In this document: in pieces, positions 1 through 39,998 of the stretch
Layout of the letters: every line of letters starts with the position of its first letter
Numbering within the stretch: the stretch's first letter is position 1
Program-made: the position numbers and the translations under genes
Source of the DNA: Deltaproteobacteria bacterium
Lineage (GTDB): Bacteria > Desulfobacterota > Dissulfuribacteria > Dissulfuribacterales > UBA5754
Length of the DNA stretch: 39,998 nucleotides
Direction of reading: 5' to 3'
Assembly (NCBI GenBank): GCA_036574075.1
Contig: JAINCN010000038.1
Span: 1-39,998 of the forward strand
The notes under the pieces: generated by a model
The model's database searches: none
Told to the model about the DNA's origin: nothing
What the model saw: only the letters and a program-made list of their open reading frames with translations

Positions 1-280
1 TTTCTACAAGCTTTTTGATTAAATGTGTCTTATCTACATAGTAGTAATCATCTTCTCTTATCTTGGAAAATGTCTGTATCCCGATGGGAAGCTTTTTTCG
101 TTTCATAGGCACTCCTTGTTTAGTGGCTGGTGTTTATCTCAAACTTTTCCTCTAAGTTCAAGCTTTGGAACAAAAGCGATACTTAATAAGCGTATTCTTT
201 GCTCGTGTTTATATCAAGAAGAGCAAAAATATACAGGATATTTTCCCCTTTTTTAAGAAAAAGAAGCGCTGGGAGGAGAA
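1..280. other. AT-rich flank, no recognisable gene
   Basis: This stretch is clearly more AT-rich than the rest of the window. The only open frame (about 77 codons on the plus strand from position 23) has a composition rich in Ser, Leu, Phe and Tyr that resembles no family I know and has no convincing ribosome binding site. It ends just outside the 3' end of a group II intron remnant, so it is probably the target (3' exon) side of that insertion. Confidence 0.4.
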
Positions 281-358
281 TCGGGATAGGGGCGGTCAGA
301 TTACCTGACCGAGCCCCTCCCACACCACCTGGCATGCAAGTCCGCACCAGGCGGTTCG
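281..358 (-). ncRNA. Group II intron 3' end (domains V-VI), remnant 1
   Basis: On the minus strand, positions 357-318 fold as a domain V-like hairpin (ACCGCCTGG pairing with CCAGGTGGT). It is followed by a domain VI-like hairpin whose arms GGTCAG and CTGACC enclose the branch-site region. The element ends in CCCGAT at about 280, and a final AY fits group II intron 3' ends. No reverse transcriptase directly precedes it; the next unit upstream on this strand is a different intron end (585-664). This is therefore a second intron reduced to its 3' part. The structure was judged by eye. Confidence 0.6.
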
Positions 359-584
359 AGTAGTTGAGGTCATCGGATTTGGGTTACTCCCGGCCCGATG
401 CCCAAGGTTATGTAATGCCGGCTCGGCGATTCCGGTTTTTCGCTGCTGTGGTTCGTCGGGCTTCACCCTATTCTCAGAATCGGCGAACTTCGCTTGCGCG
501 AACATCTGAGACATTCCATCATCGATAGCTGACGTGCTTCCTCTCCTACTCCTTCAGCCCTTCGCGGCCTTTCGGCCGCTGTCG
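359..584 (-). other. Intron-derived spacer between two intron 3' ends
   Basis: No credible protein gene is seen. On the minus strand the sequence leads into the domain V of the 281-358 remnant, so it is most likely the residual interior (domain IV) of that intron. Short open frames here translate to low-complexity peptides without family resemblance. Confidence 0.4.
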
Positions 585-664
585 GGTCGGAGGAGGCGCC
601 CCGTAGGGCTGGCCTCCGTCGGCCGCTCAAACTGCACGTGCGGTTTTCCCGCATGCAGCTTTCA
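585..664 (-). ncRNA. Group II intron domain V-VI of the RT-bearing intron
   Basis: On the minus strand, positions 663-626 form a canonical domain V. It has the AGC triad near the 5' side, lower-stem halves CTGCA and TGCAG, and an upper stem GCGG/CCGC capped by a GAAA tetraloop. A hairpin with GGAGGC/GCCTCC arms at about 617-588 may be domain VI. The domain overlaps the stop codon of the reverse transcriptase fragment (662-664), the usual arrangement when the ORF sits in domain IV. Confidence 0.65.
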
Positions 665-1552
665 CGAAGGGGCGGTCTTCCGGGAAGCAATCGAAGGAAT
701 CAATCCAACCAGATTCACCAGCCCGTACTCGCCATAAAGGTTGGCTGCCAGCAGCACTTTCCAGCCGGCACAGCGCCAGTGCTTGAACCGATGCGACCAG
801 ATGCGTCGCACGATCCAGCGGTCGAGTCGGTTGAAGAGCTTTCGGACGTGGGCTCGTTTGAAGTAGTTGCCCCACCCTCGCAGGACTGGGTTGATCCACT
901 GAATCAGTTCTTCGGTATTGAGCGGCACGCACCGTTGCGTGCGTTGGCGCACCTGATCCATAAACCGCTGGATCGATTTCTCTCGGGGAAACGCATAAAG
1001 CTCCCCCGATCGGGCACCACTACGGATCTTGGCTGCAGGCAATAATAGTCGCCGCCCTCGCTTGATCTTGTACCCAAGAAATTCAAATCCATGCCGGACA
1101 TGTACTGTCCGTGTCTTCTGCGGATGCAATTGCACCCCCAGTTCGGTCAGTATCCGCTGCGCCGCTGCTATGGCAGCGCGTGCTTCCGCCGCAGACGTAC
1201 AGGTGATCACCCAATCGTCTGCATACCTTGTCAACTGATAGCCCCTGCGTCTCATCTCCCAATCGAACGGCGTCAGGAGAATATTGCTCAGCAGAGGGGA
1301 TACATCCCCACCTTGAGGGGTTCCGCGCTCAGAAGGAAAAAGCCGCCCATGACCAAAGCCGCCAGCCTTGAGCATCGCCTCGATAAGACGCAGGACGCGC
1401 CCGTCCGAGATGCGTCGGGCTACTAACGCCAGTAGTTTGCCGTGATCTACCGACCCAAAGAAATCCTTGAGGTCTGCATCTACAACCCACTCCCGACCAC
1501 CCTTGATCTCCTTCCACACTTTGCGTAGAGCGTCGTGTGTTGATCGCCCTCG
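662..1552 (-). pseudogene. Group II intron reverse transcriptase/maturase, 5'-truncated
   Basis: This is the intron-encoded protein of a group II intron, which normally reverse transcribes the intron RNA and assists splicing. Visible are the RT active-site motif RYADDWV, the upstream RGTPQGGDVSPLLSN block, and a C-terminal maturase-specific domain (HPQKTR, FEFLGYKI, WGNYFKRAHV). The reading frame can be followed upstream only to a GRSTHDALRK-like motif, normally deep inside the RT domain, before a stop at about 1560. The fingers region, the start codon and intron domains I-III are missing. The break lies next to a fragment of the dispersed cloverleaf repeat at 1565. A GTG at 1519 could start a shorter frame, but the gene should be non-functional. 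Confidence 0.85.
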
Positions 1553-1564
1553 CCGTTAATCATT

Positions 1565-1603
1565 TGATTTTACAAAATAAGCCTACGGCCGGAGTATTTG
1601 TGG
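1565..1603 (+). repeat. Cloverleaf repeat, internal fragment
   Basis: This 39-bp piece matches the interior of the dispersed element (…TAAGCCTACGGCCGG…GTATTTGTGG). Its GATTTTACAAAATAAG variant is the same as in the copy at 34500. Both the outer inverted repeat and the distal half are missing. It abuts the truncated 5' side of the group II intron and marks a rearrangement breakpoint. Confidence 0.75.
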
Positions 1604-1638
1604 CAAGATAGAAAGGAGATATTCTTTCTTTCCGAGGC

Positions 1639-2544
1639 TCATAGACTATCCATGTGCCCCAAAATGAAATCACGGAAACGGACGGCCAGGGGGGATAAGG
1701 TGCGATCCTCGCGTGTGACGAGGTGAAAGGTTCGAGAAAGATCCACTTCCTTAAGGGTTATGGCTGCAAGATCCCCCCTGGCCACGTCTTCATCCGCGGC
1801 CCTCCGGGATATGATCCCGCATCCCACCCCAGCGATAACCGCCTGCCGTATGGCCTCGGTGCTCCCCATCTCACAGGCGACAACAAAGGAATCAAAGCCT
1901 GAATACCCGGCCTTTCGCAAGGCCGCCTCAGTGACCATGCGGGTTCCCGAGCCCGGCTCCCGAATGACAAGGGGTTCCCTCCTGATCTCGTCGAGGCCGA
2001 TACTTTTCCTGTGGGAAAGACTATGACCGGAAGGCACGACCAGGACGATGTCGTCATGAAAACAGGGCTTGTGGACAAGCCCTGGGAGATCAATGACGGC
2101 CCCGATCATTCCCATCTCGATGGAACCCGAGAGGACCTGATCGGCAACGGATCTGGTATCCCCGATCTGGAGGACGATCCGGACGTCGGGATAGCTCTTC
2201 TTGAAGTCGCCGATGAGCCGCGGGAGGATGTACTGGCCTGGAATGGTGCTTCCGCCGAGACGGAGGGTCCCTTTTTCCCCGCTCGTGAACAAGGAGATGG
2301 TCTTCTCGGCCTCGTAGGCCAGATCCAAGAGCCTTTTCGCGTAAGGGAAAAGGACATGGGCCAGTTCCGTCGCCTCCACCTCCCGTCCGAGACGATCGAA
2401 AAGGGGGGCGCCGATGGATTCCTCGAGCTCCCTTATGTGGGCGCTGACCGTGGGCTGGGTGAGATAGACCTCGCGGGCGGCCTCGCTGAAACTCCTGTTC
2501 TCGTAAACGGCGAGGAAGATCTTGAGCCGGTGGAGGTCCATCAT
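1639..2544 (-). CDS. LysR family transcriptional regulator
   Basis: DNA-binding regulator of 301 residues, the normal family length. The N-terminal winged helix-turn-helix (about residues 4-62) contains the recognition segment LTQPTVSAHI. Residues 90-295 form the two-lobed periplasmic-binding-protein-like effector domain, with the YILPRLIGDFKKSYPDV hallmark of this family at its start. Its ATG overlaps the cmk stop codon (ATGA), so it is probably translationally coupled as the last gene of the bioF-bioC-cmk operon. A second Met at residue 2 is an equally good start. The effector and target genes cannot be told from sequence. LysR genes often regulate a divergent neighbour, but here the other flank is only intron debris. 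Confidence 0.9.
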   Translation of the reverse strand: MMDLHRLKIFLAVYENRSFSEAAREVYLTQPTVSAHIRELEESIGAPLFDRLGREVEATELAHVLFPYAKRLLDLAYEAEKTISLFTSGEKGTLRLGGSTIPGQYILPRLIGDFKKSYPDVRIVLQIGDTRSVADQVLSGSIEMGMIGAVIDLPGLVHKPCFHDDIVLVVPSGHSLSHRKSIGLDEIRREPLVIREPGSGTRMVTEAALRKAGYSGFDSFVVACEMGSTEAIRQAVIAGVGCGIISRRAADEDVARGDLAAITLKEVDLSRTFHLVTREDRTLSPLAVRFRDFILGHMDSL

Positions 2545-3227
2545 GACGTGGTCTGGGGTCCCTTAACACCGCACCCCGTCTTGGACTCTGTAAGAAACGC
2601 CATGATGAAATCGACGACCTCGTCTAAAGTACGGTCGGTGGTGTCTATCTCGCAGGCATCGGGAGCGGGCCGAAGAGGGGCGAGATCGCGACGGGAATCG
2701 GCCTCGTCACGGGCTTGTATTTGCGAGAGGACCTCCTCGTAAGGGACATAGCATCCTGCCTTTTCGAGCTGTTTCATCCTCCGAGAGGCCCGGATGTCCA
2801 AGGATGCGGTGAGAAAAAATTTGTGCTCGGCCTCGGGAAAGACCACTGTCCCCATGTCCCTTCCCTCAGCGATTACGTCTCCGGTGCCTCTGATCTTCCT
2901 CTGGAGCTCGGTGAGATAACGCCGTACGGCTGGAATGCGGGAAATCAGGGATGAGAGGGCATCCATCTCAGGGGTCCGGATCTGCGAGGAGATATCCACT
3001 CCGTTCACCATGATTCTTCCATTCTCGAAGCCGATTTCGGTCCTTTCACAAAGCCTCACCATCCCGTCTTCGTCTTCAGGGGCGATCCCCGTCCGTTTTG
3101 CCGCCCAGGCCAAGGCCCTGTACATGGCCCCGGTGTCGAGATAGAGCCAGCCGAGACGCCGGGCAAGCTTCCGGGCGATGGTGCTCTTTCCCGCTCCTGC
3201 TGGGCCGTCGATGGTGATAACGCTCAT
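2541..3227 (-). CDS. cmk: Cytidylate kinase
   Basis: Cytoplasmic kinase of 228 residues that phosphorylates CMP and dCMP to the diphosphates. The P-loop GPAGAGKST lies at residues 8-16, followed by the CMP-site segment YLDTGAMYRA at about 32-41 and the EGRDMGTVVFP block typical of the family. The start at 3227 was chosen because the protein then begins MSVITIDGPAG, as in homologues, and the ATG overlaps the bioC stop (ATGA). A longer frame to 3296 adds 23 residues unlike the family. Downstream it overlaps lysR by four bases. The chain of overlaps means nucleotide metabolism is co-transcribed with biotin synthesis here. Confidence 0.95.
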   Translation of the reverse strand: MSVITIDGPAGAGKSTIARKLARRLGWLYLDTGAMYRALAWAAKRTGIAPEDEDGMVRLCERTEIGFENGRIMVNGVDISSQIRTPEMDALSSLISRIPAVRRYLTELQRKIRGTGDVIAEGRDMGTVVFPEAEHKFFLTASLDIRASRRMKQLEKAGCYVPYEEVLSQIQARDEADSRRDLAPLRPAPDACEIDTTDRTLDEVVDFIMAFLTESKTGCGVKGPQTTS

Positions 3228-4006
3228 GGCATTTCCACCCTGCCCTTCCTGGCAGAACAGAGGAGTACACGATACGTTGCCCGGATCCCTTCCCATCTCT
3301 TCCGATAAAGCGCGTCCATGCGCGCAACAAGGGAAGGATGAAGCCTCATACGGCCTGGGCCGGGGACCACACCTGTCAGCTTCAGGGTTCGGAGTAAGCC
3401 CATGAGATCCGGATAAAACCTGACGATGGTCACCTCTTCCACACGCACTCCCTCAAAGATCGGTGCAAGGATCAGGTTCATCGTGGCAAGATCCGGAAAG
3501 GAGGCAGCAGGAATGACCGGACCCGTAGGAAGGATAGAACAGAGGACGTCCTGGAGTTCGAGAAAGGTATGGCGCCCAAAAAGGGAAAAATGGATGCGCC
3601 CGCCGGGTCGAAGGAGCCTCCTCAAGGACGAGAGTGCGGCTGGAAGATCGGAAAACCACTGAAAAGCGCCATTTGACGTAATGAGATCGAAACGTCCCGA
3701 ATGACGGTCTGCAAGGGTCTCGCCGTCCTCGACGACGAACCGGACCCGGTCAGTAGCACCGAATTTCTCCCTGGCGACATCGATCATGGCAGGGGCGATG
3801 TCCACCGCGTATATGAAGGCATCAGAAAAGGTGGAAAGAAGCAAGGAGGTATAGATCCCGGTCCCGCAGCCGATCTCAAGGATCTTCTGGAACGAGCCGC
3901 CAAAAAGGCGGGCCACAAGAGCCCTCGAGGCCTCCTGCTGCACATCCGCGTATTGGTCATACGTACGGGCCGCACGGGAAAAGGAACGGGAGATATTCTC
4001 CTTCAG
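3224..4006 (-). CDS. bioC: Malonyl-[ACP] O-methyltransferase BioC
   Basis: Class I SAM-dependent methyltransferase. The BioC family methylates malonyl-ACP (or -CoA) to start the pimeloyl chain for biotin. The N-terminal signature SFSRAARTYDQYA (about residues 8-20) is typical of BioC, and the SAM-binding motif ILEIGCGTG follows at about 42-50. The motif FDLITSNGAFQWF also matches the family. The start is unusual: between the BioC-like N-terminus and an ATG at 4162 that lies deep inside the upstream gene there is no in-frame ATG, GTG or TTG. A CTG at 4006 overlaps the upstream stop as CTGA and gives 260 residues, the usual BioC size, so I use it. The next gene cmk overlaps the stop codon. Confidence 0.88.
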   Translation of the reverse strand: MKENISRSFSRAARTYDQYADVQQEASRALVARLFGGSFQKILEIGCGTGIYTSLLLSTFSDAFIYAVDIAPAMIDVAREKFGATDRVRFVVEDGETLADRHSGRFDLITSNGAFQWFSDLPAALSSLRRLLRPGGRIHFSLFGRHTFLELQDVLCSILPTGPVIPAASFPDLATMNLILAPIFEGVRVEEVTIVRFYPDLMGLLRTLKLTGVVPGPGRMRLHPSLVARMDALYRKRWEGIRATYRVLLCSARKGRVEMP

Positions 4007-4686
4007 GGATTTCCGAAGAGGATCCGGCCAAATTCGGGGGATAGGAAAGGAAGATGTCCTGTCCCTGGTATCAGGAAGAAGCGCAGATGCGGCAAACGGG
4101 GAACCAGATGTGCCGGAGAGATCAGGTCCCGTGCCCCGTGAACGATGAGGATATCCCTGCATGGAATCCGGTCAAGATCGATGGTTCGCGAGGAGAGATA
4201 GGAAAGCCCGTCGAGGAGCTCCACCTTCTTGATCGCCTTGATGAACCGTTTCTCGTAGCATTCGACAAACCACCGGTAGTCCCCTTTCTGGCCGGCGAAA
4301 CACCTGCGGTAAAAATCACGAAGTGTGCCCTCAGGATCCGCCTCGACCAACGCCCTTACAAGCTCGATCTCTGAGATACAAAAGGCGGTCCTCAGTGAGA
4401 CGAGCAGGAGCGAAGAAGTCTTTTCAGGATACCGTTTGGCGAAATCAACGGCAAGGTAGGCACCGAGGGACCAGCCGAGAAGGGTCGTCCGAGACACGCC
4501 TGTCCTGTAGAGAAATTCGGCGATGTCTTCGGAGACGTCTCCGGCCAGGGGCCCTGCAGGCAGTATGTAATCGTAGGGAAGTGAGAGTCGGGAAAAGATC
4601 TCCGCGAGAAAACCCCATCCGGGAAGGAGGACAAGGGTCCGGCCCCATCCACGCTCAATGTGAACGAAGTCCATACTCAACGGCAT
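4003..4686 (-). CDS. BioH-like pimeloyl-ACP methyl ester carboxylesterase
   Basis: Alpha/beta hydrolase of 227 residues. A full catalytic triad can be proposed: Ser73 in the nucleophile elbow GWSLG, Asp187 in HGARD and His211 in GTGH. Position between bioF and bioC suggests the step that removes the methyl ester from pimeloyl-ACP after two rounds of fatty-acid synthesis, done by BioH, BioG or similar enzymes in different lineages. I cannot tell which of these families it belongs to, so no symbol is given. The ATG at 4686 lies within the end of bioF (32-base overlap); an ATG at 4674 is an alternative. The stop overlaps the presumed CTG start of bioC. Confidence 0.82.
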   Translation of the reverse strand: MPLSMDFVHIERGWGRTLVLLPGWGFLAEIFSRLSLPYDYILPAGPLAGDVSEDIAEFLYRTGVSRTTLLGWSLGAYLAVDFAKRYPEKTSSLLLVSLRTAFCISEIELVRALVEADPEGTLRDFYRRCFAGQKGDYRWFVECYEKRFIKAIKKVELLDGLSYLSSRTIDLDRIPCRDILIVHGARDLISPAHLVPRLPHLRFFLIPGTGHLPFLSPEFGRILFGNP

Positions 4687-5833
4687 CGACGAGCCGTTCG
4701 ATGTCTTCTTCCCTCTGGTCAGCCGTGACTGAAAACCTCAACCTGGACGTTCCCGCCGGAACCGTGGGAGGACGTACTGGTTTCACGAAGAAACCCTCTT
4801 TTTCGAGATGACGGGAAAGGGCGACCGTTTTCTCCGCATCGCCGACGATCACCGAAACGATGTGCGCGTCCCCTGTTGCGGGAATGGACCTTTCGTAAAG
4901 AGAGGAGCGGAGCCGGGCGGAGAGAAGCGCGACACGCTTCCGGCGGTCTTCAAGGGATTCCATAAGCCGGACGGAAGCAAGATCCGCACCGACAATGCCG
5001 GGCGGAAGCGCCGTCGAGAAGATGAAGGTCCTTGCCCTGTTGATGAGGTATGCCTTCATATCCTCGTTCGTCACAGCAAAGGCACCATATCCCCCGAAGG
5101 CCTTTCCAAAGGTCCCGACAATGATATCGACATCTTTTGCGAGGGAGGCAGGGATCAACCCCCGGCCGCGCTCTCCGAGCACTCCCACCGCATGGGCCTC
5201 ATCCACGAGGAGCATCGCACCGAAACGTTTCGCAATCCCGACGATCTCATTGAGCGGTGCCATGTCCCCTTCCATGCTGTAAAGGCTCTCGACGATGACG
5301 AGGGCGCGGCAGGCGCGCCCACGATGTGCGGACAGGAGTTCATTGAGATGCCCGGGATCGTTGTGCCGGAAACGATGGAGCCGTGCACGGGACAGAAGGA
5401 TACCGTCGATCATGCTCGCATGGCCGAACCTGTCGACAAAGACGGCATCCCCTGAAGAACATAAGGCAGAGATAATCCCGACGTTTGCAAGATAGCCACA
5501 CCCGAAAACCAGGGTTGCATCGCTGCCCAATAGGCGGGCGAGCTCGTCTTCAAGCTCATGATGGAGTTCAAGATCCCCGCTCATGAGCCGGGAGGCGCCG
5601 GAACCCGCACCCCATTTCTCAATGGCGCGAAATGCCCCCTCCCTTAGGGCGGGGTGGCGGGAAAGACCGAGGTAATCGTTGGAAGAAAAATCAACCAGTG
5701 TCCGGCCGCCGATCCTCATGCGTCCGGAAACAGCCGGTTCATGCGGAGTCAGTGCCCGGAAGAGTCCCCGTCGCGTATACCCCTCCAGTTCCTGGGAAAT
5801 GGATTTATCAGGTCTTTCGTGAAGCGAACTCAC
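4655..5833 (-). CDS. bioF: 8-amino-7-oxononanoate synthase
   Basis: PLP-dependent enzyme (392 residues, normal length) that condenses pimeloyl-ACP or -CoA with L-alanine, the first step of biotin ring assembly. The cofactor lysine is Lys244 in GTFGKAFGGYG. The motifs VDEAHAVG (about 210-217), DFSSNDYLG and GSGASRLMSG are characteristic. The start is a GTG at 5833 preceded by only a weak Shine-Dalgarno. It is the first gene of the bioF-bioH-like-bioC-cmk-lysR run, in which every junction overlaps. The remaining biotin genes (bioA/K, bioD, bioB) are not in the window. Confidence 0.95.
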   Translation of the reverse strand: MSSLHERPDKSISQELEGYTRRGLFRALTPHEPAVSGRMRIGGRTLVDFSSNDYLGLSRHPALREGAFRAIEKWGAGSGASRLMSGDLELHHELEDELARLLGSDATLVFGCGYLANVGIISALCSSGDAVFVDRFGHASMIDGILLSRARLHRFRHNDPGHLNELLSAHRGRACRALVIVESLYSMEGDMAPLNEIVGIAKRFGAMLLVDEAHAVGVLGERGRGLIPASLAKDVDIIVGTFGKAFGGYGAFAVTNEDMKAYLINRARTFIFSTALPPGIVGADLASVRLMESLEDRRKRVALLSARLRSSLYERSIPATGDAHIVSVIVGDAEKTVALSRHLEKEGFFVKPVRPPTVPAGTSRLRFSVTADQREEDIERLVDAVEYGLRSH

Positions 5834-5874
5834 TTGGGGTAATGACGTATTTTGCGGGGTTTTTGCAAGAAAAT

Positions 5875-5902
5875 ACCCCTTTCACGGAAGCGCGAAAGGG
5901 GT
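5875..5902 (-). terminator. Rho-independent terminator after the cytochrome gene
   Basis: The minus strand reads CCCCTTTC, a 10-base loop and GAAAGGGG, followed by TATTTTCTT. It lies about 35 bases past the stop of the triheme cytochrome gene and 40 bases before bioF. It should end the cytochrome transcript and insulate the biotin operon. Confidence 0.75.
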
Positions 5903-5935
5903 AAAGGGATTTCAGGCAAAATAAGGGCTAAGGAA

Positions 5936-6271
5936 TTATTTGTGGCAGGTCGTGCAGGTCTTTCCTTTGGGGACCTTTTTCTCTTCATGACAGGGCCAAC
6001 AGGCCTTCTTGTGAAAATCGTTCGCCATGCCGTCCTTTTTTTCGATGGCAAACTTGAGGGTCCCCTTGCCGCCATCAGGGGTCTTGTGACAGTCCGTGCA
6101 CTCGAGTGCCGCCTGGTGCCTTGCATGGGGGAAAATGACCGCCTTTTGTTTTCCCTCCACGTTGAATGCCTGCTTGAGGTCGATTTCGTCGGCGCTCATG
6201 GCGAAACCAGAGTACAGGGGGCAGACAACCAAACCCAATCCGAGAGCAAAAACGCCAAAAGTCTTTTTCAT
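5936..6271 (-). CDS. Periplasmic triheme cytochrome c (c7/c3 type)
   Basis: Small multiheme cytochrome of 111 residues with an N-terminal signal peptide (cleavage probably near residue 25). Three CxxCH haem-binding motifs are visible: CTDCH (58-62), CWPCH (91-95) and CTTCH (106-110). Histidines in FPHARH (near 49-52) and DFHKK (near 87) are candidates for distal ligands, so bis-His low-potential haems like those of cytochrome c7 are expected. Such proteins shuttle electrons in the periplasm of sulfate- and metal-reducing deltaproteobacteria. It looks monocistronic, with its own terminator downstream and lpxC upstream on the same strand. Confidence 0.9.
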   Translation of the reverse strand: MKKTFGVFALGLGLVVCPLYSGFAMSADEIDLKQAFNVEGKQKAVIFPHARHQAALECTDCHKTPDGGKGTLKFAIEKKDGMANDFHKKACWPCHEEKKVPKGKTCTTCHK

Positions 6272-6308
6272 AGGGACACCTCCATGCTACCCGCGTAGCG
6301 GATGAGAA

Positions 6309-7232
6309 TCATATTGTATGGGCAAAAGTGGCGGCTTCATGGGCAAGAGAACAAGGGGCAAAGTCCCACATGGTTGGCCCGGTGGTCAACCTCCAGGATC
6401 CTGGGCTGTCGATGATCTTCCTGACCAGCAGGTGATGAAGTCCGTGACCGCTCTTATATGCAGACACCCTCCCACGGATGGGCATGCCGAGGAGATAAAG
6501 GTCGCCCATCATGTCGAGGACCTTGTGGTGGACAAATTCATCCGGAAAACGGAGTCCGCCCTCGTTCAAAATAGCAGTGTCGTTCATTACGATCGCGTTT
6601 TCGAGCGAACCACCAAGGGCAAGTCCATGGTCCCGCATCCATTCAACCTCCTTCAGGAAACCAAAGGTGCGGGCACGTGATATGGTCGATTCGAAATACT
6701 CCTGGGTAATGAATTCCTCAAATTGCTGACGCGCCACCAAGGGATGTTCGAAATCGATCTCGTAGTGGATTGCAAACCCGGAACAGGGCTCGACGCGAAG
6801 GAATTTGTCACCGCAGGAGACCTCTATTGGTTCAAGGATCTCCACGCAACGGCGAGGCTCTCCGAGGGATCTGAGACCCTGACGTAAGATAAGGGCGACG
6901 AAAGGATATGCGCTCCCATCCATGGCAGGGACCTCGTGAGCGGAAAGCTCCACAATGGCGTTGTCGATGCCAAGGCCTGAAAAGGCCCCCATGAGATGCT
7001 CGATGGTGCTCACAGTACCAAAACGCGTCCCGATCGTGGTCGCGTAGGAGGTGTCGACGATCGTGTCTACACAGGCTGGGATCACAGGACGACCAGGCAG
7101 GTCGGTTCTCACAAAAAGTATTCCGGTATCGGCCTGCGCAGGTAAAATAGTAAGGTCAACAGACTCCCCTGAATGCAGCCCGACCCCGGAGACCCGGACC
7201 GGACCGTTTACTGTGCGCTGGGCATGATCCAT
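6309..7232 (-). CDS. lpxC: UDP-3-O-acyl-N-acetylglucosamine deacetylase LpxC
   Basis: Zn-dependent deacetylase that catalyses the committed step of lipid A synthesis. With the start at 7232 (Met-Asp-His…) it has 307 residues, the family norm. Zinc ligands can be assigned as His79 in TIEHLMGA and His236/Asp240 in HHKVLDMMGDL; the catalytic GHGLHH loop is near 262-267. An ATG two codons upstream (7238) is possible. The longer frame to 7310 adds a basic, Cys-containing stretch not found in the family. It shows that the organism makes LPS. Confidence 0.95.
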   Translation of the reverse strand: MDHAQRTVNGPVRVSGVGLHSGESVDLTILPAQADTGILFVRTDLPGRPVIPACVDTIVDTSYATTIGTRFGTVSTIEHLMGAFSGLGIDNAIVELSAHEVPAMDGSAYPFVALILRQGLRSLGEPRRCVEILEPIEVSCGDKFLRVEPCSGFAIHYEIDFEHPLVARQQFEEFITQEYFESTISRARTFGFLKEVEWMRDHGLALGGSLENAIVMNDTAILNEGGLRFPDEFVHHKVLDMMGDLYLLGMPIRGRVSAYKSGHGLHHLLVRKIIDSPGSWRLTTGPTMWDFAPCSLAHEAATFAHTI

Positions 7233-7322
7233 CTGCATCTCTCGCTCTTTATGTAAATTTTTTCTTCTTTTGCAAGATATGCAAAAAAGATACCCAAATT
7301 CCCGGCTCAAAAAGACCCATCA

Positions 7323-7451
7323 CCTGTGCAATTGCAGAAAAAGTGGATGGAGGCGCCAATGGACAGGCGCCGCCGGCAAATCTGCCCCCGTGGACGGGGG
7401 GCTATTTGCCGCACGAAACAAACGCCCCAAACGTCGACCCAAGGATTCAGG
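7323..7451 (+). repeat. Cloverleaf repeat, degenerate copy (lpxC-era gap)
   Basis: The core is well kept: GGATGGAGGCGCC, a GGCGCC hairpin, and GGCAAATCTGCCCCC paired to GGGGGCTATTTGCC. The outer ends have decayed to CACCTGTG… and …GGATTCAGGTG, and the long outer stem is largely lost. It fills most of the intergenic space between lpxC and era. Confidence 0.8.
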
Positions 7452-7559
7452 TGACTTTTTGGCCACATTGGATGGATAGCAGAAAGTGACAAAAAAGTCA
7501 CAACAGATCAATGATCGTGATCATAGGAGGGTTGCAGATGCCTGACGAGACAGAGGCCC

Positions 7560-8477
7560 CTATCTTGACACAAGCCCGAAACGCTTGAGGGAACGTGCGT
7601 CCCTGGACCAGTCCTTGAGCACCTTCACCCATAACTGCACAGTGGTCGGCTCTTTCCAGATCGCAGAAAGCTCACGCTCTGCGTCTTTTCTGACCCTCCG
7701 GATGAACCGTCCTTCCTTTCCGATGATGATCCCTTTCTGGGAGGGTTTTTCCACGAATATGGTGGCTTGAACGTGGAGTTTTCCGTTAGGGTCCCTGCCA
7801 ATATCCTCCACCTCTACGGCGGTCGCATAGGGGACCTCCTGATCTGCAAAAAGAAAGATCTTTTCGCGGATCAGTTCGGCGGCAAGGACCTCTCGGGTCT
7901 GATCGGTAAGTAACGCACCTTCGTAGAAAAAAGGCCCTTCTGGGATCAACCTCAACACCTCGTCCAGGACCAGTTCCAGACCTTCTCCATGGTACGCGGA
8001 GATAGGTATGATCGCCTCGAAGGGGAAGATATCCTTCATGTCGTCAATGAGGGGAAGGAGTGTCTCCTTGGCAACGAGGTCCACCTTATTGAGGAGAAGG
8101 AGCACGGGCTTGCCCGCCTTTGCAAGATTGTCGAGGATAGCGAGTTCCTCGGCGGGTCTCCTTCTCGTGACATCCACGAGGAAAAGGCAGAGGTCCACCT
8201 GGGAAATGGCCTCGAGGGCAGAGCGGAGTAGGGCCTTGTTGAGAGGACGGCTCGACTCATGGATGCCGGGGGTATCTACGAAAACGAGCTGATAATTCTC
8301 TCCAGTAAGGATACCACGAATCTGACGGCGCGTAGTTTGGGGTTTGGGGGTAACGATGGCGACCTTGGCCCCGAGTAGCTGGTTCAGGAGGGTAGACTTG
8401 CCCACGTTCGGGGCACCGACAATGGCGACAAAACCTGATCGCGTTGGAGGAGACTGCGGGGAACCTTCCGTTGCCAT
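7560..8477 (-). CDS. era: GTPase Era
   Basis: Ribosome-assembly GTPase (305 residues) that binds the 3' end of 16S rRNA. The G1 motif is GAPNVGKST (21-29), G3 is DTPG (68-71) and G4 is NKVD (about 130-133). The C-terminal KH domain carries the GIIIGKEGRFIRR loop. The start ATG is 14 bases from the end of a cloverleaf repeat that separates it from rnc, with which era is usually tightly linked or overlapping. The element was probably inserted into an rnc-era operon. Confidence 0.97.
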   Translation of the reverse strand: MATEGSPQSPPTRSGFVAIVGAPNVGKSTLLNQLLGAKVAIVTPKPQTTRRQIRGILTGENYQLVFVDTPGIHESSRPLNKALLRSALEAISQVDLCLFLVDVTRRRPAEELAILDNLAKAGKPVLLLLNKVDLVAKETLLPLIDDMKDIFPFEAIIPISAYHGEGLELVLDEVLRLIPEGPFFYEGALLTDQTREVLAAELIREKIFLFADQEVPYATAVEVEDIGRDPNGKLHVQATIFVEKPSQKGIIIGKEGRFIRRVRKDAERELSAIWKEPTTVQLWVKVLKDWSRDARSLKRFGLVSR

Positions 8478-8490
8478 GGAATATCACATA

Positions 8491-8661
8491 CCTGAATCCG
8501 TGTGCCGAAGGCCGGGGTATTTGTTCCGTGCGACAAATAGCCCCAGTCCAGGGGGGCGGATTTGCCGAAGGCGCCCATCCGTGGGCACCTCCATCCACAA
8601 ATACCCCGGCCGTCGGCTTATTCTGTGAAATCGAAAGGTGTAATGCATAATCTCATTCAGG
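8491..8661 (-). repeat. Cloverleaf repeat, near-complete copy inside the rnc-era operon
   Basis: This copy is in reverse orientation, beginning with CCTGAATCCG and ending with TCTCATTCAGG. The outer inverted repeat is imperfect (four bases missing at the right end). The central stem (CCGGGGTATTTGT with ACAAATACCCCGG) and the CGGATTTGCCG region are kept. Its right end overlaps the rnc stop codon: the terminal TCCTGA provides the TGA at 8657-8659, so the insertion may have changed the RNase III C-terminus. Confidence 0.85.
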
Positions 8662-9367
8662 ACATAATCATGAGGCGATCCAAGGCCTTGCGTGCCGCAT
8701 CCTGTTCGGCGTCCTTCCTGCTCCTTCCTGACCCCTCGGCGAGGACCTTGCCCCTGAATTCGAGAAGAACGGTATAAGACCTAGAATGGTCAGGGCCACT
8801 GACGTCTGTAATTGTATAAACGGGGATCTCATGGAATCTCGCCTGGGTCCATTCCTGCAAGGCACTTTTGTGATCCTGTTCGCCGGCCATGCTGGCAACA
8901 GCATCGAAAAGATCTCCATAAATCCTTTCAACGACACTGCGGGCGACGTGATGGCCTCCGTCGAGATAAACCGCCCCTATGACCGCCTCAAGGGTATCGG
9001 CGAGGATGGAGGCCTTCCCTTCCTCTCCCCAATCCTTTGACTCGCCCTTTCCGATCCGTATCCAGGAGGCCAGGCCTATCATTCTCGCCCTCTCAGCGAG
9101 CTGCGAGGAGTTGACAAGACACGAACGCATGCGGGTCAGTTCGCCTTCCCGGCAGACCTTACCATACCTTTCCACAAGGATGTGGCTGACTATGAGCTGC
9201 AGGACGGCGTCCCCGAGGTATTCGAGAACCTCGTTATCCGGCGTTTTCGATCGACTCTCAACGGCGTATGAGCGATGGGTGAGCGCCTGTTTGAGGAGTT
9301 CCGTTCGGATGAAGGTATGACCAAGGATGCGTTCGAGGGGGAGATAAGGGTGATGGGGGTCCGACAT
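8657..9367 (-). CDS. rnc: Ribonuclease III
   Basis: Double-strand-specific endoribonuclease (236 residues) that processes rRNA precursors and structured mRNAs. The signature DNEVLEYLGDAVL occupies residues 44-56, with catalytic acidic residues Glu/Asp there and Asp124/Glu127 in ADTLEAVIGAV. A dsRNA-binding domain follows from about 162 to 235 (KSALQEWTQ…, GSGRSRKDAEQDAARKAL). I chose the ATG at 9367 (MSDPHHP); a further in-frame ATG at 9397 would add a short lysine-rich stretch. The last codons and the stop merge with the end of a cloverleaf repeat. Confidence 0.95.
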   Translation of the reverse strand: MSDPHHPYLPLERILGHTFIRTELLKQALTHRSYAVESRSKTPDNEVLEYLGDAVLQLIVSHILVERYGKVCREGELTRMRSCLVNSSQLAERARMIGLASWIRIGKGESKDWGEEGKASILADTLEAVIGAVYLDGGHHVARSVVERIYGDLFDAVASMAGEQDHKSALQEWTQARFHEIPVYTITDVSGPDHSRSYTVLLEFRGKVLAEGSGRSRKDAEQDAARKALDRLMIMS

Positions 9368-9500
9368 GATTTTCTTTTTTTTAGCAAAAAACCCCATCCA
9401 TCACAAGCGATCACAGTGCCTGCGCCTGAGACTACTCTTGCTTTTACGGTCCCTTTTTGGCATCCTGCTGAAAATATCCAAATGAAAGGAAACACCCGCC

Positions 9501-11165
9501 ATGCGCAGCGACGTCATGAAAAAAGGCCTTGAACGTGCCCCGCACCGCTCCCTTTTCAAGGCCATGGGTTATTCGGACGAGGAGCTCGCCCGTCCTCTCG
9601 TGGGCATAGCAAACTCCTTCAACGAGATCATCCCTGGCCATATACACCTGCGTCAGATCACGGATGCCGTGAAGGCGGGGGTCAGGATGGCTGGAGGGAC
9701 CCCCATCGAGTTCGGGGGGATCGGGGTCTGTGACGGTATCGCCATGAACCATTTAGGCATGCGGTATTCACTTGCAAGCCGGGAACTCATAGCCGATTCC
9801 GTAGAAATCATGGCCCAGGCCCATCCGTTCGATGGATTGGTCCTGATCTCGAGCTGCGACAAGATCACCCCCGGTATGCTCATGGCCATGCTGCGCCTTG
9901 ACATCCCGGCCATCCTCGTGAGCGGCGGCCCCATGCTGACAGGGGAATGGCATGGCAAAAACGTGAATCTTATCAGCATGTTCGAGGGAATCGGACAGGT
10001 CAGAAAAGGGAGTATGAGCGAGAAGGAGCTTGCGGAGCTCGAGGAAGAGGCCTGCCCCACATGCGGCTCATGCGCCGGCATGTTCACCGCCAATTCCATG
10101 AACTGTCTCTCCGAGGCAATCGGCCTCGCCCTCCCCGGAAACGGAACCATCCCGGCGACAGCTGCTGCCCGCATCCGCCTTGCAAAAAAAACGGGCAGTC
10201 AGGTAGTCCGTCTCATTGAAAAAGACATCCGTCCCCGCATGATCGCTACGGAAGCGGCCTTCAGAAACGCCATAGCCGTGGACATGGCCCTTGGATGTTC
10301 CACCAACACGGTCCTCCATGTCCCGGCCATCGCCCACGAGGCGGGGATCTCCCTCCCTCTTGAAACATTCAACGAGATCAGCAAACGCGCTCCCCATCTC
10401 TGCAACCTCATTCCAGCCGGCCCCAACAGCATGGCGGACCTCAACCGTGCTGGAGGCGTCAGCGCCGTCATCAAGGAGCTTTCCACCCTTGGGATCATAG
10501 ACGGAAGCCTGATGACCGTCACAGGGGAGACACTTGACAAGACCATTGAAAGGGCGGAGGTATCGGACAGGTCTGTCATCCGCCCTTGTACAGACCCATA
10601 TCACAGCGAGGGTGGGATCGCCATCCTTTACGGAAACCTTGCGCCACAGGGCTCGGTGGTCAAACAGTCGGCCGTTGCCCCTGAAATGCTCATCCACACT
10701 GGGCCTGCCCGCGTGTTCGACTCTGAAAACGAGGCATATTCGGCTATCCTCGAGAACAGGATCGTCCCAGGCGACGTCATCGTCATTCGATATGAAGGCC
10801 CGAAGGGCGGACCGGGCATGCCAGAGATGCTTTCCCCCACTGCTGCTATCGTTGGCATGGGTCTTGGAAAGAAGGTGGCCCTCATCACGGACGGCAGATT
10901 CAGCGGCGGTTCTCAGGGGGCGGTCATCGGACACATCTCCCCAGAGGCTGCAGAAGGAGGGCCCATCGCCTTGGTCGAGGAAGGAGACCTTATAAGCATC
11001 GACATCCCCTCGCGACGGCTCACACTCCTCGTGGATGACGCGGAGCTGGAACGACGTCGGGCTGTCTGGGCACCCAAACCTCCGAAGATCACGCAGGGAT
11101 ATCTCGGACGGTACGCCAGGATGGTTTCGAGCGGGGCGTCCGGGGCGGTCTTTCGGAACGAATAA
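9501..11165 (+). CDS. ilvD: Dihydroxy-acid dehydratase
   Basis: Fe-S enzyme (554 residues) that dehydrates 2,3-dihydroxy acids to 2-keto acids, the third common step of valine and isoleucine synthesis. Cluster-ligand cysteines are visible at Cys77 (GVCDGI), Cys119 (SSCDKITPG) and in the [12 protein letters not shown] block (184-195). The C-terminal GRFSGGSQG motif is also family-specific. An AAAGGA Shine-Dalgarno precedes the ATG. The gene is divergent from rnc (134-base gap) and is followed 29 bases later by a small DsrE-like gene. Confidence 0.97.
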
Positions 11166-11194
11166 GGCATGGAAACACGCACGGGAGAAAATCG

Positions 11195-11545
11195 ATGAAA
11201 AAGCATCTCAAACTACTTCTTCACATCGCATCCGCAGACCGCTGGCTCGCAGCCTCGACAAATGCCCTGAATTTTCTGAAAGCCCAACAGGAGGATGAAA
11301 AGGTGGAGGTCGTCCTCCTCGCCAACGGTGACGCGGTCACCCGCTGCATTCAATGTGATAGGGAACTATTTGACAGACTCAAACAGATAGTTCTCGACGG
11401 TGGAGAGATCCGGGTCTGTGCCAACGCCCTCGCGGCCTTTTCCATACCTCCGCAACGGCTCCCCGAGATCTTCACCGTGATTCCATCCGGGATCCGGGAG
11501 CTCGTCCTTCTTCAGGGCGAGGGATGGGCATACGTGCGGCCATAG
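11195..11545 (+). CDS. DsrE/DsrF-like sulfur-relay family protein
   Basis: Small soluble protein of 116 residues with the alternating beta/alpha pattern of the DsrE fold (KLLLHIASADRW…, VEVVLLANGDAV…, ELVLLQGEGWAYVRP). Family members carry persulfide sulfur or act as subunits of sulfur-relay complexes. Cys51 and Cys54 (RCIQCD) lie on the loop after strand 2, and another Cys is in IRVCANAL; any of these could be a sulfur carrier. It follows ilvD closely, so co-transcription is likely, though no functional link is evident. Confidence 0.7.
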   Translation: MKKHLKLLLHIASADRWLAASTNALNFLKAQQEDEKVEVVLLANGDAVTRCIQCDRELFDRLKQIVLDGGEIRVCANALAAFSIPPQRLPEIFTVIPSGIRELVLLQGEGWAYVRP

Positions 11546-11560
11546 GGTTCAGTTTCGCGA

Positions 11561-11671
11561 CCCTGCTGAAAAAAACCGATTCTCGCGGCGTTGCTTCAAT
11601 TTTCCAGTCCATGCGGCTGATGATCCCCCACCCTTCCCCTCCCCAGCTGGGGGAGGGATGGGGAGGGGGAA
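11561..11671 (-). repeat. Second dispersed repeat family, copy 1
   Basis: About 70 bases of this intergenic stretch (11564-11633) are near-identical, in reverse complement, to 28756-28815 and its flanks. The shared core on the minus strand is GGATCATCAGCCGCATGGAC followed by TGGAAAATTGAAGCAAC. It is joined here to a strong hairpin of CCCTTCCCCTCCCC against GGGGAGGG (11631-11669), which may also act as a bidirectional terminator between the dsrE-like gene and the convergent gene at 11753. Confidence 0.75.
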
Positions 11672-11752
11672 AATTTCGCGCCTTGGATATCGAGCCTTTT
11701 GAGTGGGATCAGATTAAGGTTTTTGCAGTGCGATCAGTTTCATGACTTTAAG

Positions 11753-12157
11753 CTAATCAATGAGAGGTCTTTGTCTGGCCTGATCCTCTGATTTCCGTCG
11801 GCGTGGTGAGGAACGAACCGCACCGATCGCGACCGATGTGGAGTCAATGAAATGACCTCCTGAAGGAAACCACGTAAGATGCCAAAAATGATAAAACTCA
11901 GACGCGGAGATGATCTGTTCGGACAACCCGACCTTTTGGCAAAAAAGCACGAGACGATCGCGCTCTCCACTGATGACATGGTATGATTGTTTTTTACGTG
12001 AAAGATAGTTCTCATGGATGGCAATGTTGCCCTGCTCGGCCCACAGCACGGCGGCAGGAATTTCCTTAAGGGAGAAATATCGAACTTTCAGCTCGGAGCC
12101 GATCCTTTTCAGGAAGTCTGTGATGTCCGGCAGAGACGGCCTCTTTCGAGGAGACAC
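11753..12157 (-). CDS. Hypothetical protein
   Basis: I do not recognise this 134-residue frame. It starts with GTG immediately after an in-frame TGA, so the start cannot lie further upstream. The protein is basic at both ends and its centre (HVISGERDRLVLFCQKVGL, then YHFWHLTWF) looks like a folded domain, but no catalytic or binding motif is clear. The last roughly 30 residues are Arg/Ser-rich and may be out of frame, so a degraded gene is possible. It is isolated between two repeats on the strand opposite to its neighbours. Confidence 0.45.
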   Translation of the reverse strand: MSPRKRPSLPDITDFLKRIGSELKVRYFSLKEIPAAVLWAEQGNIAIHENYLSRKKQSYHVISGERDRLVLFCQKVGLSEQIISASEFYHFWHLTWFPSGGHFIDSTSVAIGAVRSSPRRRKSEDQARQRPLID

Positions 12158-12249
12158 TTTTCACACCCCACGATCGCCGATATACACACCTCATCGGTTG
12201 TTGGGAGCCAATCCTTGAACCAGGATATGAACTTCACCAATTTCAACTC

Positions 12250-12424
12250 CCTGAATCCGTGAGATATGCACTCAACCTTTCGATTTCACAGTATAAGCCT
12301 ACGGCCGGGGTATTTGTGGAGTGAGGCGCCCATGGACGGGGCTCGAACGGCAAATCCGCCCCCATGGACGGGGGCTATTTGCCGCACGGAACAAATACCC
12401 CGGCCGTAGGCCCACGGATTCAGG
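12250..12424 (+). repeat. Cloverleaf repeat, full-length copy upstream of hisB
   Basis: Full 175-bp copy. The left end is CCTGAATCCGTGAG and the right end is CCACGGATTCAGG. The long stem GCCTACGGCCGGGGTATTTG pairs with CAAATACCCCGGCCGTAGGC. The inner hairpin CGGCAAAT…CCCCC-ATGGAC-GGGGG…ATTTGCCG is intact, while the first hairpin is altered (GGCGCCCATGGACGGGGCTCG). It lies 66 bases before hisB, within the 5' region that must carry the hisB promoter or leader. Confidence 0.92.
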
Positions 12425-12490
12425 AACTCTTTATAAGACCACAGAATTTTTGCTAATAGCTGATAGCCGCCTTTCCGAAGAGATGATGAC

Positions 12491-13081
12491 ATGACACGAT
12501 CTGCACACATCAAGCGTTCCACCCGGGAAACGGATATAGATCTCAAGCTCTGCATAGATGGATCGGGAAAGGCCCGAATCCGCACCGGTGTCCCCTTTCT
12601 CGACCACATGCTCGTCCTCTGGACGGTTCACGGCCTCTTCGATCTCGACATCGAGGCCACCGGCGACATCGAGATAGACGACCACCACACGGTCGAAGAC
12701 GTGGGGATCTGCCTTGGCCTAGCTTTTAGGGATGCCATGTCCGATCCGAAAGGGATCACGAGGTATGGAAGCGCCGTCATTCCCATGGACGAGGCCCTTG
12801 TCCAGGTGGATCTGGACCTCTCGAGACGGCCCTTTCTTTACTATGACGTCCCTCTTCCCAGTGGAAAAATCGGCACATTCGACGCGGAGCTTGTGGAAGA
12901 ATTTCTCCGCGCCTTTGCCATGAACGCGGGAATCACTATCCATATCAAGCTGTTGCACGGGAAAAACGGACACCATATATGCGAGGCCGTTTTCAAGGCC
13001 TTGGGAAGGGCGCTTGATCAGGCAACCACGATCGACAAACGCAGGGCCGATGCCATACCTTCCAGCAAGGGAGCCCTGTAA
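12491..13081 (+). CDS. hisB: Imidazoleglycerol-phosphate dehydratase
   Basis: Mn-dependent enzyme of histidine synthesis (196 residues, monofunctional form) that dehydrates imidazoleglycerol phosphate to imidazoleacetol phosphate. Both metal-binding motifs are present: DDHHTVEDVG (63-72) and the mirrored GHHICEAVFKA (160-170). The N-terminal block GVPFLDHML is also typical. It stands alone from other his genes. The lipoprotein gene starts two bases after its stop. Confidence 0.96.
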   Translation: MTRSAHIKRSTRETDIDLKLCIDGSGKARIRTGVPFLDHMLVLWTVHGLFDLDIEATGDIEIDDHHTVEDVGICLGLAFRDAMSDPKGITRYGSAVIPMDEALVQVDLDLSRRPFLYYDVPLPSGKIGTFDAELVEEFLRAFAMNAGITIHIKLLHGKNGHHICEAVFKALGRALDQATTIDKRRADAIPSSKGAL

Positions 13082-13083
13082 CC

Positions 13084-13791
13084 ATGAAAGGATATTCCAT
13101 GTCTCTTTCCATCTCCTGCCGTATCAAGGCCGTTTTTTTTGCCCTTGCCATATCCCTGCCCGTGCTCCTTTCCGGATGCGCCGGCCTCACAACAACGCCG
13201 AGGGACGATCGCCTCCTGCCACGGCTCGAAAACATTGCAGTCCTCCCCATGGACAGGGCTGTCACCCGTCCAGGCCAGGACCGCATGACGTGTACCCTAA
13301 GCGATACGGTCTTCGATGTCTCGGAGACCAGCCCAGCCGAGGCGGATGCCATGACCCGCATCCTTTTCGGTCTTGTGGAAGGAGATCCTCGCTTCCACAT
13401 CGTGCCGGAAAAACGGTGTGTCGGTTTTCTGAACGTCTTTCTCCAGGAGGACGTCAGGGCGTCACAAATAAAGCTCATCCGCGCATTCGGCACGGAACTC
13501 GGGGCAGACGCAGTCCTTTACGGAAAGCTCTTCCGCTTCGAGGAACGGATCGGCTCCCCGTATTCTGTTGAACGGCCGGCATCCATCGCCTACACCATAC
13601 ATCTTATTCGGGTCTCTGACGGGGCCATTCTCTGGGGAGCGACATTTGATGAAACCCAACGCCCGCTGAGCGAGAATCTTTTCAAGATCTCCCTCTATCG
13701 CAAGGTCGGCATGCGCTGGCTGACAGCAGAAGAGTTTGCGGCTTACGCCCTTAGTCAAAACATCGAAGACCTCCGCAAGCGCCTTCCCTGA
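13084..13791 (+). CDS. Predicted outer-membrane or periplasmic lipoprotein
   Basis: Protein of 235 residues with a lipoprotein signal peptide: a basic start, a hydrophobic stretch and the lipobox LLSGC, giving Cys32 as the lipidated residue. After Cys the residues are Ala-Gly, so the Lol +2 rule predicts the outer membrane. The body resembles the CsgG/GNA1162-like lipoproteins (ELGADAVLYGKLFRFEE, SDGAILWGATFDETQ), whose function is largely unknown. A second ATG at 13099 is a good alternative start. It directly follows hisB and is followed 13 bases later by the exonuclease gene. Confidence 0.8.
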   Translation: MKGYSMSLSISCRIKAVFFALAISLPVLLSGCAGLTTTPRDDRLLPRLENIAVLPMDRAVTRPGQDRMTCTLSDTVFDVSETSPAEADAMTRILFGLVEGDPRFHIVPEKRCVGFLNVFLQEDVRASQIKLIRAFGTELGADAVLYGKLFRFEERIGSPYSVERPASIAYTIHLIRVSDGAILWGATFDETQRPLSENLFKISLYRKVGMRWLTAEEFAAYALSQNIEDLRKRLP

Positions 13792-13804
13792 TCTTTTCCG
13801 TAAA

Positions 13805-15841
13805 ATGGATCTTGCCCTGGGCCAGGTGGTCGAATACCTGGAAAATCAAAGGTTTTTCTGCGCCGCAGCATCAGGAAAAAAGGGAAGCCGTCTTAAACTC
13901 CTGTCCTACCTCGGCAGAGAGACCCTCCTGCCGGAAAACCGTCTCATACATGTCTCAGAAGAAAGGATCCTGGACAGGGAGCGGGAAAAGATCCTTAGGC
14001 GCCTCCAAGAGATCCATGCCCGAAGGGATGCCCTGCAGGCGGATATCTCACTTGCAGAACTCTGGGAGGTCATAAAAGAAGAGGGTGAGGTCTGGGCCCC
14101 TCGCCCTCTTGCCGAGCTCGTCTTCGGCCTGGACGCGGGATCGGATCACGAAGCCGCCATTATTCGGGCTGTCATTCGGGAACATGTCCATTTCAAGTAC
14201 CGGGAAGGATATATCTACGTACAGCCTGAACATGTCGTTAAATCCGCCATATCCCGCATGCAGGTTGAGGCGGACAGGCTCGCCCGGCTCGAGGCCGGAT
14301 CCCGCTGGATCCGGAAGCTCTGGGGGGTTGACGCCCCTAGGCCGGAGGGGGCCGAGGGGGATTTCCCCAGTGAAATCATCGCATTCTGGATAGAGGCCCT
14401 CAAAAATGTGGCCATACGGGGTGCCGAATCCGAACATTATCAACTTGTACGAGAGCTGTTCAAGACCTCGGGAATCAGCCACCCATACGGGGCGTTTGAA
14501 AGCCTCGTCAAGGCAGGTGTCTGGACCCAGGATCAGAACCTGGATCTTTTTCGCTACGGAATTGCGCAGGACTTCCCCAAGGAGGTCCTCGAACAGGCCG
14601 AAAGGCTTCGCCAACATCCATTGGATTGGCAAGGACGGGAAGACCTCACATCCCTCCATGTGGTTACGATCGACGGTCCCGAAACCCTCGACCTCGACGA
14701 CGCCATAAGCCTTGAAAAAAGGGAAAATGGATGGGAAATCGGGGTTCACATCACGGATATCGGGCTCCTCATCCCAAACGGCACTCCCCTCTTTAATGAG
14801 GCAATGGAAAGGGCGACGACCATCTATCTTCCGGAGACCAAGATCCCCATGCTTCCCGAGTCACTTTCCCAGGATGCATGGAGCCTCGAGGCCGGCCAGG
14901 AACGTGCGGCCCTCTCCTTTTTCGCCCTTATCTCCGAAGAAGGAAAGGTCGTCCAGCATCGCATCGTAACAAGCGTCATCCTCGTCAAAAGGCGCCTCAC
15001 CTATGAAGATGCCCTCGCCATGATCCACGAGGACGGACACCCCTTCCAGACCCTTCACCATCTCATGACCCTACTCCGCCAGGCCCGCATCAGACAGGGG
15101 GCGCTTCCCCTCCCCATTCCGGAACTCGTGGTGCGCGTGGATCACCAGGGAACAGTATCCCTCCACCTGGCGCCCATAGACGATGCCCGTTTCATGGTCT
15201 CCGAGTGCATGATTCTCGCCAATCACTTGGCGGCGCGATTCCTTCGGGATCATGGCATACCCGCCCTTTACCGGAGCCAGCCTGAGCCCAGGGATCGCAT
15301 CATAAGCGGGGGCGACGAGGACATAAAACGGAATTTCCAGCAAAGACGCCTCATCAGCAGGGGCGTCCTGGGCCAGGAACCGGACCCCCACGTAGGTCTC
15401 GGACTCGACTGTTACACAACCATCACGTCACCACTTCGCCGCGTCATCGATCTCCTCATGCAGCAGCAGATCACCTCTTACCTGAAATGCGGCAAGGCCA
15501 TGCACACGGCAGAAGACCTTGAAAGGTATCTACCGCCCCTTCAGGACGGGCTTGCCCGGGCATCAGCGGTCAGCCATCTCCGAACACGCTACTGGGTCCT
15601 CAAACACCTCGCCTCCCTCAGAGGATCCTCTATGGATGCGTGGATCCTCGACTCAGGGCCCCACAAGGTCATCGCCGTCCTATCCGATTATCTCATCCCC
15701 GTAGAGCTCCCGAGGCATCCGGGAAAGAAGATGCACTTCGGGAATGAAACACGGGTCACGATCAAAAAGGTGGAGCCCAGGGAAAATCTCCTCAAGGTTG
15801 ACTGGGCCGAGACACCCCTGTCCCCTGCCCCGACCCCTTGA
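13805..15841 (+). CDS. RNase II/RNase R family exoribonuclease (RNB domain)
   Basis: Protein of 678 residues that should degrade RNA processively from the 3' end. The RNB catalytic domain runs from about residue 280 to 600. It contains the acidic motif TIDGPETLDLDDA (288-300), whose Asp residues bind Mg, and the later TSPLRRVIDLL block. The N-terminal 270 residues lack an obvious cold-shock signature and match the divergent N-terminal region of deltaproteobacterial RNB proteins. The ATG at 13805 was chosen because the longer frame to 13736 overlaps the lipoprotein gene. Whether it is functionally RNase II or R cannot be decided. Confidence 0.9.
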   Translation: MDLALGQVVEYLENQRFFCAAASGKKGSRLKLLSYLGRETLLPENRLIHVSEERILDREREKILRRLQEIHARRDALQADISLAELWEVIKEEGEVWAPRPLAELVFGLDAGSDHEAAIIRAVIREHVHFKYREGYIYVQPEHVVKSAISRMQVEADRLARLEAGSRWIRKLWGVDAPRPEGAEGDFPSEIIAFWIEALKNVAIRGAESEHYQLVRELFKTSGISHPYGAFESLVKAGVWTQDQNLDLFRYGIAQDFPKEVLEQAERLRQHPLDWQGREDLTSLHVVTIDGPETLDLDDAISLEKRENGWEIGVHITDIGLLIPNGTPLFNEAMERATTIYLPETKIPMLPESLSQDAWSLEAGQERAALSFFALISEEGKVVQHRIVTSVILVKRRLTYEDALAMIHEDGHPFQTLHHLMTLLRQARIRQGALPLPIPELVVRVDHQGTVSLHLAPIDDARFMVSECMILANHLAARFLRDHGIPALYRSQPEPRDRIISGGDEDIKRNFQQRRLISRGVLGQEPDPHVGLGLDCYTTITSPLRRVIDLLMQQQITSYLKCGKAMHTAEDLERYLPPLQDGLARASAVSHLRTRYWVLKHLASLRGSSMDAWILDSGPHKVIAVLSDYLIPVELPRHPGKKMHFGNETRVTIKKVEPRENLLKVDWAETPLSPAPTP

Positions 15842-15899
15842 CAGGTATCCGGCCGTCAATAGTCTAAATCCTTGTCACAACCCATCCTGGAGGATATCC

Positions 15900-16538
15900 A
15901 TGCGCCAGCTCACCGTCTCCCTTTTCTGCGCCGTTGCGGCCGTCTCGGGCCTTGTGATCTTTCTCGAACCGACCCTTCAGGGAGATTGGAAGGGGATCCT
16001 CCTCATCGGAGCGCCCATCCTCGCCGGAGCGGTTTCACTCATAGCGGTTCCACGTCAGCCAGCCAAAAAGGAGACCGAAACAGCACCTGCCGGAATCCCT
16101 TCGGAACCTCTCGGTGAAAGCCCCCCTGAACCCCCCGTTTCTCCACCGGCTGAAGACCCAAACAGTGCAATAGTCTCCTACCTCTCCCTCCTGCAGAGGG
16201 AGGGGCGGCTCATCGACTTTTTCCTGGAGGATATCGACGCCTACGACGACTGCCAGGTTGGAGCAGCAGCACGCGAGATCCACAGACGGTGCGGACCCAT
16301 CCTCAGGGAGACACTCGCCCTGGAACCAGTACTATCCGGGGAGGAAGGGGCAAGGGTCGAGATCGACGAAGACTTCGACTCGTCCAGGATCAAGCTCGTG
16401 GGGAGGGTCACGGGACGCCCTCCGTATGTTGGCATCCTGCGGCATCCCGGATGGAGATGTTCCCGAATACGGATACCCTTCGACAGGTCGGCGGCGAGAA
16501 ACGACATCATAGCCCCGGCCGAGGTGGAGATTTCGTGA
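15900..16538 (+). CDS. DUF2760 family protein
   Basis: Protein of 212 residues. Two hydrophobic segments at the N-terminus (about 5-22 and 31-49) suggest a membrane anchor. A proline-rich linker follows (about 66-85), then the DUF2760 domain with its typical motifs LLQREGRLIDFFLEDI, QVGAAAREIHRRC and a C-terminal GxPPYxGxLxHPGW. Function is unknown. In other genomes such genes often stand beside an Hsp70-like gene; none is here. The ATG at 15900 is preceded by GGAGG. It closes the plus-strand run from hisB. Confidence 0.85.
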   Translation: MRQLTVSLFCAVAAVSGLVIFLEPTLQGDWKGILLIGAPILAGAVSLIAVPRQPAKKETETAPAGIPSEPLGESPPEPPVSPPAEDPNSAIVSYLSLLQREGRLIDFFLEDIDAYDDCQVGAAAREIHRRCGPILRETLALEPVLSGEEGARVEIDEDFDSSRIKLVGRVTGRPPYVGILRHPGWRCSRIRIPFDRSAARNDIIAPAEVEIS

Positions 16539-16700
16539 ATTGGGATAGATGGTGGGCAGAAATCCTGCATGAACCTGACAACGGGTGCAGTCCCGGGCCG
16601 GGGGTATGTCCATGATAACGGATATTACGCTTTCCCCGAAAAGGACCTCCTCTGCGGTATCCTCGATTATCTGGGCGAGTTTTGCGATATCTTTGTCCAT
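16332..16700 (-). CDS. Possible small ORF after the radical SAM gene
   Basis: An ATG at 16700 inside the last codons of the radical SAM gene opens a 122-codon frame. Its first 54 residues lie in the gap before DUF2760. They look protein-like: an amphipathic start (DKDIAKLAQIIEDTAEEVLF) and a CTRC pair. The remaining residues run antisense through the DUF2760 gene and look like a shadow. It may be a real short gene with a displaced 3' end, or chance. Confidence 0.25.
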   Translation of the reverse strand: MDKDIAKLAQIIEDTAEEVLFGESVISVIMDIPPARDCTRCQVHAGFLPTIYPNSRNLHLGRGYDVVSRRRPVEGYPYSGTSPSGMPQDANIRRASRDPPHELDPGRVEVFVDLDPCPFLPG

Positions 16701-18433
16701 GGCCCGGTTTCCGTTCGGTGCCCTCCGCACGCACCGCAGCGTTTACAAACGGTAGTATCGCAAAAAGGGGTCTCTTCTCCACTAAGGGCGCGATTCCATT
16801 CCGCAAGGAGATATCCCCTGCGGACAGGATGCCCCACGATCTCCCACGGAAAGGCATCGAGAGGATCCCGTTTCCTGATAAACATCTCGGACGAGAGGCC
16901 GTTTTCTATAACTGCCCGATGAAAAGAGATTTCTTTCACTGCGACGGCCTCAAGGACCGGGGCGAGACGCCTGTCCCCCCTGGCAATTACGGCCTGACGG
17001 AGGGCGTCCCTCTGGGACTCGATGGAAAGGGTAATGCCAGGCAGGCGACCAATGGCCCGCTTGAGCTGTACGATCCTACCCTTTAGGACCTTTACATCCG
17101 CGAAAGGGGCCCACTGAAACGGGGTCCACGGCTTTGGAACGAAGATGCTGACGGAAACCGAGACACGTGACACCCGGCCCCGTCCCTTTCCACGAAAGGC
17201 GAGGGTCTCCCGTATCCGCCCCACCAGACGGGCGATTTCCTCTGCATCTTCGTCCTCTTCTCCAGGAAGCCCGAGCATGAAATAGAGCTTCACGTTTGGG
17301 ATTCCGGCCTGTGCCAAGGTCTCCACGCCGCGGAGAATGCCCTCTTCGCGAAGATGTTTGTTCAGCGTCCGCCTCAAACCTTCGGACCCTGCCTCAGGGG
17401 CGACTGTCGCCGTCTTCGCCCCGGACCGTTTGAGAAGCCGGGTAAAGGCAGGCGTCAGCTCATCCACGCGAAGCGAGGAAAAGGCGAGACGTCGCCCATC
17501 CCCAAGGAGTGACTCGCAGAGTTCCTCCACGCCAGGACGTCCCATGTATTCAAGCCCGACGAGCCCAATGGGACAGGAATCCGGGGCATCCTTCAATGTC
17601 TTGCGGATCGCGTCCATGGGCCACATCCTCGGAGGCCGGTAGACAAAACCCGCAGCACAGAACCGGCATCCCCTGCCGCAGCCCCGGACGAGTTCTACGC
17701 AAAACATCTCAGGGAAGGCGGCATGGGGGGAGAGAATCGCCGTATGGGGGACATCTGTCAGTCCCTCAGGCGCCTTCACAACCGGAACAGGAGCAGGAAG
17801 GTCATCCTCCCTGTCCCAGCTGATAAAGCATCCCGATGAATCGAAGATGGGATGGTAAAGACCTGGGACATAGGTCCCAGGGACGCTCTGCGCCATGGCA
17901 GCGAGCCTATCACGCCTTTTCTCCGATCGATCGAGAAGGCGAGGGAGAAAATCGAGGAAAACAGGCGCAATCCCCTCGAATTCCCCTAGAAGAAAGGCAT
18001 CCACAAACGGGGCGATGGGCTCGGGATTGATGAATGTAGCGACACCGCCTGCAAGGACGACAGGCTCGGCACACCCGCGTTCGATCGACCTCAGCGTTAT
18101 ACCCGCATCAACAATGGCCTTTAAGACCCCGATATAGGAAGACTCGAAACTCAAGGAAAAGAGAATGAGATCGAAGTCCCGCAGGGGCCGACGGCTTTCC
18201 TCAGAGAGCCACTGGGCCGCTTGTCCTAACGGGCCTTTTTCCTTCGGACTGAAAAAACGCTCGGCAAGGATGTTTTCTGAGGCATTGAGGAGGGAATAGA
18301 GGGTCTGGAGACCCAGGTTCGCCATCCCGACCCCATAGGGCTCGGGAAAAACGAGGGCGCAGGTGACCCTCCCGTGCCATCTCTTTCGGATGACCCCGCG
18401 CTCAGGATTCTTCTTCTTGTCCCATCCGGGCAA
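16667..18433 (-). CDS. B12-binding-type radical SAM protein
   Basis: Protein of about 588 residues. An N-terminal cobalamin-binding-like Rossmann region comes first (motif GVGMANLGLQTLY, then an LAGGVA…NPEPIAPFVDAF segment), followed by a radical SAM core with the cluster motif CGRGCRFC (Cys at about 252, 256 and 259). A Cys-rich C-terminus (CDTTVCKRCGACG) may hold a second metal site. It resembles the uncharacterised 'fused radical SAM' group found near ribonuclease G and tRNA-modification genes; the substrate is unknown. The start is unsure: no ATG or GTG fits, and TTG at 18433 (used here), TTG at 18442 or ATG at 18487 all overlap the 3' end of the upstream gene. Confidence 0.85.
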   Translation of the reverse strand: MPGWDKKKNPERGVIRKRWHGRVTCALVFPEPYGVGMANLGLQTLYSLLNASENILAERFFSPKEKGPLGQAAQWLSEESRRPLRDFDLILFSLSFESSYIGVLKAIVDAGITLRSIERGCAEPVVLAGGVATFINPEPIAPFVDAFLLGEFEGIAPVFLDFLPRLLDRSEKRRDRLAAMAQSVPGTYVPGLYHPIFDSSGCFISWDREDDLPAPVPVVKAPEGLTDVPHTAILSPHAAFPEMFCVELVRGCGRGCRFCAAGFVYRPPRMWPMDAIRKTLKDAPDSCPIGLVGLEYMGRPGVEELCESLLGDGRRLAFSSLRVDELTPAFTRLLKRSGAKTATVAPEAGSEGLRRTLNKHLREEGILRGVETLAQAGIPNVKLYFMLGLPGEEDEDAEEIARLVGRIRETLAFRGKGRGRVSRVSVSVSIFVPKPWTPFQWAPFADVKVLKGRIVQLKRAIGRLPGITLSIESQRDALRQAVIARGDRRLAPVLEAVAVKEISFHRAVIENGLSSEMFIRKRDPLDAFPWEIVGHPVRRGYLLAEWNRALSGEETPFCDTTVCKRCGACGGHRTETGPWTKISQNSPR

Positions 18434-20231
18434 GATCTTCAATGCGGATATCGATACCGAGCACGCCGATGATTTCGTCCTTGTCATCCCGAATAGGGGC
18501 AGAGACGGTCACGCAGAGGGCACCGGTGATTTTCGAGGTATAAAAGTCCGTCATGTGGACCTTTCCATCCTCGATAGGCTGGATGAACCACTCGCGGTCG
18601 GAAAAATCGGCATCAAGCTGAAAATTTGCGTACTTGGCGCGGAATTCTATTCGGGTCACGTTTTCCGTGATCTTTCGCCCGTCCATGTTCACCACATAGA
18701 TGAACTGGATGAAGGGAAAGTCGTCGATCACCCTCCGAAGGACCGGCTCGATGAGTTCTGCCTTCATGGTGCGGATCTCAGGCTGCTCCACGAGATTCGC
18801 TACGATATCAAAGGCAAGCTCCTTCGCCTTTGCCCGGAAGGAATCGAACTCGGACGGGAAATATTCGGGGAGATACTTGCGGGCGAGGGCAAGCATCTCG
18901 TCATGGGACATGGATGTCACACGACCCTCTTCGTATTGGGCCATGACCTTCTTGTAAATGCGCACTATGCCCGGATGACGTTTGTCAATGGCATTTTCTC
19001 CATTAAGCCCTAGGTGGGTGTTCACCCAATGGGCGATCCCTGCGGTCCCGGACTTGTCAGATACGATGACGGAGACGGGACGGCCGAGAATCTTGTTCGT
19101 GTCAAAGATGTTGTAGATCTCTTCGTTCTTGAGCAGACCATCGGCATGGATGCCTGCGCTCGTGGCGTTGAAATCCGCCCCCACAAGGGGATAATTCCGC
19201 GGGATGTGATAGCCGAGTTTTTTTTCAAAATATTCAGCCACTTCTGTAATGGCAAGGGTGTCGATCCCGTCGTTAGACCCCCTCAGGGCGATCCTTTCGA
19301 TAAGCAGGGCCTCGATGGGGGTGTTGCCAGTCCTCTCACCAAAGCCGAGAAGGGTGCCGTTGACTGCCCCGCACCCGAAGAGCCATGCAGTTGTCGCGTT
19401 GATGAGGGCCTTGTGGAAATCGTTGTGGCCGTGCCATTCGAGAAGGTGGCCTGGAACTCCGCCCTTCTCGATGAAGGCGCGAACAATCTTGGGTACGCTT
19501 CGGGGAAGGGCGGCCCCAGGATATGTGACACCGTAGCCCAAGGTATCGCATAGCCGGATCTTGATGTCGATCCCGGACTCCTGCCGAAGCCTCATGAGCT
19601 CGATGGCGAACGGGATACAAAAACCGTAGATGTCGGCCCGTGTCACGTCTTCGAAGTGGCAGCGGGGCCGAATACCCAATTCGAGGGCGGCCTTCACTAT
19701 GGAAAGGTAGTCCTCGAGGGCCTGGGCACGGGTCTTGCCGAGTTTCAAAAAGATATGATAGTCGGAAACGGACGTGAGGATCCCAGTTTCCTGGATCCCC
19801 ATCTCCTTGACGAGCTTCAGATCCTGCCGGTTCGCCCGTATCCATCCCGTAATCTCGGGAAATTCGTAACCGCGTTCCCTGCAGCGCTCGACTGCGCCCT
19901 TGTCCTTGTCCGTGTAAAGGAAGAACTCGGACTGGCGGATGATTCCGTTCGGCCCCCCGAGCCTGTGAAGAAAATCGAAGATCGTGACGATCTGATCCAC
20001 CGTGTAGGGCGGCCGCGCCTGTTGACCGTCACGAAAGGTGGTATCCGTGACATACATGTCTTCGGACGGCGACGGCACGAGATAGTGATGATCGAAATCG
20101 ATGCGGCAGACCTCGTCATACGGGAAGATATCCCGCATGAGGTTGGGCTTGGCCACCTCCTCGATTCCGCGGGTCCAGGGCCGTGTGGGGACATGATCAA
20201 GAAGTCTTCTTTCAGGGTTCCATTTTGCCAT
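18402..20231 (-). CDS. Isopropylmalate/homocitrate-synthase-like enzyme fused to a Cache sensor domain
   Basis: Protein of 609 residues. Residues about 55-400 form an HMGL-like TIM barrel, with the entry motif DTTFRDGQQ (63-71), metal ligands in WHGHNDFH (His267, His269) and GFGERTGNTP. Enzymes of this group condense acetyl-CoA with a 2-oxo acid; oxaloacetate (Re-citrate synthase), 2-oxoglutarate and 2-oxoisovalerate are all possible substrates. The C-terminal 110 residues are not the leucine-binding LeuA dimer domain but a PDC/Cache-like sensor fold (FIQFIYVVNMDGRKI…, ADFSDREWFIQP, …GVLGIDIRIEDL), usually seen in chemoreceptors and kinases. An AAGGAG Shine-Dalgarno precedes the ATG. It overlaps the radical SAM gene downstream. 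Confidence 0.88.
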   Translation of the reverse strand: MAKWNPERRLLDHVPTRPWTRGIEEVAKPNLMRDIFPYDEVCRIDFDHHYLVPSPSEDMYVTDTTFRDGQQARPPYTVDQIVTIFDFLHRLGGPNGIIRQSEFFLYTDKDKGAVERCRERGYEFPEITGWIRANRQDLKLVKEMGIQETGILTSVSDYHIFLKLGKTRAQALEDYLSIVKAALELGIRPRCHFEDVTRADIYGFCIPFAIELMRLRQESGIDIKIRLCDTLGYGVTYPGAALPRSVPKIVRAFIEKGGVPGHLLEWHGHNDFHKALINATTAWLFGCGAVNGTLLGFGERTGNTPIEALLIERIALRGSNDGIDTLAITEVAEYFEKKLGYHIPRNYPLVGADFNATSAGIHADGLLKNEEIYNIFDTNKILGRPVSVIVSDKSGTAGIAHWVNTHLGLNGENAIDKRHPGIVRIYKKVMAQYEEGRVTSMSHDEMLALARKYLPEYFPSEFDSFRAKAKELAFDIVANLVEQPEIRTMKAELIEPVLRRVIDDFPFIQFIYVVNMDGRKITENVTRIEFRAKYANFQLDADFSDREWFIQPIEDGKVHMTDFYTSKITGALCVTVSAPIRDDKDEIIGVLGIDIRIEDLARMGQEEES

Positions 20232-20244
20232 ATCTCTTTACTCC

Positions 20245-20258
20245 TTCTGAATCCGTGA
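20245..20258 (+). repeat. Solitary end of the cloverleaf repeat
   Basis: The 13-base terminal sequence CTGAATCCGTGAG is intact here, just upstream of the Shine-Dalgarno of the Cache-fused enzyme gene. A weak echo of the interior (TTTGTCCCGTGCG) follows at about 20275. The rest of the 85-base aspS-to-enzyme gap is unrelated or decayed. This is probably a remnant of an old insertion. Confidence 0.55.
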
Positions 20259-20316
20259 GCAGCCACCAGGAAGTTTGTCCCGTGCGCTCTTCCTGTCGGC
20301 AGAGCTGGAAAGGCCG

Positions 20317-22107
20317 TCAGTCCCAGCCCGGCTTGAGGGAAAGCTCGACGAGCTGGGTCATGGACACGGGGGCAGGGGCCTGGGTGAGGAGGCACTGTCC
20401 CTTCTGGGTCTTTGGAAAGGCGATGACATCCCGGATCGTCTCTCTGCCGGTCATGAGCATGACGAGCCGATCAAGTCCGAAGGCGATCCCCCCGTGTGGT
20501 GGGGCGCCGTAAGACAGGGCCTCGATGAGAAAGCCGAACTTCTCCCTCGCCTCCTCGTCCGGTAGTGAAAGGGCGCGAAAGACCCTCTCCTGGATATCTG
20601 GCCGGTGTATACGGATGCTCCCGCCCCCGATCTCCGTCCCGTTGAGGACCAAATCATAGGCCCTGGCGCGTACGCGAAAGGGTTCGGTCTCGAGAAGGTC
20701 AAGATCCTCTTCCCGAGGCGCGGTGAAGGGATGATGAACTGCCTGAAGCCTTCCGAGTTCCTCATCTGACTCGAAAAGGGGGAAATCCCTTATCCAGACG
20801 AAGGAGAAGACGTCCTGGGGGATGAGGCCGCGTCGCCTGGCGAGCTCGAGTCTCAACTCCCCGAGTACCTTCGAAACCACTGATTTCCGGTCCGCGCCAA
20901 AGAAAAGGATGTCCCCTGAAGAGGCCTCAAGATGCCTCCCGATCTGCCTCATCTCCTCGGGGCTGAAAAATTTGGCAATGGGGGACTGCCATGAACCGTC
21001 CTCCCTGATCTTGACCCAGGCAAGCCCCTTTGCCCCGAAGGCAGCGGCGTGTTCAGCGAGTTCGTCAATCTCCTTGCGGGAGAGATCCCCCATACCCTTG
21101 GCGTTCACGGCCTTTACTACGCCACCGGAGGAGACGGCGCGCCGAAAGACCTCGAAGGCACATGTTTGGGCCACATCCGAAACGTCCCGCAGCTCAAGGC
21201 CGAACCGCATGTCAGGCCGGTCGGTTCCGAAGCGTTCCATGGCCTCATCGTAGGACAGGCAGGGGAAGGGACGGGTCAGGACCCGCCCGATGGCCTTTTC
21301 AAAAACATGGGAGACAAGCCCCTCAACCAAGGCAATGATATCATCCTCCTCCACAAAGGACAGTTCCATATCGAGCTGGGTGAACTCGGGCTGTCGGTCG
21401 GCCCGGAGGTCTTCGTCCCGAAAGCAGCGGACGATCTGGTAGTACCTCTCAAGGCCCGAGATCATGAGGATCTGCTTGTAGAGCTGAGGCGACTGGGGAA
21501 GGGCGTAAAACGACCCGGGAGAGAGCCTGCACGGCACGAGATAGTCTCGGGCCCCTTCTGGCGTGCTCCGGGTAAGCATTGGGGTCTCGATCTCGAAAAA
21601 ACCCCGGTTGTTGAGATATTCCCGCACGGCCTGACAGACCTCGTGGCGGATGCGGATGGCCTCCACCATGCGGGGGCGCCTGAGGTCGAGGTAACGGTAT
21701 TTCAGGCGGATCGCCTCGGAGACCTCCCCTTCCTCGTCGAGGGGAAACGGCGGAGGCTGAGAAGAATTGAGGATCCTGAGCTCAGTGCAGGAGATCTCGA
21801 TCGCACCCGTCAGGAGCTTGGGGTTTTCCATGCCCTCCGGCCTTTTGGTAACCGTGCCTCTTACGGCGATTACATATTCGGATCTCAGGGCATGGGCCTT
21901 TTCGTGGGCTGCAGGGGCCACCTCTGGAGAAAACACCACCTGGGTGATCCCCATACGGTCCCGGAGATCCACAAAAATGAGCCCTCCGTGGTCCCGCCTC
22001 CGAAGGACCCAGCCCATGAGGACCACCTCAAGGCCGATGTGTCCTTCCGTGAGACTTGCACAATCGTGCGTCCTTTTCATGCCATACATGGATTCATACA
22101 TGTTCAT
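20317..22107 (-). CDS. aspS: Aspartyl-tRNA synthetase
   Basis: Class II tRNA ligase of the long bacterial type (596 residues). It has an N-terminal OB-fold anticodon domain (GWVLRRRDHGGLIFVDLRDR), the class II motifs FRDEDLRADRQPEFTQLD and GLDRLVMLMTG, and the bacterial GAD insertion near 300-410. The ATG overlaps the hisS stop as ATGA, so the two synthetases are translationally coupled. Whether it is discriminating (Asp only) or also charges tRNA-Asn cannot be seen here. Confidence 0.97.
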   Translation of the reverse strand: MNMYESMYGMKRTHDCASLTEGHIGLEVVLMGWVLRRRDHGGLIFVDLRDRMGITQVVFSPEVAPAAHEKAHALRSEYVIAVRGTVTKRPEGMENPKLLTGAIEISCTELRILNSSQPPPFPLDEEGEVSEAIRLKYRYLDLRRPRMVEAIRIRHEVCQAVREYLNNRGFFEIETPMLTRSTPEGARDYLVPCRLSPGSFYALPQSPQLYKQILMISGLERYYQIVRCFRDEDLRADRQPEFTQLDMELSFVEEDDIIALVEGLVSHVFEKAIGRVLTRPFPCLSYDEAMERFGTDRPDMRFGLELRDVSDVAQTCAFEVFRRAVSSGGVVKAVNAKGMGDLSRKEIDELAEHAAAFGAKGLAWVKIREDGSWQSPIAKFFSPEEMRQIGRHLEASSGDILFFGADRKSVVSKVLGELRLELARRRGLIPQDVFSFVWIRDFPLFESDEELGRLQAVHHPFTAPREEDLDLLETEPFRVRARAYDLVLNGTEIGGGSIRIHRPDIQERVFRALSLPDEEAREKFGFLIEALSYGAPPHGGIAFGLDRLVMLMTGRETIRDVIAFPKTQKGQCLLTQAPAPVSMTQLVELSLKPGWD

Positions 22108-23372
22108 AGGGTTTCCTCGAGAATTGTTGCAACGGCGGCGACAGCCGAGTCAAATGGGATCGGCGACTGTCTGCGGGTCGCCATGTCCCTCAGTATCCCC
22201 TCTCTCCTTGTACGTTCCTCTTCCCCGACGATGAAGACAAACCGGGCGTGCGCACGATCGGCCTGCTTCATGAATGTCTTGAGTCCTGCGGTCTCGTGGG
22301 GCAAGAGTACCGATATCCCCCGCCTCCTCCATTCAAGGATCCACGGAAGGGCTATATTGAAGGACTCGTCGTCGAGATAGGCCACGAAAAGATCGGGGCC
22401 GGTGGAAGAAACCGATACATTCGGACCCTCTTCCAAAAGAAGAAGCCTCTCAAGACCCACAGCCATTCCCACGCCTGGCAGATCCGGTCCCTCCATGGCC
22501 TTTAAAAGCCCGTCATAGCGTCCGCCTGCAGCAACCGTGGATTGGGCGCCCAGGACCGGGGAAGAGATCTCGAACGCGGTCCGAACGTAATAGTCAAGGC
22601 CCCGGACCAGGAAAGGATTGTCCCGGCTTGGGATGCCGATCGAATCCAGGGCCTCGCGAACCTTTTCGTGATGTCCGGCGCAGGCAGGACACAAGTACGT
22701 CTCCATGTGGGGGGCCAAGGCGACGATGGACTTGCAAACCTCGTTTTTGCAGTCCAGGACACGAAGTGGGTTGGTCATCCTGCGTCTTGCACAGTCCTGA
22801 CACAGGTCACCTGCGTTCTTCTCCAAAAAGTCCTGAAGGACCCTCCGGTACGTAGGCCGACAGACCGGACACCCGAGAGAATTTATGTCAAGGATCAACT
22901 CCGCGGATGAACACGCCCGTAGGATCTCCCATGCAAGCCAGATTACCTCTGCGTCCGCACGGGGAGAATGGGACCCAATGACCTCCGAGTTCATCTGGTG
23001 GAACTGGCGAAGCCTCCCCTTCTGGGGTCTTTCGTGCCTAAACATGGGACCAAGCGTGAAAAGCCTCAGGATCGGGGACTCATTGGCAAGGCCGTTCTCA
23101 ATGACCGCCCGCAACACCCCGCCCGTCGCCTCGGGACGCAGACAGACATTTTCGCCGTTTTTGTCCGTGAAGGCATACATCTCCTTTTCCACGATGTCCG
23201 TATGCTGGCCGATGCCTCGAGTAAAGACCTCGACGTATTCGAGCATCGGCGGGCGGATCTCCTGGAAACCAAATGCCCGAAAGATCCTGCGGGCCGTATT
23301 TTCTGCATGGATCCACCGGGGCACCTCCCCAGGCAGGATATCCTTAAAACCTCGTACAGCCTTGAAAGACAC
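22104..23372 (-). CDS. hisS: Histidyl-tRNA synthetase
   Basis: Class II tRNA ligase of 422 residues. The N-terminus KAVRGFKDILPGE, motif 2 (MFRHERPQKGRLRQFHQ) and the histidine-specific motifs LVRGLDYYVRTAFE and AAGGRYDGL are all present. A Cys-rich insertion (CPVC, CQDC, CPAC pairs around residues 185-260) suggests a structural zinc site, as in several bacterial HisRS. I place the start at the GTG at 23372 with GAGGTG before it. The open frame continues 57 codons further, but that part runs into a cloverleaf repeat and is not conserved protein. Confidence 0.96.
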   Translation of the reverse strand: MSFKAVRGFKDILPGEVPRWIHAENTARRIFRAFGFQEIRPPMLEYVEVFTRGIGQHTDIVEKEMYAFTDKNGENVCLRPEATGGVLRAVIENGLANESPILRLFTLGPMFRHERPQKGRLRQFHQMNSEVIGSHSPRADAEVIWLAWEILRACSSAELILDINSLGCPVCRPTYRRVLQDFLEKNAGDLCQDCARRRMTNPLRVLDCKNEVCKSIVALAPHMETYLCPACAGHHEKVREALDSIGIPSRDNPFLVRGLDYYVRTAFEISSPVLGAQSTVAAGGRYDGLLKAMEGPDLPGVGMAVGLERLLLLEEGPNVSVSSTGPDLFVAYLDDESFNIALPWILEWRRRGISVLLPHETAGLKTFMKQADRAHARFVFIVGEEERTRREGILRDMATRRQSPIPFDSAVAAVATILEETL

Positions 23373-23427
23373 GCTATGAACCCCACCTCGTGGTCGTTGT
23401 GATCTTTTTACAGTCAGATGAAACAGA

Positions 23428-23602
23428 CCTGAATCCGTGAGATATGCACTCAACCTTTCGATTTCACAGCATAAGCCTACGGGCCGGGGTATTTGTGGAT
23501 GGAGGCGCCCATGGACGGGCGCCGTCGGCAAATCTGCCCCCATGGACGGGGGCTATTTGCCGCACGAAACAAATACCCCGGCCGTAGGCTCACGGATTCA
23601 GG
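23428..23602 (+). repeat. Cloverleaf repeat, best full-length copy (hisS-tetR gap)
   Basis: Reference copy of 175 bp. Outer inverted repeat CCTGAATCCGTGAG/CTCACGGATTCAGG. A 33-base single-stranded arm occurs on the left side only. The long stem is GCCTACGG…CCGGGGTATTTGT with ACAAATACCCCGGCCGTAGGC. Hairpin 1 is GGCGCCC-ATGGAC-GGGCGCC. Hairpin 2 is CGGCAAAT…CCCCC-ATGGAC-GGGGG…ATTTGCCG. Both loops are the same. It separates the divergent hisS and tetR genes. Confidence 0.93.
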
Positions 23603-23716
23603 ACAGAATTAAAAAGATTACTCGACTCAACTGACTCCATCAAGGGAAATCTCATAGGAATCCGCGATGAAAACCGATGCAACGGAACGGGGGTAAATCG
23701 GGCGACGGCCTTCCTC

Positions 23717-23748
23717 AAGGGTTAGGGGAAAAATTCCCAATAACCCTT
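23717..23748 (+). promoter_or_regulatory. Hairpin upstream of tetR
   Basis: AAGGGTTA…GGAA pairs with TTCC…TAACCCTT around a three-base loop. The 3' arm runs into the -35 hexamer of the tetR promoter. It lacks a U-tract, so a strong terminator is unlikely; it may be a secondary protein-binding site. Confidence 0.35.
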
Positions 23749-23792
23749 GACAGGGACGCCACGGTCACTATCATTGAATGAATTGTCATTCA
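23747..23792 (+). promoter_or_regulatory. tetR promoter with overlapping palindromic operator
   Basis: TTGACA (23747-23752) and TATCAT (23769-23774) are spaced by 16 bases. Directly after the -10 hexamer lies the perfect palindrome TGAATGA-ATTG-TCATTCA (23775-23792). Operators of this form and position are typical of self-repressing TetR regulators. The layout also shows that translation cannot start at the upstream ATG at 23747, which lies in the -35 region. Confidence 0.7.
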
Positions 23793-23806
23793 TTTTGAGA
23801 TATGCC

Positions 23807-24430
23807 GTGAAGATCGCCGACAAACATCAAAAAATCCTTCAGGCATCCATCAAGGTCTTCGCCAGAAACGGTTTTTTCAATTCCCGCATATCCGAGATCG
23901 CCAAGGAAGCAAATGTCGCGGACGGGACCATTTATCTCTATTTCAACAACAAATATGACATTCTCATTGCGATCTTCGAAGAGGAGATGGGAAAGATCAT
24001 CGCCCGGATCAAACAAGAACTTGCCGAGATCAAGAATCCGGCGGAAAAGCTCGAACGATTTGCCCTTCTTCATCTACAACTCGTAGAGGAGAACAGGGAT
24101 CTTGCCGAGGTCATCCAGGTGGAAATCCGGCAAAGCACAAAGTTCATGAAGGATTATCGCAACAAAAAGTTTGCTGAATACCTCAATATCATCTCCCAGA
24201 TTGTCCGACAGGGTCAGGAAGAAAAGATCTTTCGGGCCGATATCCTGCCTGGGATCTTCAAGCGTGCCTATTTCGGCGCCCTTGATGAAATGTCACGATT
24301 CTGGGTCCTTTCCGGAAAGAAAAAATACAGTGTCTCTACGGCGGCCAAGGAAATCAGTGCCTTTTTTCTCCAGGGTATCCTGGTACGAGAGCCGGATACA
24401 AGCCAGTCTGACGTGACCGTGGAGGCATGA
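23807..24430 (+). CDS. TetR family transcriptional regulator
   Basis: One-domain-plus-ligand-pocket repressor of 207 residues. The N-terminal helix-turn-helix (about residues 7-52) reads KILQASIKVFARNGFF…ISEIAKEANVADGTIYLYF, the classical TetR signature. The all-helical C-terminal domain resembles the acyl-CoA-responsive FadR-type regulators of Bacillus and deltaproteobacteria, so a fatty-acid-related ligand is plausible but unproven. The GTG at 23807 was chosen because the promoter and operator occupy the region further upstream. No target operon adjoins it other than itself. Confidence 0.9.
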   Translation: MKIADKHQKILQASIKVFARNGFFNSRISEIAKEANVADGTIYLYFNNKYDILIAIFEEEMGKIIARIKQELAEIKNPAEKLERFALLHLQLVEENRDLAEVIQVEIRQSTKFMKDYRNKKFAEYLNIISQIVRQGQEEKIFRADILPGIFKRAYFGALDEMSRFWVLSGKKKYSVSTAAKEISAFFLQGILVREPDTSQSDVTVEA

Positions 24431-24559
24431 AGGAAAAGACCCTTTCTCAGCTCCACGACGATCTCCTCCCGCCTGGACGGGGCTAAGTGTGGTATGCATC
24501 TTGTTGGGAGGGCGGGAGCGATCGGTTTGGTCCTCCCGGTTTTCCCATTTCGGTCTCTG

Positions 24560-24588
24560 TTGTCAATCCCATCTGCCGGCGATATGGT
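24560..24588 (+). promoter_or_regulatory. Possible valS promoter
   Basis: TTGTCA and TATGGT are spaced by 17 bases, 40 bases before the valS start. The match to sigma-70 is moderate. No T-box or leader-peptide arrangement was recognised in the 197-base tetR-valS gap. Confidence 0.35.
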
Positions 24589-24627
24589 ATTTGGCCTCGC
24601 AAAAGGGGAAAATACAGGGAGAGATGC

Positions 24628-27312
24628 ATGGCCGAAAAACGACAAGGAACAACCCTCGACAAGGCTTACGAATTCCGTGACGTGGAACCCCGGTGGCTCG
24701 AGAAATGGAACGCTAACGCCATCTTTACGGCCGACCCCTCATCCGGGAAACCCGCCTTTTCCATGGTCATCCCGCCACCCAACGTCACCGGGGTCCTTCA
24801 CATCGGCCATGCCCTGAACAACACCCTCCAGGACATCCTTGCCCGCTATAAACGGATGGACGGGTTTGCCGTACTCTGGGTCCCTGGGACGGACCACGCA
24901 GGTATTGCCACCCAGAACGTGGTGGAAAGGCAGCTTGCACAGGAAGGCATCAGCCGCCACGACCTTGGTCGCAGACGCTTCATAGAGAGGGTCTGGGATT
25001 GGAAGGCCAAAAGCGGAGGCCGGATCATAGAACAGCTCAAGAGGCTGGGATGCTCGTGTGACTGGACGCGCGAACGATTCACCATGGACGAGGGGCTCTC
25101 CCGGGCGGTTCGAGAGGTGTTCGTCCGTCTCTACGAGGAAGGGCTCATCTACAGGGGAGACTACATCATCAACTGGTGCCCCAGGTGTCACACGGCCCTC
25201 GCAGACATCGAAGTGGAGCACGAACCAAGGGAAGGCCGAATCTGGCGCATCCGCTATCCGGTCGCGGACATGGATGACTCGATCGTGGTGGCAACGACGC
25301 GGCCCGAGACCATGCTCGGAGACACGGCAGTGGCCGTCCATCCGGAGGATGACAGGTACCGTCACTTGATCGGCGCAGAAATCCTCCTGCCGCTAACAGA
25401 TCGGCGGATCCCTGTGATCGCAGACGAGGCCGTGGACCGGGGGTTCGGTACGGGTGCCGTCAAGGTGACGCCTGCCCACGACTTCAACGACTTCGAAATG
25501 GCCCGCAGACACGATCTGCCTGCGATCAACATCTTCGATGAGGACGCCCGCACCACTGCAGAAGCCGGGAGGTTCGCCGGGCTCGACCGCCTGGAGGCCA
25601 GAAAACAGGTCCTTGAGGCCCTGGAGGAACTCGGCCTGCTCGTGGGGGAGGAACCCCACGCGCATGCGGTCGGGACGTGCTACCGCTGCCGGACCATCGT
25701 CGAACCCCGTCTCTCCCGCCAGTGGTTCGTCCGTATGAGCGAGCTTGCCGCTCCCGCCCTCGATGCCGTAAAACGGGGGGACACGGATCTCATCCCTTCG
25801 ACCTGGTTTCGGACCTTCGAGGAGTGGATGACGAACATCCGCGACTGGTGCATATCCCGACAGATCTGGTGGGGCCACCAGATACCGGCCTGGACCTGTG
25901 CGTCGTGCGGCGAAATAGTGGTCGCCAGACAGACACCTCTCGTCTGCCCCAGTTGCGGCTCCACGGAACTTGCCCAGGAAGAAGACGTCCTCGACACCTG
26001 GTTCAGCTCGGCCCTCTGGCCCTTTTCCACCCTCGGATGGCCCGACTCCACGCCAGAGCTCGGAAAATTCTATCCGACCTCGGTCCTCGTCACGAGCTTC
26101 GACATCCTCTTTTTCTGGGTGGCCCGAATGATGATGATGGGTATACACTTCATGGGGCAGGTCCCATTCCGGCACGTTTATCTCCACGCCCTTGTCCGGG
26201 ACGCCCAGGGCCAGAAGATGAGCAAGTCCAAAGGCAACGTCATCGACCCCCTCGAGGTCATGGAACGGTACGGGACTGATGCAGTCCGGTTCACCCTTGC
26301 GGTCCTCGCGGCCCAGGGTCGAGACATCAAGCTCGCGGACGACAGGATCGAAGGCTACCGCCACTTCGTGAACAAGATCTGGAACGCCTCCAGGTTCGTC
26401 CTCATGAACCTTGGCGAGAATCCACCTGCCCCACCTGACGCCTCGCTCATCAAAGGGTCGCCGGAGTTTGTGGCCGAACGCTGGATCCTCTCCCGTCTTA
26501 ACCGAACGATCCGCACGGTCCGAGACGCCCTCGACGCCTTTGAATTCGATGTTGCCTGCCGGCAGATCTATCAATTTTTCTGGCACGAGTACTGCGACTG
26601 GTATCTGGAGCTGGCAAAACCCGCCCTTTCAGGTTCCGACCCCAAGAAACGGGAATGTGCCAGATCTGTGGCCTCTGCAATACTCGAGTCATCACTGCGA
26701 CTTCTCCATCCCATCATGCCCTTCGTTACCGAAGAGCTGTGGCATCACCTGCCTGGCACGGAGGGTTTTCTCGCTGAAGCTGCCTATCCAAGGCCCTCGG
26801 CCCAATGGGAAGACCCGGAGGCAGAGTCAGAGATCAGCCGTCTCATAGAGATCCTGACCCGTCTTCGAAACCTCCGATCCGAACTCAACATCCATCCTGG
26901 TGCCTCCATACCCCTCGTCGCCATCCCCCACTCTGAGGCCGCACGCCGCCTCATCGAAGACCACCGAAGTGCCCTTACGGCCCTCGCTCGGGTGGGAAAC
27001 ATGACGATCGAAAAAGGAGACAGCGAGCGCCCCACGGGTTCGGCTGCGGTGATACTCGCGGACATGGAACTCTTTGTCCCGCTTGCCGGGCTCGTGGACA
27101 TAGAGGGAGAACTGGAAAAACTCGAGAAGGAAAAGAAAAAACTCGAGGCCGAGGCCGCAAAGACAAGCGCCAGACTCGAGAACGCAAACTTCGTCTCCAA
27201 GGCCCCATCCGAGGTGGTGGCTAAGGAACGGGAACGGCTCCAAACCGCCCGGGAACGACTCTCCAAGATCACCTCCCACCAGGAGCTCCTCATCTCCCTC
27301 TCCCGGCCATGA
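24628..27312 (+). CDS. valS: Valyl-tRNA synthetase
   Basis: Class I tRNA ligase of 894 residues. The HIGH motif is at 58-61 (VLHIGHALNN) and KMSKS at about 530-534 (GQKMSKSKGNVIDP). Between them is the editing domain (TTRPETMLGDTAVAV, GTGAVKVTPAHDFND). The C-terminal 65 residues form a Lys/Glu-rich coiled coil (LEKLEKEKKKLEAEAAK), the tRNA-binding arm of ValRS. The ATG at 24628 has GGGAGAG before it and gives the normal N-terminus; a longer frame to 24487 is not supported. The stop overlaps nadC. Confidence 0.97.
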   Translation: MAEKRQGTTLDKAYEFRDVEPRWLEKWNANAIFTADPSSGKPAFSMVIPPPNVTGVLHIGHALNNTLQDILARYKRMDGFAVLWVPGTDHAGIATQNVVERQLAQEGISRHDLGRRRFIERVWDWKAKSGGRIIEQLKRLGCSCDWTRERFTMDEGLSRAVREVFVRLYEEGLIYRGDYIINWCPRCHTALADIEVEHEPREGRIWRIRYPVADMDDSIVVATTRPETMLGDTAVAVHPEDDRYRHLIGAEILLPLTDRRIPVIADEAVDRGFGTGAVKVTPAHDFNDFEMARRHDLPAINIFDEDARTTAEAGRFAGLDRLEARKQVLEALEELGLLVGEEPHAHAVGTCYRCRTIVEPRLSRQWFVRMSELAAPALDAVKRGDTDLIPSTWFRTFEEWMTNIRDWCISRQIWWGHQIPAWTCASCGEIVVARQTPLVCPSCGSTELAQEEDVLDTWFSSALWPFSTLGWPDSTPELGKFYPTSVLVTSFDILFFWVARMMMMGIHFMGQVPFRHVYLHALVRDAQGQKMSKSKGNVIDPLEVMERYGTDAVRFTLAVLAAQGRDIKLADDRIEGYRHFVNKIWNASRFVLMNLGENPPAPPDASLIKGSPEFVAERWILSRLNRTIRTVRDALDAFEFDVACRQIYQFFWHEYCDWYLELAKPALSGSDPKKRECARSVASAILESSLRLLHPIMPFVTEELWHHLPGTEGFLAEAAYPRPSAQWEDPEAESEISRLIEILTRLRNLRSELNIHPGASIPLVAIPHSEAARRLIEDHRSALTALARVGNMTIEKGDSERPTGSAAVILADMELFVPLAGLVDIEGELEKLEKEKKKLEAEAAKTSARLENANFVSKAPSEVVAKERERLQTARERLSKITSHQELLISLSRP

Positions 27313-28172
27313 GCATCCCCATCCCCCTCCCCTTCCTCTACAGACCGATCGTCCACGCCGCCCTTAGGGAGGATCTAGAACACGGCGACATCACGACCAC
27401 CCTTACCATCCCTAAGGACATGACGGGTACTGCCGTCATCGTCGCCAAGGAGGACGCGGTAATCGCAGGGGTCTTTGCGGCCAGGGAGGCATTTCTCCAG
27501 CTGGACCCAGAGGCCGAGTTCTTCGATGTCTGCGGGGAAGGTGAGACCCGCCGGCCTCACGAGGTCGTCATGGGGGTGAAGGGGAGGCTTTCCGCCATAC
27601 TCCAGGCAGAGCGGGTGGCCCTCAATTTCCTTCAGAGGCTCTCGGGGATCGCGAGCCTCACCCGGGATTTCGCGACACAACTGGCTGGGCTTTCCTGCAC
27701 CGTAACAGACACCCGAAAGACGACGCCCGGACTCCGACTTCTCGAAAAATTCGCGGTCCTTGCAGGAGGAGGGAAAAACCACCGATTCGGGCTCTCGGAC
27801 GGTGTCCTCATCAAGGACAATCACATTGCGGCCTGCGGATCCGTCCGATCCGCCGTGGCAAGGGCACGCAAGGCCGCACCCCATACCCTCCTCATAGAGG
27901 TCGAAGTAAGCTCCACCGAGGCCCTTGAAGAGGCAGTACAGGCAGGGGCGGATGCAGTACTTCTCGACAACATGACGCCAGACGAGGTGAAAGAGGCGGT
28001 TGCGTTCGCCAGAGGCCTCAAGCATGACCTTATCCTCGAGGCCTCTGGAGGGATAAACCTCACGAACGTCAGGGCCTACGGCGAGGCAGGTGTTGACATC
28101 GTCTCGGTGGGGGCACTCACACACTCGGCCCGGGCCAAGGATCTCTCACTTCGCGTCCTTCCATCGAAATAA
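27309..28172 (+). CDS. nadC: Nicotinate-nucleotide pyrophosphorylase (carboxylating)
   Basis: Quinolinate phosphoribosyltransferase of 287 residues that makes nicotinate mononucleotide from quinolinate and PRPP in de novo NAD synthesis. Motifs seen: REDLEHGDITT near the start, the active-site segment VTDTRKTTPGLR (about 131-142), GGGKNHRFGLSD and IKDNHI, and the C-terminal EASGGI. The ATG overlaps the valS stop (ATGA), so the two are coupled. Nothing of nadA or nadB is in the window. Confidence 0.96.
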   Translation: MSIPIPLPFLYRPIVHAALREDLEHGDITTTLTIPKDMTGTAVIVAKEDAVIAGVFAAREAFLQLDPEAEFFDVCGEGETRRPHEVVMGVKGRLSAILQAERVALNFLQRLSGIASLTRDFATQLAGLSCTVTDTRKTTPGLRLLEKFAVLAGGGKNHRFGLSDGVLIKDNHIAACGSVRSAVARARKAAPHTLLIEVEVSSTEALEEAVQAGADAVLLDNMTPDEVKEAVAFARGLKHDLILEASGGINLTNVRAYGEAGVDIVSVGALTHSARAKDLSLRVLPSK

Positions 28173-28251
28173 TATCCTGCCCGGGATCGAAGAAAAGAAG
28201 GCGCTTGGATCCACCGTCTCCTCCCCTTTTCCGGTCCTAATCAGAACAACG

Positions 28252-28620
28252 TCAGATGCCCGGATCTCCGACCCGGATCACTGTATGGACGTTTCCCCGC
28301 GGGTGAAAATCCCCTATCACTTGAAGCCGCCTGGGCCTGAGCGCCTTCTCCAGGTCCCCGTATATTCGATTGGTTGCGAGCTCGTGCGATATATACTCGT
28401 TTCGGTACCTGTTTAGATAGAGCTTCAGGGACTTGAGCTCGACGATGGATTCACCAGGGACATACACGATGCGGATGGTTGCGAAATCAGGATAGCCTGA
28501 ACGCGGGCAGAGGCAGGTGAATTCTGGAAAGCTGATCTCGACCACATAGTCCCGTTCAGGGGATGGGTTAGGCCATACCTCTATCTCTGCCTTTGAGACG
28601 GCATCCTCGCCGTATTTCAT
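28252..28620 (-). CDS. queF: NADPH-dependent 7-cyano-7-deazaguanine reductase
   Basis: Small YkvM-type QueF (122 residues) that reduces preQ0 to preQ1 for queuosine in tRNA. The active-site motif [14 protein letters not shown] gives the thioimide-forming Cys38 and Asp45. The QueF signature ELKSLKLYL (about 61-69) and the substrate-binding [12 protein letters not shown] and GDFHPRG segments are present. The ATG at 28620 has GAGGTG just before it; a frame to 28707 adds 29 unrelated residues. It is convergent with nadC, and no other queuosine genes are in the window. Confidence 0.94.
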
Positions 28621-28732
28621 ACGCACCTCATGGGAATGTACTGCATCGAAAAGGTCTCTAACCAGACTGATCGCACTGCAAAAACCTCGAAATCTGATCC
28701 CGCTCAAAAGGCCTGAGATACAGGCGCGTAAT

Positions 28733-28822
28733 CTTCCCCCAGCAGGAGAGGGTGGTGGATCATCAGCCGCATGGACTGGAAAATTGAAGCAACACCGCGA
28801 GATTCGGGCTTTTTCAGCGGAA
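28733..28822 (+). repeat. Second dispersed repeat family, copy 2
   Basis: This stretch, inverted relative to the copy at 11561-11671, shares GGATCATCAGCCGCATGGAC followed by TGGAAAATTGAAGCAAC, the CCGCGAGA motif and a TTTTTCAGC end. The GC-rich hairpin part is shorter here (CTTCCCCCAGCAGGAGAGGGTGG). It lies upstream of queF and the TonB receptor, in a gap of about 340 bases that otherwise holds only the receptor promoter region. Confidence 0.75.
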
Positions 28823-28917
28823 TCAGCAATGAAATTGTATAAAAGCGGAAAGATCCATGCAAGGACCTATGCTAATCGGACATATATTTGAGGTGCTTGA
28901 CTTGGCACTTTCATTAT

Positions 28918-28946
28918 GGTAACACGTTATAAATTTTCGTGTTACC
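28918..28946 (+). promoter_or_regulatory. Operator-like perfect inverted repeat upstream of TonB receptor 1
   Basis: GGTAACACG and CGTGTTACC (9-base arms) are separated by 11 AT-rich bases that include TTATAAAT. The repeat ends 15 bases before the receptor ATG and overlaps the likely promoter (TTGACT at about 28899). Its half-sites are the same heptamers reported for deltaproteobacterial NikR operators, but in the opposite order, so the regulator is open. Metal-responsive repression is the obvious hypothesis. Confidence 0.6.
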
Positions 28947-28961
28947 AATGAGAGGTCATCC

Positions 28962-31199
28962 ATGCCCCTTCCTTTACCTCGCCTCCGCCCCCTGCTTGTC
29001 GGACTTTTTCCGTGTATTTCTGTCCTGTGCACCCCAATCTTATCCCATGCAGACAGCAGTCCCGCCTCCGAACCGGTCAACATTCCGGAAATGGAGGTAG
29101 TAGAGGAGTACATCTCTCCGACCCGTCAGGTCACTGACTCCCTTGCCACCGGGACCATGGTGACCCAAAGCGGCCTCGAGCTGGGCGGCCCGTCGGCCAA
29201 AGTAAACGTCTATGACTCCATTGACATCCTCCCCGGCATCATGGTCCAGGGGACGGACCCGTATGGGCTTGGAATGACACAATCCAGGATAAGAAGCGTC
29301 AAGGGGATGCTTGGCGGCATGACGGTCGAGGGGATCCCCAACTACGGGATCATGCCCATCGGGCCGAGGGCAGGGATCTACGACATGGAAAACGTAAGGG
29401 AGATCGCCCTATACCGAGGCGGCACACCCGCAGACCTGATGGCGGGAAGCGGAAACAAGGCGGGAGCGATAGAACTTCGCATGAGGCGACCCTCCAAGGC
29501 CCCCGCAGCCGAGGCCGATCTCTCCGTCGGGACCGACGATTACACGAGGGGTTTTATTCGAATCGACTCAGGGACCCTTCCTGGCGCCTTCAGCCTCTTC
29601 GCCTCTGCCTCCCGCACGGACGCGGACAAATGGAAAGGTCCGGGAGACCTTGGCCCCCGGGACCACCTGACTGGTGGCATGAGATGGGAGCCGGGCGAAC
29701 GATTCACGGCCGACGTCTTTTTCTCCTTCAACGAGTCTGAGACAGACGACTTCCGGCCGTTCACCTTCGGCGAGGCACGAAAGATCGAGGACCTGAGGCG
29801 TATGGACTACAATGAACGGTTCACAGGCACCCCAAAGGAGGATGCCCTCTATTACAAATACCACACAAGGGAGGCCATAAACCGGGACCTCTTTGGGGTG
29901 ATGGAGGCCAAACTCGCCGACAAAATCCTTTTTACCCTGAAGCCATACTACTCGCATGAGACCGGGGACACCCTCGAAGGGACCCTCGCCGGCAGCACCC
30001 CCATCGTAAAGGGAGGCGTAGTGGATCTGGATCGCTACGGCACGATCAGCGAACTCAGCGGGGAGTTCTCGGGGGTTAAGAGTACCATCGGCCTCTGGCA
30101 CGAGTCTTTCGATCTGGAGAAATACGTCAGGAAATCCGTCATCACCCCGGACGGCCTCGTATCTCAGGGGTATGCCTATTATGCGGAAAACCATGGACGC
30201 GGCACGACACTAAGCCCCTTCTTCAAGGTATCCCAGGAACTTGGCAGATGGAGATGGCAGGCAGGCGCCCGGTATTTCTCCTACGAGGAGCCGGCCTCCG
30301 CCGGATACAAGACACCTCCTCCGGCATTCCGCCTGGTCAAAGACCCTGCGACAAGCCTCGATGAGATGGATTACACGGCCTTTCTCCCGTCCGCAGGCCT
30401 GGGGTATTCCTTTACTGATGCCCTTGAGGGATACCTCACGTACGGAAGAAACTACGTCCGCCCCTACATGTACGTCCCCATCACGAATCTTTACGTCCAG
30501 AACAAGGCCGCCTTTGAGAAGGCCGGAATCACCCTCCAGGACATCTTCGACGACTGGGAGATGGAGACCTCAGACACCGCAGACCTCGGCCTCAGATTCA
30601 CGGAAGGGCCTCTGGAGATCGACGCAACGCTCTTTTACGCCTGGCATCACGACGTCCTTGCCAACGTCGCTGATTCTCGAGTGGCTGGGGTATCCTACTA
30701 CCAGAACGCAGGCGAGGCGCGCTCATACGGAGCGGAACTCATCGCATGCGCCCGTCCCGCATCGTCCCTGACGGTCTTTGTGCACCCCTCCCTCACATAC
30801 ATGCGTTTCGACGACGACATCATCCGCGGGGGAAAGACACTTAACCTCGCAGGCAAGGACTACCCGGACGCACCCCGATGGAACGTGAAGACGGGGATCA
30901 TCTGGAACTGGGAGGGGATCGAGATCGCCCCGCAGCTCACGTGGATGAGCAAACGCTATGGAGACGCCCTGAATGTAGAAGAGATCCACACCCCGGCCCT
31001 TGTGGATCTCTCTGTCTCTTACTCCACGAAAGGCATACTGGGCCTGAAAGAAGGCAGGATCGGACTCGATATTACGAATCTTTTTGACGAGGAATATATC
31101 TCCATTATCGATCTCATGGACGACAATGGACCAGGGAGCGCCTCATACTACGCCGGCCCCCCGTTCTCAGCGGTCTTCTCCATCTCCGGGAGGTACTGA
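28962..31199 (+). CDS. TonB-dependent outer-membrane receptor (TBDT 1), probable nickel/cobalt
   Basis: Outer-membrane active transporter of 745 residues. A signal peptide ends near residue 30 (SHADSS). A plug domain follows (about 60-175: DSIDILPGIMVQGTD, REIALYRGGTPADLMAGSGNKAGAIEL), then a 22-strand type beta-barrel rich in alternating aromatic strands. It ends in …FSAVFSISGRY, the aromatic terminus typical of outer-membrane proteins. The substrate is inferred from context: the next gene, three bases away, is a NikK-like protein, and an ECF nickel transporter lies downstream. GAGAGG precedes the ATG, and an inverted-repeat operator sits upstream. Confidence 0.88.
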   Translation: MPLPLPRLRPLLVGLFPCISVLCTPILSHADSSPASEPVNIPEMEVVEEYISPTRQVTDSLATGTMVTQSGLELGGPSAKVNVYDSIDILPGIMVQGTDPYGLGMTQSRIRSVKGMLGGMTVEGIPNYGIMPIGPRAGIYDMENVREIALYRGGTPADLMAGSGNKAGAIELRMRRPSKAPAAEADLSVGTDDYTRGFIRIDSGTLPGAFSLFASASRTDADKWKGPGDLGPRDHLTGGMRWEPGERFTADVFFSFNESETDDFRPFTFGEARKIEDLRRMDYNERFTGTPKEDALYYKYHTREAINRDLFGVMEAKLADKILFTLKPYYSHETGDTLEGTLAGSTPIVKGGVVDLDRYGTISELSGEFSGVKSTIGLWHESFDLEKYVRKSVITPDGLVSQGYAYYAENHGRGTTLSPFFKVSQELGRWRWQAGARYFSYEEPASAGYKTPPPAFRLVKDPATSLDEMDYTAFLPSAGLGYSFTDALEGYLTYGRNYVRPYMYVPITNLYVQNKAAFEKAGITLQDIFDDWEMETSDTADLGLRFTEGPLEIDATLFYAWHHDVLANVADSRVAGVSYYQNAGEARSYGAELIACARPASSLTVFVHPSLTYMRFDDDIIRGGKTLNLAGKDYPDAPRWNVKTGIIWNWEGIEIAPQLTWMSKRYGDALNVEEIHTPALVDLSVSYSTKGILGLKEGRIGLDITNLFDEEYISIIDLMDDNGPGSASYYAGPPFSAVFSISGRY

Positions 31200-31202
31200 T
31201 CA

Positions 31203-31985
31203 GTGAAAATCCGCATTGTCTCTCTTGTCTTTCTCGCTTTCTTCGCGGTCCAGCCCGCCTGCGGCCATGCCCACTTTTTATGGATGAACCCCAACACTTA
31301 TAGCCCGGAACCGGCTGAAGGGATCAGCATCTCCTTCGGCTTCGGCCACGCCTTTCCATACAGCGGGGAATTCCTCGAAAAAGAGGCCATTGGGCACGTT
31401 TTTCTCGCAGCCCCGGATGGAAAACGTAAGGTCATCTCCTTGGAAGACGGAAAGGTGGTTTATCATCTTCCTCCCCTTCCTTCCCGATCCGGCACTTACA
31501 TGATCTCAGCGGCAAATAAGGGGGGCTACTTCACCAAGACGGCCGAAGGAGTGAGACCCGTCCCCAAGAACCAGGCCGAAGGGGCCATCTCTTCGGTATT
31601 CCTTTCATGCTCGAGCAAGGCGCTGCTCGTAGCCGGAACTCCCGGAGGCAAGGGATACGCAGAGGCCGCTGGAACAGACATGGAGATCATCCCGCTCGAG
31701 GACCCCACAACCCTCAGGCCTGGTGCGTATCTTCCTATCCGGGTGCTTTTGCGGGGAAGACCCCTCGCCGACACCTTCGTCCAGGCCACCTATGACGGGT
31801 TTTCCCCGTGGGGCAAGATCGCCTTTGCCTATTCCACCAAGACAAATGGGGAAGGCATAGCGCACATCCGCCTTGAAAAACGGGGAGTCTGGCTGATCTT
31901 AGCCCGTAACAAGGCGCCCTGTCCGGACCCATCCCTCTGCGACAACGAAGTCCTGAACGCCACCCTCACCTTCGAGATCCCATGA
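31203..31985 (+). CDS. NikK-like periplasmic protein (DUF4198), copy 1
   Basis: Protein of 260 residues starting with GTG, three bases after the TonB receptor. A signal peptide of about 22 residues precedes a mature N-terminus rich in histidine (GHAHFLWMNP). The rest is a beta-rich domain (GISISFGFGHAFPYSGEF…, LPIRVLLRGRPLADTFVQATYDG) matching the DUF4198/NikK group that accompanies ECF nickel transporters. It probably binds or hands on metal in the periplasm. Its stop overlaps a residual nikL start (ATGA); that nikL copy is destroyed a few codons later by an insertion. Confidence 0.8.
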   Translation: MKIRIVSLVFLAFFAVQPACGHAHFLWMNPNTYSPEPAEGISISFGFGHAFPYSGEFLEKEAIGHVFLAAPDGKRKVISLEDGKVVYHLPPLPSRSGTYMISAANKGGYFTKTAEGVRPVPKNQAEGAISSVFLSCSSKALLVAGTPGGKGYAEAAGTDMEIIPLEDPTTLRPGAYLPIRVLLRGRPLADTFVQATYDGFSPWGKIAFAYSTKTNGEGIAHIRLEKRGVWLILARNKAPCPDPSLCDNEVLNATLTFEIP

Positions 31986-32004
31986 AGACGAATCCGCTTC
32001 CGCG
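31982..32004 (+). pseudogene. Residual 5' end of a nikL gene
   Basis: ATG followed by codons for Lys-Thr-Asn-Pro-Leu matches the start of the intact NikL-like gene at 33654 (Met-Ile-Thr-Asn-Pro-Leu). The nucleotide match continues from 31950 to about 32002. After that, sequence of an ISL3-type transposase takes over in the same frame. This is what remains of a nikL cut by the insertion. Confidence 0.65.
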
Positions 32005-32236
32005 GAATGGATCTCAGAATCCGAACACAAACAACGGCCACATCAAGGCCTTTAACGGCATCTTCCATGCCGTCAAGGCAAATGCAGGGGTATACCGTAA
32101 TGTCGAGGCCTTCACATCAGCACCATCTATCTCATCGCCATACCCATCCAGGAACTCATCAAATTCCCAATGAAATGACGAAGAGCCGGGTTGGCTCCTC
32201 TAATGGTCTCCAATCAACTCGAAACGTCGAGGAGCC
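32003..32236 (+). mobile_element. ISL3-family transposase 3' remnant with right end
   Basis: The frame following the nikL remnant encodes the last segment of an IS204/IS1001/IS1096/IS1165-type transposase: NGHIKAFNGIFHAVKANAG, YRNVEAF and, after a frameshift at about 32120, TIYLIAIPIQELIKFP. About 60 bases after its stop lies the putative right inverted repeat CGAAACGTCGAGGAGCC (32220-32236), which read inward begins GGCTCCTCG, as ISL3 ends do. The left part of the element and most of the gene are missing. A nearly identical end without a transposase occurs at 34385-34401. Confidence 0.7.
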
Positions 32237-32284
32237 CAATTTTTGTATCTCTCCGTGAAGGTATCCTTGTTCAAAAAGGGAAGG

Positions 32285-33466
32285 ATGGACTATGAACCAG
32301 TAAGCTATATCAGCTTTAGTGGCTATTACCATGAAGTTTTTCATAGACCCATTACGTTCATTACTGACCTAAACGGGGCCTTGAAGTGGGTCTATATTGA
32401 AGAAAGTGACTTTATAGTCGAAGCAGGGATACTGTTCAAAAGGACCCAAGGAGGAAAGTGGATCTTTTACGATTCATCTCTTTATTCAGAGTGCTTTGAT
32501 CTCACAGGCATACACTATCTCCCAGTCTCTATGGACTTCTCGTATGGTGGGATTCAATCTGAGCGGGATAAAAACAGGCTTAAACAAGCACTGTCTCTCT
32601 GGGATAAGTTGCTCGCGTCTCATTATGCTCAAAACCCCCACGTATTCTTCTTTGACAATAGGGGGCTTTTGAGACGTGATCTTCAGCTTCGAAGAATCCT
32701 TAAGGGTACTATCCCTGTAATCCCACCAGAGGCTGTATTTGTTGATTACGATGTAATACCAGTGCTTTTGTCACACGGCTGTCTGTCCAATTGCAGTTTT
32801 TGTTGTGTCAAGACAGGTGGAGAGCCAACTTTTCGTCCCATTTCAGAAGTGAAGATGCAAATCAGGGCAATCAAAGAATGGATAGGTCAAGATGGGAAAA
32901 ACTATTCCACTGTATTTTTTGGACAAAACGACGCTTTATCCGTAGATACAAATCTTTTGGAAGAAGCAGCTTATAGTGTATTTAAGGCTTTTTCTCTAAA
33001 AAATGCCTATATACGGCCAACAAGGCTCATGATGTTTGGCTCGCCTATTTCTCTATTGGAGAAAAAACTAACTGATTTTTCAAGGCTTGACAGTTTACCA
33101 TTCGACAAGGTGCATATAAACGTTGGCATCGAATCCCTTGATGACAAAACACTCAATGTCATTGGACGACCATTTGGGTCAGAAGTAAACCAGAAGGCCA
33201 TTAGACAGATACATGAGATCCATGAAAGTACCCAAAAAATTGAGGTGAGCATAAACTTCCTCATAGGCCCCAATTTGCCTCAATGCCATTTCGCCTCACT
33301 CTCTCATCACCTTCAAAACTTTCCCTTCATGGGCAAGGGCTGTGTATTTGTCTCGCCGCTTTTTGGCGAGTACAAAGGGATAGGACAGGTGAAAAGAGAT
33401 GTATTTTACTTAAAGGCCCTCTCCAAGGTCCCTGTTTTTCTGTACTTACTTGTGAGTATGCTCTAA
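32285..33466 (+). CDS. Radical SAM protein of unknown substrate
   Basis: Protein of about 393 residues with the cluster motif CLSNCSFC near residue 170, preceded by VIPVLLSHG, and the typical later elements IRPTRLMM and INVGIESLDDKTLNVIG. The first 150 residues are unusual and contain no known domain that I recognise. The gene is clearly AT-richer than TBDT 1 and nikK upstream, and it lies inside an insertion between nikK and nikL, both signs of transfer. The C-terminus (SKVPVFLYLLVSML) ends seven bases before a cloverleaf repeat and may be truncated. The ATG at 32285 has GGGAAGG next to it; an ATG at 32243 is an alternative. Confidence 0.75.
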   Translation: MDYEPVSYISFSGYYHEVFHRPITFITDLNGALKWVYIEESDFIVEAGILFKRTQGGKWIFYDSSLYSECFDLTGIHYLPVSMDFSYGGIQSERDKNRLKQALSLWDKLLASHYAQNPHVFFFDNRGLLRRDLQLRRILKGTIPVIPPEAVFVDYDVIPVLLSHGCLSNCSFCCVKTGGEPTFRPISEVKMQIRAIKEWIGQDGKNYSTVFFGQNDALSVDTNLLEEAAYSVFKAFSLKNAYIRPTRLMMFGSPISLLEKKLTDFSRLDSLPFDKVHINVGIESLDDKTLNVIGRPFGSEVNQKAIRQIHEIHESTQKIEVSINFLIGPNLPQCHFASLSHHLQNFPFMGKGCVFVSPLFGEYKGIGQVKRDVFYLKALSKVPVFLYLLVSML

Positions 33467-33473
33467 TAAAAGT

Positions 33474-33621
33474 CCTGAATCCGTGAGCCTACGGCCGGGG
33501 TATTTGTTCCGTGCGGCAAATAGCCCCCCGTCCATGGGGGCAGATTTGCCGTTCGAGCCCTATCCATGGGCGCCTCACTCCACAAATACCCCGGCCGTAG
33601 GCTTATGCTGTGAAATCGAAA
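33474..33621 (-). repeat. Cloverleaf repeat, copy missing its distal end
   Basis: Reverse orientation. It begins with CCTGAATCCGTGAGCC and keeps the long stem and both hairpins, but stops at …CTGTGAAATCGAAA without the far inverted repeat. At exactly that point a duplicated nikK 3' end begins. It therefore marks the right edge of the insertion that carries the radical SAM gene. Confidence 0.9.
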
Positions 33622-33657
33622 ATCCTGAACGCCACCTTCACCTTCGTGATCCCATGA
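33621..33657 (+). pseudogene. Duplicated 3' end of nikK
   Basis: Twelve codons, ILNATFTFVIP and stop, match the end of the intact NikK-like gene (VLNATLTFEIP, 31950-31985). The stop overlaps the NikL start here exactly as it does at 31982. The nucleotide match to 31950-32002 extends over about 53 bases with about eight differences, so the two junctions are diverged copies and not a fresh target duplication. Confidence 0.7.
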
Positions 33658-34127
33658 TAACGAATCCACTTTCGCGCCTCACTTTCCGTTTCATCACCTT
33701 CGCCCTTGTCTCTGTCTGCATCTTTCTCGATCCGGACAGGGCAGATGCGCACAACATGACCATCAGGTCCATTCCTGATAGAAAGGCCGTCGTCCTCAAG
33801 GGGGTCTATTCGGACGGAGAGCCTGCCTCAGGGGCCGAATTCGTCATCCGAAGGGGCGATGAGGGGAAAATCTTTCAAAAAGGCTATGCAGACATCAACG
33901 GGGTATTTGCCTTCTGCCCCACCGGGGACGGGCCATGGATCGTGTCCCTCGACGATCACATGGGCCACAAAACGACGCAGCGGATACAAACGGAACCTGG
34001 GCCTGCTGTCTCACCAAGACCAACGAACGACACCAAAGATGCCTCGAGTTCTCGATTCCTGCCTGCCATAACCGGTGTAAGCATCCTTTTCGGACTCTGG
34101 GGCCTGTGGCAGGTCTCCAGGAGGTGA
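33654..34127 (+). CDS. NikL-like membrane-anchored protein, copy 1
   Basis: Protein of 157 residues. A signal peptide ends in ADA|HNM (about residue 32), an extracytoplasmic beta-rich domain of about 75 residues follows (VVLKGVYSDGEPASGAEFVI…), and a C-terminal membrane helix is at about 130-150 (FLPAITGVSILFGLWGLW). This layout, and the motif with SDG after a beta-strand, is the same as in the NikL gene at 36218. NikL proteins replace NikN/CbiN in some nickel ECF systems. No nikM, nikQ or nikO follows here; the cluster breaks into a receptor fragment. A longer frame to 33483 runs through a repeat and is rejected. Confidence 0.75.
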   Translation: MITNPLSRLTFRFITFALVSVCIFLDPDRADAHNMTIRSIPDRKAVVLKGVYSDGEPASGAEFVIRRGDEGKIFQKGYADINGVFAFCPTGDGPWIVSLDDHMGHKTTQRIQTEPGPAVSPRPTNDTKDASSSRFLPAITGVSILFGLWGLWQVSRR

Positions 34128-34198
34128 GGTGATAGTTTATAAAACCCAGACGATCTGCGGCATAGGCCCGGTGGAACTGGACACTGAGACGTTAAGAC

Positions 34199-34348
34199 CT
34201 CTTTCGTAACCTCATGAAACACTAATCAAAAATTTGGTAGAGGAGGAAATGGTTGAAATGGAATGGTTGAAATGCGGTGTAGTGTTGACACTGGTTCTTG
34301 GATACCCGTTATCGCTATCAGCCCAGGAACAACCAAAAGAGCCACACA
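34199..34348 (+). pseudogene. 5' fragment of TonB receptor 2
   Basis: From about 34199 to 34345 the sequence is nearly identical to 38513-38660, covering the leader region and the signal-peptide codons of TonB receptor 2 (MEWLKCGVVLTLVLGYPLSLSAQEQ). The match stops abruptly after the codons for EPHS and an ISL3-like end follows. The fragment cannot make a receptor. Confidence 0.85.
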
Positions 34349-34401
34349 GTAGTGTATTGGAGCCCATTAAACTCCAAATCCACACGAAACGTCGAGGAGC
34401 C
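34349..34401 (+). mobile_element. ISL3-like right end without transposase
   Basis: The last 17 bases, CGAAACGTCGAGGAGCC (34385-34401), are identical to the IS end at 32220-32236, and the preceding 15 bases are similar (ACTCCAAATCCACA versus TCTCCAATCAACT). It sits directly after the receptor fragment and marks the left edge of the nikKMLQO insertion. Confidence 0.6.
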
Positions 34402-34411
34402 AAAAAAATGT

Positions 34412-34440
34412 TTGACATACTAACCTTATGGTGTTACTAA
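34412..34440 (+). promoter_or_regulatory. Strong sigma-70-like promoter upstream of the nik cassette
   Basis: TTGACA (34412-34417) and TACTAA (34435-34440) are spaced by 17 bases. A GTGTTAC heptamer overlaps the -10 (34431-34437), and the palindrome-like partner TAATAC follows at about 34451. GTGTTAC is a half-site of the inverted repeat upstream of TonB receptor 1, so both promoters may answer to the same metal regulator. The promoter lies about 400 bases before nikK, with a cloverleaf repeat between. Confidence 0.45.
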
Positions 34441-34499
34441 TTTTAAAAAATAATACTCCTTGCATCACCCCACATCCGCAAGAAATGCGCATAACTATC

Positions 34500-34641
34500 T
34501 GATTTTACAAAATAAGCCTACGGACAGGGTGTTTGTGGAGTGAGGCGCCCATAGACGGGCGCCGAAGGCAAATCCGCCCCCATGGGCGGGGCTATTTGCC
34601 GCGCGGAACAAATACCTCGAACGTCGGCTCACGGATCCAGG
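34500..34641 (+). repeat. Cloverleaf repeat, copy with left end missing
   Basis: It begins at GATTTTACAAAATAAGCC, the same variant as the fragment at 1565. It keeps the GGCGCCC hairpin and GGCAAAT…ATTTGCC, and ends in GGCTCACGGATCCAGG. The stems carry several mismatches. It forms the left flank of the nik cassette, in the same orientation as the copy on its right flank (38335). Confidence 0.88.
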
Positions 34642-34836
34642 TACTCTAAAAAAGGAAACAAAGATGACTACTTCCATTTCTAAAGGAGGTATATGGCATG
34701 TCTCTCTGACATCATCTGATTTATTCGATCATAGAGAATTTTGATGTTGATGTGGGGGTAAAGGGTGGTCTTAATAAACCTGAGACCGATTCAATAATCT
34801 TTGCCGGTATAACATTGAGATTTTAGGAGGAATGTC
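34642..34836 (+). other. Leader region of the nik cassette
   Basis: No gene is evident. A good Shine-Dalgarno (AAAGGAGG at about 34682) precedes two very short frames of 3-8 codons. A weak hairpin (GGTCTTAATAAACC…GAGACC) lies near 34770. The nikK ribosome binding site TAGGAGGA is at about 34825. I see no known riboswitch. Confidence 0.3.
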
Positions 34837-35616
34837 ATGAAAAAAGAACTGTTCAAGGTAAATGCAATAGTAATAACTACCTCACTTTTGACATTTGTAT
34901 CGAGTTCATTTGCGCACTTTGGCGTAATACTGCCATCCGATGACATTGTTTCACCTAAGGACAATAAACATATCCAATTGCATATCAAATTCATGCATCC
35001 TTTTGATCAGGACTACATGAACATGGAGATGCCAAAGGCATTCGGAGTTCTCGTCAATGAGAAAAAACAGGACCTTCTTAAAACTTTAAAAAAGAAGACA
35101 ATAAAAGAATGCTCTACATGGGAAGCCCCATATGTCATTAAAGAGCCAGGCGACCACATCTTTTATGTGGAGCCTACTCCCTACTGGGAGCCTGCTGAGG
35201 ATTCCTTTATAGCACACTACACAAAGGTAATTGTTAATGCCCTCGGAAAGGAAGATGGATGGGACGCCGAGGTCGGGCTAAAGACAGAAATAATACCACT
35301 TACAAGACCATACGGTATCTGGGCAGGAAATATTTTTCAGGGGATTGTAAAGGTTGATGGCAAGCCTGTGCCTTATGCAGAGGTGGAGGTGGAGTATTAT
35401 AACGAAAACAAAAAGATAACGGTGCCAGATGATGCATACAAAACGCAAATTATAAAGGCAGATGGCAATGGTGTGTTTACCTATGCCATTCCAAAGGCAG
35501 GGTGGTGGGGATTTGCAGCGCTTACTACTGCTGATTTCAAAATGAAGCATGAAGGTAAGGAATATCCTGTTCAGCTTGGTGCTGTCCTCTGGATTAAGGC
35601 AAGTGAGATGAAATAA
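34837..35616 (+). CDS. nikK: NikK-like periplasmic protein (DUF4198), copy 2
   Basis: Protein of 259 residues with a signal peptide that should be cut at SSSFA|HF, leaving a histidine as the first mature residue. The DUF4198 domain follows, with a metal-site-rich first part ([14 protein letters not shown]) and the repeated beta motif [18 protein letters not shown] near 175. A strong Shine-Dalgarno (TAGGAGGA) precedes the ATG. The stop overlaps the nikM start (TAATG). It is only distantly similar to copy 1 at 31203 and has the lower GC content of the whole nik cassette. Confidence 0.82.
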
Positions 35617-36221
35617 TGCATATATCGGAAGGTGTTCTTTCGGCGCCTGTTCTTGTGACAGGCGCCCTGCTCACTACTGCAGGGACAGCCATTGGGCTTA
35701 AAAGGATGACCTATGAGAGGATACCTGAGGTTGCAGTGCTTTCTGCTGCCTTTTTTGTAGCATCATTGATTCATGTGCCGATAGGCCCGTCCAGTGTGCA
35801 TCTCATACTGAACGGCCTCGTGGGTATCCTGCTTGGCTGGATGTCCTTTCCATCCACGCTAATTGCCCTTGCGCTGCAGGCGGTCCTCTTTCAGTTTGGT
35901 GGATTTACAGTACTCGGCGTAAATACTTTTAATGTGGCAGCACCGGCGGTGATGGTCTACTATCTCTTTAGACCACTTATAAGAAGGGATAATCAGTTAA
36001 TAACAGCTGTAGTAGGATTTCTGTCAGGCATGTTGCCTGTGGGTATAACTGCCATTTTTGTGGCATTATCCCTCGTAAGCACAGGAGAAGTATTTCTAAC
36101 TGCTGCAAAGGCAGTAGTTATCACCCATCTGCCCGTAATGTTGATTGAGGGGATCATCACCGCCTTTTGTATAGTCTTTTTGAAAAAGGTGAAACCAGAG
36201 ATTCTGGAGGGGAGTAGATGA
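35616..36221 (+). CDS. nikM: ECF transporter substrate-specific protein NikM/CbiM
   Basis: Integral membrane protein of 201 residues and the metal-selecting S component of a nickel/cobalt ECF transporter. It begins MHISEGVLS; the N-terminal amine and His2 are known metal ligands in this family. Further candidate ligands are in LIHVPIGPSSVHL (His53, His62). About six hydrophobic segments are seen. Nickel is favoured over cobalt because the partner genes are nikK and nikL and there is no cbiN, but this is inference. It overlaps nikK and nikL by 1-4 bases. Confidence 0.9.
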   Translation: MHISEGVLSAPVLVTGALLTTAGTAIGLKRMTYERIPEVAVLSAAFFVASLIHVPIGPSSVHLILNGLVGILLGWMSFPSTLIALALQAVLFQFGGFTVLGVNTFNVAAPAVMVYYLFRPLIRRDNQLITAVVGFLSGMLPVGITAIFVALSLVSTGEVFLTAAKAVVITHLPVMLIEGIITAFCIVFLKKVKPEILEGSR

Positions 36222-36913
36222 ATGCAGGTTTAAATATTCATGACACTGGATTCAGGGGTTTAATATTCTACTGTCTGTTTATCGTGTGTCTTGCCTCACC
36301 AGCTTATGCCCATAAAGTGAGCATTTATGCCTATGCAGAAGATGGCATGATCCACTCCGAGGGTTATTTTTCTGATGGCACAAAAGCAAGGAATTCGTTG
36401 GTTGTGGTCTATGATGAAAAAAGTGGCGCTAAACTCCTTGAAGGAAATACAGACGAAGAGGGAAAATTCTCATTCAGGATACCAAAAATTACAACCCTTA
36501 GACTGGATCTGCATGCAGGCATGGGACACAGGGCTGAATACACTCTGTCGGAAGATGAAGTGAGGGATGCATCAGATGTTAAGAGCAAGAAGTCAGGAGA
36601 GATACTCACGCCCCTCAGAGACACAAAGGAAAATAAAAATGTCATTCCTGAGGAAGCAGGAAACCAGAGGGTCACTGAAGAACTGGAATCCCGTTTTGGC
36701 GGGGATGACGAATCAAGGGGATTTTCTGATATCGAGGCGGTTATTGAGAGGGTCGTCGACAAAAGGCTTCAGCCTGTGATGAAGATGCTAATAGAGATAA
36801 AAGAAAAGATCGAAAGGCCCGGTTTTACAGAGGTGATCGGCGGCATTGGCTATATCATAGGAATCATGGGAATTATGGCGTATCAAAAGTCTAGAAAGGC
36901 AAAGAAAAACTGA
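36218..36913 (+). CDS. nikL: NikL-like membrane-anchored protein, copy 2
   Basis: Protein of 231 residues. A signal sequence ends in PAYA|HKV (about residue 30), a beta-rich extracytoplasmic domain follows (HSEGYFSDGTKARNSLVVVYDEKSG, then GNTDEEGKFSF; about 30-115), then a charged linker with a predicted coiled coil (AVIERVVDKRLQPVMKMLIEIKEK), and a C-terminal helix (about 205-222) with a basic tail. NikL occupies the place of NikN or CbiN in some nickel systems and should contact NikM. The ATG overlaps the nikM stop. Confidence 0.8.
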   Translation: MNAGLNIHDTGFRGLIFYCLFIVCLASPAYAHKVSIYAYAEDGMIHSEGYFSDGTKARNSLVVVYDEKSGAKLLEGNTDEEGKFSFRIPKITTLRLDLHAGMGHRAEYTLSEDEVRDASDVKSKKSGEILTPLRDTKENKNVIPEEAGNQRVTEELESRFGGDDESRGFSDIEAVIERVVDKRLQPVMKMLIEIKEKIERPGFTEVIGGIGYIIGIMGIMAYQKSRKAKKN

Positions 36914-36914
36914 T

Positions 36915-37685
36915 TTGCACTTCGAAGAATTTGCTGAAGGAAACTCCTTTTTTCACAGACTCGATCCGAGGGTCAAGTTTATAACCCTGGTGCCATACAT
37001 CTCTGTTATTGCTATCATGAATGGGATAAGGCTGCCGTTTCTGGCCCTTATCGTTTCCACTTTGATGGCATCTCTTGCAGGCATTAGAACTAAAAGTCTC
37101 TTTAACAGGCTGATTGTTGTTAATGCCTTTGTATTTTTCCTGTGGCTGTTTGTCCCCTTCAGTTACCCGGGAAATGCAGTCTTTCATATAGGCTCTCTAA
37201 AGGCCACAAAGGAAGGCTTTCTCTATGTCCTTTCCATCACATTTAAGACAAATGCAATCATTCTTGCGACGATAGCGATACTGGGAACATCAAGTGTCCT
37301 TTCCCTTGCCCATGCCCTTCACCACCTCAGGCTTCCAGATAAGCTCATCCATCTATTCTTTTTCTTTTACAGGTACATAAGCGTCCTGCATGAGGAATAT
37401 ACAAAGCTCAGAAATGCAATGCTCATCAGGGCATTCAAGGCAAAGACAGACATGCGTACATACAGGGCATATGCATATCTCATAGGCATGCTTCTTGTCA
37501 GGAGCTTTGAGCGCTCACAGAGGATTTACAGGGCGATGCTCTGCAGGGGATTTAAAGGCAGGTTTTATGTGATGAGCCATTTTGAACTCAAAAGAAGTGA
37601 TGTATTATTCTGCCTTTTAATGGCCGTAATAACATGCGTAATGGGATTTCTATTTATCAGCAAGGAATGGGCATGGAAAGCTTAA
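36915..37685 (+). CDS. nikQ: ECF transporter T component NikQ/CbiQ
   Basis: Integral membrane coupling protein of 256 residues. The N-terminus GNSFFHRLDPRVKF is the typical start of CbiQ-type proteins, and hydrophobic segments occupy the first half. The cytoplasmic coupling helices carry two Ala-Arg-Gly-like boxes (MLIRAFKAK near 173 and MLCRGFKGR near 210). The start is a TTG at 36915, one base after the nikL stop; no ATG lies near. The end overlaps nikO. Confidence 0.9.
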   Translation: MHFEEFAEGNSFFHRLDPRVKFITLVPYISVIAIMNGIRLPFLALIVSTLMASLAGIRTKSLFNRLIVVNAFVFFLWLFVPFSYPGNAVFHIGSLKATKEGFLYVLSITFKTNAIILATIAILGTSSVLSLAHALHHLRLPDKLIHLFFFFYRYISVLHEEYTKLRNAMLIRAFKAKTDMRTYRAYAYLIGMLLVRSFERSQRIYRAMLCRGFKGRFYVMSHFELKRSDVLFCLLMAVITCVMGFLFISKEWAWKA

Positions 37686-38347
37686 TAGAAATTCGAGACC
37701 TGTGTTTTAGTTATACTATAGAAAGAAAGGTATTTAATGGTCTTGATTTTACGCTTATGCGAGGCGAAAGAATTGGCATCACAGGCCCCAATGGCGCCGG
37801 CAAGAGCACATTGCTCTATTTGATAATGGGACTTTTGAAAGCAACATCAGGGGAGATAAGGGTATTTAAACACCTCAGGAAAGAAGAAAGGGATTTTACA
37901 GAGGTCAGACAGAGAATCGGACTCCTCTTTCAGGATTCGGATGACCAGCTTTTTTGTCCGACCGTTGAAGAGGATATTGCCTTTGGGCCCTTAAATCTCG
38001 GGAAGTCACAGCAGGAGGCAATGACAATAGTGAGGGAGACCTGTGAGAGGTTGGGACTTTCCGGTTTTGAAAGAAGGATTACTCATCGCTTATCAGGAGG
38101 AGAAAAGAGACTGGTTGCCCTTGCCACTGTTATGGCAATGAATCCCGAATGCCTTTTGCTTGATGAGCCAACGACCGGACTTGATGCGGCAACAACGGAG
38201 AGGTTTCTGAGATATCTTAAGGAAAGTGCCGATACATATGTCATCGTTACCCACGACCGCGGATTTTTAAAAGACGCAGTGGACAGGCTTTTCCTCTTGA
38301 CTGACAGTAAAATTACAGAGATTAAGGGAGAAGACCTGAATCCGTGA
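37673..38347 (+). CDS. nikO: ECF transporter ATPase NikO/CbiO
   Basis: ABC ATPase of 224 residues that powers the NikMQ transporter. Walker A is GPNGAGKST (38-46), the Q-loop QDSDDQL begins at about 87, the signature LSGGEKRL is at 140-147, Walker B is LLLDEP (161-166) and a switch His is in VTHDRG. The ATG at 37673 has AAGGA at good distance; 37667 is an alternative. The last codons (Asp-Leu-Asn-Pro-stop) are the first bases of a cloverleaf repeat, so the C-terminus was set or altered by the element. The protein is slightly short, consistent with this. Confidence 0.92.
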   Translation: MESLIEIRDLCFSYTIERKVFNGLDFTLMRGERIGITGPNGAGKSTLLYLIMGLLKATSGEIRVFKHLRKEERDFTEVRQRIGLLFQDSDDQLFCPTVEEDIAFGPLNLGKSQQEAMTIVRETCERLGLSGFERRITHRLSGGEKRLVALATVMAMNPECLLLDEPTTGLDAATTERFLRYLKESADTYVIVTHDRGFLKDAVDRLFLLTDSKITEIKGEDLNP

Positions 38348-38510
38348 GATATACACTCAACCTTTCGATTTCACAGCATAAGCCTACGGCCGGGGTATTT
38401 GTGGAGTGAGGCGCCCATGGATGGGGCTCGAACGGCAAATCTGCACCCATGGACAGGAGGCTTTTTGCCGCACGAAACAAATACCCCGGCCGTAGGCTCA
38501 CGGATTCAGG
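38335..38510 (+). repeat. Cloverleaf repeat, full-length copy after nikO
   Basis: Full 176-bp copy with perfect CCTGAATCCGTGAG and CTCACGGATTCAGG ends. The long stem is intact and the inner hairpins are slightly altered (GGCGCCCATGGATGGGGCTCG, GCACCCATGGACAGGAGGC). It starts inside the nikO coding sequence and ends three bases before the duplicated receptor 5' region, so it is the right edge of the nikKMLQO insertion. Confidence 0.93.
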
Positions 38511-38571
38511 ATCTCTTTCGTAAACACATGAAACACTAATCAAAAATTTGGTAGAGGAGGAACTGGTTGAA

Positions 38572-39816
38572 ATGGAAGGGTTGAAATGCGGTGTAGTGTT
38601 GACACTCGTTCTTGGATACCCTTTATCGCTATCAGCCCAGGAACAAACAAAAGAGCCACTCAGTCTGGATGAGGTGGTGGTTTCTGCCACCCGGTCAGAG
38701 ATTCCGGTGTTTGATGCACCTCAAAGCGTTACGGTCATTTCTAACGAGGAACTTATGGCCTCGCCCTTTGAGCGTGTAGAGGACATTGTCCGCAGTGTCT
38801 CGGGCATGTATAATTTTCGGCATTTTGCCTTGCAAACACATGGCATCGTCAGTCCGCTAAAAATGCGTGGTGTAGGTAACAACAGAGTCCTGATATTAGT
38901 GGACGGGGTACCGCAGAATGACAATTTCAATAACACCATTGCCTGGGTGGCATGGGGCCACATTCCAAAGGAAACCATCGAACGTATAGAAATCGTGAGG
39001 GGACCGACCTCAGCACTTTACGGATCAGAGGGGCTTGGCGGTGTGATTCATATCATCACCAAAAAACCGGGGGCCAAGAGACAAACCTCGGTTCGTGGCG
39101 AAGCTGGAACTGCGGACACATATGGAGGATACGGCTTTCACAGCCAGAAGATCAAAGACTTCGGTTTCATGGTGGCAGGCGGTTACGAGGAGAGTGATGG
39201 TTTCTATATGGTAGAAGACCCTGAGGATTATGAGATCAAACGTTATCGAGAGGTCGGAAAAGTCTTCGGCAAGGCAACCTATGATATATCGCCCGGGTCC
39301 GATCTATCGTTTGCAGCACTCTATTATGACCACGAAACCGGAAAAGGACGAGAGTTTTTTTACGATGAATTAACCCTGGATCAATACTGGATGCAATACA
39401 ACCATGATGGGGAATCTTTTGATTTGAAAGGGCTTGTCTATTTGAACCGGGCCGACAAGACCGCCTTCCAGGATACGGCAAAAGATAATTATTCATCATT
39501 ATTAAGAAAGGAAGAGATACCCGCCACTACATGGGGCGCTGATTTTCAAGGAACCATACCATTCGGCCCCCAGACGAAGTTCACTTTAGGCGCTGCCTAC
39601 AAAGAGAGCTCCTGGGATTACGATGATGAATATGTCGCCAGCACAAGGGATGAAGGCGCAGAGGGCAAGCAGAGTTTTATCTCGCCTTTCGCAAACTTGG
39701 AGTTTCGTTTCCTTGATAACAACCTGATTCTAAATCTCGGAGCGCGATACGACTGGATCAAAACCTCAGACGGCGCCAACTGGGACAGCCAGGGCAGCGC
39801 CGGAAAACCTGCCTAT
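38572..39816 (+). pseudogene. TonB-dependent receptor 2, truncated by an IS
   Basis: Receptor of the BtuB/CirA type. A signal peptide (residues 1-23, …LSLSAQ) is followed by a TonB box-like segment (SLDEVVVSATRSE), a complete plug domain (VRSVSGMYNF, MRGVGNNRVLILVDGVPQND, IEIVRGPTSALYGSEGLGGVIHIITKKPG) and the first barrel strands. After codons for AGKPAY the frame enters an IS481/IS3-like element and stops at 39840, about 415 residues in, losing about one third of the barrel. It would not insert as a working receptor unless the IS is absent in other cells. The ATG at 38572 follows GAGGAGG; a TTG at 38548 is an alternative. Confidence 0.85.
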
Positions 39817-39998
39817 GTGTCATGTCCCGAGAGATCATAGACCGTTTTGGTGAAGAGTTCCGGTTTCATTTCCTGCCATTTTTTGAGTGCCTGTACCGGG
39901 GTGATATGACCGAGTGCCTTTTGGGGGATCTGGTGGTTATATAGGCGGACATAGCGATAAAGGGTGGCCTTGAGTTCTTTTGAGGATGGAAATCGTGT
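39812..39998 (-). mobile_element. IS481/IS3-like integrase, C-terminal part, at window edge
   Basis: The minus strand encodes the last 60 or so residues of a DDE integrase-type transposase: SSKELKATLYRYVRLYNHQIP, KALGHITPVQALKKW, ELFTKTVYDLSGHD, then stop at 39812-39814. The Tyr-Asn-His-Gln and Pro-rich ALG…TP block is typical of IS481- and IS3-group integrases. The IS end is probably TGTCATGTCCCGAG at about 39817, so the stop codon itself lies in receptor sequence. The rest of the IS lies beyond the window. Confidence 0.85.

Follow-up and report, generated by a model that had tools for sequence, protein, structure and literature searches.

How did two blocks of foreign or orphan genes come to lie in the nickel-uptake locus of this bacterium, each between direct copies of host sequence? 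The locus lies at one end of the window, the whole stretch of DNA analysed here (39,998 nucleotides), which is an entire 40-kb contig (C38) of a draft assembly of 1.99 Mb in 66 contigs (G000). An initial annotation had read the blocks as two insertions with the same architecture, namely an ISL3-like end, cargo, a cloverleaf repeat and a flanking duplication, and had concluded from their shared borders that one mechanism produced both. We compared the locus with a genome of the same genus (G001, 83% complete), and took genome-wide repeat and duplication counts from 1.45 Mb, or 73% of the genome. The features are listed below; the cloverleaf repeat is named as the MITE that it proves to be, and coordinates outside the window carry their contig.

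31203..31985, + strand: nikK-like gene (DUF4198), intact; 82% amino acid identity to G001
31948..32004, + strand: duplication 1, left copy; final nikK codons and first nikL codons, the rest of nikL being absent here
32005..32190, + strand: ISL3-family IS remnant; internally deleted transposase C-terminal end through the right end (..GACGAAGAGCC), host side broken
32195..32236, + strand: second ISL3 remnant, of left-end type (GGCTCCTC..CGAAACGTCGAGGAGCC); faces the cargo
32285..33466, + strand: orphan radical-SAM gene, 393 aa, cargo of segment 1; Pfam PF04055, E 1.2e-8
33474..33621, + strand: MITE1 (cloverleaf copy 1); element positions 1-148 of about 176
33620..33676, + strand: duplication 1, right copy; final nikK codons and nikL start
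33654..34127, + strand: nikL-like gene, intact; NF058648, E 2.8e-13, under the family cut-off
34196..34350, + strand: duplication 2, left copy; sequence upstream of TonB receptor 2 and its first codons
34351..34401, + strand: truncated ISL3-derived mini-palindrome, facing the cargo; intact 68-bp form at C21:320-387
about 34469..34642, - strand: degenerate MITE of subfamily B, separating the ISL3 end from the cargo; left edge set by eye
34837..38347, + strand: nikKMLQO nickel/cobalt ECF uptake operon, cargo of segment 2
38335..38510, - strand: MITE2, full length; no target-site duplication
38510..38664, + strand: duplication 2, right copy; 5' end of TonB receptor 2
38548..39840, + strand: TonB-dependent receptor 2, cut at about 39824 by an IS copy; contig end

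The flanking duplications are real. Duplication 1 is the nikK-nikL junction, 57 bp with 88% identity, on both sides of the radical-SAM gene; duplication 2 is the 5' end of TonB receptor 2, 155 bp with 94% identity, around nikKMLQO. They are not due to chance: in G001 the junction is single, nikK and nikL are adjacent on contig C2 with a 4-bp ATGA overlap and no insert, and window positions 28826-31998 and 33609-34120 align to G001 stretches that share 61 bp. Relative to G001, where nikK-nikL is uninterrupted, segment 1 is therefore inserted DNA accompanied by a duplicated junction. Counted on the alignment, the two copies of duplication 1 show 7 mismatches to each other over 57 positions, and 8 and 9 mismatches to G001, so this duplication would be later than, or about as old as, the species split. 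The higher identity of duplication 2 (94%) indicates that it is the more recent of the two. TonB receptor 2 and the nik block have no DNA match in the 83% complete G001, and the empty-site comparison is therefore limited to segment 1.

The cargo is foreign or orphan DNA. Relatives of the radical-SAM protein are remote and partial, at 23-37% identity only. The cargo NikK finds its best match, at 58%, in another family of the same order, versus 49% to the G001 homologue, and the nikKMLQO block is therefore not the genus's own copy. The proposal of insertions with flanking duplications is supported as regards foreign or orphan cargo and repeat-derived sequence at the borders, and is unsupported as regards one shared mobile architecture. 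The spacer at 34402-34468 was inspected for a NikR-like palindrome; no clear palindrome was seen, nor conservation upstream of homologues, and this candidate was dropped. Downstream, the IS copy at 39824-39998 that cuts TonB receptor 2 (a transposase C-terminus) has near-identical copies at C28:44224 and C59:44514.

The cloverleaf is an element of about 175 bp with 14-bp terminal inverted repeats (CCTGAATCCGTGAG / CTCACGGATTCAGG; 30 copies aligned with their flanks), and these repeats were found at 405 ends genome-wide versus 0 for a reversed control. Short (mostly 174-176 bp) and non-coding, it occupies 202 places in 1.45 Mb, one per 7.2 kb, and about 270 candidate copies are present in the genome. 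Our first sample, 766 kb, held 104 places, 67 of them full length. Exact target duplications flank 39 of these 67 (29 of 5 bp, 9 of 6 bp and 1 of 7 bp), a further 9 match at 4 of 5 bases, and 19 match at three or fewer of 5. Terminal inverted repeats, target duplications and high copy number together identify the cloverleaf as a MITE. Its single-stranded DNA fold is very stable (-50.6 kcal/mol, z -8.5); Rfam and tRNA searches across the window gave zero matches. The window MITEs at 12250-12424 and 23428-23602 are ordinary insertions, full length and with exact target duplications. The family is common in G001, which is the sole full-length carrier among the 40 nearest genomes, the other 39 giving weak partial matches at most.

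Several features of the family were noted in passing. Subfamily B has a CATTTGATTTTACAAAAT-like arm and occurs at window positions 34501-34642 and at C14:36354, the window copy being at most 88% identical to some G001 copies. At C48:13490-14210 lies a 721-bp unit with a MITE on each side and a perfect TTAATT duplication at its outer flanks; with its relatives at C14:36354-37230 and C27:38912, which also hold passengers of a few hundred bp between two MITEs, it looks as if MITE pairs can move DNA as a composite. An autonomous partner was not found in the sampled 73% of the genome, where long inverted-repeat pairs with matching duplications are not in excess. Y1 chemistry does not fit 5-bp target duplications, and the Y1 transposases present in the genome were rejected as movers of the MITE on that ground. 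Exchange of target duplications among MITE copies gave 7 matching pairs versus 1.5 expected, a figure that is suggestive only, as the expectation assumes random 5-mers and is uncorrected for AT-rich targets.

At the opposite border of each segment, the motif CGAAACGTCGAGGAGCC ends at 32236 and 34401, where the initial annotation had placed it, and its two matches in the window lie above chance (0.16 expected). It forms 18 ends in the 1.45 Mb versus 0 for the reversed control, and belongs to an ISL3-family IS, of which it is the left end. In C27 and in segment 1 the ISL3 transposase C-terminus continues as far as the right end GACGAAGAGCC, and PF01610 is matched at C27 and C53; the remnant at 32005-32190, compared by eye with copies on C27, C48, C53 and C14, is 86% identical in DNA to C48:29548-29712. 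Intact 68-bp palindromic mini-elements derived from the left end alone occur at C21:320-387 and C43:2934-3001.

The MITE and ISL3 elements belong to known kinds. Like bacterial MITEs such as TIMEs (PMC4133298) and MITEAba12 (PMC6382973), the former is short, non-coding and present in high copy, with terminal inverted repeats and a short target duplication, and its pairs can flank passenger DNA; unlike them, it has its own terminal repeats (CCTGAATCCGTGAG) and a hairpin of about 175 bp. The ISL3 pieces resemble ISL3-family IS in their right end GACGAAGAGCC, their left end GGCTCCTCGACGTTTC and the PF01610 matches of transposase remnants elsewhere in the genome, and differ from intact members of that family in that the segments hold broken ends only.

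None of the borders, we found, combines a clean transposon terminus and a target duplication. The cloverleaves do meet the duplications, ending at 33621 and 38510, as had been claimed; MITE1, however, is truncated there and not complete. Its right 28 bp, including the terminal repeat, are missing, meaning that MITE1 meets duplication 1 at a break within the element. At the joint between MITE1 and nikK, GTGAAATCGAAA resembles GTGACATGGAAA of G001. The left border of segment 1 sits in the ISL3 transposase, outside any palindrome. MITE2 is flanked by GAAGA and ATCTC, which match at 0 of 5 bases, and its two sides are therefore unlike the product of a single insertion. MITE1 and MITE2 lie in opposite orientations; an inversion between them was considered and rejected, as the flanks restore no target duplications. 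The ISL3 remnants of the two segments are different fragments, each with its broken side towards the host duplication and its end towards the cargo, and two intact ISL3 ends with an 8-bp target duplication are absent around both segments. Microhomology at the borders is scarce, short and partly imperfect. Given a truncated MITE1, differing ISL3 remnants broken on the host side, MITEs in opposite orientation and an extra MITE in segment 2, neither the shared borders nor the shared architecture that had been taken to indicate one mechanism is supported.

A search of 73% of the genome for further blocks of ISL3 end, cargo and cloverleaf, among 202 MITEs and 18 ISL3 ends, yielded no others. Measured outward from an ISL3 end, the next MITE lies at a variable distance, from 100 bp to 8.6 kb. 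The other 16 ISL3 ends in the 1.45 Mb have no flanking host duplication, and for them this spacing is about 130 bp to 8.6 kb. Only 2 of the 202 MITE places adjoin a separated unique host duplication, both in this window, so a link between hairpins and such events rests on few cases. Self-comparison of the 1.45 Mb with MITEs masked gave 13 distinct low-copy local direct duplications (14 rows, two overlapping). Of the 13, three come to within 4 bp of a MITE edge at one of their borders, namely the two in the window and C14:52664; with about 0.25% of all positions this near to an edge, chance would account for about 1% of duplications. The analysis set out from the two in the window, which leaves 1 of 11 as the independent count, suggestive only.

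The other duplications are of several kinds. At C14:52664-52993 there is an exactly head-to-tail 165-bp tandem duplication (97%) that starts 4 bp from a MITE edge; the stretch C14:52486-52993 includes this duplication and the MITE beside it, which is old, with its AAATC target duplication intact. The kup gene (C21:118604-120607) lies between 88-bp host duplications (96.6%) whose borders carry neither MITE nor ISL3, which indicates that cargo with a flanking duplication can arise without these elements. The kup flanks (C21:118516-120695) are direct copies of the neighbouring gene's 3' end, and the arrangement is also found on contig C85 of G001. The separated duplications at C21:64120, C5:3559 and C23:12410 were set aside, since they look like paralogous coding or simple-repeat sequence, as was C16:24917, which resembles integron attC sites; the attC-like pair there (C16:24917-24971 and 27960-28014) suggests a gene-cassette array.

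Taken together, we tentatively favour two independent illegitimate insertion and duplication events, most likely through template switching, that were kept since the genes they split stayed whole. Each event would have joined non-orthologous DNA into the nickel-uptake locus and, in the same event, duplicated a short stretch of host sequence, 57 bp first and 155 bp more recently, with joints at or within multicopy repeat DNA that is mostly hairpin-forming. The likeliest step would be a template switch during replication or repair. The growing strand may have quit the host template at a joint with ISL3-derived repeat, copied or joined the cargo, and returned at a MITE hairpin tens of bases upstream of its exit, so that the flank was duplicated. 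The template-switch (MMBIR-type) model, as outlined in PMC2621351, is mainly concerned with human copy-number variants; its expected products are short insertions and duplications whose joints show microhomology, and its application here is a proposal. The exact 165-bp duplication beside a MITE at C14 and the stable MITE fold speak for it; against it stand the short and partly imperfect microhomology, the segment 1 left border, which lies outside any palindrome, and the small number of cases that link hairpins to such events. Ku was not found in G000 or G001, and classical end joining is therefore unlikely and was rejected. Selection may have retained such events, as nikK, nikL and TonB receptor 2 are each left with a complete copy; with 4 bp shared between the nikK stop and the nikL start, a plain insertion at that point would break one of the two genes. 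The flanking duplications are probably an unusual but ordinary outcome of rearrangement.

The main rival, which we regard as possible though rather unlikely, supposes that nikK-nikL and the TonB receptor were each once duplicated in tandem over a greater length, and that these older duplications were invaded by ISL3, MITE and cargo DNA, after which complementary deletions left a short overlap and selection kept one whole copy per gene. Short tandem duplications do exist in this genome (C14:52664-52993, C4:17213-17763 and C5:26235-27164), and the truncated ISL3 and MITE ends resemble deletion breakpoints. However, several events per segment would be required, the overlap would happen to be short in both, and nothing left over from a longer duplication was found outside the 57 and 155 bp.

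For segment 2, movement of the cargo as a MITE-MITE composite (34469-38510) into a site with a pre-existing duplication and ISL3 scrap seems improbable. TIMEs, which are Tn3-derived bacterial MITEs, have been shown to mobilise DNA between two copies (PMC4133298), and nikKMLQO lies between two MITEs as in a TIME-COMP or other MITE-flanked composite transposon; the C48 unit has the perfect outer duplication expected of such an element, and the outer flanks of the pair here, ATCAC and ATCTC, agree at 4 of 5 bases. This outer duplication is imperfect, unlike that of a TIME-COMP, and the host duplication is far longer. The left terminal repeat is degenerate with its edge set by eye, and for each choice of edge about 1.6% of trials would by chance give 4 or more matching bases of 5. 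Among long-distance inverted-repeat pairs, matching duplications are in no clear excess (2 of 531 at exactly 5 bp), and both the 155-bp duplication and segment 1 would be left unexplained.

There is a slim chance that false joining of short reads within the high-copy MITE, with MITE2 (38335-38510) as the likeliest place, created an artificial border at the TonB duplication. The assembly is a draft of 66 contigs, the MITE has about 270 candidate copies, and MITE2 has no target duplication, as is the case for 19 of 67 full-length copies, which match at three or fewer of 5 bases. A misjoin would not produce the segment 1 duplication, where MITE1 is truncated at a unique joint, and the window MITEs at 12250 and 23428, with exact duplications, look correctly joined.

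Single-crossover integration of small circles, each composed of a host piece and cargo, is very unlikely, even though it predicts exactly what is seen, cargo between direct copies of the shared host piece, and the kup case (88 bp, C21; common to G001) has the same form without MITE or ISL3 borders. Neither segment has an integrase or replication gene, 57 bp is short for homologous recombination, and the radical-SAM gene has no match among plasmids. We find it hardly credible that the segments represent a dedicated new mobile unit that has ISL3 sequence at one end and a MITE at the other and duplicates long targets: the two neighbours do both run from duplication through ISL3 scrap, cargo and MITE to duplication, but their ends are inconstant, the duplications measure 57 versus 155 bp, the MITEs lie in opposite orientations with one inside segment 2, and the genome-wide check (no further such unit in 73% of the genome) largely refutes it.

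The locus shows how, where a MITE occurs every 7 kb, a shared architecture that looks striking can arise. It also brings to light an abundant MITE family with 5-bp target duplications, full length, among the 40 nearest genomes, only here and in the same-genus relative. A bolder reading, to which we give a low probability, is that MITE hairpins serve as switch points at which replication exits and re-enters host DNA, so that genes would be gained in mid-operon, independently of a transposase and recurrently in MITE-rich genomes, with the junction duplicated and no gene broken. If true, this would offer a testable route by which non-coding repeats promote the insertion of genes without disruption of the operon.
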